Assembly: GCA_016235065.1 (NCBI GenBank)
Contig: JACRMB010000006.1
Span: 1-64,000 of the forward strand
From: Actinomycetota bacterium
GTDB lineage: Bacteria > Actinomycetota > Thermoleophilia > BMS3ABIN01
DNA length: 64,000 nt
Direction of reading: 5' to 3'
In this document: positions 1 through 64,000 of the stretch, piece after piece
Numbering within the stretch: position 1 is the first letter of the stretch
Layout of the letters: every line of letters begins with the position of its first letter
Position numbers and translations under genes: made by a program
The notes under the pieces: generated by a model
The model's database searches: none
What the model saw: only the letters and a program-made list of their open reading frames with translations
Told to the model about the DNA's origin: nothing

Positions 1-933
<933 letters not shown>

Positions 934-1166
934 AGAGTTGCTTCACAGATCTCCGCCGGCGCGAACGCCAGCATCACAGATCCGGGAATGTCAATCGATT
1001 TGAGCTTGATCTATAAATGGAATCCGCACGGAGTCCATTTAAGAAATTGACTGGTTGTTACAGGTTATTAACCGGTCCTGACGCTTGACTGTCAGAACCG
1101 ATTCGCTGTCTCATGCTGTTTAGTTTTCAAAGACCGGTTGCGCCCCCTAAGGTGTGCGCAGTGGGT

Positions 1167-1195
1167 AGACTAGCAAGGTGTTTCTGCCCAGTCAA
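1167..1195 (-). promoter_or_regulatory. Promoter P2 of the rRNA operon
   Basis: On the reverse strand a -35 TTGACT (1190-1195) and a -10 TAGTCT (1167-1172) are separated by exactly 17 bases. The site lies about 230 bases before the 16S gene. Downstream, the leader contains CTTTGAAAACTAAACAG, a type of sequence common in front of 16S genes of Gram-positive bacteria. Confidence 0.7.
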
Positions 1196-1257
1196 CCCGG
1201 CTTTAAACCTGCCAGACAAACCGGCGGATGCCGCTGCCGGAGCGCCTTTCGTGGCAA

Positions 1258-1385
1258 CAAAAAAGCCACCGGAAACACACGGTGGCACGCCGCAGCACTC
1301 TATTCCAGAGTGGCCGCTCTAGCGTGTCCTCCCGTATTTAGAAGAAGTTGATTCGTGTAACAAGTGCTTCCTTCTCCCTTTCCGA
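1258..1385 (-). ncRNA. Possible short RNA or attenuated leader from P1
   Basis: The stretch between promoter P1 and the intrinsic terminator predicts a discrete transcript of about 130 nt. It contains a further hairpin (CACTCT and AGAGTG arms near 1300-1315) and no convincing gene; a 14-codon TTG frame ending at 1319-1321 is the only reading frame of note. It could be a small RNA, or a leader whose terminator is overcome by antitermination. I do not recognise the family. Confidence 0.35.
1259..1286 (-). terminator. Intrinsic terminator between the two rrn promoters
   Basis: A seven-base-pair GC-rich stem (1265-1271 with 1280-1286) with an 8-base loop is followed on the reverse strand by six T (1259-1264). 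It lies downstream of promoter P1 and upstream of P2, so it should stop P1 transcripts before the rRNA. Confidence 0.75.
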
Positions 1386-1391
1386 ATTAGT

Positions 1392-1420
1392 AGTATAGTC
1401 CCCCCCAGGGGCAGAGTCAA
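1392..1420 (-). promoter_or_regulatory. Promoter P1 upstream of the rRNA operon
   Basis: TTGACT (1415-1420), a 17-base spacer and TATACT (1392-1397) on the reverse strand give a strong housekeeping-sigma promoter. Transcription runs toward the 16S gene but first meets the terminator at 1259-1286. Confidence 0.75.
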
Positions 1421-1528
1421 GGCAATTTCAGAGGCAATTTTATGCCGGTTTTTTGGCTTGTTTATGCGGGTTTTAGAGCTCCGGATCCCCACGTTTTCCA
1501 TGCTCTCATTATTATTAGTGTATAAGAG

Positions 1529-1534
1529 TATAAT
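1529..1534 (+). promoter_or_regulatory. Candidate -10 element for the two-component operon
   Basis: A perfect TATAAT sits 75 bases before the histidine kinase start in an AT-rich stretch. The -35 at the expected spacing (TCATTA) is poor, so the promoter may be regulated or need an activator. The region 1421-1609 shows no other gene. Confidence 0.4.
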
Positions 1535-1609
1535 AGAGAAGAATGTAATCGAGGCACTTCCCTTGCCTTTTACCAGACCCCCGCGCACATACAGGAAATA
1601 GAACCAGCC

Positions 1610-3067
1610 ATGGACTTCATCTATCAGGTCATAGATGCAAATATGACCCTTGTCTACTTTATCTACGGCCTGGTCTATTTCGTTTTCGGGCTGGCGATCG
1701 TTCTTCAGCAAAGGTCCCTGAGCAACTTTCGCCTGGCGCGGCATCTGTGGCTTCTCGCAGCGTTCGGCATCATCCACGGGATCATGGAGTGGGGAAACGT
1801 CTTCATCCCGATCCAGGCTACGTACCTTTCAGAGGCGTGGATAGACGCCCTGTACGTTACACAGGACATCGCCAGGGCGGTCTCATTTGCCTTCCTGCTT
1901 CAGTTCGCCGTGACCATGCTGGTCCCGAGGATCTCATGGATCGGCCACAAGAATCTTGTAATTCGCATTTACGCTCCCCTCTGGAGCATCTTCGTATCCG
2001 TCATAGGCATCGTATTCATAGAAGGCAACGCGGGAGAGCACTGGATCCGCTATCTGCTGGCTTTTCCGGCTGCTGCACTCACCGCGGTCGCCTTCTTCAT
2101 GGAACGGAAGGCCATCGTGGGGCTTCCGCAATCGGCAGCCAAAACCAACCTGGTCATGACCTCTATCGCATTTTTGGCATACGCAGTGGTCGGCGGCCTG
2201 GTCGTCCCTGAAAACACCCTGCCCTGGCCGCTGGAATGGCTGCATTATGAGAATGTCTTTTCCACCACCGGTTTTCCGATCCAGCTCTACCGGGCGGCAG
2301 TCGGACTGGCAATGGCTTTCTTCATCATCAGAAGCCTCTCGATATTCGACATCGAATTAAGAAACCGCGTCGAACTGACTGAAAGGAACCAGGTCCTGCT
2401 CGAGGACCGTCATCGCATCGCCCGGGATCTTCACGATGGTGTAGTCCAGTCGATCTATGCCGCAGGGCTGCAGCTTGAGGTTGCGACTGACTCGCTCCCT
2501 CCCGGCGCGAGCGAGGCAAAACCGATAATCGACCGGGTCAAAGTCCAGCTCAACGAAGTGATCGCTGACATCCGCAGATACATATTCGAACTTGGCTCCA
2601 CGCAGGACGAAAAGAGCGCCCTCATAGTAGCGCTGAAGCGGATGCTTGATGAATTCTCATCGATCTGTCCCACGGAAACCAGCCTTGAGATCAACGGCGA
2701 AATAGTCGTGCTCTCCCAGCAGCACAAACAGAACATCATTCTGATAACCAGGGAATGCCTGGCAAATGTAGCAAAACATTCGCTGGCATCGCGGGTCGGA
2801 CTCCGGCTTGATTATAAGGCCGACGGCCTGAAGTATGTCTTTATGGACAACGGTGTCGGCATCGAATCTGACGACGTCCCGGAAAAAGCAAATCGAACTC
2901 ATGGCAGAGGTCTCGAGAACATGGCCTCCAGAGCTGGTTCAATGGGTTCCACCCTGACTATTTCCAGCGGCGCTGGGGGCGAAGGGACCGTGGTGACGAT
3001 GTGGGTTCCCTACGAGGATGAGGAAATATCGATCGCCACCATCAGCCGCGAGGTGTCACGATCATGA
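1610..3067 (+). CDS. Membrane sensor histidine kinase, NarL/NarX-like family (HisKA_3)
   Basis: Protein of 485 residues. The first about 245 residues hold six to seven hydrophobic segments, forming a membrane sensor domain I cannot name. Residues about 270-285 carry the HisKA_3 phosphoacceptor motif RIARDLHDGVVQS, whose histidine is the expected autophosphorylation site. The C-terminal part is a HATPase domain with the N box (ITRECLANVAKHS) and G boxes (DNGVGI, HGRGLENM). The stop overlaps the start of the response regulator by four bases, so the two form an operon. The signal sensed cannot be read from the sequence. The downstream haem-protein gene is a possible target. Confidence 0.93.
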   Translation: MDFIYQVIDANMTLVYFIYGLVYFVFGLAIVLQQRSLSNFRLARHLWLLAAFGIIHGIMEWGNVFIPIQATYLSEAWIDALYVTQDIARAVSFAFLLQFAVTMLVPRISWIGHKNLVIRIYAPLWSIFVSVIGIVFIEGNAGEHWIRYLLAFPAAALTAVAFFMERKAIVGLPQSAAKTNLVMTSIAFLAYAVVGGLVVPENTLPWPLEWLHYENVFSTTGFPIQLYRAAVGLAMAFFIIRSLSIFDIELRNRVELTERNQVLLEDRHRIARDLHDGVVQSIYAAGLQLEVATDSLPPGASEAKPIIDRVKVQLNEVIADIRRYIFELGSTQDEKSALIVALKRMLDEFSSICPTETSLEINGEIVVLSQQHKQNIILITRECLANVAKHSLASRVGLRLDYKADGLKYVFMDNGVGIESDDVPEKANRTHGRGLENMASRAGSMGSTLTISSGAGGEGTVVTMWVPYEDEEISIATISREVSRS

Positions 3068-3708
3068 AGATATTGATAGTAGACGACCACGAGGTGGTGC
3101 GTACGGGGTTACGCACACTGCTGGAAAGACAGGAAGACCTGGAGATCGTCGGCGAAGCGGCCACGGCCGCCGAGGCCGTCGACATGGCGCTGTCCATCGA
3201 GCCGGACGTGGTGTTGATGGACGTACGACTCCCGGATGAAAGTGGCATAGAGGCCTGTAGAAAGATCCGTTCAGGGAACCCCGGTATCCGCGTGCTGATG
3301 CTTACCTCGTATTCCAGCGACGAAGCGATCTTTTCCGCGATCATGGCAGGCGCCTCTGGTTATCTTCTCAAGCAGATCGATGCGGAACAGCTCAAACAGG
3401 CGATCGTAGCCACAGGCAAAGGTGAGTCGATCCTGGATTCGGCTACCAGCAAATCGATAATCGAGCGGGTGAGGTCCATTTCCCGAGGTGATGATTCTCG
3501 AGGCATCGATACCCTCACGGAAAAGGAAAAAATGGTGTTGGCGCTGATTGCGGAAGGGCTGACCAACCAGGAAATCGCTGACAGCATCTACCTCAGCGAG
3601 AATACGGTCAGGAATTATGTCAGTTCGCTTCTGGGCAAGCTGGGCTTTACCCATCGTACTCAGGCGGCGGTTTATTACCTCAAGCGGAACGAGCTCGACG
3701 AAGACTGA
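3064..3708 (+). CDS. LuxR/NarL-family response regulator
   Basis: Protein of 214 residues. The receiver domain (residues 1-120) has the acidic pocket (VDDHE) and the phosphoacceptor aspartate in VVLMDVRLPDESG. The C-terminal GerE-type helix-turn-helix (about 150-210) includes LTEKEKMVLALIAEGLTNQEIA. It is translationally coupled to the kinase through an ATGA overlap and is the expected DNA-binding partner. An intrinsic terminator follows, so the pair forms a two-gene unit. Confidence 0.95.
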   Translation: MKILIVDDHEVVRTGLRTLLERQEDLEIVGEAATAAEAVDMALSIEPDVVLMDVRLPDESGIEACRKIRSGNPGIRVLMLTSYSSDEAIFSAIMAGASGYLLKQIDAEQLKQAIVATGKGESILDSATSKSIIERVRSISRGDDSRGIDTLTEKEKMVLALIAEGLTNQEIADSIYLSENTVRNYVSSLLGKLGFTHRTQAAVYYLKRNELDED

Positions 3709-3742
3709 AAGCTGGCAACATCCTTTCTGTCGCACCACTCGA

Positions 3743-3770
3743 CCTGGAATGAGAATTCCAGGTTTTTTTT
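3743..3770 (+). terminator. Intrinsic terminator after the two-component operon
   Basis: An eight-base-pair stem (CCTGGAAT with ATTCCAGG), a GAGA loop, then eight T. This ends the kinase-regulator operon. The following 250 bases up to the next gene hold only its ribosome binding site (AGGAGGAG, about 4009-4016) and no clear promoter. Confidence 0.9.
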
Positions 3771-4021
3771 AATTCGAACACGCCGGCATTTCCGGGACAA
3801 ATGTCATAAAAAAGTTGTGACATCGAACTCTGGTCGCACTCCCCTCGCAGCATCATAATTCTTAATACAACCGTTTTTTTGCGGCTCCAGAACGCCGCCG
3901 GGCGGATGTGATTCACCGGCTGGGATTCATCACATCACTTTAATTCCATGGAGGTGATCAAAGCAGATACGACAAGGATCGCCAGCCGTCGTATATTAAC
4001 TGTCAATCAGGAGGAGTTTAA

Positions 4022-5623
4022 ATGTTAAAGGCCACAAGGATCATTCCCGTTACCACGGGGATAATCGTCACACTTATCATAATAGTGTCGCTCATAACCA
4101 TGGCTGGCTCACCGGCTGGCGCGGTTATAGTCGAAGACACGCTTGTTTCAACTCCGGTAGATTCGACTCCGGTCCTCGATGGCATCGCCGACGACGCCGC
4201 CTGGGCTGCCGCGCCGGCAACCGTCGCTACAATCAGCGGTGGCTGGTACGGTACTGGCGACGTAACCATGAAATCGGTTTACAAGGACGGCATGGTTTAT
4301 TTCCTTTACCAGTACAGCGATCCCGACCTTTCCACTCGCCGCGGCCCGTATCAGAAGCAGGACGACGGGACCTGGAAGAAGATCAAGTACACGGCATATC
4401 CAACACCTTCTACTTCCATGAGTGATGAGACTGTTCAGGGTCTGTGGAATACCAAAGACCCGAACGCCGCCTATGAAGACAAGTTCGCAGTGCTGTGGAA
4501 CATCAACACGCCTGGCTTTGAGACGCAGGGCTGTGGAGTCACCTGTCACTGGAACGACGACCGCAACCACGGCAAGTTCGGCCGCAAGTACACCCCGAAC
4601 GCCGGCGAGCTGGTTGATATGTGGCACTTCAAGAGCGTCCGCACCGGAGCCGTGTTCTCCGGCGATCTGAGCATGGGCGTCAGCAATATCGGCCAGACGG
4701 ATGACCAGTATATCGACAGCACCAACTACTGTCCGGCAGGCGCGTCATGCGCCCAGTATGGCGGAACCCTAGTTGGCGGCAACAAGGACTGGGGCCGCAG
4801 GGGCGACCCGAGGATCAACAGCGCCGACCTCTATGACGACAACTGCTCGAAGATCGCGGATGCCACATGGGGCGGCACCAAGTGCGCTGCTTCAACGGTC
4901 GTGCCGGCCAACGGCGATGGCTGGTCGAAGATGAACCCGCTGCCGAACCAGACCACGGCCAGTTACCCGTTCGTCTACCGGAATACAGAGACCGCGTTCG
5001 ACAACGCTGCCTTCGCAGCCTATGACGAAATGCCGGCCATCAAGGTCAGGCCGACCACCGGTGACCGCGCCAACCTGCCGACAGGCGCTCGCTATGCCGA
5101 CGGCACCTGGACTCTGGAAGTCGCGCGCCCGCTGGTCACCATGGGCAACGACGGCGTAACCCCCAGCACCAAGGACGTCCAGTTCGCTAACCTCGACGCC
5201 CAGTATTCCTTCGGCGTAGCCGTCTTCGATAACGCCCAGGTGGAGCACTCCACCTCGGCCAAGTTCAGCCTGTCATTCGCCGACTGCACGGCGCCGGCAC
5301 TGAGCCTTTCGAAGACCAACGTCTATTGGGCCAGCTATGCCGACTACACCGCCATGACACTCTCTGTCGATTACAGTGTCGGCAACAGCGGTTCAAACGG
5401 CGCTTATGCCGCTTCGATCGTCGGAGCGCTGAACACCAGCGGCGTGACTACTATCAACGCACCTGTTGCGCTAGGTGATATTGCCAGCGGTGGCAGCGCG
5501 GCAGCAACCGTCAGGTACAACGTACCAGTGGGAGCAGTCTCGTTCATGTCCACGGTGTACGCGACTGCAGACGATGCCTGTGGCAATACCAACAACTATC
5601 CTGGCCCGATGCCGGGCGCATAG
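4022..5623 (+). CDS. Secreted haem-binding protein, ethylbenzene dehydrogenase gamma-type (EB_dh)
   Basis: Protein of 533 residues with an N-terminal hydrophobic segment (about 10-37) ending in an Ala-x-Ala-like signal cleavage region. Residues about 40-420 match the haem-binding EB_dh/cytochrome c-552-like fold: they start with a VLDGIADDAAW motif and contain CGVTCHW followed by a K(Y)TP..G.L.DMWHFKSVRTG pattern. The CGVTCH element is a CX3CH arrangement, not the usual CX2CH, so covalent haem c attachment is uncertain. Residues about 425-530 form a separate beta-rich domain with VYWASYADY that resembles the domain at 63.5-63.8 kb. The ribosome binding site AGGAGGAG is optimal. It probably works outside the membrane as an electron-transfer subunit or stand-alone haem protein; no molybdoenzyme partner is nearby. 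Confidence 0.8.
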   Translation: MLKATRIIPVTTGIIVTLIIIVSLITMAGSPAGAVIVEDTLVSTPVDSTPVLDGIADDAAWAAAPATVATISGGWYGTGDVTMKSVYKDGMVYFLYQYSDPDLSTRRGPYQKQDDGTWKKIKYTAYPTPSTSMSDETVQGLWNTKDPNAAYEDKFAVLWNINTPGFETQGCGVTCHWNDDRNHGKFGRKYTPNAGELVDMWHFKSVRTGAVFSGDLSMGVSNIGQTDDQYIDSTNYCPAGASCAQYGGTLVGGNKDWGRRGDPRINSADLYDDNCSKIADATWGGTKCAASTVVPANGDGWSKMNPLPNQTTASYPFVYRNTETAFDNAAFAAYDEMPAIKVRPTTGDRANLPTGARYADGTWTLEVARPLVTMGNDGVTPSTKDVQFANLDAQYSFGVAVFDNAQVEHSTSAKFSLSFADCTAPALSLSKTNVYWASYADYTAMTLSVDYSVGNSGSNGAYAASIVGALNTSGVTTINAPVALGDIASGGSAAATVRYNVPVGAVSFMSTVYATADDACGNTNNYPGPMPGA

Positions 5624-5640
5624 GCCGAGAGGAGAACAGT

Positions 5641-5760
5641 ATGACCAAAGATACCTATACCAAGCCTGAGATTGTCCGGCTTGATAATGTTAAGGATATT
5701 ACCTTCGAGTGCCCGCAGTGGCAGTGCAGTGTATCTGTACCGCCGGCGCCGAGCGCTTAA
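5641..5760 (+). CDS. 39-residue peptide, candidate RiPP precursor
   Basis: ATG with a strong GAGGAGA ribosome binding site lies 17 bases after the haem-protein gene and is followed by an intrinsic terminator, so it is very probably a real co-transcribed gene. The N-terminal half has the pattern YTKPEIVRLDNVKDIT, which recalls the YxxPxL leader motif of lasso peptides and other RiPPs that use a RiPP recognition element. The C-terminal half has ECPQWQC and a proline-rich end (VPPAPSA). No maturation enzyme, protease or exporter lies next to it, so function is unknown. It could instead be a small structural or regulatory peptide of the haem protein. Confidence 0.6.
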   Translation: MTKDTYTKPEIVRLDNVKDITFECPQWQCSVSVPPAPSA

Positions 5761-5788
5761 TATCGCGCTAGATATCAGCTGATCCGCG

Positions 5789-5820
5789 GAGGGCCGCCGA
5801 AGGCGGCCCTCCCAATTTTA
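5789..5820 (+). terminator. Intrinsic terminator, possibly bidirectional
   Basis: A perfect ten-base-pair GC-rich stem (5789-5798 with 5802-5811) with a GAA loop, followed by CCAATTTTATA. It ends the haem-protein/peptide transcript. The gene on the other strand converges on it. Confidence 0.75.
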
Positions 5821-5877
5821 TAAAGAGCAGGAAACCACCCAGATGCCGGCCGGCATGCTATTCCCCTAGGTCGCCGT

Positions 5878-6096
5878 TTACCCGTCTACTTCTGCGATCA
5901 GATCTCTCGCCTTCTCCAGGTCCTCGGCGCGGACCATCAGGCGTACGCCCTGCGTCAGCTGGAACTGGGGCTCCATGCCGCCAGCGTCGTCCTTCATGAT
6001 CATCGCCTCGATGCCCTCGCTCTCGAGCAAGGTCCTGGCGAAGATGGCGTCCATCTCAGAGGGGTAGCGCATGAGTATGACGATCTCGTCAGACAC
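5878..6096 (-). CDS. DUF2007-type small protein
   Basis: Protein of 72 residues with the DUF2007 pattern: an N-terminal strand (VILMRYPSEMDAIFARTLLESEGIEAMI) and a C-terminal VRLMVRAEDLEKARDLIAEV. The family is described as a putative signal-transducing, PII-like ferredoxin-fold domain; its role is not known. It overlaps the end of the phzF-like gene by eight bases and is therefore the last gene of the tyrS-phzF-DUF2007 unit. Confidence 0.75.
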   Translation of the reverse strand: MSDEIVILMRYPSEMDAIFARTLLESEGIEAMIMKDDAGGMEPQFQLTQGVRLMVRAEDLEKARDLIAEVDG

Positions 6097-6868
6097 TGAT
6101 CGTCCCGGTCAGATAAGTGGCCGCCAGGCCGCCGATCGAGACCCGTTCGCCGTTGTCGGCGCAGAACAGCTCTCCCCCGCGTTTCGACAGCTGCCTCGCA
6201 TGCATCGCAGTTTTTGACAGTCGCGCCGACCAGTAGGGGATCAGCGAACAGTGGGCTGAGCCGGTCACCGGGTCCTCGTCGATGCCGGCGCCGGGCGCGA
6301 AAAAACGGGAAACGAAATCACAATCGCGGCCAGGCGCGGTGACGCAGACTGCGAAGGCGTCGAGAGCGGCGATGCCGGCCATATCAGGCGCCAGGTCGCG
6401 GACCTGAGCTTCCTCCTCGAAGACGACCAGAAGGTCGCGCGCGCTCAGGGTCTCCAGGAATTGTGCACCGAGGATCTCAGCCAGATGCAGCGGCGCGCCG
6501 CAGGGCTCGGGAGGACGGGATGGAAAATCCATCACCAGCAACTCGTCACGGCGCTCTACTGACAGCGGGCCGCCGGCGGTCTGGAAATCGACGACCCGGG
6601 CCTGGCGGTTTATATATTCGAAGATGGCGTGGGCGCTTGCGAGGGTGGCGTGGCCGCAGAGATCTATCTCCATCGTGGGAGAGAACCAGCGCAACTCGTA
6701 GAAACCGTCCGCCGGAACAACGAAAGCGGTCTCCGGCAGGTTATTCTCCGCCGCGATCGACTGGAGGATATTGTCTTCAGGCCATTCCTCGAGGAAGCAG
6801 ACACCCGCCGGATTCCCGGAAAAGGACCCGCTGATGAAGGCGTCTATGTGGTAGTAGAGGATGTCCAT
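6089..6868 (-). CDS. PhzF-family isomerase/epimerase
   Basis: Protein of 259 residues, typical for the family. N-terminal YYHIDAF...GNPAGVC and NLPETAFV motifs and the second-half pattern GIDEDPVTGSAHC are diagnostic of PhzF/diaminopimelate-epimerase-like folds. The catalytic glutamate is expected in NLPETAF. The physiological substrate of most family members is unknown, and no phenazine genes are present. It starts two bases after the tyrS stop, so translation is probably coupled. Confidence 0.9.
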   Translation of the reverse strand: MDILYYHIDAFISGSFSGNPAGVCFLEEWPEDNILQSIAAENNLPETAFVVPADGFYELRWFSPTMEIDLCGHATLASAHAIFEYINRQARVVDFQTAGGPLSVERRDELLVMDFPSRPPEPCGAPLHLAEILGAQFLETLSARDLLVVFEEEAQVRDLAPDMAGIAALDAFAVCVTAPGRDCDFVSRFFAPGAGIDEDPVTGSAHCSLIPYWSARLSKTAMHARQLSKRGGELFCADNGERVSIGGLAATYLTGTISV

Positions 6869-6869
6869 T

Positions 6870-8108
6870 TCACGCCTCGCGGATCACCCCGTGGAACTTC
6901 GTCGACTTCCCCACCTTGATCGTGGCGCCGACGAGCCCCTGATAGCCGATCTTCTCGGAAAGCACCTGGCGGTCGGCCACGGAGACGCCACCCTGACGGA
7001 TGCGGCGGCGGGCCTCGCTGCGGGTCAGGCCGAACCAGCGTTCCAGCAGCTTGGGCAGGTAGACGAAACCCTGCTCGTTGTCGTCGCCTTCGAGCATGCA
7101 TTCGACCAGCGCCGCGTCGACAGTCAGCTTCTTGTCACGGAACAGCTCGTTGAAATGCTGTTCGGCGGCGGCGGCAGCGTCATCGCCGTGGAAGCGGGTT
7201 ACAAGCTCGCGACCCAGCGCCGCTTTCTGGTCGCGAGGGTGCAGGTCGCCCTCGGCCAGCCCGATGCGGATCGCCTCGATCTCCTCGGTGGAGCGGGAGG
7301 TCAGCAGCTTGTAATAAGTGAGCATGGCTGTGTCGGGAATACTCATCACCTTGCCGAAGATCTCGTCGGCCGGCTCGGTGACGCCGATGTAGTTGCCCAC
7401 GGACTTGCTCATCCGGTCGACGCCATCTGTGCCGGGCAGGATCTCGTTGGTGAGCACTACCTGTTGCGGCACGCCGTAATACTCCTGGACCACCCGGCCC
7501 ATGAGCATGTTGAATTTCTGGTCGGTGCCGCCCAGCTCGATGTCCGCCTCGATGGCCACAGAATCATAGCCCTGCAGCAGCGGATAGAGCGTCTCCAGCA
7601 TGGAGATAGACTTATTCTCGTTGAAGCGGTTGGCGAAGTCGTCGCGCTCCAGGATGCGGGCTACTGTCGAGGCCGACATCAGCTTGAAGATATCTTCGAG
7701 GCGCATAGGCGAGAGCCACTCGCTGTTACGGCGCACTTCCAGCTTCTCCGGATCCTGATCGAGAACCTTGTAGGCCTGTTCCTGGTAGGTCATGGCGTTG
7801 GCCTCGATGGCCTCGGCGGAGAGCTGTGGCCGGGTTTTGGAGACGCCGCTGGGGTCGCCGATGCGGGCGGTGTAGTCGCCGATGATTAGCACGGCGCGAT
7901 GGCCTGCGTCCTGGAACTGGCGCAGCTTGGTGAGCACTACCGTGTGGCCGAGATGGATGTCCGGCGCCGTGGGGTCGACGCCAAGCTTGACTCGCAGCTG
8001 GCGGCCTTCGGCGGCGGCGGCTTCGAGCTTCTTTTCGAGGCCGCCTTCAGGCAGGGCCTCGACGCATCCCTTGGTCAGTGTGGAAATAGTCTTTGGGTCA
8101 ATGGCCAT
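6870..8108 (-). CDS. tyrS: Tyrosyl-tRNA synthetase
   Basis: Protein of 412 residues. It has the class I signatures: HLGHT (residues about 52-56) in the Rossmann fold and the KMSKS-type loop as DRMSKSVGN. The C-terminal end (FGLTRSEARRRIRQGGVSV) is an S4 RNA-binding domain. The cytosolic enzyme charges tRNA-Tyr. No T-box leader was seen in the short upstream region. The upstream 8109-8224 stretch holds two 19-base direct repeats (8186-8204 and 8219-8237), the second of which covers the end of the next gene. Confidence 0.96.
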   Translation of the reverse strand: MAIDPKTISTLTKGCVEALPEGGLEKKLEAAAAEGRQLRVKLGVDPTAPDIHLGHTVVLTKLRQFQDAGHRAVLIIGDYTARIGDPSGVSKTRPQLSAEAIEANAMTYQEQAYKVLDQDPEKLEVRRNSEWLSPMRLEDIFKLMSASTVARILERDDFANRFNENKSISMLETLYPLLQGYDSVAIEADIELGGTDQKFNMLMGRVVQEYYGVPQQVVLTNEILPGTDGVDRMSKSVGNYIGVTEPADEIFGKVMSIPDTAMLTYYKLLTSRSTEEIEAIRIGLAEGDLHPRDQKAALGRELVTRFHGDDAAAAAEQHFNELFRDKKLTVDAALVECMLEGDDNEQGFVYLPKLLERWFGLTRSEARRRIRQGGVSVADRQVLSEKIGYQGLVGATIKVGKSTKFHGVIREA

Positions 8109-8224
8109 AACGATGCAAATGATATCAGAAACCGCGATGTTTCAGCGGCAGAGGCCGGACCTGGCGGCCCGTTCTGTCGCGGCGGGCGCTTCTAGCCGCC
8201 CGGCGACTTCCCTTCGCGGCGCTT

Positions 8225-8809
8225 CTAGCCGCCCGGCAGCTTCCCCTGAACCAGCATCTTCACGGTTTTCTTGACCCTCTTCTTGCGGGTCTCATCGGTC
8301 TTGGCGCTGTGGATCCAGTACAGGTACTGCTTCTGGTGGGACGGACCCAGGTGCTCATATTTGCCGGCGGCCTCGGCATTGGCTGCCAGGGCCGTCTCGA
8401 GTTCCAGCGGCATCTCCAGATTGTCCACCGGGGTGAGATCGTCCCAGTGGCCGCCCTTCTGGGCTACCAGCACCGCCGCCATCCCATACTCAGTCATACG
8501 GCCCTGCTCGACCATCTTTACGACCCGCTCCTTGTTGGTCTCCGACCAGACGCTGCTCTTCTTCCTGGGGGTGTATCTCTGCATGTAGCGTTCGTCGTCG
8601 ATCGTCTTCACCTGGCTGTCGATCCAGCCGAAACAGATAGCTTCCTCCACCGCTTCCTCATACTGCACTGAAGCCTTGCCGGTATCTTTCTTGTAATAGG
8701 CCAGCCAGATGCCGTCCGACTTGTCGTGGTTCGCCTCGAGCCAGACGCGCCAGGCATCGCGGTCGGGGAACATCATTGGTTCGGGAGTGGCGTTTTTATC
8801 CTGATTCAT
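8225..8809 (-). CDS. YdeI/OmpD-associated family protein
   Basis: Protein of about 194 residues with the family pattern: an N-terminal FPDRDAWRVWLEANHDKSDGIWLAYYKK, ICFGWIDSQVKTIDDERY, RYTPRKKSSVWSETNKERV and a C-terminal YLYWIHSAKTDETRKKRV. The biochemical role is not established. I prefer the start at 8809, which has GGAACGGA just upstream; a start 15 bases earlier is also possible. The gene stands alone. Confidence 0.85.
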   Translation of the reverse strand: MNQDKNATPEPMMFPDRDAWRVWLEANHDKSDGIWLAYYKKDTGKASVQYEEAVEEAICFGWIDSQVKTIDDERYMQRYTPRKKSSVWSETNKERVVKMVEQGRMTEYGMAAVLVAQKGGHWDDLTPVDNLEMPLELETALAANAEAAGKYEHLGPSHQKQYLYWIHSAKTDETRKKRVKKTVKMLVQGKLPGG

Positions 8810-8900
8810 GTTGTTCCGTTCCATTCAGTTTTTTGCGCTCCATGGAATGCTTACCCTATATCTCCAGAAGGAAAAACAACAGGCGCGTTCTGATGGTTTA

Positions 8901-8945
8901 GGGTAATGTGTCCCCTTAATTGGCAATTAAGTAATGTGTCCCCCC
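8901..8945. repeat. REP-like intergenic element
   Basis: Two copies of GTAATGTGTCCCC (8903-8915 and 8931-8943) flank a perfect palindrome CTTAATTG-G-CAATTAAG. Sequences of the GGGGACACATTA type are common intergenic repeats in many genomes, often mobilised by IS200-like (RAYT) transposases. No transposase is present here. Confidence 0.5.
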
Positions 8946-8982
8946 GGGTTTAGCCCAGGTTCCCCCCGGATTTAGCTGCGGC

Positions 8983-8991
8983 TGCTATAAT
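8983..8991 (+). promoter_or_regulatory. Extended -10 promoter for the PBP gene
   Basis: TGCTATAAT is a perfect extended -10 element (TGnTATAAT) 75 bases before the PBP start. There is no good -35, which is normal for extended -10 promoters. Confidence 0.5.
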
Positions 8992-9066
8992 TAGAAGCTG
9001 TTATTTGCAGCAACTTTGCCTGCTGGAAGGTTTGCGGGCGCTGAAGGTCGAAGGCATCTCCTCAGT

Positions 9067-11367
9067 ATGACTTACAACAGCCGCCAAAGAAGAGCCCGGC
9101 GCGGGACTTTCCCCCGGGCGAGAGCAGTCGCAGCCCTGGCGCTGCTTCTCCTGCTGGCGGCATCCCCTGCCATATCCGGCGCCTGGAACTCGGTGAGCGA
9201 AGGCCTTCCCTCCCTGGACAAGGAAGAAGCTTACCGTGCCACCGACGACACCGTCATCTACGATTCCAGCCCCACGCCCAACATCATCGCCGTGCTGCAC
9301 ACCGGCGAGAACCGGATGCTGCTCAAGCCTGAGGAGATCCCAGAGCAGATGAAGCAGGCGCTTGTGGTCATCGAGGACGACCGCTTCTACGAGCATTCGG
9401 GGGTCGATCCGATCGGCATGGCCCGCGCTGTCATGGCTAACTTCACCGAGGCCAAACTGGTCGAGGGCGGCAGCACCATAACCCAGCAGTACATCAAGAA
9501 CACCTACGTCTCCAACGAGCCGACCATGAACCGCAAGCTCAAGGAGGCGATCTACGCCTACGAGCTGGAACAGCGCTGGACCAAGGACCAGATCATCAGC
9601 GAATACCTCAACACGATCTACTTTGGCAATGGCGCCTACGGGCTGCAAGTGGCGTCAATGACATATTTCAACAAGGTGGTGTCGCAGCTGACCCTGCCCG
9701 AATTCGCGCTGCTGGCGGCGATACCCAAGTCACCCGTGGAGTTCTCGCCGTTCACCGAGCCGGAAGCGGCGACGGAGCGGCGCAACCTGGTGCTGGCCAA
9801 GATGCTGCGCCACGGGATGATCAGCCAGGAGGAATACGATTCGGCATCACAGGCGGCGCTGCCCGCACAGCCCTATCCGGTAGGCCCGGAGAGCAACGTC
9901 GCCCCCTATTTCGTGGAGTATATAAAGGAACAGCTGATCGCCCGTTACGGCACCAGACAGACTTTCGAGGGCGGACTGCGGGTCTTCACGACCCTGGACC
10001 TGGGGAAGCAGGCGGCGGCGGAAGGCGCGATCGCCTCGGTGCTCACCGAACCCGGTGACCCCAGCGCGGCGCTGGTCTCGCTGGAGCCGTCCAGCGGCTA
10101 CGTGCGCGCCATGGTCGGCGGCACCAACTTCACCGCGCAGAAGTTCAACGTGGCTACCCAGGGCCATCGCCAGCCGGGTTCGGCCTTCAAGCCGTTCGTG
10201 CTGGCGAGCGCCATGAACAAGGGGATATCCCCCGGGACGACCTTCGTCTCCGAACCCAAGCACATCAGCCTGGGCGGTGGCGGCGCCTTCTGGGATGTCA
10301 GCAATTTCGATTCGTTATATCTCGGGAAGATCAGCCTGGAGAAGGCCACCGTCTATTCGGATAACGCCGTCTACGCCGACCTGATGATGCGGGTGGGGCC
10401 GGGCTCGGTCGCCGACATGGCTCACGCGGCGGGGATCAAGACCAACTTCAGCTCCCAGCCGGCCATCGCCCTGGGCGGGCTCGACAATGGCGTCACGCCG
10501 CTGGAGCTGGCCTCGGCCTACGGCACTTTCGCCAACGGCGGGGTCAAGGTCACCGGCAGCATCGACTTCACCGGCAAGGGAGCAGACCCGATCTCGATAC
10601 TCAAAGTGACCGATTCGCATAACCAGGTCCTCGAAGAGAACAAGATCACGCCGGCGCTGGCGGTCGATCCGGTCATCGCCTATCACGTCAACAACACCCT
10701 CAAGAAGGTCGCCACGACGGGAACCAACCAGTGGAGCAACCTGGGCAGGCCCTGCGCCGGCAAGAGCGGCACTACCGAGGACCATGTTGACGCCTGGTTC
10801 TCGGGCTACACGCCGGACCTGGTGACGACGGTATGGGTGGGTTATCCGGGGCAGCGGACTTCGATGGTGGATATCCGCGGGGTGCGGGTCACCGGCGGCT
10901 CCTGGCCTTCCCAGATCTGGAACATATATATGACTCAGGCGCTGGCCGCGACCGAACCGCACGATTTCGTGAAGCCGCCGAACTCGGACCTGCAGATGGT
11001 CCAGATATGCTCGGATTCAGGCCAGCTCGCCAACAGCTGGTGCCCGAAGAAGGAATCGCGCAGCTTCTTCCCGGGACACCTGCCCACTGAGAAATGCACG
11101 CTGCACAAGGCTCAGGACCTGACCATGCCGAACATCACCGGGATGAAATTCGCGGACGCATACAAGACGGTCAGGGGCATGGGGCTGGAAGTGGATATCG
11201 CCTTCAAGTCAGACCTGACCAAACCGGCGGACACAGTAGTCGACCAGGTGCCGAAGGCGGGCGTTAAGGTGCGCCAGGGTTATAACCGGGTGACGATCAT
11301 CGTCGCCGGGAAGCCTGGCTCGGTGCAGGCGCCGGCTGAGGATAGCCCGGCTACTGAATGGGATTAG
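9067..11367 (+). CDS. Bifunctional class A penicillin-binding protein (PBP1A-like) with PASTA domain
   Basis: Protein of 766 residues from ATG 9067, where an Arg-rich N-terminus precedes a membrane anchor. The glycosyltransferase domain has EDDRFYEHSGVDPIG and GGSTITQQYIKN. The transpeptidase domain has the active-site SxxK in PGSAFKPF, the SDN motif in YSDNAVYADL, and KSGT as the KTG equivalent. A single PASTA domain follows (about residues 680-750: MPNITGMKFADAYKTVRGMG). It polymerises and cross-links peptidoglycan at the outer face of the membrane. An upstream in-frame TTG is possible, but the ATG fits the usual N-terminus better. Confidence 0.95.
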   Translation: MTYNSRQRRARRGTFPRARAVAALALLLLLAASPAISGAWNSVSEGLPSLDKEEAYRATDDTVIYDSSPTPNIIAVLHTGENRMLLKPEEIPEQMKQALVVIEDDRFYEHSGVDPIGMARAVMANFTEAKLVEGGSTITQQYIKNTYVSNEPTMNRKLKEAIYAYELEQRWTKDQIISEYLNTIYFGNGAYGLQVASMTYFNKVVSQLTLPEFALLAAIPKSPVEFSPFTEPEAATERRNLVLAKMLRHGMISQEEYDSASQAALPAQPYPVGPESNVAPYFVEYIKEQLIARYGTRQTFEGGLRVFTTLDLGKQAAAEGAIASVLTEPGDPSAALVSLEPSSGYVRAMVGGTNFTAQKFNVATQGHRQPGSAFKPFVLASAMNKGISPGTTFVSEPKHISLGGGGAFWDVSNFDSLYLGKISLEKATVYSDNAVYADLMMRVGPGSVADMAHAAGIKTNFSSQPAIALGGLDNGVTPLELASAYGTFANGGVKVTGSIDFTGKGADPISILKVTDSHNQVLEENKITPALAVDPVIAYHVNNTLKKVATTGTNQWSNLGRPCAGKSGTTEDHVDAWFSGYTPDLVTTVWVGYPGQRTSMVDIRGVRVTGGSWPSQIWNIYMTQALAATEPHDFVKPPNSDLQMVQICSDSGQLANSWCPKKESRSFFPGHLPTEKCTLHKAQDLTMPNITGMKFADAYKTVRGMGLEVDIAFKSDLTKPADTVVDQVPKAGVKVRQGYNRVTIIVAGKPGSVQAPAEDSPATEWD

Positions 11368-11400
11368 AAAAAGATTATAGGGCGCAGCCTGCTGGGCTAG

Positions 11401-12369
11401 CTACTTCTTCTTTTTGACCCGGCTATAGCGATATAGGCCGGAGCAGGGGATGATCTCCACGCCCTTCTTCTCGAGTTCGTCGAGGAAGAGATTGAGGCCG
11501 ATGGAATCGCTTGAATCGTGACCGGCGATGACCACGTTGACCTTGTACTTCTCGGCCTCTTCGCGGTTCTTCTCGCTGATATGCATGCCGATGAGGGTTC
11601 CGACTCCGGCCGCTGCGAGCTTCTCCAGTGATTCAGAGGGACCGCCGGTGCCTCCGGTCATATCCACCAGGATCTTGCCGGCGCGGCGCTTCTCGCTGCC
11701 GACTACGATGGTGGGGCCGGCGTTGTCGCGCTGGGCCATCTTGTATTCGGGATATTTGAGCAGTTCTTCCTTCACTTCCTTGAGCGTCAGCTTCTCACCC
11801 TTCTTGTCGAAATGCTTCTGAAGGTTCTGGGTGACCAGGTTGTCGCAGGGAGTGTGTACGCACATCAGGGGAATATCGAGCAGCTGGGCGGTCTGGACCG
11901 GGCGCTGGTGGTTGAGCGGCAGCATCCCGCGCATGACCTCGCTGATGCGGCCTTCGAGGACGGCCTCGCCTATGTTGATGGGAACGCCGGCGTTATACCA
12001 GACATCAGCCTGCACGTTCATGACCTCGGACAGCGAAGCAAGCGCCTTGCCCTCGGGATGATGGGCCATCACCAGGTCGACCTTGCGGCCTTTTTCCCGC
12101 AGACGGTCGGCGAGAAGAATCTCCTGGGCTTCCATGTCGACACCGACGATCAGTGACCAGACATCGGTCTGCGGGTCTCCATAAAGGATGCGGCTGTCGG
12201 CGAAAGGATTGGTGAGGCGGTCCTGGTCGTAATCTTCCTTTTCCTCGCCTTTGAGCTTGTCGAATGCTTCTTTTTCTTTGGCGAGAAGCTTGTCGACCTC
12301 GCGTTTGCCCCTGGGGTCGGACTTGATGCCCATCGTCACAGCGAGCTTATAGATCTCTTCGAGTTTCAC
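11401..12369 (-). CDS. NIF3/DUF34-like protein
   Basis: Protein of 322 residues starting at a GTG (12369) with AAAGGAG eight bases upstream; a longer frame lacks a ribosome site. It has the metal-site landmarks of the NIF3/DUF34 family: MAHHPEGKAL in the first half, and IGMHISEKN and AGHDSSDSIGLNLFLDELEKKG near the end. The N-terminal 70 residues are charged and family-divergent. Family members are suspected metal-dependent hydrolases of unknown substrate. It stands between convergent pbp and the glycosylase gene. Confidence 0.75.
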   Translation of the reverse strand: MKLEEIYKLAVTMGIKSDPRGKREVDKLLAKEKEAFDKLKGEEKEDYDQDRLTNPFADSRILYGDPQTDVWSLIVGVDMEAQEILLADRLREKGRKVDLVMAHHPEGKALASLSEVMNVQADVWYNAGVPINIGEAVLEGRISEVMRGMLPLNHQRPVQTAQLLDIPLMCVHTPCDNLVTQNLQKHFDKKGEKLTLKEVKEELLKYPEYKMAQRDNAGPTIVVGSEKRRAGKILVDMTGGTGGPSESLEKLAAAGVGTLIGMHISEKNREEAEKYKVNVVIAGHDSSDSIGLNLFLDELEKKGVEIIPCSGLYRYSRVKKKK

Positions 12370-12465
12370 TATTCCGCTCCTTTCGCGGGAAGTTTCCTGG
12401 TCGCCGTTCCGCGTTTTTGCATCCTGCAACCGGGCTAACCCCAGGTTGTAATTCCTGCCCTGCCT

Positions 12466-13071
12466 TTACCTGCTTACCAGTTTCCGGGAAAGGAAACTGC
12501 TGCCGGCGGCACAGTATCGCCAAAGCCTGTTAGTCCCTACCCTGATGCCGATCCGTGGTGTTGCCACGATCGCCGGTCTTTGCCAATCGGAATCCCGGCC
12601 GTAAACCTTGATATCACCCCGGTAAACCGGGAGCCCATACTGCTCCAGATCGATGCCGAGCGCCTGAGCCAGCTTGCCGGGGCCGTTGGTCAGGTCGTGC
12701 AGCGCATGAACCGGCGCCCGGCGGCGGCGCATCTCTTCGATTCCGTCTGTTGGCTCCAGCGCCCTTATAAGTACGGCGGCCGGTTCACCTTTCCCTTCGC
12801 AGACGATGTTGAGGAGATGGTGCATTCCGTAGGTGAAGTATACATATGCTCTTCCCGGGTCGCCAAACATGGCGCGGTTGCGTTCGGTGCGTCCGCAGGC
12901 GGCGTGGCAGGCCGGGTCATCGCGCTCGTAGGCCTCTGTTTCGACGATGATGCCGCCGACGCCTTTATGCAGGATCTTGCAGCCGATCAGCTCTTTGGCC
13001 ACCGTGTGGACGGTGCGGTCGTAGAAGGCTTTGGGGAGGAGCTTCGAAGTTTTGGGGAAGTGCTTCGGCAA
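12466..13071 (-). CDS. 3-methyladenine DNA glycosylase (AAG/MPG family)
   Basis: Protein of 201 residues, with the usual family size and motifs: an N-terminal LPKAFYDRTVHTVAKELIGC, PACHAACGRTERNRAMFGDPGRAYVYFTYGMHHLLNIV, and NGPGKLAQALGI. It excises alkylated bases in base-excision repair. The apparent start is TTG with AAGGCC upstream. Its product is unrelated to the arginine operon that precedes it on the same strand, though the gap is only 54 bases and read-through is possible. Confidence 0.92.
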   Translation of the reverse strand: MPKHFPKTSKLLPKAFYDRTVHTVAKELIGCKILHKGVGGIIVETEAYERDDPACHAACGRTERNRAMFGDPGRAYVYFTYGMHHLLNIVCEGKGEPAAVLIRALEPTDGIEEMRRRRAPVHALHDLTNGPGKLAQALGIDLEQYGLPVYRGDIKVYGRDSDWQRPAIVATPRIGIRVGTNRLWRYCAAGSSFLSRKLVSR

Positions 13072-13125
13072 CGTGGCCTTCTTTCAGTGACTGGTCAGCA
13101 AAGGAGCAGACAGGAAAAGTCGCGG

Positions 13126-14541
13126 TCATCCCAGCTCGGAAAGGGCCTCCCCCATGCTTTCAAGCCGGGAAACGGCTGCCTGCAACTGCGCCGTCACCTG
13201 CAGGTGGGCGGTGCCGCCGTAGGATTGCTTGCCGTCGATGGCGGATTGCAGGTCGACGACCTGGTAATAGGTGTCGTCGAATGAAGGTTCGACTGCGTTC
13301 AGCTCTTCCAGCGTCAGCTCGCCGAGTTTTTTATCCTCGTCGATGCACTTGCGGACCAGCTGGCCGACGACCCGGTGGGCGTCACGGAAGGGCATGCCTT
13401 TGCCCACGAGGTAGTCAGCCACGTCGGTAGCGAGGGTGAAGCTGCCTTCGGCGGCTTCGCGCATGCGATCCTTGTTCACCTGCAGCGTATTGAGCATCTC
13501 CGCCATGACCGGGACGGTGACCTGTAACGTGTCCACAGTGTCGAAGACGTAGAGTTTGTCTTCCTGCATATCCTTGTTATAAGCCAGCGGCAGGCCGGTT
13601 AGAAGCATGTTGAGTCCCTGATAGTTCGCCGCCACCTTGGCCGCCCGCGCCCGGATCAGTTCGCAGGCGTCGGCGTTCTTCTTCTGGGGCATGATGCTGG
13701 AGCCCGAGGTGAAGGAGTCGGCGATCTCGACAAAGCTGAACTCGGCGCTGCTCCAGAGGATCAGCTCCGCGGCGAGCCGCGACAGATGCATGCTCAGCGT
13801 CGAAGCGGCGCTCAGGTAGTCGAGGGCGAAGTCACGGTTGGAGACGTCGTCCATGGAGTTGTTGCCGGGCCGGTCGAAGCCGAGTTCGGCAGCAGTTTCG
13901 TCACGGTTGATGGGATAGTTGACGCCCGCCAGGGCACCGGCACCAAGCGGCATCACCTGCGCCTCGTCCAGCGCCTGCCAGAGCCGCACGTAATCGCGGG
14001 CGAACATCTCGAAATATGCCAGCAGGTGGTGGGCCAGCAATACCGGTTGGGCCCGCTGCAGGTGGGTGTATCCGGGCATAATGGTCTTGTCGTGGAAGCG
14101 CGCCAGGCTGACGACCGCGTCCATCAGGTGGAAGACGTCCGACAGGTGCTGCTTGAGGTTATCCTGGAGGAACAGGGCCAGGTCGGTCGCGACCTGGTCG
14201 TTGCGGCTCCGGGCCGTGTGCAGCTTCTTGCCGGTGCTGCCAATGATCTCGATCAGGCGTTTCTCGATTGAGCTGTGGATATCTTCGTCAGCAAGATTCA
14301 GGTTGTAATCACCGGTAGCGAACTCGGTCATGATCTGGCCGAGGCCGGTCTCGATCTCCGTGAATTCATCAGCTGTGAGCACGCCATTGTTCGAGAGCAT
14401 CCGGGCGTGGGCCATCGAGCCCTGGATGTCATAGGGGGCGAGGCGCCAGTCGAAGCTTATGGAGGCGTTCAGCTGCTCGAACAGCTCGTGGGGGGGCTGC
14501 TGGAAGCGGCCGGACCAGAATTTTTCGTTGTCTTCTGTCAT
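13126..14541 (-). CDS. argH: Argininosuccinate lyase
   Basis: Protein of 471 residues. The fumarase/aspartase-superfamily signature [18 protein letters not shown] is present, as are [17 protein letters not shown] and [10 protein letters not shown]. It cleaves argininosuccinate to arginine and fumarate, the last step of arginine synthesis. It overlaps argG by four bases and closes the operon. Confidence 0.97.
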
Positions 14542-15740
14542 TTCGCTTTCTTTGCCCAGACTTCCAGCGGCAGGCCCCAGAGTTCGCAGAAACCTTTGGC
14601 GGCGTCGTGGCTGAAGGCGTCTTCGCCGCCGTAGGTGGCCAAGCCGAAGTCATACAGCGAGTCTTCGGATTTGCGGCCCGCGACTACACAGGAACCCTTG
14701 TAGAATTTGAGCCGAACGGTTCCGTTGACCCGTTTCTGGGTCTCGGCCATGAAGGCGCGCAGGGCGTCCATCAGGGGATCGAACCAGCCGCCGTTATAGG
14801 TCATGTCGGCGAACTTCTGCTCTAGCGGGCGCTTGAAATGGATCAGCTCCCGGGGCAGAGTCATATCCTCGATCTCCTTGTGGGCCTGGATCAGCGCCAG
14901 GGCGCCGGGGGTCTCGTAGACCTCCCGCGATTTGATGCCGACCAGCCGGTTCTCCATCATGTCGACCCGGCCGAAACCGTGAGTGCCGGCCAGGCCGTCT
15001 ATCGTCTCAATCAGCTCGACCAGCGGCATCCGGATGCCATCGAGGGCCACGGGCACGCCAGCCTCGTAAACCACTTCCATATACTCCGGATCTTCGGGCG
15101 CCGCCGTGGGCGCCGTGGTCACGGCGAAAGCGTCTTCCGGCGGTTCCACCCAAGGGTCTTCCAGCGGCCCGCACTCTACCGTGCGGCCCCAGAGGTTCTC
15201 GTCGATGCTGTAGGGGCTGTCCTTCTTGAGCGGCGTCGGGATGTTGCGCTCGGCGGCGTATTCCAGCGCCTCTTCCCGGGTCATGTTCCAGTCCCGCGCG
15301 GGGGCCAGTATCTCCAGGGAAGGATCCAGCGAACGGATGCCCAGGTCGAAGCGCACCTGGTCGTTGCCCTTGGCGGTGCAGCCGTGGGCGATGGTGCCGG
15401 CTCCGGAAGCATGGGCTATCTCTACCAGCTTCTTGCAGATGAGCGGCCGCGACAGGGCGCTGACCAGCACGTATTTTTCCTCGTAAAGGGCGTTGGCCGC
15501 CAGCGCCGGCAGGATGAAGTCGTTGGCGAATTCCTCGCGGGCGTCGATGACGTGGGCCTCGACCGCGCCGATATCCAGCGCCTTTTGGCGATGCTGCTCG
15601 AGCCCGGACGCGCGGCCGGCGTCGATCAATACGGCGACGGTATCGAGTTCGTACTTCTCCTTGAGCCAGGCGATCATCACCGAAGTGTCGAGTCCGCCGG
15701 AATATGCCAGTACTACCCGCTTGTCGTTATTGCTGTTCAA
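14538..15740 (-). CDS. argG: Argininosuccinate synthase
   Basis: Protein of 400 residues with the ATP-pyrophosphatase motif AYSGGLDTSV at the N-terminus and the conserved GCTAKGNDQVRFD and SPYSIDENLWGRTVECG segments. It joins citrulline and aspartate with ATP. The start overlaps the argR stop and the stop overlaps the argH start, each as ATGA, so the three genes are translationally coupled. Confidence 0.97.
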   Translation of the reverse strand: MNSNNDKRVVLAYSGGLDTSVMIAWLKEKYELDTVAVLIDAGRASGLEQHRQKALDIGAVEAHVIDAREEFANDFILPALAANALYEEKYVLVSALSRPLICKKLVEIAHASGAGTIAHGCTAKGNDQVRFDLGIRSLDPSLEILAPARDWNMTREEALEYAAERNIPTPLKKDSPYSIDENLWGRTVECGPLEDPWVEPPEDAFAVTTAPTAAPEDPEYMEVVYEAGVPVALDGIRMPLVELIETIDGLAGTHGFGRVDMMENRLVGIKSREVYETPGALALIQAHKEIEDMTLPRELIHFKRPLEQKFADMTYNGGWFDPLMDALRAFMAETQKRVNGTVRLKFYKGSCVVAGRKSEDSLYDFGLATYGGEDAFSHDAAKGFCELWGLPLEVWAKKAK

Positions 15741-16192
15741 GTCATTAACCCTTTCAAAATCTTTACCATGTTTTTCGCCGTGCCTCCGTCTGCCAGCACC
15801 AGCAGTACCGTGTCATCGCCGGCTACCGTGCCGATGATATCGTCGCGCTCCAGTCCGTCGATGGCCAGCCCTACAGTCGGCGCTGTTCCGGGCTCGGACC
15901 TTACTACCACCAGGTTCTGGGCCGCCTTCACTGTCGCTTCCGACTCGGTGAGCACCCGAGCCAGCGTCTCGTTCGGATCTCGGCGCACCCGCGGCGGCGG
16001 CACCATGTAGCGCACCTTGCCGTCACGGTCGGTACCCTTCTGCACTCCCAGTTCCCTCATGTCGCGGGAAACAGTCGCCTGGGTCACCTTGCATCCCGAC
16101 TTCTGCAGTGACGCCTGCAGCTCCGCCTGGGTCGAAAGCCGTTTCTGCCTGATCAGCGACTCGATCAGCTGCTGGCGGTCACGCTTGCGCAT
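15737..16192 (-). CDS. argR: Arginine repressor
   Basis: Protein of 151 residues. The N-terminal winged helix has VTQATVSRDMRELGV; the C-terminal oligomerisation and arginine-binding domain has GLERDDIIGTVAGDDTVLLV. The regulator lies inside the operon it presumably controls; a candidate ARG-box region precedes argJ. It may also act as an activator of catabolism, which cannot be judged here. Confidence 0.95.
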   Translation of the reverse strand: MRKRDRQQLIESLIRQKRLSTQAELQASLQKSGCKVTQATVSRDMRELGVQKGTDRDGKVRYMVPPPRVRRDPNETLARVLTESEATVKAAQNLVVVRSEPGTAPTVGLAIDGLERDDIIGTVAGDDTVLLVLADGGTAKNMVKILKGLMT

Positions 16193-16258
16193 CGCTCATC
16201 ATGCTTTCGTGTCTGCCATCAGCTGGTTGCATCGTCCATCAATCTTTCGGGCGGCCTG

Positions 16259-17167
16259 TCATGCATCATCGCCCATCAGCTTCTTCAACAGTTCCTTCTG
16301 CGCGTGCAGACGGTTCTCCGCCTGCTGGAAGACGACTGACTGCGGCCCGTCGATGACCCTGGCAGAGATCTCCTCGCCGCGATGAGCCGGCAGGCAGTGC
16401 ATGACCCGGCAATCCGGACCGGCCGCCTCGAGCAGTTCCTCGTCGATGCGGTAGGGTTCGAGGCGCCGGCTCTTCTCCGGCACCCGCTGCTGGCCCATGC
16501 TGAACCAGACATCGGTGTATAAGAAATCAGCGTTCGCGACCGCCTCCTGCGGGTTATAGGTAAATTCCACAGTCCCCCCACCCTGGGCTGCCAGTTCATG
16601 GGCCTCAGCAATCGCCCAGTCGGGTGGCGCCAGTTCCGGCGGCGTACATACCACTACATGAGCGCCGACCAGAGCGCAGATATTCGTCAGCGAAGTCGAT
16701 ACGTTGTTGCCGTCGCCCAGGTAGACCACTTTCACTTTCGTTAGGTCGTCATGGAACTGCGAGATGGTCATCAGGTCAGCAAGAGCCTGGCACGGATGCC
16801 GCTCGTCGGTGAGCCCGTTGATGACCGGGATCTTCGACGCCGCCGCGAATTTCTCCAGGTCCTCCTGGCTGTAGGTGCGAATGACCAGGCCGTCGAGATA
16901 GCGCGACAGCACCTCCGCCGTGTCTTCGAGGGTCTCCCCCCGTCCCAGCTGCATCTCGCGCTCAGAGATGAACATGACATGGCCGCCCAGCTCGTAAGCG
17001 CCCACGGTGAAGGAAACCCGGGTGCGAGTGGATGGCTTGGCGAAGATCATGCCGAGCGACTTGCCCGAGAGGATGTCGGAGTGCTCGCCCATATTGGCCT
17101 TGGCCGATTCCACCAGCTCGATGATCTCGGCGTTGGATAAGTCAGTTACTTTTAGGAAGTGGCGCAT
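16259..17167 (-). CDS. argF: Ornithine carbamoyltransferase
   Basis: Protein of 302 residues. The carbamoyl-phosphate loop STRTRVSF, the HPCQALADL motif and the HCLPAHRGEE motif near the C-terminus identify it. It makes citrulline from ornithine. The gene is followed by argR after a 66-base gap and preceded by argD. Confidence 0.97.
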   Translation of the reverse strand: MRHFLKVTDLSNAEIIELVESAKANMGEHSDILSGKSLGMIFAKPSTRTRVSFTVGAYELGGHVMFISEREMQLGRGETLEDTAEVLSRYLDGLVIRTYSQEDLEKFAAASKIPVINGLTDERHPCQALADLMTISQFHDDLTKVKVVYLGDGNNVSTSLTNICALVGAHVVVCTPPELAPPDWAIAEAHELAAQGGGTVEFTYNPQEAVANADFLYTDVWFSMGQQRVPEKSRRLEPYRIDEELLEAAGPDCRVMHCLPAHRGEEISARVIDGPQSVVFQQAENRLHAQKELLKKLMGDDA

Positions 17168-17182
17168 TATATAGACCTCGGT

Positions 17183-18388
17183 TCAGGACGACAGGGCGGT
17201 CTGCAGAAATTCGACCACCTGCTCGATCATTCCTTCTTCCACCACCAGCGGCGGCAGGAAGCGGACCGTGTTCTCTGACGTATTATTCAGGATAATCTTC
17301 TGCTCCAGCGCCGCTGCGACAACCGCGGCTGCCTTCGGCTCATGTAGGTCTATGGCCAGCATCAGGCCGAGGCCGCGCACTTCCGAGACCAGCCCCTCAG
17401 CCTTCAGTTTATCCAGAAGCGAGTGCATGTAGTCGCCCTTGGCCTGCACGCTGGTGAGGAAATCCGGCGCCGTCAGCTCGTTGAGCACGGCCAGACCTGC
17501 TGCACAGGGAACCGGACCGCCGCCAAAAGTGGAGCCATGCATGCCGGGACCGAGCACGTCGGAGTACTCCTGTGTGGCAACAGTTGCGCCGATCGGCAAG
17601 GCGCCGCCCAGGCTCTTGGCCAGGGTCATGACATCCGGCTTGATTCCGTAATGCTCGTAGGCGAACAGCTCGCCGGTACGCCCGAGGCCGGACTGCACCT
17701 CGTCGAAGATAAGCAGGGCGTGATGCTCGTCGGCCAGCTTACGCGCGGCTTCCACATATTCCTGGTCGAGCGGATAAACTCCACTCTCGCCCAGCACCAG
17801 CTCCAGGATGACCGCGCAGACGCCACCGTCGAAGACCGACTTCAGCGCGCTGATGTCGTTTCGCGGCACATAAATGAATCCTGGAAGCAACGGTTTGAAC
17901 GGACCCTGCTTGGAAGGCTGCCCGGTAGCTGACAGGGTCGCCATCGTCCGCCCGTGGAAGCTTTCCTCCAGGGTGATGATGCGATGCTTGTCGCCAATGG
18001 CGATGCCGTCGCCGGCCGCGGCAGCAAAATCATGCCCATACTTGCGCGCCAGTTTTATGGCGCACTCGTTGGCCTCAGCGCCGCTGTTGGAAAAGAAGAT
18101 CTTGCCGCCGAGACTCAGCTCCGAGATCCGCTGGGCCAGCTCGCCGCCGGGCTTGGTGTAATAAAGGTTACAGGTATGGATCAACTCCGCCAGTTGCGCC
18201 TGGGCCGCCTTGACCACAGCCGGATGGCAATGCCCCAGGTTGTTGATGGAAAGGCCGGAGGCGAAATCGAGATAGGCATCGCCCTCCTCGTCATAGAGGT
18301 AGCAGCCGTTCCCCCGAACGAAGGCGACCTGCTGCCGCCCGTAGGTGGGCATGACGTACTTCTCGTATTGTTCGATGATGCCGCTCAT
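17183..18388 (-). CDS. argD: Acetylornithine aminotransferase
   Basis: Protein of 401 residues from ATG 18388 (MSGIIEQYEKYVMPTYGRQ); a longer frame upstream has no family similarity. The PLP lysine lies in DVMTLAKSLGGALPIGA, preceded by LLIFDEVQSGLGRTG. It transaminates acetylglutamate semialdehyde and may also serve lysine synthesis as in other bacteria. GAGGC lies a few bases before the start. Confidence 0.95.
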   Translation of the reverse strand: MSGIIEQYEKYVMPTYGRQQVAFVRGNGCYLYDEEGDAYLDFASGLSINNLGHCHPAVVKAAQAQLAELIHTCNLYYTKPGGELAQRISELSLGGKIFFSNSGAEANECAIKLARKYGHDFAAAAGDGIAIGDKHRIITLEESFHGRTMATLSATGQPSKQGPFKPLLPGFIYVPRNDISALKSVFDGGVCAVILELVLGESGVYPLDQEYVEAARKLADEHHALLIFDEVQSGLGRTGELFAYEHYGIKPDVMTLAKSLGGALPIGATVATQEYSDVLGPGMHGSTFGGGPVPCAAGLAVLNELTAPDFLTSVQAKGDYMHSLLDKLKAEGLVSEVRGLGLMLAIDLHEPKAAAVVAAALEQKIILNNTSENTVRFLPPLVVEEGMIEQVVEFLQTALSS

Positions 18389-18455
18389 GCTGGCCTCATG
18401 CTTCCCATGTAGTCTGATTGAACCATGCTCATGATTGTCGGTTCGCTCATATGGC

Positions 18456-19331
18456 TCACACCTCGATTTTCGTACCAATGCCGGACTTGGTGAAGACTTC
18501 CAGCAGCACCGCATGCGGTACCCGGCCGTCGATTATGTGGGCGCTGTGGACACCGCCGCTGAGCGCCCGGCTGACTGCCCGCAACTTGGGGATCATCCCC
18601 TTGGAGATGGCGCTATCTTCAATCATCCGGTCGACTTCCGCAAGGGAGCATTGGGAGATGAGCGAATCGGGCTTGTCGACGTCGGCGTAGAGCCCCTCAA
18701 CATCGGTGAGGAAGATCGCCTTCTCAGCCTCGAGGGCCATGGCCAGAGCCGAGGCCACCTCGTCGGCGTTGATGTTATAACTGGTGCCGTTTTCGTCAGC
18801 GCCGACCGAAGCAACCACCGGAATGAAATCTTCGCCCAGGCTTTCCAGAACCTCGGTGTTGATGTCGACGATGCGCCCCACCTGGCCCAGGTCGATCTCC
18901 TCGCCGCCCTCGCCGGGGACGGTGCGTTTCTCCGCCATGATCAGCTGGCCGTCGTCGCCGCCGAGGCCGACCGCGGGAACGCCGTGCTGGTTGATCAACG
19001 CCACGACTTCCTTGTTGACCTTGCCCATCAGCACCATCTTGGCCAGCTCCATGGTCGCCTCATCGGTGACCCGCAACCCCTCTATGAACTTGACCTCCAT
19101 GGAGAGCTTCTCCATGTAGGAACTGATATCCGGGCCGCCGCCATGGACGATGACCGGATTCATGCCCACGTACTTGCATAGGGCGATATCGGTGGCGAAG
19201 CCCTCCTTGAGCTCGTCGCTCTTCATGGCGGCGCCGCCGTACTTGATGACGACAGTCTTGCCGGAGAACTGCTTGATATAAGGCAGCGCCTCCAGGAGGA
19301 TCTCGACCCGCTTCTGATGTTTTTCTGTCAT
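18456..19331 (-). CDS. argB: Acetylglutamate kinase
   Basis: Protein of 291 residues with VVIKYGGAAM near the N-terminus and VHGGGPDISSYM for substrate and phosphate binding. It phosphorylates N-acetylglutamate, usually the arginine-controlled step in organisms with ArgJ. A REP-like hairpin lies between it and argJ. Confidence 0.96.
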   Translation of the reverse strand: MTEKHQKRVEILLEALPYIKQFSGKTVVIKYGGAAMKSDELKEGFATDIALCKYVGMNPVIVHGGGPDISSYMEKLSMEVKFIEGLRVTDEATMELAKMVLMGKVNKEVVALINQHGVPAVGLGGDDGQLIMAEKRTVPGEGGEEIDLGQVGRIVDINTEVLESLGEDFIPVVASVGADENGTSYNINADEVASALAMALEAEKAIFLTDVEGLYADVDKPDSLISQCSLAEVDRMIEDSAISKGMIPKLRAVSRALSGGVHSAHIIDGRVPHAVLLEVFTKSGIGTKIEV

Positions 19332-19345
19332 GTAGCCTCCCTCAT

Positions 19346-19386
19346 GGGGACATATTAAATTCGCTCCGCGAATTCTATGTGTCCCC
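19346..19386. repeat. REP-like hairpin between argJ and argB
   Basis: Outer arms GGGGACAT and ATGTGTCCCC and inner arms AATTCGC and GCGAATT form a long imperfect palindrome. It shares the GTGTCCCC end with the element at 8901-8945. Within the arg transcript it would fold into a stem-loop and could affect argB expression or mRNA stability. Confidence 0.5.
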
Positions 19387-19390
19387 CAGG

Positions 19391-20638
19391 TTAAGTCGTA
19401 TACTCCGCATTCAGCGTCACATAATCATGCGTCAGATCAGAAAAATACATGGTATGGCTTGCAGTCCCCCGGTGCAGATCAACGGTTACCGAGATCTCCT
19501 GCTTGGACATTATCTTCTCAAGCTGCCCGGCGTCCACAGGGTCGGGGCTAACCGCGCCGCCCTTCGCCAGGCAGACATCCTCATAATATATATCCGCGAG
19601 CAGCGCCGGCTGGCCCGCGAGCGCCGCGCCGACCGAGGCCATGATCCGGCCCCAGTTGGCGTCACGACCGAAAAACGCCGTCCGGACCAGCGACGAGTTG
19701 GAGACCGCCCGCGATACCAGCGCCGCCTCGTCGTCATCCTTGGCGCCAGTGACATTGAGCTCGACCACCTTGGTGGCGCCCTCGCCGTCGGCTACCATCT
19801 TCAACGCCAGGCCCTTGCATACTGCCGCAAGCGCATCGCCGAAGAGGGCAGCGTCACCGCTATCCTGGTCGACCGCCACGCCGCTCTGGCCGCTGGCGAA
19901 CACCAGGATGCAATCGTTGGTGCTCATGTCGCCGTCGACGCTCATGGAATTGAAGGAAGCGGCAACCGCCTGCTTGAGAAGGTTCTGCAGCAGGCCGGTG
20001 GGGATCGCGGCATCGGTGGTGACGAACGCCAGCAGGGTCGCCATGTTGGGAGCGATCATGCCGGCTCCCTTGGCGCAGGCGCCTACCCGCACTGTGCCAC
20101 CGGAAAGGGCGACCTCGATGGCGCCATCCTTGTCGATCTTGTCAGTGGTGCGGATGGCCTCGGCAAAATCGCCGCCGCCGGAATCGGATAGAGCATCAGC
20201 CGCGATGGCGATGCCGGATTCGACCGCATCCATGGGCAGGGGTACGCCGATCACGCCAGTGGATGCCACCGCCATGTTCTGTATATTTATGCCAGCCTTG
20301 GCGGCAGCCTGCGCAGCCATCGCCCGGGCGTCTTCGAGACCCTGGGCGCCGGTGCAGGCATTGGCGGAGCCGCTATTGACGACTACGCCCTGGAGAGCGC
20401 CGGGGCTGGTCTCGTCCCGGCAAAAGGTTATGGGTGCGGCGGCGGCGGCGTTGGGTGTGTATAGGGCGGCCGAAGCGCAGGGTTCATTGCATACCAGCAG
20501 GCCCAGGTCCGGCTTGCCGGATTTCTTGAGGCCGGCAGCGATGCCCGAGGCGCTGAAGCCCTTGGGGGTCGAGACCGAGCCGGGGAGTTCGGTTACGTGG
20601 TCTGGTTTTTGGACGAACTTTGATGTGAATAAGTGCAT
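19391..20638 (-). CDS. argJ: Bifunctional ornithine acetyltransferase / N-acetylglutamate synthase
   Basis: Protein of 415 residues. The autocleavage region is KGAGMIAPNMATLLAFVTTDA, where the threonine becomes the N-terminal nucleophile of the beta chain. ArgJ recycles the acetyl group between acetylornithine and glutamate. It is the first gene of the operon; argC, usually beside argJ, is not in the window. A consensus promoter lies about 75-103 bases upstream. Confidence 0.96.
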   Translation of the reverse strand: MHLFTSKFVQKPDHVTELPGSVSTPKGFSASGIAAGLKKSGKPDLGLLVCNEPCASAALYTPNAAAAAPITFCRDETSPGALQGVVVNSGSANACTGAQGLEDARAMAAQAAAKAGINIQNMAVASTGVIGVPLPMDAVESGIAIAADALSDSGGGDFAEAIRTTDKIDKDGAIEVALSGGTVRVGACAKGAGMIAPNMATLLAFVTTDAAIPTGLLQNLLKQAVAASFNSMSVDGDMSTNDCILVFASGQSGVAVDQDSGDAALFGDALAAVCKGLALKMVADGEGATKVVELNVTGAKDDDEAALVSRAVSNSSLVRTAFFGRDANWGRIMASVGAALAGQPALLADIYYEDVCLAKGGAVSPDPVDAGQLEKIMSKQEISVTVDLHRGTASHTMYFSDLTHDYVTLNAEYTT

Positions 20639-20660
20639 GGTTCCTGTTCTTTGGTTGTGT

Positions 20661-20692
20661 ATTTATGCGGATGCGAGTGAAATTATGCATCC
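20661..20692 (-). promoter_or_regulatory. Candidate ARG box (ArgR operator)
   Basis: In the argJ leader, just downstream of the predicted start point, TGCATAATTT and GCATAAATA half-sites occur 10-15 bases apart on the reverse strand, similar to ARG-box halves (TGCATAAA type). Position and neighbours support an ArgR operator; the match to a palindromic 18-mer is imperfect. Confidence 0.4.
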
Positions 20693-20712
20693 TTAGATGT
20701 ATATTTCGGCAG

Positions 20713-20741
20713 ATTTTAGAATATTTATACAGGTTTGTCAA
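20713..20741 (-). promoter_or_regulatory. Promoter of the arginine operon
   Basis: Perfect -35 TTGACA (20736-20741), 17-base spacer and -10 TAAAAT (20713-20718) on the reverse strand, giving a leader of roughly 70 bases before argJ. The rest of the gap to 20889 holds no gene. Confidence 0.75.
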
Positions 20742-20889
20742 ATATTGTGTGGATTAATGCGATAATCGTTCGCCCTAAATGAATTGTAAGCACTAGCCAT
20801 CCAACGCATGGCTTCACCAGCAAAATGGAGCGTGTAACCGATAGGCGGAACGCGTAATTTTGACTGAGTGAAAGTAATTGTTAGATTTT

Positions 20890-21741
20890 TTACGCCGGTT
20901 GGTCTTTTTCAAAACCAAACATAGCTGTTGTAATTGGACCGGTATATTTCAATACCGAGCTTTCGCCGTCACCTATCATGCTCAATGGTTGTTCTAGCTC
21001 TGGTTTTATAAATGATAAGCGTTCTTTTGTAATTACTACTGCTCTATTATCCTCTACCCATAAACCCTGCACGCTCACTAACCCTGGCTTAAGTACTTCT
21101 AAGTCAAGAGCAATAACGCTACCAGATGTACCATAGTCTTTTTCTTGAATTTGCATTTTTTTTAGGACATCTGATGGAATAAACATTTCACTCGCAGGTA
21201 CATTTACTTTGATATGGCCAGGGACTTGTAAAAATTCTATGTCAGTCGAGGGTTTGGACCTCACAATATTATCAACAACTCTCAAGAGTTCTTTTCCTTC
21301 TGTATCAGCTATTTTAAGGTTTAGCATCATTATGTCTTCATCCAATATTCGGAACTTCAAAGAATTGTTTTGTGATAGCTGAAAGACGATTACTTCTTGG
21401 TTTGTTGTTGATATCGCTATGCTTCCGGTTAGCAATTTAGTTTCCTCACCCGGTTCAACAAATAAGTTAGATATTTCAGGCAATTTAGTTCTTTTAATAT
21501 GTTTCCAGACGTATAACGTCTCATCCGGTATTTCTAACCCGCCGTGGTGAATTGAGTCATGACATGTCGGACAAACAGCGATAAGTATTTTTTTGTCATT
21601 GGATTCATAGACTGCCCAGTGTTCAATGTGATGTATGTGAACCCTCCAATTTGTGCACCCAGGGTTTGCACATTTGTTTCCAACCTCTTCAACTATTTGC
21701 CTTTTAACCGCTGGCTTAGTTTTTTTGCGTTTCTTGGCCAA
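20890..21741 (-). CDS. HNH-motif protein, AT-rich, unknown role
   Basis: Protein of 283 residues. Residues about 20-70 form an HNH nuclease-like zinc motif: CANPGC, HIHHIEHWAVYES and CPTCHDSIHHGG. The lysine-rich N-terminus could bind DNA. The remaining about 190 residues are beta-rich and unrecognised, and may be a sensor or substrate domain. The base composition is clearly more AT-rich than the flanking genes and the gene stands alone, which suggests recent transfer; a defence-related or homing role is possible but unproven. Confidence 0.65.
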   Translation of the reverse strand: MAKKRKKTKPAVKRQIVEEVGNKCANPGCTNWRVHIHHIEHWAVYESNDKKILIAVCPTCHDSIHHGGLEIPDETLYVWKHIKRTKLPEISNLFVEPGEETKLLTGSIAISTTNQEVIVFQLSQNNSLKFRILDEDIMMLNLKIADTEGKELLRVVDNIVRSKPSTDIEFLQVPGHIKVNVPASEMFIPSDVLKKMQIQEKDYGTSGSVIALDLEVLKPGLVSVQGLWVEDNRAVVITKERLSFIKPELEQPLSMIGDGESSVLKYTGPITTAMFGFEKDQPA

Positions 21742-21965
21742 AGCTAAATCATCCCATGGTCGTGTGTTGTTGATTCCACCCCATCCTTAGCGCCTCCTCG
21801 TCAACCAAACCCGATCATTTGTCAGCAAAGTGGATGATCATCTGAAGCCTGCATTCCCTGTAATGTTAATCCAGGCTGCTGATACTGCCCGAGACAGATT
21901 AGATCTGGTCATCGCTTTAAGAATGTCCTTGCAGATCATGTTGCACTTCTTTGTTAACATCTTCA

Positions 21966-22706
21966 CTACTCCGAACCAGCACCATTAACAACCACCGGCA
22001 GCTTCCCCAACCAATCACCCCACACCTTTGAATCCACAACCAGCTCACACATAAAATCCGCAACATTCGCCATATTGGTCCTGTCCGGAGCAAATAGACC
22101 GCTCACAAGGCCTTCATGCAGCGTGTACTCCGATACGTCGCCTTCCCGGAGTGTGTCTGGACGGACCGCCACCCACTGCGCGAACGGATTGCCCGTCCCG
22201 ATGCTGTTATGGAGAAAGTCTGCAGCCTGCTGGTTGTCCCTGGCCGGAGGCATCACGCCGCGGAGCATCCACATGAATCCCTTTTCAAACTTCCCGCGGC
22301 GCGTGTCGAGGCCGCCCGGGTGATTGACCGAGACGCTGCTCATGAGGATGAACCTGACCGGCTTTGCGGGCTGCAGCGCTTCGATCGCCCGGCACAGCCT
22401 CATCGTTGCCTGCGTGACGAGGTCGCGCGGCCGCCCGAAGATGCCCTTTAAGCTGATTACATGGCCGAGGCACGAGATGACGGCATCGCAGCCGCGGACC
22501 TGGCGCTGCAGGTCCTCATCGCTTAGAGACAGCAGATCGGCCTCGACTACCGTCAGGTTGGGGTCTTCCAGGGCGGTTGCAGGGAGCTTCCCAGGGGAGC
22601 GCACTATGGCACGAACGTTGATGCCGCGGCTCAGTAGCTGCTTCAGGACGCGCCCGCCGGTGCGTCCGGTGCCGCCGAGGAGGAGGACTGTTTGCTGGGT
22701 GGGCAT
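21966..22706 (-). CDS. NAD(P)-binding Rossmann-fold protein (NmrA/SDR-like)
   Basis: Protein of 246 residues. The N-terminal LLGGTGRTGGRVLKQLLSRG is an atypical-SDR dinucleotide motif, followed by VRAIVRSP and a DAVISCLGH segment. It is an NAD(P)H-binding epimerase/reductase-like protein of the kind also annotated as YwnB or NmrA-like. No catalytic Tyr-x-x-x-Lys is obvious, so it may be a sensor or reductase of unknown substrate. Confidence 0.75.
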   Translation of the reverse strand: MPTQQTVLLLGGTGRTGGRVLKQLLSRGINVRAIVRSPGKLPATALEDPNLTVVEADLLSLSDEDLQRQVRGCDAVISCLGHVISLKGIFGRPRDLVTQATMRLCRAIEALQPAKPVRFILMSSVSVNHPGGLDTRRGKFEKGFMWMLRGVMPPARDNQQAADFLHNSIGTGNPFAQWVAVRPDTLREGDVSEYTLHEGLVSGLFAPDRTNMANVADFMCELVVDSKVWGDWLGKLPVVVNGAGSE

Positions 22707-22872
22707 GGTGTCGTCTCCGGTTTTGGTGGTGAGCTGGCAGGGTTTTAGTGGCTTTGAATGATCTGGTCAATCCTCGTTTGCTGTGGGTAGCTTGTCAATG
22801 GGCTTACCGTTTAAATTCGAGCGCCCTGCTGTCGCCCATCCGGCTGCTCTCCGTCCGGCGGGCACACACATG

Positions 22873-23457
22873 CTAGAACGGCGAGCGCATGAGTGTGACT
22901 GCGAGCGTCAGCGCAGCGACCATGCTAGCGAAGTTCAGCGCGATTCCGAGGCGAACCGACACGCCGAAGCGCCGCTTCAACCCGAGGCATACGATGAACA
23001 CCGACCACAGGCTCAGGAATAGATGGCTGATACCTAGGAAGTACTGGTCGTAGTAGCCGATCGCGAACCACATCCAGTCCCAGAGGACGATCAGCGCTCC
23101 GACTACGAGCGCGGACATCCCCAGGAGGTTGACGATGACCCCAAGGTCGCTATCTCTCCGCAATGCGCGCAAGATCACATGTATCGTGGTGGCGCCGAGG
23201 AGCATCTCTGCCAGGAGGATAGGTATAGTTGAGAATACGAGGAACAGGTAGTATCGCTCGGGCGCGATGGGCAGCAGCGGTTCTTGCGGAGGCACACGGC
23301 CTGCGATTGCAACCGGCAGGTAGATGAGCAGCGAATCGAGCGTCGCCCTCAGTGCCTGTGCTCCGAGTCCCGACCAATACCCGCGCCTGGCGAGCAGGCC
23401 GTCCACAAGTGCCTGGGGACGCGAATAGCCGTAGAACCAAAGGCGAACGAACTCCAT
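22873..23457 (-). CDS. Yip1-like multipass membrane protein
   Basis: Protein of 194 residues from ATG 23457, which has AAAGGGGTG upstream. Five hydrophobic segments follow an N-terminal SRPQALVDGLL amphipathic part, the layout of bacterial Yip1-domain proteins. Function unknown. It is divergent from the DUF1016 gene. Confidence 0.55.
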   Translation of the reverse strand: MEFVRLWFYGYSRPQALVDGLLARRGYWSGLGAQALRATLDSLLIYLPVAIAGRVPPQEPLLPIAPERYYLFLVFSTIPILLAEMLLGATTIHVILRALRRDSDLGVIVNLLGMSALVVGALIVLWDWMWFAIGYYDQYFLGISHLFLSLWSVFIVCLGLKRRFGVSVRLGIALNFASMVAALTLAVTLMRSPF

Positions 23458-23692
23458 TGCACCCCTTTCGTCGTTGCTACTACATGCGAGTATTGATACA
23501 TGCCATCCAGATACCAGATACTTCCCATATTTCCCCAACATAAGCCTGCTCCGTCGTCCATCCCGCATACATTCCGTCCGGCGGTTGTGCTAGTGTTCTG
23601 GCACCCACTGTTTCACCATACTGCGCTCTCTCCCACTCCTCTGAAGCTCGCTGCCCGGACGGGCTACGGCAATCCAACCACGAGGAGGAGAC

Positions 23693-24724
23693 ATGAAAGA
23701 CAAAACCCCCGACGGCACGGCCGTGAATGGCTATGGCAACCTCCTGGGCGATATCAAGGAGCGAATCCGGTCTGCCCAGTATGAGGCTCTGAAAGCGGTA
23801 AACAGGGAACTGATCGAGCTGCACTGGGATATCGGGCGGATGATTGTGGAAAAACTGAAGGACGCTTCCTGGGGGAAGTCTGTGGTGGAAAAGCTGGCTG
23901 ATGATCTACATACCGAATTCCCGGGCATTCGCGGCTTTTCATCACAAAACCTCTGGAAAATGAAGCAATTCTACGAGTCTTACGCCGGAAATGAAAAACT
24001 CTCGACATTATCGAGAGAAATTGGTTGGTCACACAACGTGGCGATATTCATCAAATGCAAGGATTCACTTCAGCGAGAATTCTATATACGTATGACACGT
24101 AAAATGGGCTGGACTGTGAATGTCCTCTCCATACAGATCGAGAACCAGACTTACGAGAAAATCCTGCTGAACCAGGTCAATTTCGACAAGACCCTGCCGA
24201 CCGAAGTGCGCAATCGGGCCAAGCTTGCGGTGAAGGATGAATATACCTTCGACTTCCTCGAGCTTGGTGAAGAGTTCTCAGAGAAGGAGCTGGAGCGGGC
24301 GGCCATCTCCAGGATCGAGGAATTTCTGCGTCAGATGGGAGGAGTTTTTGCCTTTGTCAGCAGCCAGCATCGTCTGGAAATCGAGGGCGAGGAGTTCTTC
24401 ATCGACATCCTCTTATATCACCGGGCGCTCAAATGCCTGGTCGCCGTAGAGCTCAAAGTAGGTAAGTTCCTGCCGGAATACGTCGGCAAGATGCAGTTCT
24501 ATCTGGCAGTGCTCGACGATACGGTCAGAATGGACGGCGAAAACCCGGCCATCGGCATCATCCTTTGCAGGGACAAGAAGCGGACCATCGTCGAGTACGC
24601 GCTGCGCGAATCGAACAAGCCCATCGGCGTAGCAGCTTACCGTATGGTATCAGCGCTGCCCGATGAACTGCAGGGCCAGCTGCCCGGGCCCGAACAGGTA
24701 GCTTTGCTGATGGAGGAGATATAG
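23693..24724 (+). CDS. DUF1016 (YhcG-type) PDDEXK nuclease family protein
   Basis: Protein of 343 residues. The N-terminal DUF1016 domain includes LIELHWDIGRMIVEKL and GFSSQNLWKMKQFYE. The C-terminal PDDEXK-like domain has FIDILLYHRALKCLVAVELKVGKF, giving the D...ExK catalytic pattern, then YVGKMQFYLAVLDD. Relatives often occur in genomic islands and near restriction-modification genes; none is seen next to it here. The ribosome site GAGGAGG precedes the ATG. Confidence 0.88.
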   Translation: MKDKTPDGTAVNGYGNLLGDIKERIRSAQYEALKAVNRELIELHWDIGRMIVEKLKDASWGKSVVEKLADDLHTEFPGIRGFSSQNLWKMKQFYESYAGNEKLSTLSREIGWSHNVAIFIKCKDSLQREFYIRMTRKMGWTVNVLSIQIENQTYEKILLNQVNFDKTLPTEVRNRAKLAVKDEYTFDFLELGEEFSEKELERAAISRIEEFLRQMGGVFAFVSSQHRLEIEGEEFFIDILLYHRALKCLVAVELKVGKFLPEYVGKMQFYLAVLDDTVRMDGENPAIGIILCRDKKRTIVEYALRESNKPIGVAAYRMVSALPDELQGQLPGPEQVALLMEEI

Positions 24725-24757
24725 GTCACTGTCTGTCATGTAGTGCGATTACGCATC

Positions 24758-25057
24758 TCACAGCACCGACCACTTGCCCGGCCTGAACGCGGCTGAGCCC
24801 GTGTGCCATTCCAGCCTGACGGTCTGACCCTCGGAGACATCGACGGTCGTGCTGCTTGCATACGCCTTTTTAAAGACAAGCCACTTGTGGTACGCCTTCA
24901 GCGCGTGCTGGCCTGCAGGCACAGTCAGGGTGTTGAGCCCCCATTTGCCCTCGTGAGGCTCACCGTCTATCTCGATGATCGGATTCACCATCTCCTGGGC
25001 AACCGAACCTTTCATATGACTGGCTGTAACCTCAATGATGGCCGTGGCATCGCTCAT
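24758..25057 (-). CDS. Small beta-rich protein, unknown
   Basis: Protein of 99 residues with AAAGGAG just before the start, one base after the phosphoesterase stop. It consists of alternating short hydrophobic strands (IIEVTASH, TVPAGQHALKAYHKWLVF, TVDVSEGQTVRLEWHTG) and resembles a small immunoglobulin-like or carbohydrate-binding beta sandwich. No signal peptide and no recognised family. Confidence 0.55.
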   Translation of the reverse strand: MSDATAIIEVTASHMKGSVAQEMVNPIIEIDGEPHEGKWGLNTLTVPAGQHALKAYHKWLVFKKAYASSTTVDVSEGQTVRLEWHTGSAAFRPGKWSVL

Positions 25058-25058
25058 T

Positions 25059-25565
25059 CTAGCTCCTTTCCTCGATCATGTTAGCCCTTTCCTTCAGCCC
25101 CGCTTGCCCCTTTCGAAGCTCGATGATACGAGCGGAAATTGTGCTGCCCTCGACCATAAGCTCTCCAACCGAAGCTGGATGCATAGATCGCCGCCCGGAA
25201 CTTCCGGGATTGACGAACAGGATGCCCTTGCGTTCCTCGACCAGTGGTTTGTGCGTGTGGCCCGATACTACGACATGAATACCGGCAGCATTGGGCTCGA
25301 CATCAATATGAGCAAGATTGTGGATAGCATAGACGAAACGCGTGCCAACCTGCAGGAACTCGGTCTCACTCAGGCTCTCCGCCCAATCCCCGCGATCACA
25401 ATTACCACGGACGGCGGTTAGCGGTGCCAGCGAAGCGAGTTCCTCGAGGATTGATGGTTCGCAGATATCCCCTGCATGGATGATGAAGTCGCTGCCTCGC
25501 AGAAACTCCCTGACTTCAGGCAGTAGAAGCCCGTGTGTATCGGAAATCAGGCTTACGCGGAACAT
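25059..25565 (-). CDS. YfcE/MJ0936-type metallophosphoesterase
   Basis: Protein of 168 residues with the complete calcineurin-like metal motif set: SDTHG, HAGDI, RGNCD, and SGHTHKP with NPGS. Members hydrolyse phosphodiesters in vitro; physiological substrate unknown. It sits nine bases after the end of pheT on the same strand. Confidence 0.9.
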   Translation of the reverse strand: MFRVSLISDTHGLLLPEVREFLRGSDFIIHAGDICEPSILEELASLAPLTAVRGNCDRGDWAESLSETEFLQVGTRFVYAIHNLAHIDVEPNAAGIHVVVSGHTHKPLVEERKGILFVNPGSSGRRSMHPASVGELMVEGSTISARIIELRKGQAGLKERANMIEERS

Positions 25566-25574
25566 GGCTGAGGA

Positions 25575-28061
25575 CTACGACCTTAGAGTGGCATTAAGCT
25601 GGTCTGTCAGCGCTGCCAGAATCGCTCCGCGGGCTCCATCAACATCCTCATCCGTGAGCGTCCGCTCGGGCGAGCGGAACTCGAGGCCAAGGGCGATGCT
25701 CTTCTTGCCCTCGCCAACCTGATCTCCGGTGTAGGTGTCGAAGACCCGCGCGTCGCGAAGTAGCGGCGCGCCGGCTTCCCGCACTACCTGGATGACTTCT
25801 TCCGCAGCGGTCTGCTCGTCCACAACCACGGCGATATCCTGGAACGATGCCGGGAAGGTCAGCAGGTCTTCAAAGATGACTATACCGGCCGAACTGGCTA
25901 TAAGCGCGTCTTCGAGGATCTCGAAGGCGACCACCGGCTTGTCGATATCGAAGGCCTCCAGCACCAGCGGATGCACCTCGCCCACGTATCCGGCGCGCTT
26001 GCCATCGACTACTATATACGCCGACTTGCCGGGATGCAGGAACGGCTCGTCGCAGGGCTCGACGCTGAAACTTCCTTTGACGGACGCGAAAACAGCTTCG
26101 ACGATGCCCTTGCCAGTGAAATAATCTGTTTCTCTGCCAGCGTGCATCCAGGACTCGCCACGGAGAGAGCCGCTGAGGCAGCCGGCGACAGTGCGCCGCT
26201 CATCCGCGAGCTTTTCGCCCTTCACCGGATGATAGGTACGACCGAGTTCGAAAATATTGACGTCAGGGTTCCGCATGGAAAGATTGCTCGCCACGGTCAT
26301 CAGCAGGCTGGGAAGCATCAGCGTCCGCATCACCGACTGATCGACGGATAGCGGATTCGACAGCCTGACCGCCTGGCGGCGCGGATCGTCGTCGGCCAGC
26401 CTCAACCGCTCGGCGAAATCAGGCGCGATGAAAGTGTAGGTTATGGCTTCATTGATGCCCGCCCCAGTGAGCGCCAGGGCGATTTCACGTTCGGCCGTCT
26501 GATAAGCGGACAATCCGCCCATCACCCGCATGTCGCTGGGAAGCGTCGGCGGGATCAGGTCGTAACCGAAGACCCTGACGATCTCCTCGATGAGGTCGAC
26601 TTCCCGCTCCACGTCAGCGCGGAAACTGGGAACGGTCACATGCAGCGATGCAGTCGCACCGGCGCTATGGCTTGCGCCTGCACCGGCTCCCTCGCCAGCT
26701 CCGGCACCAGCACTTTCCCGGCGGCACTCGAAACCGAGCCGGCCCAGGATGGCCTCGATCTCCGTACCCGGCACCTTTATGCCGAGCAGGCTCTCGACCT
26801 TCTCCTCGCGCAGGTGGATGGCCTGCTCACCGCGCGGCGCCTCATAGATGTCGTATTCCCCGGGAACCAGACGTCCGCCGCAAAGCTCCACCATCATCCG
26901 GGACGCCATCGCGAGTGCCTTGGGGACGACCTCGGCGTCGAGCCCTTTCTCGAAACGGGTGCTGGACTCGCTGCGCAGCCCCAGCGCCATCTCGGTCTTC
27001 ATCACGTTGGAGCCGTTGAAATTGGCGGCCTCCAGCAGGATGTCGGTGGTATCATCGGAGACCTCGCTGCCGGCGCCGCCCATGATTCCGGCGACCGCGG
27101 CAGGTTTGCCCGCGTCGGCGATGACCAGCATGCTTGTGTCGAGCTCGCGGATATCTCCGTCGATGGTCTCGATCTTCTCGCCCTTGGTGGCGCGGCGCGC
27201 GGTCAGCGACGGCCCGCCGATCTTCGCCAGGTCGAAGGCGTGCATGGGCTCGCCCAGGGTCCACATAACGTAATTGGTGATGTCGACGACGTTGTTGACC
27301 GGCCTCATGCCTGCGGCGACGATGCGGGCCTTAAGCCACGGCGGCGATGGCGCCACTTTTACGCCAGCGATGAGCCTGGCGCCGTAACGGGGGCAAAGTT
27401 CACTGTCGTCCACGGTGATGGTGATCAAATCTTCGATGCTGTCGTCGCCGCGCGATTGTACGTCGTTTACGGGCTCGGGAGCGAGAGCGGCTCCGGTGAT
27501 GGCGGCCACCTCCCGGGCGATGCCGTACACCGACAGGCAGTCGGGACGGTTTGGGGTGATCTCCAGCTCCAGGACCTCGTCGCTAACTGGTATGTAATCG
27601 ACCAGGCGTGTGCCAACCGGCGCATCTTCCGGCAGGATCATGATTCCGGCTGACTCGCTGGAAAGACCCAGTTCAGATTCGGAGCACATCATCCCACGTG
27701 ACTCGACGCCACGAATGACGGCGGCTTCGAGCTTGCGGCCGTCGGGAAGGGTGCCACCAGGGAGACAGACGGCGGTCTTGTCGCCTTCCTCAAAATTCTT
27801 TGCGCCGCAGACGATCTGCTCGGTGCTGCCATCAGCGCCGACTTCGACCTCGCAGAGAGTTAGCTTGTCGGCGTCGGGATGAGCGGCTTTCTTCTTGACC
27901 CTGCCGACGACAAAACGGTCAAGGTTGCCGTCATCCGCGGGCAGGCCCACGCGCGTGACCCGCTCGACCTCAGTGCCAGTGAGGGCAAGCCGGTCGGCGA
28001 GTTCGTCAGCGGTCATGTCGATCGCCACATATTCCTTAAGCCATGAAATTGGTACTTTCAT
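25575..28061 (-). CDS. pheT: Phenylalanyl-tRNA synthetase beta subunit
   Basis: Protein of 828 residues. It has the N-terminal OB-fold tRNA-binding domain (about 40-150), B3/B4 editing and B5 domains, a class II-like core and the C-terminal FDX-ACB anticodon-binding domain (FPASFQDIAVVVDE). An Ala/Gly-rich insertion (GAGAGEGAGAGASHSAGAT, about residue 460) interrupts the middle. It forms the alpha2-beta2 enzyme with PheS, encoded 91 bases upstream. Confidence 0.97.
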   Translation of the reverse strand: MKVPISWLKEYVAIDMTADELADRLALTGTEVERVTRVGLPADDGNLDRFVVGRVKKKAAHPDADKLTLCEVEVGADGSTEQIVCGAKNFEEGDKTAVCLPGGTLPDGRKLEAAVIRGVESRGMMCSESELGLSSESAGIMILPEDAPVGTRLVDYIPVSDEVLELEITPNRPDCLSVYGIAREVAAITGAALAPEPVNDVQSRGDDSIEDLITITVDDSELCPRYGARLIAGVKVAPSPPWLKARIVAAGMRPVNNVVDITNYVMWTLGEPMHAFDLAKIGGPSLTARRATKGEKIETIDGDIRELDTSMLVIADAGKPAAVAGIMGGAGSEVSDDTTDILLEAANFNGSNVMKTEMALGLRSESSTRFEKGLDAEVVPKALAMASRMMVELCGGRLVPGEYDIYEAPRGEQAIHLREEKVESLLGIKVPGTEIEAILGRLGFECRRESAGAGAGEGAGAGASHSAGATASLHVTVPSFRADVEREVDLIEEIVRVFGYDLIPPTLPSDMRVMGGLSAYQTAEREIALALTGAGINEAITYTFIAPDFAERLRLADDDPRRQAVRLSNPLSVDQSVMRTLMLPSLLMTVASNLSMRNPDVNIFELGRTYHPVKGEKLADERRTVAGCLSGSLRGESWMHAGRETDYFTGKGIVEAVFASVKGSFSVEPCDEPFLHPGKSAYIVVDGKRAGYVGEVHPLVLEAFDIDKPVVAFEILEDALIASSAGIVIFEDLLTFPASFQDIAVVVDEQTAAEEVIQVVREAGAPLLRDARVFDTYTGDQVGEGKKSIALGLEFRSPERTLTDEDVDGARGAILAALTDQLNATLRS

Positions 28062-28152
28062 ATAAGTTCCGTAGTAATGCCGGTGGCGGGGATTTTCGGC
28101 GTTGACTCCTCCTGCTTGTCATAAGCCGGAAATCCCTGTCGCCGACAGCTCA

Positions 28153-29211
28153 CTAAAACTGCCTAATGAATCTCAAATCATTGTCATAAAACATCCGCAG
28201 ATCGGTCATCCCATGCTTGAGCATGGCGATCCGCTCGACGCCCATGCCGAAGGCAAAGCCCTGCACCCGGTCGGTGTCATAGTCGACGAAGCCGAAGACG
28301 TTGGGGTCGACCATGCCGGCGCCGAGGATCTCCAGCCAGCCGCTGTGCTTGCAGGATCGGCAACCGTCGCCACCGCAGATCATGCAGGAGACGTCCATCT
28401 CGACGCTGGGCTCGGTAAAGGGAAAGAAGTGCGGCCGCAGGCGGATGATCCGGTCGGCGCCGAAGATCGCCCGCATGAAAGTCTCGAGAGTGCCCTTGAG
28501 GTCGGCCATGGTGATGTGCTCGTCCACAGCCAGGCCCTCGATCTGGTGGAACATGGGCGTATGGGTGGCATCCGAGTCGCGGCGATAGACACGGCCGGGC
28601 ATGATGGCGTAAATGGGCGGCTGCTCCTTCTCCATCAGACGGATCTGCACGGGAGATGTATGGGTGCGAAGCAGCACTTCCGGATCGCCATCGACAAAAA
28701 AAGTGTCGTGTGATGAACGGGCGGGATGGCCTTCGGGCGTGTTAAGCGCCGTGAAATTGTAATAGTCGGTCTCGACCTCGGGGCCCTCGGCGATGCGATA
28801 GCCAAGGCCAGCGAAGATATCCTCGATCTCCCACAGGGTCTGGTTGATGATGTGCAGGTGTCCGCGGGGGAATGGTTCTCCGGGAAGGGTGATGTCGACC
28901 TGCTCGGTTGCCAGGCGGCGTTCGAGTTCGCCTGACTCCAGCTCTTTCTTGCGGTCATTAATCGCCTGTTCAAGGGCGGCGCGCGCCTGGTTGCCGTATT
29001 TGCCGACGACCGGCTTCTCTTCATTGGGAAGTTCGGGAATGCTGCGAAGCAGCTGGGAAAGTACGCTTTTACGGCCAAGGTGTTTGACCCGGGCGTCCTC
29101 GATCTCGGCGAGGGTGGCGGCGGCGTCTATGTCTGCGGCGGCAGCGCTGAAGAGGGTGGATAGGCCCTCGTGGGACTTGAGGTCCTCGGCCAGCTGGCTG
29201 TATTTTTTCAT
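28153..29211 (-). CDS. pheS: Phenylalanyl-tRNA synthetase alpha subunit
   Basis: Protein of 352 residues from ATG 29211; an in-frame TTG 12 bases earlier is an alternative. The N-terminal coiled coil precedes the class II catalytic core with HPARSSHDTFF, RRDSDATHTPMFHQIEGLAVD, and the C-terminal GMGVERIAMLKHG motif 3. It binds phenylalanine and ATP. No T-box features were found upstream, but a 15-base inverted repeat precedes it. Confidence 0.97.
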   Translation of the reverse strand: MKKYSQLAEDLKSHEGLSTLFSAAAADIDAAATLAEIEDARVKHLGRKSVLSQLLRSIPELPNEEKPVVGKYGNQARAALEQAINDRKKELESGELERRLATEQVDITLPGEPFPRGHLHIINQTLWEIEDIFAGLGYRIAEGPEVETDYYNFTALNTPEGHPARSSHDTFFVDGDPEVLLRTHTSPVQIRLMEKEQPPIYAIMPGRVYRRDSDATHTPMFHQIEGLAVDEHITMADLKGTLETFMRAIFGADRIIRLRPHFFPFTEPSVEMDVSCMICGGDGCRSCKHSGWLEILGAGMVDPNVFGFVDYDTDRVQGFAFGMGVERIAMLKHGMTDLRMFYDNDLRFIRQF

Positions 29212-29284
29212 TGTCGGAGTCAACTTGGTGGCTCGGCCTTCCCTTTAGTTCAGTGCAAGCCAGGTTGTTCTATGCTTGTCTATC

Positions 29285-29319
29285 CCTGCCAAATTGTACA
29301 AAACGTACAAATTGGCAGG
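29285..29319. repeat. 15-bp inverted repeat upstream of pheS
   Basis: Arms 29285-29299 and 29305-29319 (CCTGCCAAATTGTAC and GTACAAATTGGCAGG) pair with a single mismatch around an AAAAC loop. It has no T tract on either side of the stem, so it is not an obvious terminator. It could be an operator or RNA stem in the pheS leader. Confidence 0.6.
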
Positions 29320-29363
29320 ACTCTCAAATCTTTCGAAACTCTACCACTTAGGCGACGTAGCTT

Positions 29364-30272
29364 CTAGACGCCGGCCCTCTGTCTCAACGCCTCATAAAGA
29401 ACCACTGTCCCCGCCATTGCCACATTTAACGACTCCGTCTTCGCCTCCTGCGGAATATTGACCGTCGTCGTCGCGGCTCTCAGAAGTTCCTCGGGAACAC
29501 CTTCCCGCTCAGACCCAAGAACCAGGGCAAAATCTTTCGCCAGGTCGGCATGCCATAGCTCCACACCCTCATGAGGGTCGGCGCAGACGATATCGATGGC
29601 GGCTGCCTTGGCTCGGGAGATCAGATCGGCTGGCTCCAGGGCGATGAATACCGGAACCTGGAAAATAGCGCCCATTGTCGCCCGTAACGCCTTCGGGCTA
29701 TAGGGGTCTGCAGTGCCCGGCGCTAGAGCTACTCCCGAAACGCCTAGCGAAGCACCCGAACGGATCAGCGTCCCCACATTGCCGGGATCACCCATCCCGC
29801 ATAAATAAAGCAGCGGGCCACGGCTCTCGGTGAGATCCTTGGGAATCGCCTGCTCGAGAAAATCGAAAACGGCGACGACTCGCGAACCGCTTCCCAGCTC
29901 AGAGATCTTTTCCATCACCGGCCACGGGCACATATAAACGTCTGTGCCTGAGCGCCGACGGACGCCCTTGCCAGCTGTATCCTCAGCGCCAGCGGATTTT
30001 CTACCGCCGAATGATTCCCCAGCGCCGGCTTCCCCGGCATCCTCACCCTTCGCCGACGCCGCCAGCCTCTGCCCCACCCCATCAACCAGCTCCTCGTGCC
30101 CTTCCAGCACAAAGACCTGCCGGGGCGTTATCCCGCGAGCGAGCGCGGCGTCCAGCAGGTCTTCCCCTTCAACAAGGAAGAGCCGGCTCTCGTAGCGGTT
30201 ACGCTTGCGTTTGAGACGCGCGGCTTCCTTGATTATGGCGTTGCTTGTGCTTGAGATGCCCCGGTACTTCAC
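29364..30272 (-). CDS. TrmH/SpoU-family RNA 2'-O-ribose methyltransferase
   Basis: Protein of 302 residues, starting at a GTG four bases after the rplT stop (VKYRGISSTSNAIIKEAARL). The SPOUT signature motifs are LCGMGDPGNVGTLIRSG, VLGSEREGVPEEL and IPQEAKTESLNVAMAGTVVLYE. An Ala/Gly/Glu-rich insertion of about 40 residues (about 75-115) separates the substrate-binding domain from the rest, unlike usual family members. It probably methylates a ribose of 23S rRNA; the exact target is not predictable. It is commonly found between rplT and pheS, as here. Confidence 0.92.
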   Translation of the reverse strand: MKYRGISSTSNAIIKEAARLKRKRNRYESRLFLVEGEDLLDAALARGITPRQVFVLEGHEELVDGVGQRLAASAKGEDAGEAGAGESFGGRKSAGAEDTAGKGVRRRSGTDVYMCPWPVMEKISELGSGSRVVAVFDFLEQAIPKDLTESRGPLLYLCGMGDPGNVGTLIRSGASLGVSGVALAPGTADPYSPKALRATMGAIFQVPVFIALEPADLISRAKAAAIDIVCADPHEGVELWHADLAKDFALVLGSEREGVPEELLRAATTTVNIPQEAKTESLNVAMAGTVVLYEALRQRAGV

Positions 30273-30276
30273 CAGC

Positions 30277-30642
30277 CTACGCTGACGCTGACAGGGCGGC
30301 CTTGGCCTGATCGGCAAGGCTCGTGAACATCTCGGGGTCGCTTACGGCCAGCTCGGCCAGCACCCGGCGATTCAGGTTTATCTCTGCTTCCTTGAGGCCG
30401 TGCATGAACTGGTTGTAGGACATCCCGTTCAGGCGCGCGCCGGCGTTGATACGGGTGATCCACAGGCGGCGGAAATCGCGCTTGCGGACGCGGCGGTCAC
30501 GGTAGGCATAGTTCAGCGACCGGCTTACCTGCTCCTTGGCCCGCTTGTAACTGGAATGCTTTGTACCCCGGTAACCCTTGGCCAACTCGAGTACATTGCG
30601 CCTCTTCTTGCGTGCATGTACGGATCTTTTAACTCGCGGCAT
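30277..30642 (-). CDS. rplT: Ribosomal protein L20
   Basis: Protein of 121 residues with typical basic N-terminus ([22 protein letters not shown]) and conserved [20 protein letters not shown]. It binds 23S rRNA early in assembly and in many bacteria represses its own operon through the infC leader. Confidence 0.98.
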
Positions 30643-30662
30643 ATTCGCTCAGCTCCTAACGC

Positions 30663-30860
30663 TTACTTCTTGGCCAGCAAACGGGACGCCCCGGGTGCAT
30701 CCGCCGGGCTGACGTCCTTGTTTTTACGGAAGCCACGCTTCCGCTTCGGGCTCTTCTTTTCCAGGATATGGCTCTTGAAAGCGCTGCGGCGGACCAGCTT
30801 GCCACTCTTGGTCAACCGGAAACGCTTGGCGGCGCCGCGATGAGTCTTCATCTTGGGCAT
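30663..30860 (-). CDS. rpmI: Ribosomal protein L35
   Basis: Protein of 65 residues: [21 protein letters not shown] is the hallmark start, with [16 protein letters not shown] following. It lies between infC and rplT in the classic order. Confidence 0.97.
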
Positions 30861-30957
30861 AGGCCGTCCTTTCCATTGGCACTTTTGGTTCGAAGGATCT
30901 TCGTCTGTCAGTGCTTCGCTTGTACTGCTTTGACTTTTCTGCCGAACAGGGCTTTAT

Positions 30958-31488
30958 TTACTTGACTGGAGCGAGGACCATGACCATGTTCCTGCCGTCC
31001 AGGTTGGGCTGAGATTCGATGGTACCGATCTCAGCGACATCCTCGGCCAGGCGGCGGAGCAGCTCCTCGCCCTTCTTCGGATGCACAACCTCGCGTCCAC
31101 GGAACATGATGGTCACCTTGACCTTGTCCTTCTTCTTCAGAAAGCGCTCAACATGGCCACGCTTGGTCATGTAGTCGTGGTAACCGATCTTCGGGCGCAG
31201 CTTGATCTCCTTGACGATGATCGTCGACTGGTGCTTGCGCGCCTGCTTCGCCTTCTGCTCAGCCTCGTACTTGAACTTGCTGTAGTCGAGCACGCGGCAT
31301 ACCGGCGGATCGGCTTCCGGCGCTATCTCAACCAGGTCGAGCCCGGCTGCGATGGCGATCTGAAGCGCGTCCTCGCGGGTCTTGATGCCTACCTGCTCTC
31401 CGTCAGGCCCGATGAGCCTGACGTTTCCAGCCCTGATGGTTTCATTTAATCGGGTAAGATCCCTTACCCTTGGCTTATAGTGTGCGAC
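30958..31488 (-). CDS. infC: Translation initiation factor IF-3 (non-canonical start)
   Basis: The full IF-3 N-terminal domain is encoded: [23 protein letters not shown] and [17 protein letters not shown] precede the C-terminal domain ([16 protein letters not shown]...). Upstream of the first in-frame ATG (31293, internal) the frame stays open to a TGA near 31515 but contains no ATG, GTG or TTG. Start therefore uses a rare codon. I place it at GTC 31488 because GGAGGTG lies nine bases upstream; AAG or AGG codons further in are alternatives. A rare start codon fits IF-3 autoregulation as known in E. coli (AUU). An attenuator-like leader precedes the gene. Confidence 0.9.
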
Positions 31489-31509
31489 CGGCGAACACCT
31501 CCATTCGTT

Positions 31510-31556
31510 GGGGACTCAGTCCCCGGAATACAAAAAGGGTACCCAAAAGCACCCTT
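31510..31556 (-). promoter_or_regulatory. Leader hairpins / attenuator before infC
   Basis: On the reverse strand a stem AAGGGT/ACCCTT (31551-31556 with 31535-31540) is followed by a T run (31532-31536), which looks like an intrinsic terminator. A second stem GGGGAC/GTCCCC (31510-31524) follows just before the infC ribosome site. This suggests a transcription attenuation or L20/IF-3 leader control. Confidence 0.5.
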
Positions 31557-31714
31557 GCGATAACACGGTCTGCGCGCAGCCTTAAAGGCATGCACGTAAA
31601 CTCATTATGGCGGACCTGCGAGCGTATCCAGTGGGCGCGGCTCTTCAATTGATGCTTGTCCGCGGCGCAGCCGGCAGGTGAGAAGCGGGTGCTTCTGCTT
31701 TATACACGGGAGAA

Positions 31715-31744
31715 AGTATAGCGGAGAAGCGGGTGGAGTGGCAA
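31715..31744 (-). promoter_or_regulatory. Promoter of infC-rpmI-rplT
   Basis: TTGCCA (31739-31744), an 18-base spacer and TATACT (31715-31720) on the reverse strand. It predicts a leader of about 225 nt before infC, unusually long and including the attenuator-like hairpins. The -35 overlaps the region beside the nadE stop. Confidence 0.6.
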
Positions 31745-31750
31745 ATCTGC

Positions 31751-33562
31751 CTAAACCCCGAAGCGGTTCGTGATCGGGAAACGCCGGTCCTTGCCGAATG
31801 CCCGTGAGGTGATCTTGATGCCCGGCGGCGCCTGGCGGCGCTTATACTCGTTGTGGTCAATGAGCCTGGTTATGCGGCGGACGGTGACCGCGTCGATACC
31901 CGAGGCGATTATCTCCTCCAGCCCCCGGTCGTGCTCCACATATTCTTCGATGATGCGGTCGAGGACTTCATAGGGCGGCAGCGAGTCGCTGTCTTTCTGG
32001 TCCGGCGCCAGCTCGGCGCTGGGCTCGCGGTCGATGATGCTGGCCGGGATCACTTCTTCCCCGAGGGAATTGCGCCAGCGGCAGAGTTCGTAGACCACCG
32101 TCTTGGGCACGTCCTTGATGACGGCGAAACCGCCGGCCATGTCGCCGTACAAAGTCGCATAGCCGACGCTGGCCTCGCTCTTGTTTCCAGTGGTCAGCAC
32201 CAGCCAGCCGAACTTGTTGGAGAGGGCCATGAGCAGGTTGCCGCGGATCCGCGCCTGGAGATTCTCCTCGGTGCTGTCGGCCGGACGGCCGGCCAGTTCC
32301 GGCGCCAAAGTCTCCAGGTACTGCTCGAATACCGGTTCTATGGGGATCAGCCGGAATTCGACGCCGAGGTCATCCGAGAGCAGCCTGGCGTCATCGCGGG
32401 TGCCGTCGGAGGTATAGCGGGACGGCATCGAGACGCAGACGACGTTCTCTTTGCCGAGGGCGTCGGTGGCGACAGCAGCCACCAGGGCCGAATCGACGCC
32501 GCCCGAAAGGCCGATGAGCACCCGCTCGAATCTGTTCTTCAGCACGTAATCCCGAACGCCGACGACCAGGGCTCTATAGATCTCGGCGGTTCCCGACAGC
32601 GGCTCGGGCAGATGTGAGCCGGCGTGCTCGGGAGCGGCTCCTGCCTCAGCGCCGCCCGGCTGCGCGTCGATACTCTCCATCTCGCGCCATTCCTCGGTCA
32701 CGCCCTCCAGCCCTCTCGCGCGACCGCTCCTGTCGCTGACGACGAACTGGTCGACCGGACCGGGATGCCGTCTGGCCAGGTCATCGAGCCGGCCCATGCT
32801 GTCGCGATGCCGCGATACCTCGACTTCCTTGAGATCGATATCAACGACGAAGAGGTCTTCCTCAAAACTGGCGCCCCGGGCGAGAAGGCGGCCGTGCTCG
32901 TCATAGACCAGACTGTTGCCGTCGAAGACCAGCTCGTCCTGGCCGCCGACCAGGTTGACCAGAGCCACGGGCGTGAGATAGTCGCGGGCGCGGGTCTCGA
33001 GCATCTCCTCACGGGTGCGGGTGCGGCCGGTGCGGTACGGTGATGCGGAGATGTTGACGATCAGCTCGGCGCCGGCAGCGACCTGCGAACCGATCGGCTC
33101 GTCCGGATACCAGATGTCCTCGCAGATGTTGATGGCGATGGCGGTTCCGTCCAGATCTATGAGAGCCGGACGCGAACCGGCGCTGAAATAACGGAATTCG
33201 TCGAAGACGCCATAGTTGGGCAGACGCATCTTGTGGCAGACCCCGACTATCCGGCCGTTGGCGAGGACGGCCGCGGCGTTGTAGATGTCGCCGCCGGTGC
33301 TGTCGAGATATCCGACCACGGCGACGGTATCGCGTGCATAGCCGCAGAGTTCGCTGATGGCGGCAGTGTTAGCCGCGAGAAAATCAGGATTGAAAGTGAG
33401 GTCTTCCGGCGGATAGCCCGTGAGCGCCAGCTCAGGAAAGGCGACGATGTCGGCTCCGAGGGCTGTGGCGCGCTCTATGCAGGCGGCGATCTTCCCGGCG
33501 TTTCCCTCGAAGTCGCCTACCGTGGAGTTGATCTGCGCCAGTGCCAGACGGATGCGGTCCAT
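31751..33562 (-). CDS. nadE: Glutamine-dependent NAD+ synthetase
   Basis: Protein of 603 residues with two domains. The N-terminal nitrilase-type glutaminase has FPELALTGYPPEDL (Glu), CHKMRLPNYGVFDE (Lys) and NICEDIWYP (Cys). The C-terminal synthetase has the ATP-pyrophosphatase loop LIGLSGGVDSALVAAVA. It amidates nicotinate adenine dinucleotide using glutamine. A divergent linker of about 45 residues (near 280-325) joins the domains. Confidence 0.96.
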   Translation of the reverse strand: MDRIRLALAQINSTVGDFEGNAGKIAACIERATALGADIVAFPELALTGYPPEDLTFNPDFLAANTAAISELCGYARDTVAVVGYLDSTGGDIYNAAAVLANGRIVGVCHKMRLPNYGVFDEFRYFSAGSRPALIDLDGTAIAINICEDIWYPDEPIGSQVAAGAELIVNISASPYRTGRTRTREEMLETRARDYLTPVALVNLVGGQDELVFDGNSLVYDEHGRLLARGASFEEDLFVVDIDLKEVEVSRHRDSMGRLDDLARRHPGPVDQFVVSDRSGRARGLEGVTEEWREMESIDAQPGGAEAGAAPEHAGSHLPEPLSGTAEIYRALVVGVRDYVLKNRFERVLIGLSGGVDSALVAAVATDALGKENVVCVSMPSRYTSDGTRDDARLLSDDLGVEFRLIPIEPVFEQYLETLAPELAGRPADSTEENLQARIRGNLLMALSNKFGWLVLTTGNKSEASVGYATLYGDMAGGFAVIKDVPKTVVYELCRWRNSLGEEVIPASIIDREPSAELAPDQKDSDSLPPYEVLDRIIEEYVEHDRGLEEIIASGIDAVTVRRITRLIDHNEYKRRQAPPGIKITSRAFGKDRRFPITNRFGV

Positions 33563-33586
33563 GGGCCTCCCCGAGCCGGACGGTTT

Positions 33587-35491
33587 CTATGCTTTTTCTT
33601 CGACCTGCCTGACCATCTGTACCGCCAGTTCCTCGACGGTCTCTGAGCCAAGGTCGCCCTCGGCGTAAGAGCGGACCGAGACGTTGAGCCCCTCGGATTC
33701 CTTGTCGCCCACGACCAGCATGTAGGGAACCTTGTCCATCTCGGCGTCGCGGATCTTGCGGCCAACTGACTCCTTGCGGTAGTCGACGTCGACCCGCAGC
33801 CCTTCTTCCCTCAGACGCTTCGCCACCTCTTCGGCGTAATCGTTATGGCGGTCGGCGATCGGCAGCACCAGGGCCTGTACCGGCGCCAGCCAAAGCGGGA
33901 AAGCTCCGGCGTAATGCTCGATCAGGCAGCCGATGAAACGTTCCAGCGAACCCAGCAGAGCCCGGTGGATCATGATCGGGCGGTGCTCGCCGTTGTCTTC
34001 CCCTATATAAGTTATGTCAAAACGCTCGGGCAGGTTGAAGTCCACCTGGATGGTAGTGCACTGCCAGGCTCGGCCGATTGCGTCGCGTATCTTCATGTCG
34101 ATCTTGGGTCCGTAGAAGACGCCCTCGCCGGGGTCCAGCTCATAGGCGAGCCCGACTTCCTCCAGCGCCGCTTTCAGCGCCGCGGTCGCCTGCTCCCAGT
34201 GCTCGTCGCTGCCCACCGACTTTTCCGGGCGGGTGGAGAGATAGACCTCGTAATCGTCGAAACCAAAAGTCTTCAGCATGAAAAGGACGAACTTGATGAC
34301 CCTGATGATCTCGTCCTGCAGCTGGTCCGGCCGCACAAAAAGATGGGCGTCGTCCTGGGTGAAACCGCGCACGCGAAGGAGGCCATGCAGCGCGCCGCTG
34401 CGCTCGTAACGGTAAACGGTACCGAGCTCGGCCCAGCGGATCGGCAGCTCCCGGTACGAACGGGTACGGGAATTGTAGATCTTGATGTGTCCCGGGCAGT
34501 TCATCGGCTTGACGATGTATTCCTGGCCCTCGATATCCATGGGTGAGTACATGCTCTCACGATAGAAATCCCAGTGGCCGGAAGTCTTCCAGAGCTCGGC
34601 GCTGGCGATATGCGGGATCATCACCATCTCGTAGCCGTTGGCAAGGTGCGCGTCGCGCCAGAAATCTTCCATGATCTTGCGGATGAGCGCGCCCTTGGGA
34701 TGCCATAGCGGCAGTCCGGCGCCGACTTCCTCATCAATATGGAACAGGTCGAGCTGCTTGCCGAGGACCCTATGGTCACGGCGCTCAGCTTCCTTGAGCC
34801 GCTCCAGATGCTCGTCGAGCTCCTTCTGGCTGGGGAAGGCGGTGCCGTAGATGCGCGTTAGCATCGGATTCTTCTCGTCGCCGCGCCAGTAAGCTCCCGC
34901 GACCGACAGCAGCTTGAATGCCTTAATCCGGCCAGTATCAGGGATATGCGGGTCGCGGCAGAGGTCGGTGAAATGGCCATTCATATAGATAGTAGCCTTG
35001 TCATCGATAGGCAGCTCAGCCAGCAGTTCCTGCTTGAAAGGCTGGGCGCCGAACATATCCGCCGCCTCAAGGCGGCAGATCTCCTGGTTCTTGAATGGTT
35101 CCTTCTTTTTGACGATCTCCCTCATCTTTGCCTCGATCTTCCCGAGGTCGTTCTCCGAGATGGGATCCTTGAATCTGAAATCGTAGTAGAAACCGTCAGC
35201 AATGGCTGGACCGATTCCGAGCTGGGTATGCGGATATAGTTCCATGACCGCCGCCGCGAGGATATGCGAGGCGCTGTGCCGGAGCACTTCCAGACCTTCC
35301 GGAGTGCTGGCTGTGATGATGCCTATGGAGTCTCCGTCGGCAAGAGGATGGGTCAGATCCACCTGCTCGCCGTTGACTGTGGCCGCCAGGGCCGCCTTCG
35401 CCAGCCGGCTGCCGATCTTCGCCGCCGCGTCCATGGCGGTGGCGCCTTCGTCGAGCTCGATGATGCTGTTGTCGGGAAGCGATATCTTCAT
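33587..35491 (-). CDS. thrS: Threonyl-tRNA synthetase
   Basis: Protein of 634 residues with TGS domain (residues 1-60), the tRNA-SAD editing domain (HSASHILAAAVMELYP), the class II core (MNCPGHIKIY, RVRGFTQDDAHLFV) and the C-terminal anticodon domain. It ends 24 bases before nadE, so the two may be cotranscribed. The 80-base upstream region after the preceding terminator shows no T-box. Confidence 0.97.
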   Translation of the reverse strand: MKISLPDNSIIELDEGATAMDAAAKIGSRLAKAALAATVNGEQVDLTHPLADGDSIGIITASTPEGLEVLRHSASHILAAAVMELYPHTQLGIGPAIADGFYYDFRFKDPISENDLGKIEAKMREIVKKKEPFKNQEICRLEAADMFGAQPFKQELLAELPIDDKATIYMNGHFTDLCRDPHIPDTGRIKAFKLLSVAGAYWRGDEKNPMLTRIYGTAFPSQKELDEHLERLKEAERRDHRVLGKQLDLFHIDEEVGAGLPLWHPKGALIRKIMEDFWRDAHLANGYEMVMIPHIASAELWKTSGHWDFYRESMYSPMDIEGQEYIVKPMNCPGHIKIYNSRTRSYRELPIRWAELGTVYRYERSGALHGLLRVRGFTQDDAHLFVRPDQLQDEIIRVIKFVLFMLKTFGFDDYEVYLSTRPEKSVGSDEHWEQATAALKAALEEVGLAYELDPGEGVFYGPKIDMKIRDAIGRAWQCTTIQVDFNLPERFDITYIGEDNGEHRPIMIHRALLGSLERFIGCLIEHYAGAFPLWLAPVQALVLPIADRHNDYAEEVAKRLREEGLRVDVDYRKESVGRKIRDAEMDKVPYMLVVGDKESEGLNVSVRSYAEGDLGSETVEELAVQMVRQVEEKA

Positions 35492-35572
35492 ACGGAATCC
35501 ACCAGATCAGTCAGTTTGCCGGACCGGCTTGTCTCGCCGCTTATCGCCCGGTTATTGCCGAAAGTTTAACAC

Positions 35573-35606
35573 AAAAAACCCTCCCCCTTCGGAAAGGGAG
35601 AGGGTT
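35573..35606 (-). terminator. Intrinsic terminator after the Met-rich operon
   Basis: A 13-base-pair stem with one mismatch, closed by a CGG loop, and followed on the reverse strand by six T (35573-35578). It separates the Met-rich protein gene from thrS. Confidence 0.9.
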
Positions 35607-35683
35607 CGTGAAATGCGTTATATGCTGCCCCGCCAGCTCTCGCGCAAGCCTTTTCTGGCGGTCTGGTTCGTGCCAGTTCCGCT

Positions 35684-36805
35684 TTAAAGCGACTTGCCTC
35701 CCAGATAGGTGCCAGGCCATGCCTGAATCCAGACCTGTCCTGAATAGCCGTTCACTGAGAGAAGAGCCAGCACGCGACCGTCCTTGACGATGTCGACGGT
35801 ATAGTAACCGTAGAACACGTCTGGGCTGCTGATTCTGGAACCGGGGAACTGGGTGTCAGCATATTTCTGGGCGCGGCTGCTGGCGTCAGCAGGCTTGATC
35901 GTCATGTCCGCCGTAGTCACCTTGCTGTCGACCGAACCCATCATGTCCATCATGCCGGACATTCCGTCCATGCCGGACATGTTGCCCATTCCTTCCATGC
36001 CGTCCATATTGCCGGTGCCGGACATACCGGACATGTCATCGCCGGACATGCTGCCGTGATCCATGCCTTCCATATCTCCGCCGGACATGCTGCCATGGTC
36101 CATGCCTTCCATGCCGTTATCATCGCTGTCGTCTTCGTCATCGCCCTTCATGCAGCCCATCATGCCGCCTTCGCCCATCATGCCTTCCATGCCGCCCATC
36201 ATCTCCATCATGTCCATCATGCCGGACATGCCTTCCATGCCGGACATCATGTCCATCATGCCACCCTTGTATTTCTTGTTCCACATCATGCCGGGGCCCA
36301 TGGAACGGCTGACTGCTCCCGAATTCCGGTCTATCTTCAGCTCGTAAGCGCCGGTGCCTGTGCCCGTCTCGCCGACGCGCGCGTAGAAACCGTTGGTGAA
36401 TTCGAGGATCCTGGTTACCTTGAGGTCGCTGCCGCCCTGGTCGGCGACATACTTTCTGGCGGCGTCAGCTGCCTGGTCGATGCTGATCGGCGCGGTTGCA
36501 GCGTCCACGGGACCGCCCATCATGCCGCCGGACATCATGTTGCCCATCATGCCCATCATCCCGCCTTCGCCCATCATGCCATCTTCGCCCATCATGCCTT
36601 CCATCATCTTCATCATGCCGCAGCAGTCGTCGCCCATCATGCCGCCGTCGCCACCGTCTTTTGTCATCGCACACTTGCGATCCCTGGACATTCGGCAACC
36701 TTCGTCATCATCAACAGGCCAGACAAACGCGTAGCCGACAATAAACACCACCAGGGCGATTATGCCGGCTCCGAGCCCCCACAAAAGCAGAGGTTTATTC
36801 TTCAT
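35684..36805 (-). CDS. Met-rich membrane-anchored protein with two PepSY-like regions
   Basis: Protein of 373 residues from ATG 36805, which has GAGGAGG upstream. One N-terminal transmembrane helix (about 5-27) is followed by an external part. Two Met-rich blocks (about 45-95 and 170-295) carry many MMG/GMMG units plus DHGSMSG repeats, a CCGMM motif and an acidic stretch. Two folded regions (about 98-165 and 300-373) show PepSY-like strand patterns, such as SIDQAADAARKYV and RAQKYADTQFPG. Such clusters of Met, His, Cys and Asp suggest copper or silver binding, but this is inference. It precedes two SHOCT proteins in reverse order of transcription and ends the operon. Confidence 0.75.
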   Translation of the reverse strand: MKNKPLLLWGLGAGIIALVVFIVGYAFVWPVDDDEGCRMSRDRKCAMTKDGGDGGMMGDDCCGMMKMMEGMMGEDGMMGEGGMMGMMGNMMSGGMMGGPVDAATAPISIDQAADAARKYVADQGGSDLKVTRILEFTNGFYARVGETGTGTGAYELKIDRNSGAVSRSMGPGMMWNKKYKGGMMDMMSGMEGMSGMMDMMEMMGGMEGMMGEGGMMGCMKGDDEDDSDDNGMEGMDHGSMSGGDMEGMDHGSMSGDDMSGMSGTGNMDGMEGMGNMSGMDGMSGMMDMMGSVDSKVTTADMTIKPADASSRAQKYADTQFPGSRISSPDVFYGYYTVDIVKDGRVLALLSVNGYSGQVWIQAWPGTYLGGKSL

Positions 36806-36821
36806 GTTAAGCCTCCTCAGG

Positions 36822-37103
36822 CTATCCGGTAAGGTCTTTTTTCTTCTCCTCATATTCGGCCTTATCGATCTCGCCACGAGCATACCTCTGATTAAGGATG
36901 TCGAGCGCTGTATCGGTCTGGCCGGTGACCTGACCTGTAGTCTGGCCTCCGCTGAACACCTGCCCGCCAGCGACCTGTCGGGTAAGCCAGACGACCAGCA
37001 GCACGATACCTACGATCAGCGCTACCCAGAAAGTCATCATCAGGATACCGCCGAAGACGCTCATGCCGCCGTCAAAACCATTGTCCCATCCGTTGTTCAT
37101 CAT
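36822..37103 (-). CDS. SHOCT-domain membrane protein
   Basis: Protein of 93 residues. A central transmembrane helix (about 20-43) and a C-terminal SHOCT motif (ALDILNQRYARGEIDKAEYEEKKKDL). GGAGG lies eight bases before the chosen ATG (37103). SHOCT tails are thought to mediate oligomerisation; role unknown. It lies 16 bases before the Met-rich gene and is probably coexpressed. Confidence 0.8.
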   Translation of the reverse strand: MMNNGWDNGFDGGMSVFGGILMMTFWVALIVGIVLLVVWLTRQVAGGQVFSGGQTTGQVTGQTDTALDILNQRYARGEIDKAEYEEKKKDLTG

Positions 37104-37160
37104 TTCATTCACCTCCAGTTATTGATCAATACTCAATCAGATTGCGCTCGCGCCTGAAGA

Positions 37161-37358
37161 TCAGCTCAGATCCCGTTTGCGCGATTCATATTCGTCACGG
37201 TCGATCTCGCCGCGGGCGTACCGCTGCCTGAGGATCTCCAGCGGAGTCTCAGTCTGGACCGTGGTCCTTGCCACAGTATGGCATCTGCCTGCAACCTGAC
37301 CCTGTGTCAGCAGCCAGGCCACCAGGCCTACTACCAGTATTATGAATATCAGTCCCAT
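37161..37358 (-). CDS. Second SHOCT-domain small membrane protein
   Basis: Protein of 65 residues: a transmembrane helix at residues 2-20, then a SHOCT motif (PLEILRQRYARGEIDRDEYESRKRDL) closely similar to that of the next gene. AAGGAGG precedes the start. It is the first gene of the three-gene Met-rich unit, and probably a paralogue of its neighbour. Confidence 0.8.
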   Translation of the reverse strand: MGLIFIILVVGLVAWLLTQGQVAGRCHTVARTTVQTETPLEILRQRYARGEIDRDEYESRKRDLS

Positions 37359-37496
37359 TTCCTTTTCCTCCTTTTTCCCGATACCTTTCGATTGCGACGC
37401 ACCCGTCGGGGCAGGTGCGCCGCAAGTGATGAGCCTGTCTGTAACTGCTCACATGAATATTGTGCCCATTAAGTATGAAATTAACCTGAAGGAAGT

Positions 37497-37513
37497 GTTA
37501 AGGATGCGTTAAG
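37497..37513 (-). promoter_or_regulatory. Direct repeats upstream of the SHOCT/Met-rich operon
   Basis: CTTAAC occurs twice on the reverse strand with an 11-base period (37508-37513 and 37497-37502), with a TTAA-containing third element following near 37481. An 11-base period of this kind is typical of OmpR/PhoB-family response regulator sites. The site is 140 bases before the first SHOCT gene. The gap 37359-37629 holds no gene. Confidence 0.4.
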
Positions 37514-37629
37514 CGGGAGGAAAAATAAGCTGATTAGCTGCGGAAATGGTACTTCAGAGAAAAGCAGAGCGGAGGGCAGTATGAGACGAGCGTCAGACGG
37601 GCGCCAGTCTGGCGCCCGATATACGACTG

Positions 37630-39486
37630 CTATTTTTTGGCGCGTTTCCTGTCGGTCGGATTGAGCAGTTTCTTCCGGAGCCGCTGGCTGGTCGGGGTGA
37701 CTTCCAGCAGTTCGTCGTCCTCGAGGAAATCGAGGCTCTGCTCCAGGCTCAGGATCGTCGGTGGCGTCAGGTCGATGGCGTCGTCAGCTCCGGATGAGCG
37801 CATATTGGTGAGTTTCTTCTCTTTGCAGACGTTGACTTCCAGGTCGCCCTCGCGCGAGTTGAGCCCGATTACCATGCCTTGATAAACGGGGGTCTGGGGA
37901 TTGATGAAGATGACCCCCCGCTGCTGGGCGTTGTTGATGCCGAAAGCTACTGATTTTCCAGACTCGCTGGCGACCAGGGCGCCGTTACGCATACGGGGGA
38001 TGGGAGCACCCACCGGCTGGAAGCGCAAAAACATCGAATTCATGATCGCGGTGCCGCGCGAAAGCGTCAGAAGCTGATTCCTCAGGCCGAGGATGCCGCG
38101 CGTGCTGATCTCAAAATGCAGCCTGGTGGAGCCGTCGGAGCCTTCCTCCTGGCCGAAGAGAATACCTTTGCGCCTGCCGACCTCGCCGGTGACGGCGCCG
38201 ACGTACTCGGTGTCGACGTCGATGGTGAGTTCCTCGATCGGCTCATGCGTTTTTCCGTCGATCCCTTTGTTGATCACCTGGGGCTTGCCGACCTGCATCT
38301 CGTAGCCCTCACGCCTCAGGTTCTCGATGAATACGGAAAGATGCAGCTCGCCACGGCCCGAGAGCACATAGTCGCCGTTCTCGCCGATCTCCATTCGCAG
38401 AGAGACGTTGGTCTCGAGCTCGCGCTCGATGCGCTCGAGTATCTGGCGGCTGGTCACATACTGGCCTTCCATGCCGGCAAAGGGCGATGTGTTGGCGCCC
38501 ACCGACATCTTCAGGGTCGGTTCCTCGATATCGATTATGGGAAGTACTTCGGGGTTGTCGCTGTCGGCGAGAGTCTCGCCGATTCCCGCATTCTTGATGC
38601 CGGTCAATGAGACGATATCGCCGGCGTGGGCCTCTTCGACCTCGACCCGCTTGAGCCCCTGGGAAACATACACCTTGTCGATGCGGGCCTGCTCCTCGTT
38701 GCCGTCCTTCTTCATCAGGGTGATCGTGGTGCCGGGCTTGATCGAACCGCGCCTGATCCTGCCGATGGCGTGCTTGCCCTGATAGCTGTCGGGATCGAGC
38801 TGGGTAACCAGCATCTGGAACGGCTCGTCGGTAAGCACGTCGGGAGCCGGGATATGATCGAGGATAGCCTCAAAGACAGGGGTCAGGTCGGCGATCTCCT
38901 CGGAATTCTCGGGAATCTCCTCCCAGGCCTTGCCGCCGCGGGCGACCGCGTAGTAGATGGGGAAATCAAGCTGCTCCGGATCGGTAGCCAGGTCGAGGAA
39001 CAGGTCATGGGTCCTCTCGATGACCTCCTCGATGCGGGCGTTGGGCTTGTCGATCTTGTTGATGACCACGATCGGCTTGAGGCCCAGTTCCAGCGCCTTC
39101 TTCAGCACGAACTTGGTCTGGGGCATGGGACCCTCCTGGGCGTCGACTACCAGGATGGCGCCGTCGGCCATGTTCAGGATCCGCTCCACCTCGCCGCCGA
39201 AATCGGCATGGCCGGGAGTGTCGATGATGTTGATCTTGGTGTCGCCATACTTCACGGCGGTGTTCTTGGCCAGGATGGTGATTCCGCGTTCCCGCTCCTG
39301 GTCGTTGGAATCCATGATCAGGGTCTGGCTGAAAGCGGCTTCGTTCTCACGGAAGGTCTTGGACTGCTTGAGAAGCCCGTCGACCAGCGTCGTCTTGCCG
39401 TGGTCTACATGGGCGATTATGGCTACGTTTCTAAGATTCACTTGCCCGGTTCCCTTTTCCATATTGTTTATTGTCCCTGCTTCCAT
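37630..39486 (-). CDS. typA: Translational GTPase TypA/BipA
   Basis: Protein of 618 residues with G1 AHVDHGKTTLVD, G2/G3 ERERGITI and DTPGHADFGGEVERIL, and G4 NKID. The domain III-V and TypA-specific C-terminus follow (GVIFINPQTPVYQGMVIGLNSR). It is a ribosome-binding GTPase involved in stress and ribosome assembly. A leader hairpin lies about 70 bases upstream. Confidence 0.97.
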   Translation of the reverse strand: MEAGTINNMEKGTGQVNLRNVAIIAHVDHGKTTLVDGLLKQSKTFRENEAAFSQTLIMDSNDQERERGITILAKNTAVKYGDTKINIIDTPGHADFGGEVERILNMADGAILVVDAQEGPMPQTKFVLKKALELGLKPIVVINKIDKPNARIEEVIERTHDLFLDLATDPEQLDFPIYYAVARGGKAWEEIPENSEEIADLTPVFEAILDHIPAPDVLTDEPFQMLVTQLDPDSYQGKHAIGRIRRGSIKPGTTITLMKKDGNEEQARIDKVYVSQGLKRVEVEEAHAGDIVSLTGIKNAGIGETLADSDNPEVLPIIDIEEPTLKMSVGANTSPFAGMEGQYVTSRQILERIERELETNVSLRMEIGENGDYVLSGRGELHLSVFIENLRREGYEMQVGKPQVINKGIDGKTHEPIEELTIDVDTEYVGAVTGEVGRRKGILFGQEEGSDGSTRLHFEISTRGILGLRNQLLTLSRGTAIMNSMFLRFQPVGAPIPRMRNGALVASESGKSVAFGINNAQQRGVIFINPQTPVYQGMVIGLNSREGDLEVNVCKEKKLTNMRSSGADDAIDLTPPTILSLEQSLDFLEDDELLEVTPTSQRLRKKLLNPTDRKRAKK

Positions 39487-39553
39487 CGATTTCGTTCCCG
39501 CTTCCAGTTCGTATTTTTTTGTTTCCGATTTCCGGCCGCTTGTTTCCGTGCAT

Positions 39554-39578
39554 AAAAAAAGCCCCTGGCCGGAGCCTT
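39554..39578 (-). terminator. Terminator-like hairpin in the typA leader
   Basis: An imperfect eight-base-pair stem (with two G-U pairs as RNA) and loop GGCCA, followed on the reverse strand by seven T. No gene lies between it and 39780 on that strand, so it is probably an attenuator in the typA leader, not the end of another transcript. Confidence 0.45.
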
Positions 39579-39781
39579 GAACCGGATTTCATTGCTGTTT
39601 CTGTCTAATGTATTGTAGCAGCCAAAAGGCCATAAGACGAACCGTTAGATGCGGGTCATCCATGAAGTAATACTGATACCTGTGTTAACATACATCTGAT
39701 CCACCGCGAAGGTGGCCACCGTCAAAGCGCTCAGACATAGCAAATTTATTCCTAAAAATACTTTCCTCTCCCAGGACGCTG

Positions 39782-40342
39782 ATTGATGAGAAGTCCTTCA
39801 CCGCAGATCAGGAATATATCTCCACCGGCCAGGCACTAGGGGAAAAAACCAGAAGACTCTTCAACGGATCCCTGGCGATCAGGGTGGTTACCGCCGGCTC
39901 GACCAATGCCTGTGAGCAGGAACTGGTCGCCCTGGGTAACCCATATTATGACGTGGAGCGCTTCGGCGTCCACTTCGTCGCCTCCCCCCGGCATGCCGAC
40001 ATGCTGATGGTCACCGGACCGGTCTCGCGCAACATGCGCGAAGCGCTGGTCAGGACCTACGAAGCCATGCCGGAGCCCCGGATCGTGGTCGCGGTCGGGG
40101 ACGACGCTATCGATGGCGGCCTCTTCAAGGGCTCTTATGCAGTGCTGGACGGCGTCCATAATGTGATCCCGGTCGACTACCAGATTCCCGGAGATCCTCC
40201 CTCCCCCAGGCGCATCATCGGTTCGCTTCTGGCTATCCTCGGCGATCTCGACGGCTCAGCCGTTAAGATTCCCGGCGACATTAACGGCCCGACAGTGAAC
40301 ATCCCCGGCGACCATGACGGCCCGACCAAGAATAAAGCCTGA
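39782..40342 (+). CDS. NuoB/HycG-like small subunit that lacks most Fe-S cysteines
   Basis: The frame shows clear small-subunit homology: RLFNGSLAIRVVTAGSTNACEQE, DVERFGVHFVASPRHADMLMVTGPVSRNM and PEPRIVVAVGDDA. Homology begins well before the first GTG (39884), so the true start is upstream. No ATG, GTG or TTG is in frame; ATT 39782 after AGGA is my best guess. The proximal 4Fe-4S ligands are degraded: CNGC reads TNAC, GSCA reads GDDA, PGCPP reads PGDPP, so only one of four cysteines remains. The C-terminus ends in a short tandem IPGDxxGPT tail. It is the first gene of the complex, six bases before the next. Confidence 0.8.
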   Translation: MDEKSFTADQEYISTGQALGEKTRRLFNGSLAIRVVTAGSTNACEQELVALGNPYYDVERFGVHFVASPRHADMLMVTGPVSRNMREALVRTYEAMPEPRIVVAVGDDAIDGGLFKGSYAVLDGVHNVIPVDYQIPGDPPSPRRIIGSLLAILGDLDGSAVKIPGDINGPTVNIPGDHDGPTKNKA

Positions 40343-40348
40343 TCCCGG

Positions 40349-42394
40349 ATGGATTTCCTTATCACGCCAGCCGCCTATCTCATCATGCTCGCTTTCTTTG
40401 CGGCGGGAGCCCTCGGCGCCCTGCTCCTCTGGCGTAATGACAGGGCAGCTAACGCCTGGAGCCACTGGCTGGCGATCGCGGGGTCAGCTGCGGGCCTGAT
40501 CTTTTCCGGCGCGGTTCTTTACAAAGGTGTGGCGCCATCGTTCGCCGCCGTCTCGTCGCTGCCACTGCTATCGCTATCCTTCCGGATCGACCGGCTTTCG
40601 GCGTTCTTCATGCTCGTGATCTCTCTGGTGGCGCTCGCCTGTTCCATCTATGCGCTCGGCTACGTCCGCCATTACTACGGAAATTACAGCATCGGTGTGC
40701 TGGGCTTCTTCTACAACATCTTCATCGCCAGCATGATCGCCGTGGTGACGGCTCACAACGCCCTTTTCTTCCTGATAGTCTGGGAAGTGATGGCGCTGGC
40801 CTCATATTTCCTTGTGGTATATGAGAACCGCGAGCCGTCGAGTATCAGAGCCGGCTCACTTTATTTCATCATGACCCATGCCGGAACGGTGTTCATCATC
40901 ATCGCTTTCCTGCTGATGTACCGCTGCGCCGGTTCGTTTGATTTCGGCGCGCTCAGAGACGGCCTCAGCGACGCCTCGCCGCTGATGAGGAATGCCATCT
41001 TCGTCTCGGCGCTGATCGGATTCGGAGCCAAGGCCGGGATCATCCCGCTGCATGTCTGGCTGCCGAGCGCACATCCCGCCGCCCCATCCCATGTCTCAGC
41101 CCTCATGTCAGGTGTCATGATCAAGACCGGCATCTACATGATGATCCGCATCTATCTCGACTTCCTGCCCGGCTCGTACCTCTGGTGGGGCCTGGCGCTG
41201 CTTGTCGCCGGCGCGATCTCCTCCCTGCTGGGAGTACTTTACGCCCTCTCTGAGAGCGATCTCAAAAGGATGCTCGCCTACAGCAGCATCGAGAACATCG
41301 GCATCATCCTGCTCGGGCTGGGAAGCGCGCTGGTATTCCAGTCCTTCGGGTTGGACTCGCTGGCTGCACTTGGCCTCGCGGCGGCGCTCTTCCATACCAT
41401 CAACCACGCTGCTTTCAAGGCGCTGCTTTTTCTGGGCGCCGGTTCGGTCATCAACGCGACCCATACGCGCAACATCGAAAAGTACGGGGGCCTGATAAAA
41501 GTGATGCCTCAGACGGCGTTCTTCTTCCTGATCGGATCGATCGCGATCGCCGCCCTGCCGCCGCTCAACGGTTTCTTCAGCGAGTGGCTGACCTTTCAGG
41601 CGCTGTTCCAGGGAGTCATGGCCTTCGATGTGGCCACCAAAGTCGTTTTCATCCTCGCGATTGGTTCGCTGGCCTTCACCGGCGGCCTGGCCGCTGCCTG
41701 TTTCGTCAAGGCGTTCGGCATCACTTTCCTGGCGCGCCCCCGCAGCGAGCAGGCAATGCACGCCAGTGAGTCAGCGCGCTCCCTGCTGGTGGCGATGGCT
41801 GGATTGTCGCTTGTCGTTGCCGGGCTGGGACTCTTCGCAGGCGTGGTCCTGGGTGAGCTGACGCCGGTAGCGGGCAGCCTCGCGAACCTTCGAGGCGCCC
41901 AGGCCGCCGATGTGGCCGGATTCAGGTCAGTCAGCATCGAGGGCGGATTCGCATCAGTCTCGATGCCAGCCCTCTTCTTCGGCCTGGCGGCCGTGATCGC
42001 CACCGTTGCTGTCGCGGTCAGGATTCTGGCCCGGCGCAGGAAGGTCAGGACCGGCCCCACCTGGGACTGCGGCACCGACCTCACCCCGCGCATGGAGATC
42101 AACGCTGAGGGATTCTCCCGCTCGCTGATCACCGTCATGCGGGGAGTGCTCAGGCCCAGCAGTGAGACCGAGATCGAGTATCACGACGCCAGTGGCTATT
42201 TCCCCCGGATCGGCACGGTCACCATGGGCCTGCACGACATCTATCAGACTTATATCTACAAACCCCTGCGGGACCTGACGACCATGGTCGCCGGCCAGGT
42301 GACGAAAGTGCAGAGCGGCAACGTCAACGCCTATATCCTCTACATCTTCCTGACCCTGATCGGCCTGCTGTTCTTCCTGGATGTGCAGTCATGA
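40349..42394 (+). CDS. NuoL/HyfB-like antiporter-type membrane subunit
   Basis: Protein of 681 residues with about 14-16 transmembrane segments. Key charged residues of the ion-translocating fold are kept: glutamate in VWEVMALASYFLVV, and lysines in GFGAKAGIIPLHVWLPSAHPAAPSHVSALMSGVMIKTGIY. The C-terminal part holds a long extension ending in a hydrophobic anchor, as in HyfB. In related complexes this subunit moves H+ or Na+. It overlaps a short frame at 42391. Confidence 0.9.
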   Translation: MDFLITPAAYLIMLAFFAAGALGALLLWRNDRAANAWSHWLAIAGSAAGLIFSGAVLYKGVAPSFAAVSSLPLLSLSFRIDRLSAFFMLVISLVALACSIYALGYVRHYYGNYSIGVLGFFYNIFIASMIAVVTAHNALFFLIVWEVMALASYFLVVYENREPSSIRAGSLYFIMTHAGTVFIIIAFLLMYRCAGSFDFGALRDGLSDASPLMRNAIFVSALIGFGAKAGIIPLHVWLPSAHPAAPSHVSALMSGVMIKTGIYMMIRIYLDFLPGSYLWWGLALLVAGAISSLLGVLYALSESDLKRMLAYSSIENIGIILLGLGSALVFQSFGLDSLAALGLAAALFHTINHAAFKALLFLGAGSVINATHTRNIEKYGGLIKVMPQTAFFFLIGSIAIAALPPLNGFFSEWLTFQALFQGVMAFDVATKVVFILAIGSLAFTGGLAAACFVKAFGITFLARPRSEQAMHASESARSLLVAMAGLSLVVAGLGLFAGVVLGELTPVAGSLANLRGAQAADVAGFRSVSIEGGFASVSMPALFFGLAAVIATVAVAVRILARRRKVRTGPTWDCGTDLTPRMEINAEGFSRSLITVMRGVLRPSSETEIEYHDASGYFPRIGTVTMGLHDIYQTYIYKPLRDLTTMVAGQVTKVQSGNVNAYILYIFLTLIGLLFFLDVQS

Positions 42395-42459
42395 GTCTGA
42401 TACGCCCGGAAACTGACGGCGCGCTCAGACAAATCGCGTTTGCCGGGGAGAGCCGATGA
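42391..42459 (+). CDS. 22-codon frame bridging the hyfB- and hycD-like genes
   Basis: ATG 42391 overlaps the stop of the upstream gene as ATGA, and its own stop (TGA 42457-42459) overlaps the ATG of the downstream gene. The sequence MSLIRPETDGALRQIAFAGESR shows no family. It may be a translational coupling element or a remnant; protein function is doubtful. Confidence 0.3.
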   Translation: MSLIRPETDGALRQIAFAGESR

Positions 42460-43391
42460 CGCTGACAGAAATAACCTGCTGGCTTCTGCAGCTCCTGCTT
42501 GTGCCGGCGCTGTCGCCGCTCTTCGTCGGGTTGACCCGCAAGCTCAAGGCGCGGCTGCAGAGCCGCCGGGGCGCCGGGATCCTCCAGCCATACCGTGACC
42601 TCCGCAAACTGTTCAACAAGGACGAGGTCATCAGCGAGGACGCCTCCTGGCTGTTTCGCGCAGCACCATATCTGATCTTTGCGGTCACCATCATCATCGG
42701 CGCCAGCATCCCGCTTTTCTCGACTGTGCTATCTAACACCTACACGGGGGATTTCCTGGTAGTGGTCTACCTGGTGGCTCTGGGGACTTTCTTCCTCGCC
42801 CTGGCGGGTCTCGATACCGGCGGCGCCTTCGGAGGCTTCGGCTCCAGCCGCGAGATGATGGTAGCTGCACTGACCGAAGGCGGCCTGGTGCTGTCGCTCC
42901 TGGTGCTGGCACTCATCAGCGATACCACCAGTCTCACCGGCATCTCCGAGAACATCGGCGACCTGTCGTTCACGAGTTTCACGCCTATCATCCTGGCATT
43001 TATCAGTTTCTCCATAGCCCTGCTGGCGGAGAACAGCCGCTACCCGTTCGACAATCCATCCACCCATCTCGAGCTGACCATGATCCACGAAGCCATGATC
43101 CTGGAGTATTCGGGAAAACGGCTGGCGCTGATCGAGTGGGCATCGGCCAACAAGTATCTGATCTTCATCGCTCTGGGAGCGAACCTGTTCTTCCCCTGGG
43201 GGATAGCCCACTCGCTCGACCTTCCGTCCATCCTGCTCGCGCTAGCGCTGCTGATCGTAAAAGTGACGCTTTTCTGCCTGGCGATCGCTATCATCGAATC
43301 CAGCATAGCCAAGCTGAGGATATTCCGTCTGCCGGACCTGCTGCTGACATCTTTTGTCATCAGCGTCATCGCCCTGGGTCTGGTGAGCTGA
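42456..43391 (+). CDS. HycD/HyfC-like (NuoH-type) membrane subunit
   Basis: Protein of 311 residues, eight predicted transmembrane helices. The conserved acidic stretch is AENSRYPFDNPSTHLELTMIHEAMILEYSGKR, the diagnostic HycD/NuoH motif that couples the peripheral and membrane arms. The N-terminal loop RRGAGILQPYRDLRKLFNKDEV is also typical. Confidence 0.95.
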   Translation: MTLTEITCWLLQLLLVPALSPLFVGLTRKLKARLQSRRGAGILQPYRDLRKLFNKDEVISEDASWLFRAAPYLIFAVTIIIGASIPLFSTVLSNTYTGDFLVVVYLVALGTFFLALAGLDTGGAFGGFGSSREMMVAALTEGGLVLSLLVLALISDTTSLTGISENIGDLSFTSFTPIILAFISFSIALLAENSRYPFDNPSTHLELTMIHEAMILEYSGKRLALIEWASANKYLIFIALGANLFFPWGIAHSLDLPSILLALALLIVKVTLFCLAIAIIESSIAKLRIFRLPDLLLTSFVISVIALGLVS

Positions 43392-43395
43392 CTCC

Positions 43396-44052
43396 ATGTC
43401 TCACCTGAACCAGCAGACCCTGTTACTGTTCGCAACTGTCATCTTCATGCCGGCGGTACTGCTGCACCTGACCCGGAAGAACACCGCCGCCGTCCTCCTG
43501 TATATGGTCCAGTCGTCAGCGATAGCCCTGCTGCTCGCCCTTTCATCGTTCGAACGTTTCTCGCCGCTGCTGCTCCTGGCAGTAGTCGCTACCGTGGCGG
43601 TCAAGCTCTTCATCGCGCCGTATTTCTTCTTTGGCCTGATCAAGCGGCACGAGCTGAGATTCTCAGTCAGCACTTACCTGAACACTCCCGTATCACTGCT
43701 GGTCATCGCCGCGCTGCTGGCGCTCACCCAGAGCGATTTCTTCGAGACCCTGGCGGTCCTGGCCCAGTCGAGCGAGGCGTCGCTGAGCCTGTGCTTCTCG
43801 ACCATCCTGATATCTCTGTTCCTGAGCATCAACCGAAGGGGCGCGCTCTCCCAGATGATCGGGATACTCTCGCTTGAGAACGGCATCGTCGCCTTCGCCC
43901 TTTTCGCCGGCCTTGAGCAGAGCCCGGGCCTGCAGCTGGGCGTGACATTCAACATCCTCATCTGGGTTGTGATCGCTACTGTCTTCGCCTCGATGATCTT
44001 CCGCAAGTTCGGCTCACTCGACGTCACCACCATGAAGAAGCTGAAGGGCTGA
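43396..44052 (+). CDS. HyfE-like (NuoK-related) membrane subunit
   Basis: Protein of 218 residues with about seven transmembrane helices. Conserved segments: FFGLIKRHELRFSVSTYLNTPVSLLVIAALLALTQ and QMIGILSLENGIVAFALFAGLEQ. It matches HyfE of hydrogenase-4 and the HycP product of mycobacteria. It lies four bases after hycD. Confidence 0.85.
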   Translation: MSHLNQQTLLLFATVIFMPAVLLHLTRKNTAAVLLYMVQSSAIALLLALSSFERFSPLLLLAVVATVAVKLFIAPYFFFGLIKRHELRFSVSTYLNTPVSLLVIAALLALTQSDFFETLAVLAQSSEASLSLCFSTILISLFLSINRRGALSQMIGILSLENGIVAFALFAGLEQSPGLQLGVTFNILIWVVIATVFASMIFRKFGSLDVTTMKKLKG

Positions 44053-44054
44053 GC

Positions 44055-45512
44055 GTGGCTCTCATCATCCTCATCGCCGCGCCGCTGCTCGCCGCCCTGG
44101 CCTCACTGGCGGTCCGGAAACGGGTCGCTATCCTCGAGCTGATCGCGGCGGTCACGGCTCCGATCGAATTCGCTGCGATCGTGGTGATCCTCAATGGGGT
44201 TTACCGGGATGGCCGCTGCGATTTTGGTACATATCTTTCGGCTGACGCCCTGGGTGCGGTCGTACTGATCACCATCGGCCTGGTCGGCCTGGCCGCGGCC
44301 TTCTATTCCATCGGATACCTGAGGGAAGAAGTGCGGAAGGAGATAATCGGCTTCAGCCGCGTTCGCCAGTACTGGGTGCTGTTCCATCTTTTCCTGATGG
44401 CGATGTTCTTCGCTGTCATAACCGTCAGCCCGATCATGATGTGGATCGCAATCGAGGCGACCACTCTCTCCACCGCTTTCCTTATCAGTTTCTATAACAA
44501 GGCTTCCTCCATGGAGGCCGCCTGGAAATATCTGATCATCAACTCGATCGGGCTGCTGCTGGGATTTTTCGGGACGCTGCTGTTCCTGACTCCCGAGCAG
44601 GGTTCAGGCATGGAAAAGTTCGTTGATTGGGCAGCGCTGGCTGAAAGCGCCAGCTCGATGAACCCGTCCCTGGTGAAGATCGCCTTCATATTCGTTCTGA
44701 TAGGTTATGGCACCAAGGTCGGCCTCGCTCCGATGCACACCTGGCTGCCTGACGCTCACAGCAAGGCGCCGTCGCCGATAAGCGCCCTGCTTTCAGGCGC
44801 GCTGCTCAACGTCGCCATGATGGCCATCCTCAGATTCAGAATCGTCGCCGACGGCGCCGTCTCGCCATCGTTCACAAGGAACCTGATGATATATTTCGGC
44901 GTCGTCTCGATCGCGATCCCCGCCTTCATCATCGTCGTCCAGAAGAACTACAAACGCCTCTTCGCCTATTCCAGCATCGAGCACATGGGCATCATCTCGC
45001 TGGGATTCGGCTTCGGCGGGATCGGCGCCTTCGGCGCCCTGCTGCATATGATCTACCACTCCATGGTCAAATCGGTGCTGTTCTTCTCCGCCGGCAACCT
45101 GTTGCTGAAATATGGGTCCACTAAGATATATAAGGTGAAGGGAGCACTTTCGGTGCTGCCGGTCACGGGCGTGGTTCTGATCGTGGGATTCCTAGCCATC
45201 ACCGGCATGCCGCCGTTCGGGATCTTTATTACTGAGTTCTACATACTGACTGCGGGCGTCACCGCCCATCTGCCGGTGGTGATCGGGGTGCTCTTCCTGC
45301 TGCTACTGGTGTTCGCCGGATTCCTCAAGCATATCGTCGGCATGATCTACCAGTCTGAGGCGGAAGTACCTGCGGAAACCAGCGGCGAATCCAACTTGCT
45401 GACAATAGTACCACCAGTATTATTATTGCTCCTGTTCATCGCCGCCGGTTTTTATCTGCCGGTGCCGGTCAGGTCGCTGATCGACTCAGCGGCCGCGATG
45501 TTAAATGGATAA
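44055..45512 (+). CDS. HyfF-like (NuoN/M-type) antiporter membrane subunit
   Basis: Protein of 485 residues from GTG 44055, with about 14 transmembrane helices. Conserved: MMWIAIEATTLSTAFLISFYN with its glutamate, and GYGTKVGLAPMHTWLPDAHSKAPSPISALLSGALLN with its lysine and histidines. These are the ion-channel residues of complex I-like antiporter subunits. Operon gap to upstream gene is two bases. Confidence 0.93.
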   Translation: MALIILIAAPLLAALASLAVRKRVAILELIAAVTAPIEFAAIVVILNGVYRDGRCDFGTYLSADALGAVVLITIGLVGLAAAFYSIGYLREEVRKEIIGFSRVRQYWVLFHLFLMAMFFAVITVSPIMMWIAIEATTLSTAFLISFYNKASSMEAAWKYLIINSIGLLLGFFGTLLFLTPEQGSGMEKFVDWAALAESASSMNPSLVKIAFIFVLIGYGTKVGLAPMHTWLPDAHSKAPSPISALLSGALLNVAMMAILRFRIVADGAVSPSFTRNLMIYFGVVSIAIPAFIIVVQKNYKRLFAYSSIEHMGIISLGFGFGGIGAFGALLHMIYHSMVKSVLFFSAGNLLLKYGSTKIYKVKGALSVLPVTGVVLIVGFLAITGMPPFGIFITEFYILTAGVTAHLPVVIGVLFLLLLVFAGFLKHIVGMIYQSEAEVPAETSGESNLLTIVPPVLLLLLFIAAGFYLPVPVRSLIDSAAAMLNG

Positions 45513-45535
45513 CTGATACGGAAGTCTGACTAGTG

Positions 45536-47170
45536 ATGCAAATAACTGAAATCATCAAGCGATATATCCCCCACTACGCGGAAGCGACAAGCCACGGACG
45601 ACTGATCACTTTCGAGGTGCAGCCGAGCGAGATCGTGGCTGTTGGCGAGAGCCTCTACACCCACCACCAGACGCCGCTGAAGATCATCACCGCTTTTGAC
45701 GAGCGGCAGGAAGGCGGCAAGTTCCGGATCATGTATGTGTTCGGGCTGCCCGGCGAGAACCTGTTCCTCGCGCCATACATCATGGTGGATGAAGAATTCC
45801 CGTCACTGACCCCATCGTTTCATGAGGCGTCTATCTACGAGCGCAAGATCAGAACGTTCTTCGGTCTGAGACCTGCCGGCCATCCGAACCCGCGGCCGCT
45901 GATCCTCCATGAGAACTGGCCCCAGGATTTATTCCCCCTGCGAAAAGATTTCGACTGGCGGTCGAGACCGGAAACAGCCACAAGTGATTTCCAGTTCAGG
46001 AAGCTCAGCGGTGAGGGCATCTATGAGATCCCTGTCGGACCTGTTCATGCCGGCATCATCGAGCCCGGCCACTTCCGCTTCAGCGTCGCAGGCGAGGAGA
46101 TACTGCTTCTGGAGCCAAGGCTGGGCTATTCCCACAAGGGTAGCGAGAAGCTGTTCGAGGTATTGCCGATAGCCGACAAGATCAGGCTGGCGGAACGTAT
46201 CTCCGGCGACAGCAGTTTCAGCCACGCGCTGGCGTTCTGCCAGGCGCTGGAATCGTTGAGTGATATGGCGGTGCCAGAGCATGACGAATATTTGCGCCTG
46301 GCTTTCTGCGAACTGGAGCGCCTGGCCAACCACCTTGGCGACATCGGCGCCATCATGACTGACACCGGCTTCAACTTCGGTGGCGCCCAGTGCGGCCGCC
46401 TGCGGGAGGCCGTCATGCAGCTCAACGAACGGCTCACCGGCAGCCGCTTTCTGAGGGGCATCGTAAAAGTCGGTGGCGTCAGCCATGACATCCAGGCGAA
46501 CATCTCAGTCGAGACAGCGGATGAAACCATCGCCTTCCTCGGAGCCCTAAGGAAGGATTTCGACGAGGTGATAGCGGTCGCCGCAAGAAGCAACACTCTG
46601 ACCGACCGGCTGACGAATGCTGGTGTGCTTTCACATTCGATAGCCTGCGACCACGGGGTACTCGGAGTCGCCGGCAAGGGATCAGGCATGGCTGCCGATG
46701 CCCGCGTCGATTATCCCTACGGGGCCTATCATAAGATGAACGTCGAGGTCTGCACGGAACAGGATGGCGATGTCCATGCCAGGTTCAGTGTGCGGATCAG
46801 GGAAGTGCCTGGCTCTATCGAGATGATATGTCAGGCGCTTGGCGAGCTGATGCACGCAAGGACTGACCGACCGCTACATGATAAAGTCTATCCTCCGACC
46901 CTGACCCGGTCGTTAGAGTTCGAAACCGAGTCGGATTCGATCCCGTTAAAGAAAGATGCCTTCGCGATCGGCATCGTCGAAGGCTGGCGCGGCGACATCG
47001 TCTACCTGGTCGCCACTGATGCCAGTGGAAAGATCAGCCGGGTCGACGTGCGCGATCCCTCATTCCTGAACTGGACGGCACTGGGTTATGCCGGGCAGGA
47101 TAACATGGTCCCTGACTTCCCCCTGATCAACAAGAGCTTCAATCTGTCTTATTCAGGGAACGACCTTTAA
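45536..47170 (+). CDS. HycE/HyfG-like large subunit (NuoC-NuoD fusion) lacking Ni ligands
   Basis: Protein of 544 residues. Residues 1-150 form the NuoC-like domain (EEFPSLTPSFHEASIYERKIRTFFGL). The NuoD/HycE-like core follows (PVGPVHAGIIEPGHFRFSV, RLGYSHKGSEKL). The L1 motif reads ERISGDSSFSHALAF where hydrogenases have RxCGxC, and the L2 motif reads DPSFLNW where they have DPCxxC. All four cysteines are lost, so a NiFe site is not possible. A GTG three bases earlier is an alternative start. The gene terminates the operon. Confidence 0.92.
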   Translation: MQITEIIKRYIPHYAEATSHGRLITFEVQPSEIVAVGESLYTHHQTPLKIITAFDERQEGGKFRIMYVFGLPGENLFLAPYIMVDEEFPSLTPSFHEASIYERKIRTFFGLRPAGHPNPRPLILHENWPQDLFPLRKDFDWRSRPETATSDFQFRKLSGEGIYEIPVGPVHAGIIEPGHFRFSVAGEEILLLEPRLGYSHKGSEKLFEVLPIADKIRLAERISGDSSFSHALAFCQALESLSDMAVPEHDEYLRLAFCELERLANHLGDIGAIMTDTGFNFGGAQCGRLREAVMQLNERLTGSRFLRGIVKVGGVSHDIQANISVETADETIAFLGALRKDFDEVIAVAARSNTLTDRLTNAGVLSHSIACDHGVLGVAGKGSGMAADARVDYPYGAYHKMNVEVCTEQDGDVHARFSVRIREVPGSIEMICQALGELMHARTDRPLHDKVYPPTLTRSLEFETESDSIPLKKDAFAIGIVEGWRGDIVYLVATDASGKISRVDVRDPSFLNWTALGYAGQDNMVPDFPLINKSFNLSYSGNDL

Positions 47171-47202
47171 GCGCAAAAAACCCGTGTGCGACGAACATTC
47201 CC

Positions 47203-47964
47203 TCAGGAAACAGCACGCCGGTAAACCCGCGTTGCCCACGCCATGACGATGATAGTCGACGGCACCATGATCAGAAATGCCTCGATCACTACCGCGTCAT
47301 TTATCTTCCCCGTCGCCAGGATCCGGTTGGCCTCGACCACGTAATACATGGGATTCAGGTGGGCGATCACGCGCATCCATTCCGGCGCCAGCGACAGGGG
47401 CAGCAGCACCCCCGAAAGCAGCAGGATGGGCAGGTTGATGCCGTTCATTATCGCTGCCAGACTGCTGATCTCCCTGGTGATGAGCGCCAGGGCGATAGAA
47501 AACGACGCGAATACCATCAGCAGCAATCCGAGCAGTACCAGTGAGACCAGCATGCCCGCGAGATGCAGATGATAGCCAAAGGGGATGGCGACGACCACAA
47601 TCATTATGCTGAAGACGTACGTCCAGGTGAGGCTGGAAAGAACGGGCCCCATCAGCAGGGCGAACCGGCTGGCCGGACTGACCTGCAGCCGTTCGGTGAA
47701 TCCGGCCTGGATCTCAAAGATTATGGCGAAGCCGGCTCCCGTGCCGCTGCCGAAAGCCATGAGCGCCAGAATGCCAGGCAGGAACAGGTCAAGGACATCC
47801 GTGGGCGGAAAACCGGGAGCGCCTGCCAGGTTCTCGAGCAGTGGCGTGAACAGCGCCAGGTAAAGCAATGGCGTGGATATACCTACTACGACCCAGACAG
47901 GGATCCTCAGCGTGTGAATCAAGCCCCGCCGGTAAAGCAGGCCGATATCGCGCATCATCTTCAT
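47203..47964 (-). CDS. ABC-2 type transporter permease (DrrB-like)
   Basis: Protein of 253 residues with six transmembrane helices; MMKMR start region overlaps the ATPase stop by four bases. The ABC-2 pattern includes FAIIFEIQAGFTERLQVSPASRFALLMGP and LPLSLAPEWMRVIAHLNPMYYVVEANR. It forms the membrane half of an exporter; substrate unknown (daunorubicin-type family). Confidence 0.93.
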   Translation of the reverse strand: MKMMRDIGLLYRRGLIHTLRIPVWVVVGISTPLLYLALFTPLLENLAGAPGFPPTDVLDLFLPGILALMAFGSGTGAGFAIIFEIQAGFTERLQVSPASRFALLMGPVLSSLTWTYVFSIMIVVVAIPFGYHLHLAGMLVSLVLLGLLLMVFASFSIALALITREISSLAAIMNGINLPILLLSGVLLPLSLAPEWMRVIAHLNPMYYVVEANRILATGKINDAVVIEAFLIMVPSTIIVMAWATRVYRRAVS

Positions 47965-48947
47965 TTCGGATCTCCGTTTTCTTCAGGCTGCCCGGTGTCG
48001 CGCAGAGACCGGCCGGTATGTCGCAGGAAGACATCATCCAAAGTAGGTTCGGACAGGGTGATGGTCCTCACGGCGATGTCGTTGCCGTCCAGCAAACGCA
48101 GGAGTTTCGGCAGTGCGGCTACACCGTCATCAACATACAGGCGCAAATGGTCTGCTTCGGTTGTGATGTGGCTGACGTAAGATTCCTTGCCGAGTAGTTC
48201 GGTGGCCTCGCCACAAACGTCAGCGTTTTTTAGACTGACCACCACGCTGTCCGCGGCGATCTCCTGCTTAAGTTCGCGTGATGTGCCTTCGGCCACGATC
48301 AGACCATGGTCCATGATCGCCAGCCGGTTTGACAGTACGTCAGCTTCCTCAAGGTAGTGAGTAGTAAGAAAGATGGATGTTCCCGAACCGCTAAGCCGCC
48401 GGATCTGCTCCCAGAGATTAGCCCGGTTCTGTGGATCAAGCCCGGTCGTCGGCTCATCAAGAAATAGCACATCAGGCCGGTGCATGATTCCCAGACCGAT
48501 ATCGAGTCGCCTGCGCTGACCGCCCGAGTATGTATCCACCCGGCGGCCGGCGAACTCACCGAGGTCGAGTGCGTCTATCAGCTCGTCCGCGCGAGCGTCG
48601 GCGTCGGCAGTACTCATGCCATAGAGTTGCCCCTGAAGTATCAGATCCTCCCTGCCTGTCGAAAGACGGTCGCCTCCCCCGGCCTGACTGACATAACCGA
48701 CCCGGCGACGCACCTCATGTGGCTGCTTTTTTACATCAAAACCAGCAACGATGGCTTCACCGCTATCGATCGGAAGCAGCGTCGCCAGCATCCGCAGGGT
48801 AGTCGTCTTTCCGGCTCCGTTGGGACCCAGAAATCCGAATATCTCGCCCTCACCGATGCGCAGGTCGACACCGCGCACGGCATCCACGGCGCCTTTTTTT
48901 GATTTAAAGCTCTTGCGGAGCCCGGTGGTTGTGATGACATCTGGCAC
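47961..48947 (-). CDS. ABC transporter ATP-binding protein (DrrA-like)
   Basis: Protein of 328 residues: Walker A GPNGAGKTTT, signature YSGGQRRRLDIG, Walker B VLFLDEPTTGLD and H-loop LTTHYLEEAD. The C-terminal about 90-residue DrrA extension is present. It energises the adjacent permease. Coupled through ATGA. Confidence 0.95.
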   Translation of the reverse strand: MPDVITTTGLRKSFKSKKGAVDAVRGVDLRIGEGEIFGFLGPNGAGKTTTLRMLATLLPIDSGEAIVAGFDVKKQPHEVRRRVGYVSQAGGGDRLSTGREDLILQGQLYGMSTADADARADELIDALDLGEFAGRRVDTYSGGQRRRLDIGLGIMHRPDVLFLDEPTTGLDPQNRANLWEQIRRLSGSGTSIFLTTHYLEEADVLSNRLAIMDHGLIVAEGTSRELKQEIAADSVVVSLKNADVCGEATELLGKESYVSHITTEADHLRLYVDDGVAALPKLLRLLDGNDIAVRTITLSEPTLDDVFLRHTGRSLRDTGQPEENGDPK

Positions 48948-49074
48948 TTAACGGTCCCTGATACGAATTTACTAACGGAGATAATAGCGTAAATTATGCG
49001 CGTTTTGTTCAGCTTCGATCTGGAGATGGATAGTAATCAGGATAAAAGGAGCAGTTCATGGAACGAGACATCCA

Positions 49075-49593
49075 ATGGCAATAAAACAACCGACACTCTC
49101 AGGCGAACGCGTCCTGCTTCGACCGGTCCGGCCTGAAGATCTGCCCGGATTGCGTGAGATCCTGGCCGAGCCCGAGATAGCCAGGTGGTGGAATCCCGGC
49201 GAACCGGACCAGCTGCTTGCTGACTGGCTTGACATGCCGCCGGAGACCGTTTTCGTGATCGAAACCGAGGGGGAAGTGATCGGCAGCATCGAGTTCTCGG
49301 AAGAGAAAAGCCCCGACTACCGCCACGCCGGGATCGACCTCTTCCTGGACTCGGTTCACCACGGGCAGGGGCTTGGCAGCGACACTTTACGGACCATGGC
49401 CAGATACCTCTTCGAGGAACGAGGCCATCATCGCCTGACAATCGATCCGGACGCGAGCAACGAACGGGCGATCCATGTCTATCGCCGGGTGGGCTTCCGT
49501 CCAGTCGGCATAATGCGTTCCTGTGAGCGCGGAGCCGACGGTTCATGGCACGACTGCCTTCTACTCGAGATGCTGAAAGGTGAGTTGTCTTAA
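49075..49593 (+). CDS. GNAT acetyltransferase, AAC(6')-like
   Basis: Protein of 172 residues. It follows the aminoglycoside 6'-N-acetyltransferase-type GNAT layout: LSGERVLLRPVRPEDLPGLREIL, EGEVIGSIEF, the acetyl-CoA loop DSVHHGQGLGSDTLRTM, and RLTIDPDASNERAIHVYRRVGFRPVG. A resistance role cannot be inferred from sequence; many such proteins have other substrates. Alone between divergent genes. Confidence 0.85.
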   Translation: MAIKQPTLSGERVLLRPVRPEDLPGLREILAEPEIARWWNPGEPDQLLADWLDMPPETVFVIETEGEVIGSIEFSEEKSPDYRHAGIDLFLDSVHHGQGLGSDTLRTMARYLFEERGHHRLTIDPDASNERAIHVYRRVGFRPVGIMRSCERGADGSWHDCLLLEMLKGELS

Positions 49594-49668
49594 CGAGCTG
49601 CTTGCGGCTGGATCGTCAGCGACTGTATATTCTCTAGTCACGATGAACTCCGAACCCCGGGGTGACTG

Positions 49669-50835
49669 CTGAACCTCACAGATCTGATAATCATCTTCCT
49701 GCTGCTGGCCGCCGTGATCAGGGGCATCAAGGCGGGCCTGATGCAGCTCGTCCTGTCATATGCCGGTTTCATCGGTGGCCTCCTGCTGGGCGCGCGGCTC
49801 GCCGGCTGGATATTGCCTTCAATCCAGAGCTCCATAACCAAGCTGGTCATCGTCCTCGTTGTCGAACTCGGCATGGCCATGCTCCTCGCCTCGACCGGTG
49901 AGATCGCCGGCCGTTACCTGAACACTCTGGCGGGCCGTTTCCACCTGCGCAATCTGAACCAGATTCTGGGAGCCGGCCTGGCAGTGGCATTCACTTTGGT
50001 CATGGTCTGGCTGGTGGCATCAGCACTGACCAATGTCAGGAGCAACGAGATCGGCCGCCAGATCAACCAGTCCCGCATCGTCAGGGAGCTGAACGCGCGA
50101 TTGCCGACTCCTCCCGACGTGATGTCTCAACTGGAGAACATCATCAGCCCGAATGGCTTCCCCAACGTCTTTCTGGGGCTCGAGCCGCAACACCCCACTG
50201 TCACCGCCAGCAACTCTCTGGACGGCGCGGCGATCGAACAGGCCGCGGCTTCAGTAGTGAAGATCCAGGGGGAAGGGTGCGGCGGCATGGTCTTCGGTTC
50301 CGGGACCGTCGTGGATGACGGAATCGTGGTCACAAACGCCCATGTGGTCGCCGGGGTCGCCAGCCCCGAAGTCGTAGGCGCGGACGGCGCCTACGCGGCA
50401 ATCCCGATCTGGTTCGATCCCGACCTGGATATAGCCATCCTGGCTGCTGAAGGCCTCGCAGACGCGCCATTGGCCCTCGCTGGCGAGGTATTGCAGGACA
50501 ACAACGCCGCCGCCGTCATCGGTTATCCCGGCGGCGGGCATCTGACCATAGAGGACGGCGTGATCATCGACCACGTGACCGCCAGCGGGCGCAACATCTA
50601 CAACCGCGGCCTGGTGTTCAGGAATATCTATGAGGTGCAGGCTGAAGTGCTGCCTGGCAATTCCGGCGGCCCGCTCATAGCCGCCGACGGCACCGTCGCC
50701 GGCGTTATTTTCGGTAGCTCGGTGAGCCAGAGCAACGTCGGCTATGCCCTGATGATCGACGATGTCAGGCCGCTGATCCAGCAGGCCGTCGACTCATACA
50801 CGCCGGTCAGCACAGCCGGTTGCGCTTCGGGATGA
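49669..50835 (+). CDS. MarP-like membrane serine protease (CvpA + trypsin-like)
   Basis: Protein of about 388 residues. The N-terminal four-helix CvpA-type domain begins LNLTDLIIIFLLLAAVIRGIKAGL. This needs a start before GTG 49714; only CTG 49666/49669 follows the in-frame stop, with GGGGTGA close by, so a CTG start is likely. The protease domain has the triad: His in VVTNAHVVAG, Asp in PDLDIAIL and Ser in LPGNSGGPLIA. In mycobacteria MarP protects against acid and oxidative stress by processing cell-wall hydrolases. Here the same role is only inferred. Confidence 0.88.
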   Translation: MNLTDLIIIFLLLAAVIRGIKAGLMQLVLSYAGFIGGLLLGARLAGWILPSIQSSITKLVIVLVVELGMAMLLASTGEIAGRYLNTLAGRFHLRNLNQILGAGLAVAFTLVMVWLVASALTNVRSNEIGRQINQSRIVRELNARLPTPPDVMSQLENIISPNGFPNVFLGLEPQHPTVTASNSLDGAAIEQAAASVVKIQGEGCGGMVFGSGTVVDDGIVVTNAHVVAGVASPEVVGADGAYAAIPIWFDPDLDIAILAAEGLADAPLALAGEVLQDNNAAAVIGYPGGGHLTIEDGVIIDHVTASGRNIYNRGLVFRNIYEVQAEVLPGNSGGPLIAADGTVAGVIFGSSVSQSNVGYALMIDDVRPLIQQAVDSYTPVSTAGCASG

Positions 50836-50844
50836 TACCTGCGG

Positions 50845-51216
50845 CTATCCCGCGTTCTCGTCCGTGAGCCAGAGGCCGAAGGGATTCCCCTCGGGATCGA
50901 GGCAGAGAGCGAAATAGCCCATCTGGGGGACAGCCATCTTCTCGATCAGGACCTGTCCGCCGTTCTCTTTCACCTGGGCCGCGGACTCTTCGATGCTGTC
51001 TACGTCAAAATAGTCTACCCTCCCCTGATCGGGTTCGGTCCTCTTGTAAAGGCCGCCACCGACCGCGTCACCATCTCCCGAGACCTGGATGAGGCGGTAG
51101 TCGCCCATCCCCGCCTGCGGCTCGCCGATGCTCCAGCCGAGCACGGTGCGATAGAAATCGGCCAGTTTCGCCGGATCGTCCGCGGGAATCTCGAAGTGGA
51201 TCAATTGCCCTTTCAT
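50845..51216 (-). CDS. VOC-family (glyoxalase-like) protein
   Basis: Protein of 123 residues from ATG 51216 with GGAGCAGG upstream. The VOC pattern includes IHFEIPADDPAKLADFYRTVLGWSIG and a C-terminal DPEGNPFGLW. Metal ligands are plausible (His in IHFEIP, Glu elsewhere). Substrate unknown. Confidence 0.85.
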   Translation of the reverse strand: MKGQLIHFEIPADDPAKLADFYRTVLGWSIGEPQAGMGDYRLIQVSGDGDAVGGGLYKRTEPDQGRVDYFDVDSIEESAAQVKENGGQVLIEKMAVPQMGYFALCLDPEGNPFGLWLTDENAG

Positions 51217-51379
51217 GGCCTGCTCCTTCCATATGATGTTTTCAGACTGTGCTCGACTTCTTCCACATGGAGAAAATGCCAAACACATCCAGAGCCCGGA
51301 TCACTCATTCTGAACTGAGCCTGCGACGATTATTGGATTCTCATGCGGCGTAAGCTCGGCTTTTATTCCCGCGGATGCG

Positions 51380-51568
51380 ATGACTTCGGAGGCACTGCAG
51401 GTATTCGCGGACAACCAGCCGATGACGCCCATCGTCGAGACGATGCGGTCACTCCTGGTGGATGGCAGCGCTGGACCGGACGTCTGGGCAGCGATCGGCT
51501 GGTGTGTCGCCTTATTGATCGCCTCATACCTGCTGGCGCTGAGGATCTACCGGAAAAGAACGATGTAG
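51380..51568 (+). pseudogene. Remnant: C-terminal end of a DrrB-like ABC-2 permease
   Basis: Sixty-two residues that match the last segment of DrrB-type permeases (LQVFADNQPMTPIVETMRSLLVDG, a final transmembrane helix and RIYRKR). The N-terminal 200 or so residues are missing upstream, where only 160 bases separate it from the VOC gene. It is different from the intact permease at 47203-47964, so it is the tail of a second copy, probably a decayed gene. Confidence 0.6.
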
Positions 51569-51587
51569 CCGGGCTAGCGCCTCATAA

Positions 51588-53072
51588 TCATGTTTTCTCA
51601 CTGAACTCGATGGCACGATCGAAATATGTCTCCATGGCGATGGGGCCGGTCATGGTCGAGGGCTCCATGTACAGGCGGAAACCGAGAAACATGGACTGGT
51701 CCAGATCGATGCCATTGATCCCCTGATCGAAGGGCACCTCGGTCGTGTGCGGGTCACCGTTTGCGTGCCTGGCGATCTTCCAGACGTAGAAATATTTCGC
51801 GTTGGGGTCTCCCGGCAGAAATTCCTCGGCGGTGCCGGCGTACATCCTGTTCCAGGCGCTGGCCACGCCGTTGGCCTGAACAGTCCCATAGACGGAGAAG
51901 CTGGTATATGTCGCCCGGCCGATAGCCGCGTGGTTGATTCCATAGATGACGACGAACTGATTGGGGTCATCCGCCAGGGTGAACTCGGTCGTCCTCAGAT
52001 ATAGTGCGTCCCGGCCCGGCCCGGCATTGCTCTGCATCTGCTGGACGGCGTCAAGACCATCTACGCCATCCGCGCCGCCGCCCCAGGGGCTGGTAACGGG
52101 CTCGACAGCCGCAAGATTGGAATATTTCGCCAGGATCGCCTGGCGCAGTTGCTCGGCAGTGGCGCTGAGTTCGAGTTCCCTGAAGTCGCCGGTGCCGCGG
52201 ACGCGAGACGCCGGCATATCGTAGGGACTCGCTTGCACGGTCTCGTTCGGGGTGACGCGGAAGACCTGCATAGTGGGATTGTTCATATAATCCTGCCCTG
52301 CCTGCTGGTCGTCGGGATAAGCGAATCGATGCAGCAGCGTCATTGTATCTGATTTGCCGTCCAAACCCAGCTTGAGCAGTTGCGAAGGGACCACATACAC
52401 GTTGATGATATCCGGTGAGTAGCCGGCGGTCTGGGCCGCGGCGGTGATGCGATCCGCCACTCCCTCGTCCGCGGCCATGATGATCATCGTGTTGCGCTGA
52501 TAAGGATCGTCCTGCGGACCGTCGGTCTTGATTACCATCGGGTTGAGCGGGTCTCCGTAGTTTCCGAAGATTATGACCGGTTTGCCCGTCTGATCCGACC
52601 AGCGCGAGACTATCTCGGCATCGTAGCCAAAATAGGTGCACTTCGGCGGCGTTTTGCCAACCAGGACAATCGCCTCGTCAGGCCGCAAACGGTAATCTAT
52701 ATAAAGCCCACTGTTGGCAGGGTTGAGCGCCGCATCGGTGAACACCGGCGGCGCCGTCTCGCCGGGAGCCATCGGCAATCTGGGAGACAGATAGGGCGCT
52801 CCGGCATTCTGGTAATTGGCGTTGGTGAAGAGTCCGGCCTGGGCCATGGCGAAGACGTCTACTGTCTGCAGCTTGCCTGTCTGTAAGGAGAAGCCGCCAT
52901 CGGTCAGGGCGGTCTGGAAGGAATCGACGTTACCGGCTTTATTTGTATCTGCCTGATCGCAGGAGCTTGCCATCAAAAGCGCGCAGACGAGGATCGCTAT
53001 CGCGAAACACACCCTCAACCTGTTGACGGCAGACCGTTCCTCGGTCGCGTTTGATCCTTTACCTGTAGTCAC
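51588..53072 (-). CDS. Putative lipoprotein of unknown function
   Basis: Protein of 494 residues from GTG 53072 with AAGGGGGA upstream. N-terminal signal (about 18-40) ends in MASSC, a possible but imperfect lipobox. The mature part has regular strand-helix patterns (SGLYIDYRLRPDEAIVLVGKTPPKCTYFGYDAEIV) and an unusually even composition; no recognised domain. It likely sits on the outer face of the membrane. Confidence 0.7.
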   Translation of the reverse strand: MTTGKGSNATEERSAVNRLRVCFAIAILVCALLMASSCDQADTNKAGNVDSFQTALTDGGFSLQTGKLQTVDVFAMAQAGLFTNANYQNAGAPYLSPRLPMAPGETAPPVFTDAALNPANSGLYIDYRLRPDEAIVLVGKTPPKCTYFGYDAEIVSRWSDQTGKPVIIFGNYGDPLNPMVIKTDGPQDDPYQRNTMIIMAADEGVADRITAAAQTAGYSPDIINVYVVPSQLLKLGLDGKSDTMTLLHRFAYPDDQQAGQDYMNNPTMQVFRVTPNETVQASPYDMPASRVRGTGDFRELELSATAEQLRQAILAKYSNLAAVEPVTSPWGGGADGVDGLDAVQQMQSNAGPGRDALYLRTTEFTLADDPNQFVVIYGINHAAIGRATYTSFSVYGTVQANGVASAWNRMYAGTAEEFLPGDPNAKYFYVWKIARHANGDPHTTEVPFDQGINGIDLDQSMFLGFRLYMEPSTMTGPIAMETYFDRAIEFSEKT

Positions 53073-53444
53073 GGGTCCCCCTTGAATTGGAAATCTATTC
53101 CCCTCTTATATTGATTGATAATCCGTGTAATCCTGCGCGGTGATTTGGATAGCACGTCGTTATACTTTGGATCTAACCATCAAAAAGTAGGTAATTCTGA
53201 GAAGCGCGGTTTCATCGAGGCCGGCTTGCGCGGAGTAATCAGAGATAAGATCGCACCATTTCAATGTCATCGATATGACAACAAAAAATGGCTTAAAAAA
53301 GCCATTTCTGAGGGGTGAAGATATGGTGGACCTTACCGGTAGCTATTCGAACCTGGCAGTTCTCAATGAGCTAGTAGCGGTGATTAATGAGGTAATGACC
53401 GCCTAGAATGAGCAGGAAGCAGAAGAATATACAGACGAATATTT
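53073..53444. other. Intergenic stretch with a duplicated tRNA 3' flank
   Basis: No convincing gene. 53283-53306 is a stem-loop with A run (AATGGCTT/AAGCCATT) almost identical to the tRNA-Val terminator at 54175-54200; the match continues to TCTGAGGGGT. Just beyond it, TGGTGG...TACCGG...TTCGAACC recalls the 3' half of the tRNA but cannot fold into a canonical tRNA. A 27-codon frame at 53324-53406 has a GAGGGGTGAA-like ribosome site, but overlaps this tRNA-like region and is not accepted. Confidence 0.5.
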
Positions 53445-54029
53445 CTAGGCTATACGGTTATCTTCGAGCACTTCAAATTGTTCCGCATCAATTTCCAAGA
53501 AAGCTTTGTTGTCGTCGTCCCAATTGGTAAATATAAATTTGCGCATCGGCGGTTCTGCACTCATCTCAGTCAAACTGTAAAGCATCATACTCTGCGGTTC
53601 ATTAAAACTGACGGCGTGAACGTCAGTAAATTTCACGAGAAATAATTTCCCACTTGATCCCTTAACCCGTACCTGAACGATCCTGCCATGTTGTTCGTAA
53701 TCGACTATATTGCCATCATGAAAATCAGGATCACCAACATAGCCCATGAACTTTGGCTCTTCTTCAGAAGGAAGAGTGTATTTTTTCGCGCTACCTGTTA
53801 AGTAAGCCGCGGCTTCATCAAGAACCGTAATGAATGAATCGAGTTCCAGATTTCGCATGACGAGACTCTCGACTAAACCAAGCCCTGGTAATTCCACCAT
53901 TAAATTCTCAGGACCACTTTCTTGACTGACAATTGCCAGAAACTTCCCCTCAAGTATTATCTCCGCATAAACCTTCTCGTGCTCAGGATCATCTGCAATT
54001 ATAATTTCAAACTTTTCATCGATCTTCAT
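53445..54029 (-). CDS. AT-rich protein of unknown function beside tRNA-Val
   Basis: Protein of 194 residues from ATG 54029, with a GGGGGGTGAG ribosome site. The N-terminal about 75 residues (MKIDEKFEIIIADDPEHEKVYAEIILEGKFLAIVSQESGPENL broken into short strands) look like a small alpha/beta domain also seen, as I recall, in unannotated proteins of other bacteria. The C-terminal half has beta-rich segments. Its base composition is more AT-rich than neighbours and it is bracketed by the duplicated tRNA terminator, which suggests it came in by integration. Confidence 0.6.
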   Translation of the reverse strand: MKIDEKFEIIIADDPEHEKVYAEIILEGKFLAIVSQESGPENLMVELPGLGLVESLVMRNLELDSFITVLDEAAAYLTGSAKKYTLPSEEEPKFMGYVGDPDFHDGNIVDYEQHGRIVQVRVKGSSGKLFLVKFTDVHAVSFNEPQSMMLYSLTEMSAEPPMRKFIFTNWDDDNKAFLEIDAEQFEVLEDNRIA

Positions 54030-54174
54030 GAAAAAACTCACCCCCCCCCAAGATGTAATCAATTTCGTTCTGATGGATGTCATTTTATCGTTCGACAAGC
54101 ATCATTTCTTTACATCTTTTCAAAAAGGTAATCATGAAAGCTCGAACCCTGTTTGGTGTCAAGAATTCGGGCAC

Positions 54175-54200
54175 AAAAAAAATGGCTTAACAAAGCCATT
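54175..54200 (-). terminator. Terminator of tRNA-Val
   Basis: Stem AATGGCTT with AAGCCATT, loop of four, followed on the reverse strand by eight T. It lies 17 bases after the tRNA 3' end. Confidence 0.85.
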
Positions 54201-54217
54201 TCTGAGGGGTAAAAAGA

Positions 54218-54293
54218 TGGTGGGCGATACCGGGTTCGAACCAGTGACCCCCAGCTTGTCGAGCTGGTGCTCTCCCAACTGAGCTAATCGCCC
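54218..54293 (-). tRNA. tRNA-Val (GAC)
   Basis: A 76-base cloverleaf: acceptor GGGCGAT/ATCGCCC, D arm GCTCAGTTGGGAGAGC, anticodon loop TCGACAA (anticodon GAC) on stem CCAGC/GCTGG, T loop TTCGAAC. The CCA end is encoded. Confidence 0.97.
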
Positions 54294-54350
54294 TGATGTA
54301 CGTGCTTATTTCCCGAGGATTTGGGGAAACGTTTGGCTGGTAGCGATTTC

Positions 54351-54379
54351 ATTGTAGCTATCCATTAAGCGCATCGCAA
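54351..54379 (-). promoter_or_regulatory. Promoter of tRNA-Val
   Basis: TTGCGA (54374-54379), 17 bases, TACAAT (54351-54356) on the reverse strand, about 55 bases before the tRNA 5' end. Confidence 0.55.
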
Positions 54380-54461
54380 GATTGGGCGGATGTTCCGGCC
54401 GAGTGCGGACATGTTCACTCAGCGGCGCTGATGTTCTTGCATCGATCATTCAGGAGGCGAT

Positions 54462-54713
54462 ATGAAAACCAAGCCTGGCGGCGGCCTGAAAGAAGTCCAC
54501 GTCAACATCCACAACATCACCAACTGCATCTGCAGGAAGTGCCCCAGCTATCCCGGCATGTTCAGGGAGCTGACCCATGCCGAAGCACCCGGCCTTTATT
54601 GCGCTCATGGCAAGTCGAGGCTGGACATCGAGAAGAACGGATGCATCTGCGCAGAGTGCAAGGTGCACAAGGAGAACTTCCTGGATTCAGCTTACTACTG
54701 CGCCCATAAATAG
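54462..54713 (+). CDS. DUF2769-type Cys-rich small protein
   Basis: Protein of 83 residues with AGGAGGCG upstream. Cysteine pattern: CICRKCPSYPG, LYCAHGKSRLDIEKNGCICAECKVHKEN and YYCAHK. This is the DUF2769 layout, seen mainly in methanogens and anaerobic bacteria. The paired CxxC motifs suggest metal or Fe-S binding; function unknown. Confidence 0.8.
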   Translation: MKTKPGGGLKEVHVNIHNITNCICRKCPSYPGMFRELTHAEAPGLYCAHGKSRLDIEKNGCICAECKVHKENFLDSAYYCAHK

Positions 54714-54720
54714 GGGGACC

Positions 54721-54987
54721 CTAGCGGTCCAGGGCCCAGCCCACGTACCAGGATTTAAGCCGATCGTCGACACTGGTGGAAAGCTTTTCCAGAGCCTTAT
54801 GATCGATGCCAGCGAGCGCCTGGCGCTCCTCGCCGGACAGCTCATAACCTTCAAATGCCGACTGCGGACTCCGCTTCAGCAGCTCGCGGTATCGTTTATC
54901 CACAACAGCCCGGCCCATGACTATGCCTACCCCCTGCTTCGACACATCGTCTCCCTTCGAATTCGAAGTCAGCCTGCGATCGCTCAC
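54721..54987 (-). CDS. NHLP-clan leader-like protein (Os1348-type)
   Basis: Protein of 88 residues. The region GIVMGRAVVDKRYRELLKRSPQSAFEGYELSGEERQALAGI matches the pattern of nitrile hydratase leader peptide (NHLP)-clan proteins, which can serve as RiPP precursors or leader relatives. The C-terminal about 25 residues (STSVDDRLKSWYVGWAL) are short and lack clear Ser/Thr/Cys-rich core. No modification enzyme is adjacent, so it is either an orphan precursor or a helper protein. Confidence 0.6.
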   Translation of the reverse strand: MSDRRLTSNSKGDDVSKQGVGIVMGRAVVDKRYRELLKRSPQSAFEGYELSGEERQALAGIDHKALEKLSTSVDDRLKSWYVGWALDR

Positions 54988-55203
54988 TGAAACCCAGGCA
55001 GGCCGTATATTTTCCCCTGTAACGGGTGCATAAAGGAAATCTGGTGAACCGGCATAATATATACCCGATTGATTTTTATATTACTCCCCACATTCCTTTA
55101 TTCGGGGTCATGCGGCCCTTTTTGCGTTTGGGACTCCACATATAGTGGAAATGATTATAAAATCGCACGAGCACTTATCGTCCACATTCGAAAGTGAGGA
55201 TCC

Positions 55204-55677
55204 ATGGTCAAGAATATCCTGGTAGCAACCGATGGTTCGCCCCGTTCAGAGAAAGCAGCCGACGCCGCGATCATGCTAGCTAAAAGCTGTAACGCCCAGC
55301 TGCATGTGTTGAGCGTTGTGGATTCCGGCAAGCCCCGCTCAGCCATGGATTTCGACCTGGACGTCGCCGAGGAGATCAAGGAAGATAATCCCGAGATCTC
55401 AGACGAATGGGAGGAAGACCGCATGAAGCCGGAGCAGCAGTTCGTCAGCCATGTCACCGACAAGGCATCTGGAGCCGGTGTTGAAGCTCACGCCCTCGTC
55501 CGGCTCGGGCATCCCGCTGAAGAGATCGTCAGCGCCGCCAAGGAGAACGACTGCGACATGATCGTTGTAGGCACCCACGGCCGAGGCCCTGTAGCAACCG
55601 CCGTGATGGGAAGCATCGCGACCAAGGTGATCCATGATGGTTCGACACCGGTACTCGTAGTTCCGGCGACTGACTGA
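55204..55677 (+). CDS. Universal stress protein, UspA family
   Basis: Protein of 157 residues: ILVATDGSPRSEKAADAAIMLAKS at the N-terminus and the ATP-binding loop VVGTHGRGPVATAVMGSIATKVIHDGSTPVLVVP at the C-terminus. The ribosome site GTGAGGA precedes the ATG. The 216-base gap before it holds a small palindrome (CCAC-ATATA-GTGG) and no gene. Confidence 0.95.
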   Translation: MVKNILVATDGSPRSEKAADAAIMLAKSCNAQLHVLSVVDSGKPRSAMDFDLDVAEEIKEDNPEISDEWEEDRMKPEQQFVSHVTDKASGAGVEAHALVRLGHPAEEIVSAAKENDCDMIVVGTHGRGPVATAVMGSIATKVIHDGSTPVLVVPATD

Positions 55678-55743
55678 CGACTCTCAAGCGGCTGACTGAC
55701 AGTTCAGACACAGGCGCTAACGAGCGGATTCAGGCATAAAATA

Positions 55744-55763
55744 ACGACCCCGGCGGGGATCGT
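55744..55763 (-). terminator. Terminator of the M4 metalloprotease
   Basis: ACGATCCCC and GGGGTCGT (one bulged base) with GCC loop, followed on the reverse strand by TATTTTATG. It lies just after the stop of the M4 gene, between convergent genes. Confidence 0.6.
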
Positions 55764-55790
55764 CAGATCTTACCCGGGTATGGGGGGCTG

Positions 55791-58700
55791 TCAACCGAGG
55801 TCTTTTCCCTCGACTTCGTTGAAATGTCCATTCCACATCACCCGCTGGCTGGTGAAGATGTTGCGGTTCGGCGTGCCCGGACTCGACGGATTATAAGTGG
55901 CTGAATCGTAACCGCGCACCTCGACCGGACCGGTCATCACTCCCGGGAACACTGGCGTCTGGGTCGCGCCCGGGGCGATAGTCAGCGTTGTCATCTTCGT
56001 GCCGGCGATCCACACCTCTGCCTTGACCTCGCCCGCTGTTGGATTGGATACGAGCACCCAGTTACTGGACCCTGCAGAAGCCTGGTCGTACCAGGAAAAG
56101 TGATATGAGGGCGCCAGCCTGTTGACGCCGTAACCGGCCATCTCGCCAAAGGATGTACCGAACAGCACTCGCTGGGTAGTGAAGAAGGCCATGGCTGTAT
56201 TAGCCGGGCCATCCGGCTGGTAAGTCGCGGCCTCGTATCCTCTCACCAGGACTGGACCATCCATGACGCCGGCGAATTTAGGCGTGACGCTGCCTCCCGG
56301 CGGCACCACGAAATACTGGTCGCCGGTGGCTGAGTCGGTCATCTTCTGGCCGCCTATCCAGATCTCTGCTGCCAGCTCCCTGTCAGCGCTTGGATTCGCC
56401 ACTAGCACCCAGTCCTGGGCGCCGCTGCTGTAGTTGTCATACCAGGTGAACAGATATTCGTTGCCGAGATCGGCTGCCGGGATGCCCATGACCTCATTAA
56501 AGTTGCCGCTCCAGAGCACCCGCTGTGACACCAGGATGTTCCTGGGCGTAGAGGGGCTGCCGGGCTCGTAACCAACGACCACGACCGGCCCGCCCATGAC
56601 ACCAGCATACTCTGGAGCCACGAAACCGCCGGCATCGACATGGTAGGGCGTGCTATTCATCTTCTGGCCGTCGATGTAGACGTCGGCCTCAATCGCGGTG
56701 ACACCCGGGTTGGCAATCAGGATCCAGTCACGACTGCCGGCGCTCTGCGCGTCATACCAGGTGAAGAAGTAAGTATCGTCGAGGCGCTCTTCCTCCATGG
56801 CGGTTATCTCCTCGAAGGAATCGCCATAGAGCGTTCTCTTGCTGATTATCTCCTGCTTGCCATCGAGCGATTCGACCCGGATGGGGCCACCGGAAGTACC
56901 GGCGAAGGAAATGGCGGTTGCGTTGGCGGGATCGACCATCAGCGGCGCCGCGTTGGCTTTCTGGTTGCCGATGTATACGTCGAATCCGACCTGTCCCGAG
57001 CCTCCCGCCGGATTGCCCATGACCACCCAGTCACGCATGCCCAGGGTCTGCTGGTCATACCAGGTGAAGTAGTAGAGCTTCGGCGCCGGAGCCGTAGTGA
57101 AGCTCCAGGAATAATTCTGCTGCAGAGGATTGCCGGCCAGATCAGTGACCGCGGTGGTCAGGGTGGCGTCATAGGTGGTCGAGTACTGAAGGCTACCGGA
57201 CGGATCAAGCGTAGCCGTTTTACTGCCGCCATCGTAGCTCAGTGCAGCGCTTACCGGTGCGCCTGTGTCATGCCGCACCAGTGTGAAGCTGGATGATGTG
57301 ATGCTTGCGGGTGCCATGTCCTCCGAGAAGGCCGCGGTCACATCGCTGCTGTAGTAGCCGGTCGCCCCGTTCGCGGGACTCACCGTCGATACAGTCGGCG
57401 GAGTATCGTCATTGGATGGGACGTATGAGTAGACAGTCTGATAGTCGTTGACGGCTATTGGCGTATCCGTCGCGGTATAAGTCGTACCGTTATCGGTGAT
57501 AGCGAACTTGGTGATGGTCCCTGTATCCTGGCCGGCGGCATCGTATACCTTCAGGAACCAGCGGTTCTGCCAGCTGGGCGGCAGCCAGGATGAGGCGCCG
57601 GCGATATCCACGGTGGAATACAGGTTATCGGCTGAGCCGCCCTGGCGGTTGGATACTACGGTCGACCAGGAGGGCGCCGCCGGATCGCCCACGCCCAGAG
57701 TGACTACCAGGTCGCCGCGGTATGTGTGGCTGATCTCGATCCGTGCGGTCTGATTCGACACCGCGCCACCTCCGATCCCTACGGCTGCGAAGCCGTTCTG
57801 GACTGCGGTGACTTCGGCGCTGCTTGCCCCATAAAGGTCAGAAGCAGCCTGGACGCTGGCGTCGCGCGCATCAGTGAACTGGGAGCCTGAATTGAGGTAG
57901 ACGGTGAGGGTCCTGTACCAGATCTGCTCCATCTTCTCCTTGCCGATCGCCGTCGCGATGTTGTATGCAGCCTTGTTGGGAATGCCGCTGTTGGTGTGCA
58001 CGCCGCCGTTGTCACTGGAAGTGTAGACGTAATTGTTCATGTGGTCGGGCTGACCGTAGGTGGTCGGGCTCGACAGACTTCGAAGGGCGTCACCCGGAGT
58101 GTACGGCGTATAGACATCCTCGCCGAGCAGCCAGTCGTTGCGGTCCACCATGGCGCCGAAGACGTCCGAGTACGATTCGTTGAGAGCGCCTGATTCGTAG
58201 GAATAAACCAGGTCGGCGCTGTACTGGGTGACCGCGTGTGTCAGCTCGTGCGCCACGACATCAAGGCTGTTGCCGAGTGGGCTGAAGACATTGCCGTCAC
58301 CATCGCCATAGACCATCTGCTGGCCGTTCCAGAAGGCATTGTTGTAACTGCTGCTGTAATGCACAGTCGTGGTGATGGTCGCGCCGGCGTTGTTGAAGCT
58401 GTCGCGGGCGAAAGTGTTGAAGTAGTAATCATAGGTCGAACCAGCGTTGTTATGGGCATTCTGGGCGACCGAGTCGCCGGAGGAGCCGCCCTCGGTTATC
58501 AGCAGGGTACCGGGAGTGCTTGTGCCGTTACTGGCGGTATAGGTACGACGATTCTTGGCGTTTTCGAGTGCGTCGTATCGGGATACGACTGTGCCGTCGT
58601 TGGCGTCGATGAAGTAGACCATGCGGGTCGGCGGGTCGTCACTGGCCAGCGTCACCTTCCAGGTGAGGCGTGGTTCGCTGCCGGCCGGCGCAAAGATGAC

Positions 58701-59390
58701 CAGTTGTGTGGGCTCGAACGACGATGGGCTGACATCGAAACCGATGTCAGCTCGCGCAGCTTCAGCCGCCTCATCGATGGTGATCGCAGGCTCGACCGGT
58801 ATAGTGATGCCAGGCCTGTAGTTGCCGTTCACCGTGCCGATCCTGCCATCGGCTGTGTAATGGAAACCAAGTTCAGACCCGAACACGGGGATGCCCTTGT
58901 AGACCTGGGCCATCTGCAGATGCACCATCCCCAGCTCATCGCCATACTGCCTCTCGGCGACAAGCTCAGTGGCAGGGTCGTTCATCTGGAAGAGTTCCCG
59001 GTTAGCAGACAGGAAGGCAAGCGACTCGTCGAGCGGGCTGCCGTCAATGGGCGGATTGATCGAACCAGTGATGAAAGCCGGCACGCCGGTGGCGCTGTCC
59101 CAGCGGATATCGGCGGTCTGGCCGTCTGCCAGCGAGACGCCTGTGGTCGTTTCCTTGCCGGTATCCGGTGGACGTGTCGCTACAGTCTCGCTACTGCCGG
59201 TGGAAGCAAAAGAAGTGAGTGGTGCTGAGGCGGGCAGACCAGGTGCTGCAACCGTTTCGGTCGATCCTGCAATGTCACTTGTGAGGGATTCGACAACCGG
59301 CACCGCAAAGAAGAGCGCCGCCGAAAATATAGTAAGCACGACTACCAGAAACAGTGCTTTTTCTGGCGGCCGCCACCTTGAAGGCCTCAT
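55791..59390 (-). CDS. Secreted M4 (thermolysin-like) metalloprotease with P domain and repeat tail
   Basis: Protein of 1199 residues, start chosen at ATG 59390 because GGGAG precedes it. Signal peptide (about 10-35), then an FTP/PepSY propeptide. The catalytic domain has zinc motif HELTHAVTQ, the third ligand in ALNESYSDVFGAMVD, and the GGVHTNSGIPNKA histidine. Then a P/homoB domain (ARIEISHTYRGDLVVTLG, about 540-640), an SbsA-like Big_5 domain (TPPTVSTVSPANGATG, about 650-760) and four C-terminal repeats. Autoproteolytic activation after secretion is usual. The tail probably anchors or binds surfaces; no LPxTG is present. Confidence 0.92.
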   Translation of the reverse strand: MRPSRWRPPEKALFLVVVLTIFSAALFFAVPVVESLTSDIAGSTETVAAPGLPASAPLTSFASTGSSETVATRPPDTGKETTTGVSLADGQTADIRWDSATGVPAFITGSINPPIDGSPLDESLAFLSANRELFQMNDPATELVAERQYGDELGMVHLQMAQVYKGIPVFGSELGFHYTADGRIGTVNGNYRPGITIPVEPAITIDEAAEAARADIGFDVSPSSFEPTQLVIFAPAGSEPRLTWKVTLASDDPPTRMVYFIDANDGTVVSRYDALENAKNRRTYTASNGTSTPGTLLITEGGSSGDSVAQNAHNNAGSTYDYYFNTFARDSFNNAGATITTTVHYSSSYNNAFWNGQQMVYGDGDGNVFSPLGNSLDVVAHELTHAVTQYSADLVYSYESGALNESYSDVFGAMVDRNDWLLGEDVYTPYTPGDALRSLSSPTTYGQPDHMNNYVYTSSDNGGVHTNSGIPNKAAYNIATAIGKEKMEQIWYRTLTVYLNSGSQFTDARDASVQAASDLYGASSAEVTAVQNGFAAVGIGGGAVSNQTARIEISHTYRGDLVVTLGVGDPAAPSWSTVVSNRQGGSADNLYSTVDIAGASSWLPPSWQNRWFLKVYDAAGQDTGTITKFAITDNGTTYTATDTPIAVNDYQTVYSYVPSNDDTPPTVSTVSPANGATGYYSSDVTAAFSEDMAPASITSSSFTLVRHDTGAPVSAALSYDGGSKTATLDPSGSLQYSTTYDATLTTAVTDLAGNPLQQNYSWSFTTAPAPKLYYFTWYDQQTLGMRDWVVMGNPAGGSGQVGFDVYIGNQKANAAPLMVDPANATAISFAGTSGGPIRVESLDGKQEIISKRTLYGDSFEEITAMEEERLDDTYFFTWYDAQSAGSRDWILIANPGVTAIEADVYIDGQKMNSTPYHVDAGGFVAPEYAGVMGGPVVVVGYEPGSPSTPRNILVSQRVLWSGNFNEVMGIPAADLGNEYLFTWYDNYSSGAQDWVLVANPSADRELAAEIWIGGQKMTDSATGDQYFVVPPGGSVTPKFAGVMDGPVLVRGYEAATYQPDGPANTAMAFFTTQRVLFGTSFGEMAGYGVNRLAPSYHFSWYDQASAGSSNWVLVSNPTAGEVKAEVWIAGTKMTTLTIAPGATQTPVFPGVMTGPVEVRGYDSATYNPSSPGTPNRNIFTSQRVMWNGHFNEVEGKDLG
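55800..57080 (-). repeat. Four coding repeats of the TWYD type
   Basis: Within the M4 protein, four units of about 100-115 residues begin with TWYD or SWYD followed by a W-V-x-(M/I/V)-x-N-P segment (for example DWVVMGNP, DWILIANP, DWVLVANP, NWVLVSNP) and each contains a GGPV/G(P)VEVRGY-like strand. They start near nucleotides 57075, 56770, 56455 and 56100. They are probably beta-sandwich units. Confidence 0.85.
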
Positions 59391-59632
59391 GTCATTACTC
59401 CCAGTACCCATAGCTCAACTTCCCGACCGATCGGGCGCCTCCCCCATCGAACTACTGGGATTTCAGCCGCGTGCACATGACTGGCCCGAACCCTCACTAC
59501 TAGCTTCGGCCTGCCACTGCCTTTTATGAGCGATTAAAGCGGTATCTGGCTTATTCGGGGGATTCCCGGGCGATTCCGGGAGATAACCGGGCATACTGTG
59601 GGGATTCCGGCCTAAAACCGGGGTTGCAACGG

Positions 59633-60661
59633 CTAATTCTGGGGTTCTACGATGACCTTGATGGAGTCTTCGGGATTCACAACCAGCTCGAAGCCACGGC
59701 CGGTCTCTGCAAGCGGAAGGCGATGGGTGATGGTCTCTGAAACTGGCAGGCGTCCGGCCCGGATCAGCTCCAGCGCCAGGCTGCAATCGGCGGGGCTGCC
59801 CGCGTAGCTGCTGGTCAGTGTGGCTTCGTTCCGCCAGAAGAAGTCATTGAGGTTGAGGGGGATGTCCACTTCCGGACGGGTCGTCGCAAAAAACAGTACT
59901 GTCCCCGAGCGGGATACAGATTTAAGCGCCTGCTCGATGGCCTGGGGGGCTCCGGCGCAGACAATCACCAGGTCGGCGCCCCGCCCTTCATTTGCCTTTC
60001 TGAAAAGCGCGGGGACTTCCTCGTCGGCGCGGAACGCAGTCTCGGCTCCAAGCTGCAGCGCCTTGTTAAGGCGGAAGTCCACCATGTCGGTAGCGGCGAT
60101 GAAACCGGCGCCCAGGGCGCGGGCCACCATAACGTGCAGGATCCCGGAGATACCGCTGCCGATTACCAGTACCGAGCATCCCGGCCGGAAATTCGCCTGC
60201 CGCTGCCCCCGCAACACGCAAGCCAGCGGTTCCACGAAAGAGCCTTCCTCATAGGAAACAGAATCGGGAAGCAGAAAAGTGCCACGGTCGACGTTGATCG
60301 CCGGCACGCGCACATACTCTGAAAAACCGCCGGGTTCGAAGCTGGTGGTACGCAGGGTATCGCAGACGGTCTCGTGGCCGCTGGCGCAGTAATGGCAGGA
60401 CATGCAGGGAACATGGTGGGTGACAGCGACGCGGTCGCCCTCATGGAAAGTGGTGACCCCCTCCCCCACTTCGACCACTTCGCCGGCTATCTCATGGCCG
60501 AGCACCAGGGGCACCTTACCGGCACGGTACCATTCCATGACATCGCTGCCACAGATGCCGCTGGCTTCGATCCGCACCAGCAGTTCGCCCGGGCCGAGCT
60601 GCGGGACCGGCATCTCCTGCAGCCGCAGGTCGCGGTTGCTGTAATACATGGATACGCGCAT
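59633..60661 (-). CDS. Zinc-dependent alcohol/sorbitol dehydrogenase family protein
   Basis: Protein of 342 residues of the medium-chain dehydrogenase family: catalytic zinc site GICGSDVMEW and GHEIAGEVVEVG, structural zinc cysteines CMSCHYCASGHETVC, and NAD(P) binding VIGSGISGI. It oxidises a polyol or alcohol with NAD(P). It lies 25 bases after the aldolase gene on the same strand, so the two are likely coexpressed; the substrate is unknown. Confidence 0.93.
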   Translation of the reverse strand: MRVSMYYSNRDLRLQEMPVPQLGPGELLVRIEASGICGSDVMEWYRAGKVPLVLGHEIAGEVVEVGEGVTTFHEGDRVAVTHHVPCMSCHYCASGHETVCDTLRTTSFEPGGFSEYVRVPAINVDRGTFLLPDSVSYEEGSFVEPLACVLRGQRQANFRPGCSVLVIGSGISGILHVMVARALGAGFIAATDMVDFRLNKALQLGAETAFRADEEVPALFRKANEGRGADLVIVCAGAPQAIEQALKSVSRSGTVLFFATTRPEVDIPLNLNDFFWRNEATLTSSYAGSPADCSLALELIRAGRLPVSETITHRLPLAETGRGFELVVNPEDSIKVIVEPQN

Positions 60662-60686
60662 GGTTATCCCGAACCTCTGTCCGGTC

Positions 60687-61574
60687 CTAGGCCCTGGACC
60701 TGGTTCTTTTCGCTTTTGCCGCGGACTTCTTCTTAGGTGCTCCTGCCCGCTTTGCTTTGGCTTTTGCCTTGATCACCTTGCCGGCTTCCTTGTCGCGCAC
60801 ACTCTTGAAGATCTCAAGGCCTTCCTTGACGCTGGCGCCCTTGTGGACTACCGCACGAACCGCCTGGATCATGCCTACGGGACTTGTGGACTGGAAGATG
60901 TTCCGGCCCATGTCGACTCCGATGGCCCCGGAATCGATGGCGTTGCGGGCCATCTCCAGGGCGGCTTTCTCGGGGATCTTCTTGCCGCCGGCGATTACTA
61001 CCGGAACCGGACAGCTCTCGACGACCTTGTCGAAGCCGGGCACGTAGTATGTCTTGATGATGTCGGCGCCCAGCTCGGCGCCCATGCGCGAGGCCAGGCC
61101 CATGTAGCGGGCGTCGCGGGCCATCTCGCGGCCGACGGCGGTGACACAGAGCATGGGGATGCCGTACGCCTGCGCCTCATCGATCAGCTCGGTGAAGGCC
61201 AGAATAGTGTCTCGCTCGTAATCGGCGCCCACGAGTATCGAGAAGGCGATACAGGAGGCGTTGAGACGGATGGCATCTTCGACGCTACAGACGACACCCT
61301 CGTGAAGCATGGCTTCCTTGTTGAGGATGCTGGTTCCACCGGAGACCCTGAGCGTGATCGGTATATCCACGTCAGGATCGATGTAATAGCGCAGGGCGCC
61401 ACGGGTGAGCATAAGAGTATCTGCGTAGGGCAGGAGCGGATTGACGGCCTCATCGAGCTTCTCCAGGCCTGAGGTGGGTCCCATGAAATAACCATGGTCC
61501 ACCGCCAGCATGACCGTCTTGCCGGAAGCCGGTTTGATGATGCGGGAGATGCGGTTCTGTTTTCCCCAATCCAT
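60687..61574 (-). CDS. DeoC/LacD-family aldolase (LsrF/AroA'-like) with lysine-rich tail
   Basis: Protein of 295 residues; ATG 61574 has GGAGG nine bases upstream, so longer frames are rejected. The class I aldolase fold is clear: VMLAVDHGYFMGPTSGLE, GADIIKTYYV with the Schiff-base lysine, VIAGGKKIPEKAALEMARNAIDSGAIGVDMGRNIFQ. The family includes LsrF thiolases and archaeal-type AroA' (ADH synthase); which reaction it performs is open. After residue 265 the protein ends in a lysine/alanine-rich tail (KAKAKAKRAGAPKKKSAA), absent from usual members. Confidence 0.88.
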   Translation of the reverse strand: MDWGKQNRISRIIKPASGKTVMLAVDHGYFMGPTSGLEKLDEAVNPLLPYADTLMLTRGALRYYIDPDVDIPITLRVSGGTSILNKEAMLHEGVVCSVEDAIRLNASCIAFSILVGADYERDTILAFTELIDEAQAYGIPMLCVTAVGREMARDARYMGLASRMGAELGADIIKTYYVPGFDKVVESCPVPVVIAGGKKIPEKAALEMARNAIDSGAIGVDMGRNIFQSTSPVGMIQAVRAVVHKGASVKEGLEIFKSVRDKEAGKVIKAKAKAKRAGAPKKKSAAKAKRTRSRA

Positions 61575-61875
61575 GTGATTCAACCTCCGTCGGTGTCTTT
61601 TGAGTGGCCGCGCGGCCCGGTGACGCCCGCCATCGGGCGCTTCTAAGGCCCGGCGCTCGTTTTCACCCGGTCCAGCCGGTCTGCAGCGCGGAAATAATAA
61701 GATATCACGCCCGGGTGCGCCGTTGCCAGAATGAACCGGCTGCAGAAATGAGGGGGAGCTTCCCGGCTGCGACTGGACCCCACTTCCATCTTCTGCTGAG
61801 ACCAGCCGTACAGGCAGGAGACATGCCGCGAAAGGAGCGCTTAAGTTATTTGACCCGGATACCGTAAAATGGTTC

Positions 61876-62337
61876 ATGTTTTTCAGTCAGATGATAAGGA
61901 AGGGCAGTATCAGCCTTATTGTGGCGGTCATCGGTCTGACCGGCGCTTCATGCAACAGCGGCGACGACATCACCACCACTCCGGCCGCACCGGGAATGGA
62001 CAAGCCGCACGCAGTGACAGCCGTGATCGAAGATGGATCTCCCGTCACCAGGGGCGGCGAGGGTGATCCTGTCGAGGACATGGCGGCTTCAACAAGAGCG
62101 ATGCAGTCAGAGCTTCGGAATGCCGCTGTCGCAGAGGAAAGTTACTTTACGGAAAATGGCGCCTATACGGTAGAGATCAGTGAGCTCGTACAGGCTGGCT
62201 TTGAGCCTTCCCCGGGCAGCGACTTCCTGATCGTCGAAGCTGACGCTTACGGATACTGTCTCGAGATCAGTGACCGCAACCTGTGGTTTTACTTTGACAG
62301 CACCGAGGGCGAGCCGCGAACGGGCAGTTGCCCCTGA
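61876..62337 (+). CDS. Secreted pilin-like small protein, putative lipoprotein
   Basis: Protein of 153 residues. N-terminal hydrophobic signal ends in GASC, a weak lipobox. The middle (MQSELRNAAVAEESYFTENGAYT) and C-terminal strands (YGYCLEISDRNLWFYFDSTEG) resemble the C-terminal part of type IV pilins, but no prepilin cleavage/methylation site is seen. Likely an exported single gene. Function unknown. Confidence 0.65.
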   Translation: MFFSQMIRKGSISLIVAVIGLTGASCNSGDDITTTPAAPGMDKPHAVTAVIEDGSPVTRGGEGDPVEDMAASTRAMQSELRNAAVAEESYFTENGAYTVEISELVQAGFEPSPGSDFLIVEADAYGYCLEISDRNLWFYFDSTEGEPRTGSCP

Positions 62338-62388
62338 CTCAGGCCTGACCAGCTGCCAAGCTGCAGAGCATGCGGCTGTCACTACTGG

Positions 62389-62889
62389 TCAGATGCCCAG
62401 CTTCTGCCGCAGTGTGACCAGGTTCATCACATCTTCCTCGTTATACTTCAGTAGAACTTTCAGGGCATCCTCATCTCCCTTGTGCTTCCAACGGCTCCAG
62501 CAATCCTGTATCTCATAATTTGACAGGGGTGGCTGGGTGCGGATGATGCCCAACTGCTGCTCAACCGATTTCAGGCCCCCCTTCAGGCCCAGCGGCCAGC
62601 AGTCTTTTTTACCCTCCGCCCGGCAATCGTACATGAGATCGCGGCTCCTGTAGCGATCCCGCAGATCGATCCCATGAAACTGCTCGATGACCTTGAGGTC
62701 GAAATTGTTGCCGTTGAAGGTGAAGATGTTCTCCGCATCGGGAAGGGCGGCGTTGAGAGTTCCGGCGGATATGTCAGGCCAGAGCATCTGGACCAGGCCC
62801 GTCTGCTCGTGGAAAAAGCCTACCACGGAGATGTAATGCATACGGCCGGGGAAAGAGCGGGTCTCGATATCGAGATAGATCGAATCCAT
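62389..62889 (-). CDS. YprB-type RNase H-like exonuclease domain protein
   Basis: Protein of 166 residues. Acidic catalytic motifs of the RNase H-like/DnaQ fold: YLDIETRS (D-E), FNGNNFDLKV (D) and YNEEDVMNLV (D). It matches the YprB ribonuclease H-like domain as a stand-alone protein. Substrate unknown. Confidence 0.85.
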   Translation of the reverse strand: MDSIYLDIETRSFPGRMHYISVVGFFHEQTGLVQMLWPDISAGTLNAALPDAENIFTFNGNNFDLKVIEQFHGIDLRDRYRSRDLMYDCRAEGKKDCWPLGLKGGLKSVEQQLGIIRTQPPLSNYEIQDCWSRWKHKGDEDALKVLLKYNEEDVMNLVTLRQKLGI

Positions 62890-62925
62890 GTACTTATTGT
62901 AGACAATAGGCGGGACGGAACAAAT

Positions 62926-62950
62926 CAGGGGCGCTACCGGAGCGCCCCTG
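62926..62950 (-). terminator. Terminator of the Ser-Asp repeat protein gene
   Basis: Perfect ten-base-pair GC-rich stem CAGGGGCGCT/AGCGCCCCTG with ACCGG loop. On the reverse strand it is followed by GATTTGTT, a weak T tract. It lies 27 bases after the stop. Confidence 0.7.
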
Positions 62951-62976
62951 ACATAAGTGCTATCTGATTGGCGGTG

Positions 62977-64000
62977 TTACTTGCGGCGAATCCGGATCAG
63001 CTTGCCGATGGGCATGAAGATAAGGCCCAGCGGAGTAACCGCTCCCAGAGCGATAAGGATCGCCGTGATAAGGCTAAGGCCGGTCATCGGCAGCGAGCCG
63101 CGCTCGACAGCAGCAGTGAGGCTGAAGTTCGATGCGAACGTACCGCTGGTGCTGCTGTCGCTGACCGCGTTGTTGCTGTCCGTCGGGTCACTGGTGTTGT
63201 CGTCGACCTGACCGGAGTTATCGTCTGAATCGTCATCAGATTCGTCCTTGTTGTCGTCGGAGTCATCGTCTGAGTCATCGCTGTCATCGTCGGAGTCATC
63301 CTCGGACTCATCGTCGGAGTCGTCGTCCTTGTCGTCGGAGTCGTCGTCGGAATCATCGTCGTCGGAATCGTCGTCGGAATCGTCGTCATCGGAGTCATCA
63401 TCGTCTGAATCATCGTCGTCGGAATCGTCATCATCGGAATCGTCATCATCCGAGTCATCATCGTCGGAATCGTCGTCGGAATCGTCGTCATCAGAGTCAT
63501 CGTTACATCCGGAGCAGATGGTCAGCTGCGTCGTGAAGTTCCTGACGCCTCCAGGTACATGCCATTTGAGAGTGAAGATGGTGTAATCGCCCGCCTGAAG
63601 GCAGCCGAGGTCCGGCAGGAGGCTGGCGAGCGTGACCCCATTGCTGGCGGTCGCGGTCTCAACATGAACGTTATGTGCCGTACCTGGACCGTTGTTAGTC
63701 AGTTTGTAATCAACCGACAGGAGGCCGGCCATGTAATCATCCCAGGTAGCCCAGTAGACGCCAGGATTTCCATATTTGCATTCCAGGCTGAGGCTGTACT
63801 GGTCGGCTACCGCAGAGTCGTCTGAATCATCGTCGTCTGATTCGTCGTCATCAGATTCGCTACCGCAGTTATCGCAGTCATCGTCTGAATCATCAGATTC
63901 GTCGTCGGAATCGTCATCGTCACTGTCATCTGAATCATCGTCGTCAGACTCATCGTCGCTTTCATCATCAGACTCGTCATCATCAGAATCGTCATCGTCC
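62977..64000 (-). CDS. Ser-Asp repeat surface protein with LPxTG-like anchor (5' end off window)
   Basis: The frame is open to the window end; only the C-terminal about 340 residues are seen. From N to C: an SD-rich stretch with CDNCG, a beta-domain (about residues after ADQYSLSLECKYG, VYWATWDDYMAGLLSVDY), CSGCND, a long DDSDDDS repeat (nt 63216-63507), then SLPMTG followed by a hydrophobic helix and RIRRK: a sortase-type sorting signal. It should be an exported cell-wall protein with a negatively charged stalk. The first Met at 63732 is internal, not a start. Confidence 0.85.
   Translation of the reverse strand, partial: DDDDSDDDESDDESDDESDDDDSDDSDDDDSDDESDDSDDDCDNCGSESDDDESDDDDSDDSAVADQYSLSLECKYGNPGVYWATWDDYMAGLLSVDYKLTNNGPGTAHNVHVETATASNGVTLASLLPDLGCLQAGDYTIFTLKWHVPGGVRNFTTQLTICSGCNDDSDDDDSDDDSDDDDSDDDDSDDDDSDDDDSDDDDSDDDDSDDDSDDDDSDDDSDDKDDDSDDESEDDSDDDSDDSDDDSDDNKDESDDDSDDNSGQVDDNTSDPTDSNNAVSDSSTSGTFASNFSLTAAVERGSLPMTGLSLITAILIALGAVTPLGLIFMPIGKLIRIRRK
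63216..63507 (-). repeat. Asp/Ser codon repeat
   Basis: About 290 bases of GAC/GAT and TCC/TCA/TCG codons encode (DDSDDD)n with few interruptions. A second, similar stretch runs from about 63820 to the window end and continues off the contig. It is a coding low-complexity region, prone to length variation and assembly error. Confidence 0.9.

Follow-up and report, generated by a model that had tools for sequence, protein, structure and literature searches.

Energy-converting hydrogenase-related complexes lacking N2 cluster ligands as candidate non-redox relatives of complex I

The formate hydrogenlyase of Escherichia coli contains a Ni-Fe site, a proximal cluster, and iron-sulfur (Fe-S) and formate dehydrogenase (FDH) subunits. 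Mrp-type cation/H+ antiporters, which possess MrpE/F/G-type subunits and no NuoB/NuoD-like arm, represent a known non-redox use of the antiporter module. The sulfane sulfur reductase MBS has a catalytic proximal [4Fe-4S] cluster held by three Cys as well as medial and distal clusters; the Cys at its first ligand position takes no part in binding the proximal cluster (PMC7684303). The energy-converting hydrogenase-related (Ehr) complexes are described as having a large subunit without Ni-Fe-binding Cys (PMC6349859, PMC10284858). Their function is given as undetermined or unknown in PMC6728331 and PMC10284858, and six papers present Ehr as complexes without Ni-Fe ligands whose roles are either unknown or only suspected (PMC6349859, PMC10284858, PMC6728331, PMC7304191, PMC7894505, PMC10432482). 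Ehr subunits of Geobacter were reported at higher abundance with formate, and a connection with formate dehydrogenase was suggested (PMC7894505); an FDH-Ehr complex has also been proposed (PMC6349859). Both proposals are redox readings and concern other Ehr.

The window, i.e., the whole 64,000-nucleotide stretch of DNA analysed here, belongs to an actinomycetotal genome of 2.37 Mb (98.9% complete), whose close relatives have been deposited as Thermoleophilia or Actinomycetes MAGs. It contains six real, co-directional genes on the + strand (39782-47170), separated by gaps of 6, 61, 4, 2, and 20 bases. By using NCBIfam and Pfam, matches were obtained to NuoB/Oxidored_q6, HyfB, NuoH-type (NADHdh), HyfE-type, HyfF, and fused NuoC+NuoD families, which bear out the gene assignments and coordinates proposed in an initial annotation of this DNA (Table 1). 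The HyfE-type match was weak (48.7 bits vs a cut-off of 136) and was not accompanied by a Pfam match. The frame of the small subunit is open from 39689 and homology extends back to about 39746; the first ATG, GTG, or TTG is the GTG at 39884, with none upstream of the core, and the position of the ATG in relatives reads TTA in the window. The same genome also encodes NuoD with complex I-type neighbours on contig C2, as well as HypD and [NiFe] hydrogenase large-subunit genes.

Table 1. Genes of the six-gene operon and N2 ligand positions of its small subunit.
Feature	Position	Strand	Basis
Small (NuoB/HycG-like) subunit, P0001	39782..40342	+	Family searches, homology
T41, N2 ligand 1 position	39902..39904	+	Cys in 40/40 other Ehr compared
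C44, N2 ligand 2 position	39911..39913	+	Ala in 2/11 clade rows
D108, N2 ligand 3 position	40103..40105	+	Asp in 14/14 cluster-less rows; Cys in 40/40 other Ehr compared
D138, N2 ligand 4 position	40193..40195	+	Cys in 40/40 other Ehr compared
HyfB-like antiporter-type subunit, P0002	40349..42394	+	Family match; E146, K228, H349, H353, K357 kept
HycD/NuoH-like subunit, P0003	42456..43391	+	Family match; D99, E141, E281 kept
HyfE-like membrane subunit, P0004	43396..44052	+	Weak family match
HyfF-like antiporter-type subunit, P0005	44055..45512	+	Family match; E134, K221, H335, K339, E394 kept in window
Large subunit, NuoC+NuoD fusion (HycE-like), P0006	45533..47170	+	Family match; Ni-Fe positions S224, S227, S539, G542

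Alignment to relatives showed that all four Ni-Fe ligand positions of the large subunit (S224, S227, S539, and G542) are occupied by other residues, a replacement pattern common among other Ehr, and that the N2 ligand positions of the small subunit read T41, C44, D108, and D138. With three of the four N2 Cys and all four Ni-Fe Cys replaced, a single ligand Cys out of eight (C44) is left in the window, and its equivalent is Ala in two relatives. No CxxC motif could be found in the six proteins of the window (15 Cys in total) or in the aligned parts of the corresponding sets from seven relatives (10-16 Cys each). Ferredoxin domains were absent from the ten proteins scanned in the window flanks and no Fd-type subunit is present in the operon. 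The initial annotation had claimed that neither catalytic subunit can bind Ni-Fe or the N2 cluster, which the replaced ligand Cys confirm, and that a ferredoxin gene is missing, which holds locally for these ten flanking proteins and the CxxC-free operon. Pfam also returned no nucleotide- or flavin-binding domain for any of the six proteins. Absence of HypD was rejected as the cause of the loss, since HypD and hydrogenase large-subunit genes are encoded in the genome.

The best solved relative was E. coli formate hydrogenlyase (PDB 7z0s; E = 7.1e-67 for the large and 1e-28 for the small subunit), unlike which the window shows no visible Ni-Fe site, proximal cluster, or Fe-S/FDH subunits; the two CxxC motifs of group 4 [NiFe] hydrogenase large subunits are missing. 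MBS (PDB 6u8y), also of the complex I family, has likewise lost its Ni-Fe centre (PMC7684303). In the window, unlike in MBS, ligands 3 and 4 have also disappeared and no other cluster site is visible; only C44 remains of the three Cys expected for an MBS/Mbx-type proximal cluster, and the operon has no ferredoxin-like subunit. The respiratory complex I of the same genome shares NuoB/D/H and antiporter-type subunits with the operon, and HyfB residues E146, K228, H349, H353, and K357 are the same in its NuoL/M-type row. In contrast to complex I, the six genes include neither an NADH module nor an Fe-S chain ending in N2 (no CxxC, N2 ligands lost), whereas the NuoB of this genome (L049) has kept its Cys. 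Finally, HyfB and HyfF belong to the Proton_antipo_M family, as do subunits of Mrp-type antiporters; no MrpE/F/G-type match was detected and a NuoB/C/D-like arm is present.

The closest counterparts are the Ehr complexes. The operon encodes the same group 4 hydrogenase-like set (large, small, HycD-type, and HyfB/HyfF-type subunits), its large subunit lacks the Ni- and Fe-binding Cys, and in the phylogeny it joins other Ehr and not the active group 4 hydrogenases or complex I. In a quick tree of 81 rows, built without bootstrap and containing long branches, SH-aLRT values of 97 and 100 were obtained for a 48-row Ehr group and for a clade of 11 genomes including the window, respectively. Other Ehr (Rhizobium, Cupriavidus, and Rhodococcus, ZPP plasmid pRZP3 among them) also have six subunits without Ni-Fe Cys, share the large-subunit motifs R-x-SGD... 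and SY(S/A)G(H/N)DL, and show no ferredoxin gene beside the operon by annotation or motif scan. The system had been put forward as the best candidate for an undescribed one; its family is instead Ehr, which several papers describe (PMC6728331 cites a 2013 paper by Marreiros et al.). On these comparisons, the complex of the window can be placed as a derived, distinct subtype of this known family.

What sets the subtype apart is the N2 site, which reads TCDD in the window and has the usual four Cys (CCCC) in all 40 other Ehr rows compared (L085-L089, L094-L100, and L112-L140 without L131). These rows comprise four alphaproteobacterial plasmid records, Cupriavidus metallidurans CH34, seven actinomycetotal loci (two of them presumably mycobacterial), and 28 loci from the phylum of an uncultured Syntrophobacterales genome (G424). 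Beyond Actinomycetota and that phylum, the check covered six plasmid records (Rhizobium, Bradyrhizobium, Ciceribacter, Methylovirgula, Cupriavidus, and Azospirillum), all with four N2 Cys; the Rhodococcus and Azospirillum plasmid copies have four each, the latter as read by eye. Partial ligand changes were seen among further-off Ehr-like loci (L039-L041, L101-L103, L105, L107, and others), which were kept apart from the 40, namely CCPS in four genomes and CCCN in two. Gene arrangement also varies: unlike in the window, the small-subunit gene comes last in the Rhizobium and Cupriavidus clusters, and an HTH regulator gene precedes the Ehr cluster on three alphaproteobacterial plasmids. The window's order (small-HyfB-HycD-HyfE-HyfF-large) recurs in actinomycetotal loci L094-L097 and on the Rhodococcus plasmid, and all five order-matched loci retain the four N2 Cys. 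Rv0082-Rv0087 of M. tuberculosis, to which the operon had been likened, presumably follow the same order. This parallel stands for gene order and not as an equation of the two systems, because the order-matched actinobacterial relatives keep the N2 Cys.

Based on columns conserved in at least 90% of the 40 cluster-bearing Ehr, the difference could be localized further. Among 38 such columns of the small subunit, exactly three have the Ehr residue in none of the 11 clade rows, and these are N2 ligands 1, 3, and 4. None of the 74 conserved large-subunit columns is lost throughout the clade, one clade row having no large subunit and another a partial one. A second comparison (10 clade vs 14 cluster-bearing rows) returned the same three of 36 small-subunit columns, and clade-specific replacements at 2/66 (HyfB), 2/45 (HycD), 4/9 (HyfE), 5/51 (HyfF), and 2/81 (large subunit) invariant columns. 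Thus, the small subunit is altered clade-wide only at the cluster, all lost columns being ligands in both comparisons; since the other subunits carry a few clade-specific residues, change across the whole complex is not confined to the cluster site. Moreover, position 46, beside ligand 2, is Gln in all 11 clade rows and Leu, Ala, Val, or Ile in the 40. The large-subunit residues shared with other Ehr include H172, E177, D226, N537, and D544, and the loop GPVHAGIIEPGHFRF is conserved as in cluster-bearing Ehr.

The cluster-less type was detected in 11 genomes, six from one actinomycetotal family and five from the class holding a Syntrophobacterales MAG. It occurs in 6 of the 19 genomes of the window's GTDB family and in five of the seven within its genus, the other two being without a match. 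At more than 300 bits, it was found in 6/399 genomes drawn from the class and 2/396 from the phylum, all members of the window's family. Outside the phylum, the uncultured Syntrophobacterales genome (L053/G424) carries this type, as do four further relatives (5/155 genomes of that class). In the survey of N2 states, which covered fetched loci from at most the 30 best matches per search, the ligand pattern of the 11 genomes was TCDD in eight and DCDD, DADD, and DADN in one each; the DADD and DADN members have no Cys at any of the four ligand positions. Artefact or contamination was rejected because the state recurs in 11 genomes and the out-of-phylum carrier has these four relatives in its own class. 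One non-carrier of the genus (G006, 78% complete) has a 13-kb stretch around typA without such an operon, and HyfB of L178 is split into two frames. The trees exclude L131 (large subunit absent from the stretch) and L109 (broken genes), use two contig pieces of G005 (L034 and L146) as one row, and include L177, which, with its small subunit and a partial HyfB, fills 28% of tree columns. The clade of 11 is nested inside the CCCC Ehr group, and hence the cluster-less state reads as derived.

A second, convergent case was found in three further actinomycetotal small subunits without cluster ligands, L105 (DEDS), L107 (DDDS), and L184 (DIDD), which group apart from the window's clade in the 81-row tree. 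A single clade of all cluster-less rows was rejected by an AU test chosen after the tree was seen (p = 1e-40), and parsimony required a minimum of two cluster losses on 77 of the 81 rows, the four CCPS rows being left out. Tree and parsimony count together point to loss of the cluster in at least two lineages. Across the 14 cluster-less rows of both lineages, Asp is invariant at position 108, T or D occupies position 41 and D, N, or S position 138, and C, A, I, D, and E all occur at ligand position 2. L105 and L107 each have one ferredoxin-like Cys set fused to the small subunit (read by eye), which is not seen on the small subunits of the window's clade.

The remaining parts of the complex are conserved and under selection. 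Nei-Gojobori dN/dS values ranged from 0.039 to 0.149 over 17 gene pairs in three comparisons (0.039-0.125 for the window vs G005, five of six genes; 0.071-0.149 for the window vs G004; 0.043-0.110 for G002 vs G003), which shows strong purifying selection on all six genes and argues against a pseudogene. Values between the window and the Syntrophobacterales copy were higher (0.14-0.33, with dS of 0.7-1.5). The five HyfB residues named above, HyfF E134, K221, H335, and K339, and HycD D99, E141, and E281 are identical in all covering clade rows, including L178-L180, and are also kept in at least 11 of 12 other Ehr rows. The view that the membrane subunits retain their channel Glu/Lys residues is thereby upheld, with one exception at HyfF position 394, where L179 and L180 have Lys in place of the Glu found in the window and seven clade rows. 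In more distant loci, HyfF E134 is replaced by Gly or Ala in 4/11 (L103 and L039-L041).

Around the operon, typA/bipA, encoding a translation GTPase, adjoins it or lies near it in several genus members, and the recurrence of ABC-2 transporter and CvpA/trypsin-like genes is limited to a few members of the genus or family.

The search for a partner was based on the window and ten stretches from nine relatives, several on short contigs, with the 3.85-kb contig of G1171 left out. The neighbourhood survey proposed earlier as a way of finding a conserved extra partner yielded no non-operon gene common to the clade, so a conserved neighbour as the missing partner was rejected over this set. Redox-type genes lie within 1-8 kb of the operon in four of the ten relatives' stretches: a DUF362+Fer4 protein about 1.4 kb away in L035, a Fer4_11 protein with an NrfD gene at about 1 kb in L178, a c-type cytochrome at about 1.7 kb in L179, and a RACo-type protein with Fer2 at about 8 kb in L053. 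Because these genes differ from copy to copy, none was read as the missing input. In addition, no ferredoxin gene adjoins the operon in the cluster-bearing loci L085-L089 and L094-L097 or in Rhodococcus, by annotation or motif scan.

Taken together, the absence of a visible redox module, the intact ion-path residues, and the purifying selection make a coupled non-redox machine the best reading of the operon. Specifically, it may be a cofactor-free, non-redox, ion-translocating relative of complex I, an Ehr that has lost its last redox centre, to which a probability of about 0.5 is assigned. The initial annotation had proposed a coupled ion-translocating complex driven by a further partner, conformational input, or a quinone-like ligand; the non-redox machine is retained here, whereas the neighbourhoods give a partner no clear support. 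By sequence, the peripheral arm has no metal or Fe-S site of known kinds. In the vacated N2 pocket, an acidic/polar network (T/D41, D108, D/N138, and Q46) or a hard metal ion probably takes the place of the cluster and would keep the arm in shape while no electrons pass through it. An ion gradient already present would run the transport of H+ (or H+/cation), and ligand binding or a conformational change in the large/small/HycD region would open or close the transporter; loop GPVHAGIIEPGHFRF together with the HycD interface could plausibly act as the switch, responding to ligand or conformation, for a proton path that is itself intact. This last picture, in which H+ or H+/cation transport is secondary, gated, and gradient-driven, is the best single guess but also the least secure part of the explanation, held at well below even odds. 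AlphaFold2 models of the small and large subunits (five rows each) reached mean pLDDT of 46.2 and 49.3 and were not used.

Several points count against this reading. The operon contains no Mrp-specific subunit that would point to the exchanged ion. Without a driving reaction, the membrane subunits could only dissipate the gradient unless they are gated. The conserved GPVHAGIIEPGHFRF would also suit an organic redox ligand. The redox-type genes near four of ten copies and the Lys at HyfF position 394 in two members speak against it, as do the clade-specific membrane-subunit replacements and the higher dN/dS in the Syntrophobacterales pair.

In one alternative, the complex is still redox-active because the former N2 site holds another centre through oxygen ligands, such as a mononuclear Fe/Mn or a partly Asp-ligated cluster. 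The invariant Asp108 in both lineages (14/14 rows), the restriction of positions 41 and 138 to T/D and D/N/S, and the three-Cys proximal cluster of MBS with its non-coordinating ligand 1 equivalent (PMC7684303) are consistent with such a centre, yet ligand position 2 is variable (C, A, I, D, or E), all four positions are devoid of Cys in two clade members, and the operon shows no further centre to feed the site, which leaves this unlikely. Alternative Fe-S ligation for the whole clade is itself argued against by the DADD and DADN members. A quinol, flavin, F420, or other hydride carrier, acting as organic cofactor or substrate, might instead occupy the conserved large-subunit chamber and allow two-electron chemistry without Fe-S. 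Although the lack of any clade-wide loss among the 74 conserved large-subunit columns and the retention of H172, E177, D226, N537, and D544 would fit this chamber, no nucleotide- or flavin-binding domain appeared among the Pfam matches, and the proposal is considered improbable.

Pumping could also be driven by conformational change only, with a soluble or membrane redox protein encoded elsewhere docking on the arm. The four nearby redox-type genes (L035, L178, L179, and L053, within 1-8 kb) might be taken as such partners; however, they differ by copy, no neighbour is common to the clade, and the cluster-bearing relatives L085-L089, L094-L097, and Rhodococcus have no adjoining ferredoxin gene either, so that the chance of this arrangement is judged to be small. 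The operon might also be degenerating, or persist as a purely structural remnant that serves assembly or regulation but moves no ions, which appears very unlikely: the two genus genomes without a match, the G006 typA stretch, and the divided HyfB of L178 favour decay, but within-family dN/dS of 0.04-0.15, intact channel residues, occurrence in two taxa far apart, and the recurrent disappearance of the cluster from an otherwise retained complex all argue against it.

Among the papers listed in a literature search, in which Marreiros et al. 2013 figured as a citation only, none dealt with N2-ligand loss in Ehr; loss of this cluster in Ehr appears to be new, although priority is not certain. Beyond the cofactor-free non-redox reading of the operon itself, a broader and more tentative proposal, held at somewhat less than even odds, is that this is a complex I-superfamily machine which is not an oxidoreductase. 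Its peripheral arm would have turned into a gate or sensor without cofactors, by which proton movement through an intact antiporter-type membrane arm is driven or controlled, with at least two losses of the cluster. By extension, Ehr in general, those of mycobacteria and rhizobia among them, would carry out their core function independently of electron transfer through N2. Ehr complexes occur in many lineages, and a clade that keeps the large-subunit and channel residues while swapping three or four ligands amounts to an evolutionary experiment on the need for electron transfer. It bears on a question concerning complex I, i.e., how much of the ion-moving machinery operates uncoupled from redox chemistry, and the combination of retained channels and lost redox sites suggests that the Ehr family may not work by passing electrons.

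No ATG, GTG or TTG start was found upstream of the small-subunit core in positions 39689-39884 of the window. At the corresponding start position, ATG is present in two relatives (G002 and G003), TTA in the window and in a third relative (G005), and CTG in a further genome (G013), and the residues that follow are conserved. The small subunit of the window could possibly use an unusual start codon, or its start may have been mis-set. The C-terminal tail of this subunit also carries a short degenerate repeat (IPGD..GPT), which is absent from the four relatives aligned with it.

Coordinates of individual features in the window and in compared loci
Feature	Location	Coordinates	Strand
Small-subunit tail repeat	Window	40250-40342	+
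HyfB of the DCDD copy	L178 (G1179)	8396-10476	
Second small subunit of tandem pair	L184 (G796:C8)	9087-9587	
[NiFe] hydrogenase large subunit	L147 (own genome, C3)	30184-31653	

Within the clade of genomes that share the cluster-less state of the window, two members (L179 and L180) lack all four N2 cysteines, and in the same two the otherwise conserved Glu at HyfF position 394 (window numbering) is replaced by Lys. In the member whose N2 ligand positions read DCDD, HyfB seemingly is split into two overlapping frames, which appears to be a frameshift or sequencing error.

Ligand changes also occur in other Ehr-like loci. In a tandem pair of Ehr-like sets (L184), the small subunits read CCCC in the first and DIDD in the second, a cluster-bearing copy adjoining a cluster-less one. 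Partial changes, CCPS (L058-L061, L101 and L102) and CCCN (L039 and L040), were observed in additional small subunits. Moreover, Ehr is located on rhizobial and methylotroph plasmids in three loci (L086, L087 and L088), where it is preceded by a small HTH regulator gene.

A separate group in the class of the window (L042-L047, L066 and L072) has the same subunit types as the window set, with the Ni-Fe cysteine positions kept or almost kept (CCCC, once CDCC) and the N2 positions likewise; it possibly represents an active group 4 hydrogenase forming its own branch. In the genome of the window itself, a [NiFe] hydrogenase large-subunit gene contains a single in-frame TGA. Because this codon falls exactly within the C-terminal DP-x-x-x-C motif (DP*MAC), the gene sequence suggests that a selenocysteine [NiFeSe] hydrogenase is encoded.

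Follow-up and report, generated by a model that had tools for sequence, protein, structure and literature searches.

Closest described systems

Respiratory complex I and the group 4 hydrogenases are the classic examples of ion pumping powered by redox energy. Energy-converting hydrogenase-related (Ehr) complexes without ligands for the Ni-Fe site are already well known (PMC6349859, PMC10284858, PMC10432482). According to the main text of a 2020 paper by Jaffe et al. (PMC7304191), the Ehr complexes of Patescibacteria (CPR), a group of tiny symbiotic bacteria, form a clade of their own and have none of the L1 and L2 cysteines. Almost all members of the Patescibacteria possess an F-type ATP synthase but lack a respiratory chain, and reviews regard the role of the enzyme as unresolved (PMC11665869, PMC9166423, PMC8080830).

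The stretch of DNA analysed here (64,000 nucleotides, referred to as the window) comes from a Thermoleophilia genome of 2.37 Mb that is 98.9% complete and has a separate NuoB and NuoD pair. It carries an operon for a membrane complex of the Ehr kind. The subunits are of the same kinds as in Ehr complexes, the HyfB-, HyfC-, HyfE- and HyfF-like membrane subunits are present with their ion-path residues, and the group 4-like large subunit (L) lacks the Ni-Fe ligands and falls inside the Ehr branch. The difference lies in the small subunit (S): the four cysteines of the N2 cluster are intact in nearly all other Ehr complexes examined, with a few partial exceptions, whereas the clade of the window complex has lost three or four of them.

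Comparison with better known machines gives a similar mixture of likeness and loss. The complex shares homologous subunits and fold with E. coli formate hydrogenlyase (FHL) and Hyf (HycE, HycG, HyfB-G), and the best PDB hit of S (FHL subunit 7) and that of L are both from FHL (7z0s); but FHL has a Ni-Fe site, Fe-S clusters, a ferredoxin subunit and a formate dehydrogenase, none of which is found in the window operon. The core is also homologous to that of respiratory complex I (NuoB, NuoCD, NuoH, NuoL/M/N) and conserves its ion-path residues, but the N2 ligands, the NADH module and equivalents of the quinone-site residues His38 and Tyr87 of Thermus NuoD are all missing. Mrp cation/H+ antiporters resemble it in having antiporter-type membrane subunits without redox centres. 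To our knowledge, however, Mrp antiporters have no NuoB- or NuoCD-like peripheral subunits, and the window complex, with both S and L, is not a member of that family, whose subunit set is MrpA-G.

The CPR clade of Jaffe et al. 2020 (PMC7304191) is probably the same as that of the window complex, being monophyletic, apart from other Ehr and without L1 or L2 cysteines. Relative to the main text of that paper, the loss of N2 ligands from S, the link to ATP synthase and the members outside CPR are described only here. No report of the first two was found in the open literature, PMC7304191 being represented there by its main text.

Operon and membrane subunits

Six genes lie together in the order S-B-C-E-F-L:

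39710..40345 (frame), + strand: S, NuoB/HycG-like small subunit without N2 ligands (PF01058, E 1.9e-25)
40349..42394, + strand: B, HyfB-like antiporter subunit (NCBIfam PRK06521, 692 bits, cut-off 667)
42456..43391, + strand: C, HyfC/HycD/NuoH-like subunit (PF00146, E 6e-47)
43396..44052, + strand: E, HyfE-like subunit (PRK11492, below cut-off)
44055..45512, + strand: F, HyfF-like antiporter subunit (PF00361, E 7e-49)
45536..47170, + strand: L, NuoCD/HycE-like large subunit without Ni-Fe ligands (ATG at 45536, stop at 47170)

The same gene order occurs in Rhodococcus, in the relatives of the window operon and in nearly all Patescibacteria copies. In the Moranbacteria set (L121, L128 and L131) the C open reading frame is about 530 amino acids long, a length that fits a C-E (HyfC-HyfE) fusion. 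No open reading frame for a ferredoxin-type electron-entry subunit (HycB/HycF type) was found between 39.5 and 49 kb of the window.

Nearly every charged residue of HyfB, HyfF and HyfC that is conserved among Ehr complexes and active hydrogenases is the same in the clade without N2 ligands. The window operon keeps E148, K230, K261, H351, H355, K359 and E414 of HyfB, the conserved acidic residues D133, E146, E154, E205, D212, E219, E225, E230 and E294 of HyfC, and E180, K267, K346 and K385 of HyfF (numbered in the stop-to-stop frame). HyfE shows the clearest change: a Glu present in most Ehr and hydrogenase proteins is Gln in 10 of 11 N2-less complexes; in the window clade the conserved Glu183 has become Gln and Asp189 has become Asn. 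The C-terminus of HyfE shows a weak likeness to MrpC-type subunits (E 0.002), and since a PDB search returned only weak matches of that type, equivalence of Glu183 with NuoK Glu72 is not established.

The large subunit has lost its Ni-Fe site

The L open reading frame carries the Pfam domains Complex1_30kDa and Complex1_49kDa (NuoC-like and NuoD-like). Three short sites matter for its chemistry, each placed by alignment with E. coli HycE (7z0s_E):

46193..46225, + strand: L1 site, ERISGDSSFSH, both Cys replaced by Ser
47054..47071, + strand: DPSFLN, residues 507-512, aligned with HycE AATYAN and not the L2 site
47141..47158, + strand: true L2 site, NLSYSG, equivalent of HycE DPCYSC

An earlier note on this gene claimed that all four cysteines binding Ni-Fe had been replaced, and the alignment bears this out, with S223, S226, S538 and G541 at the ligand positions. 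The sequence that it gave as L1, RISGDSSFSH, pairs with RVCGICGFAH of HycE, which puts S223 and S226 in the places of the two L1 cysteines. Its L2 site, DPSFLN, was misplaced: HycE DPCYSCTD pairs with the C-terminal NLSYSGND of L, and the L2 cysteine positions are therefore S538 and G541 of NLSYSG (residues 536-541). SGDS and SYSG thus stand where group 4 [NiFe] hydrogenases and FHL have the CxxC motifs of L1 and L2, and the SGD within L1 is invariant. A check for other cysteine pairs able to bind Ni-Fe found no cysteine of L conserved across the clade; S likewise has none, and isolated conserved cysteines remain only in HyfB.

The replacements in L are seen again in independently assembled genomes from the genus and the family, as well as across Patescibacteria, which rules out chance or an assembly artefact as the cause of ligand loss. 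With the Ni-Fe ligands absent and the protein of Ehr type in the tree, the earlier view, by which both a hydrogenase and a formate hydrogenlyase are excluded, stands. The expectation that automatic annotation would call it HycE is doubtful. No NCBIfam large-subunit model passes its cut-off against L, the best sub-threshold models are NuoD-like, and relatives of L are annotated as 'NADH-quinone oxidoreductase subunit C' or 'nickel-dependent hydrogenase large subunit'.

In the alignment with Thermus NuoD, His38 and Tyr87 correspond to Ile175 and Gly224 of L, so the quinone-site His and Tyr are not kept. The fold is kept: the AlphaFold model of L (pLDDT 81, pTM 0.85) finds HycE (7z0s) as its best match in the PDB, with a TM score of 0.79-0.81.

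The small subunit has lost its N2 cluster

Loss of the N2 ligands from S, which the earlier note had missed, is the more important of the two losses. The positions concerned are:

39902..39904, + strand: former N2 ligand 1, Cys replaced by Thr (GSTNACE versus GSCNGCE)
39911..39913, + strand: the only Cys left at an N2 position (Glu in CPR relatives L121, L128, L131 and L173-L176)
40103..40105, + strand: former N2 ligand 3, Cys replaced by Asp (GDDA versus GDCA)
40193..40195, + strand: former N2 ligand 4, Cys replaced by Asp (PGDPP versus PGCPP)

The proximal N2 [4Fe-4S] cluster is thus left with one of its four cysteines, and the positions read Thr, Cys, Asp and Asp (STNACE, GDDA, PGDPP) where most relatives read SCNGCE, GDCA or GACA, and PGCPP. 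Window relatives belonging to two genera share the exact Thr-Cys-Asp-Asp pattern, and all readable S proteins of the nearest Patescibacteria (Daviesbacteria, Magasanikbacteria, Staskawiczbacteria, Levybacteria and further MAGs) have the same pattern with Thr or Asp first. A sister set that includes Moranbacteria carries Thr/Ser-Glu-Gly-Asp/Asn at these positions; the cysteine that the window retains is Glu in some other CPR as well, and L177 is without all four. An S-like match was found in 13 of 380 sampled Patescibacteria genomes, 10 of them clearly N2-less and two canonical, while the remaining one is ended by a contig edge and starts like the N2-less ones.

Within the window clade the dN/dS of the S core is about 0.02-0.10, which signifies strong purifying selection. 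The AlphaFold model of S, built from nine sequences, has a pLDDT of 51 and is too poor for inspection of the site.

The start of the S gene is unusual. Between 39689 and 39884 there is no in-frame ATG, GTG or TTG before the GTG at 39884, and conserved sequence begins about 45 codons earlier. In the closest relative (L198) S starts with ATG (MATTEEPTDIANLFLKIL), and near that position the window has an out-of-frame GTG. A frameshift by one base within the N-terminal part, which is not conserved, or an error in sequencing, or an atypical start codon would seem to account for this.

Changes at N2 positions also occur elsewhere. Ehr-like subgroups represented by L058 (a second copy in its genome, G013), L051 and L052 have partial changes (PGNPP; ACGPACGGG with PGSPP) together with unusual L1 sites (ERFAATTAFAH, ERVSGTDSFAQ). 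The small subunit of a Rokubacteria Ehr (L092) reads AGSPNCCEIE at the first N2 motif, possibly a shift or loss of one ligand. A group 4 hydrogenase from a Chloroflexi MAG (L118; S match 11889-12371, L match 10001-11500) has all its Ni-Fe cysteines intact and a small subunit that is joined to a ferredoxin domain with two [4Fe-4S] clusters and reads GSDNSCDWE, GDEACGGG and PGDPP; judged from these motifs, it is apparently a separate N2 ligand loss in which the Ni-Fe site was retained.

Distribution and descent

The operon is patchily distributed, occurring in four of six further species of the genus and in one of 12 others of the family; no other close copies were found among 399 genomes of the class, and no relatives on viral contigs. 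Trees were built from 74 large subunits and from five concatenated proteins with the ligand columns removed. L falls within the Ehr-type part, which has no Ni-Fe ligands, and outside the active group 4 enzymes, as the earlier note had anticipated. In both trees the N2-less complexes form one clade inside the Ehr part (support 93; 97/99), with the Thermoleophilia complexes sister to those of Daviesbacteria (support 99; 100/100).

Apart from the Thermoleophilia host, which nests inside it, the N2-less clade contains only Patescibacteria, and a constraint holding CPR together without the window rows was rejected (p 0.003). Kinship with actinobacterial or mycobacterial forms, the latter named in the earlier note as one possible grouping, did not survive: in a comparison without Rv0087 itself the closest relatives are Patescibacteria, and vertical inheritance or grouping with other actinobacterial Ehr was rejected (AU p 0.0002). 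Read most simply, the trees indicate that the operon reached a Thermoleophilia lineage by transfer from a donor of Patescibacteria type. Contamination is unlikely, since the GC content of the operon is not distinct from that of its flanks and its neighbours are common to some relatives.

Association with ATP synthase

F1Fo-ATP synthase genes adjoin or flank the operon in 8 of the 19 CPR loci with readable surroundings, with examples in both sub-clades; the other 11 have no ATP synthase nearby. The operon lies about 0.1-0.9 kb downstream of atpA-atpG-atpD-atpC at six loci (L070, L075, L121, L128, L131 and L232), sits between atpC and atpD at L069, and is near atpC/atpD at L073. The linkage therefore spans several lineages and three arrangements, although through shared ancestry the eight loci are not eight independent events. 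The same scan found ATP synthase genes at none of 65 other Ehr or group 4 hydrogenase loci (L080-L147 minus L121, L128 and L131), some of which have short flanks. No other neighbours are shared across the clade. On one contig only (L075, Magasanikbacteria) the operon is immediately followed, at 11768-13587, by genes for a CBS-domain protein and a CitMHS/ArsB-type transporter.

An ATP synthase c-subunit is encoded in all nine CPR genomes tested, and the readable ones show no Na+ motif by eye and were taken as the H+ type. HypD is absent from six CPR genomes that carry the operon. The L121, L128 and L131 genomes do encode HypD and may hold a separate active hydrogenase.

The operon of the window genome has no adjacent ATP synthase. 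That genome has two ATP synthase c-subunits (G000:C3:381053-381241 and C2:109576-109767), one N-ATPase-like (PALAEGR ... MIESIAIY, probably Na+) and one of the ordinary type. A link between the complex and the N-ATPase of the genus was considered and dropped, there being no correlation: the N-ATPase-type c-subunit also occurs in species without the complex, and the second of the two types likewise turns up in members of the genus that lack it.

Predicted function

The redox parts that are missing can be read directly from the sequence: the Ni-Fe site, the N2 cluster, the ferredoxin-type subunit and the quinone-site His and Tyr. The best explanation of the whole, to which we give somewhat better than even credence, is that the complex is redox-dead and would work as an ion translocator. 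On this explanation a six-gene membrane complex with its origin in the Ehr branch of the group 4 hydrogenases and complex I would have abandoned redox chemistry, its NuoB- and NuoCD-like subunits persisting as a folded, selected peripheral module. Because the antiporter-like B and F, the NuoH-like C and HyfE keep nearly all ion-path charged residues, the complex most likely moves ions. It may be an Mrp-like exchanger of H+ and a cation (Na+ or K+) that the peripheral module gates, regulates or scaffolds. Points against the explanation are the replacement of HyfE Glu183 by Gln, which could mean altered coupling, the window operon and 11 CPR loci with no ATP synthase beside them, and the lack of correlation with the N-ATPase-type c-subunit. 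In Patescibacteria the complex would probably cooperate with the F1Fo-ATP synthase, either using the proton gradient from ATP hydrolysis to export cations and control pH, or converting a cation gradient into a proton gradient.

Ion flow might instead be driven or gated by a non-redox ligand (a divalent cation, a nucleotide, CO2/bicarbonate or another metabolite) bound in the old N2/Ni-Fe region, an idea for which the recruitment of NuoL-like subunits by other systems, DabB and Mrp, offers an analogy. The changes from Cys to Asp or Glu are conserved within sub-clades and put carboxylates at the old cluster site, and the invariance of SGD also fits; but the candidate site is drawn from sequence and the S model offers no view of it, and we consider this alternative unlikely. 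The strong conservation of the peripheral subunits needs explaining, and might be accounted for if the module were still redox active, with another cofactor or an unlinked partner protein replacing N2. Other NuoB-like proteins are indeed present in the Thermoleophilia genomes. However, as far as MAG incompleteness allows a conclusion, the N2-less S is the sole NuoB-like protein encoded by four of the CPR MAGs that carry the complex, and the replacement residues are acidic or polar and differ between sub-clades, which makes a surviving redox role quite improbable.

There is a case for an ordinary Ehr oxidoreductase in which electrons passing through S and L to some acceptor power the ion pump, a mechanism that has been proposed for other Ehr. 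The gene set and order match Ehr operons of other phyla, such as that of Rhodococcus, the trees put the complex inside the Ehr branch, Ehr are suspected to be pumps driven by redox reactions (PMC6349859), and in Geobacter they are more abundant on formate (PMC7894505). Against this, three of the four N2 ligands are Thr or Asp and the fourth is Glu in relatives, no other cysteine is conserved in S or L, and the operon has no ferredoxin-type subunit. Since normal Ehr keep the N2 ligands that S has lost, we regard an ordinary Ehr oxidoreductase as very improbable. That the operon is a decaying relic without function, as the vanished metal ligands and the lack of an ordinary start codon for S might suggest, is scarcely credible given six open reading frames intact over conserved regions, ion-path residues invariant across phyla, and purifying selection on S.

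Significance

Returning to the ion translocator, we see a fuller picture, whose chances we put a little short of even, as that of a complete complex I-type machine without electron transfer, tied genetically and functionally to the F1Fo-ATP synthase of Patescibacteria as its ion-gradient partner, and transferred at least once into Actinomycetota. The ATP synthase of Patescibacteria has no known power source, and the complex could be a candidate for its missing partner; an ion-translocating complex beside or within the ATP synthase genes would be a concrete one in the lineages that have it. A relative from which the electron path has been removed while the ion path stays under selection would also be a clean object for studying the role of the peripheral arm, and for asking whether the membrane arm works without redox chemistry.
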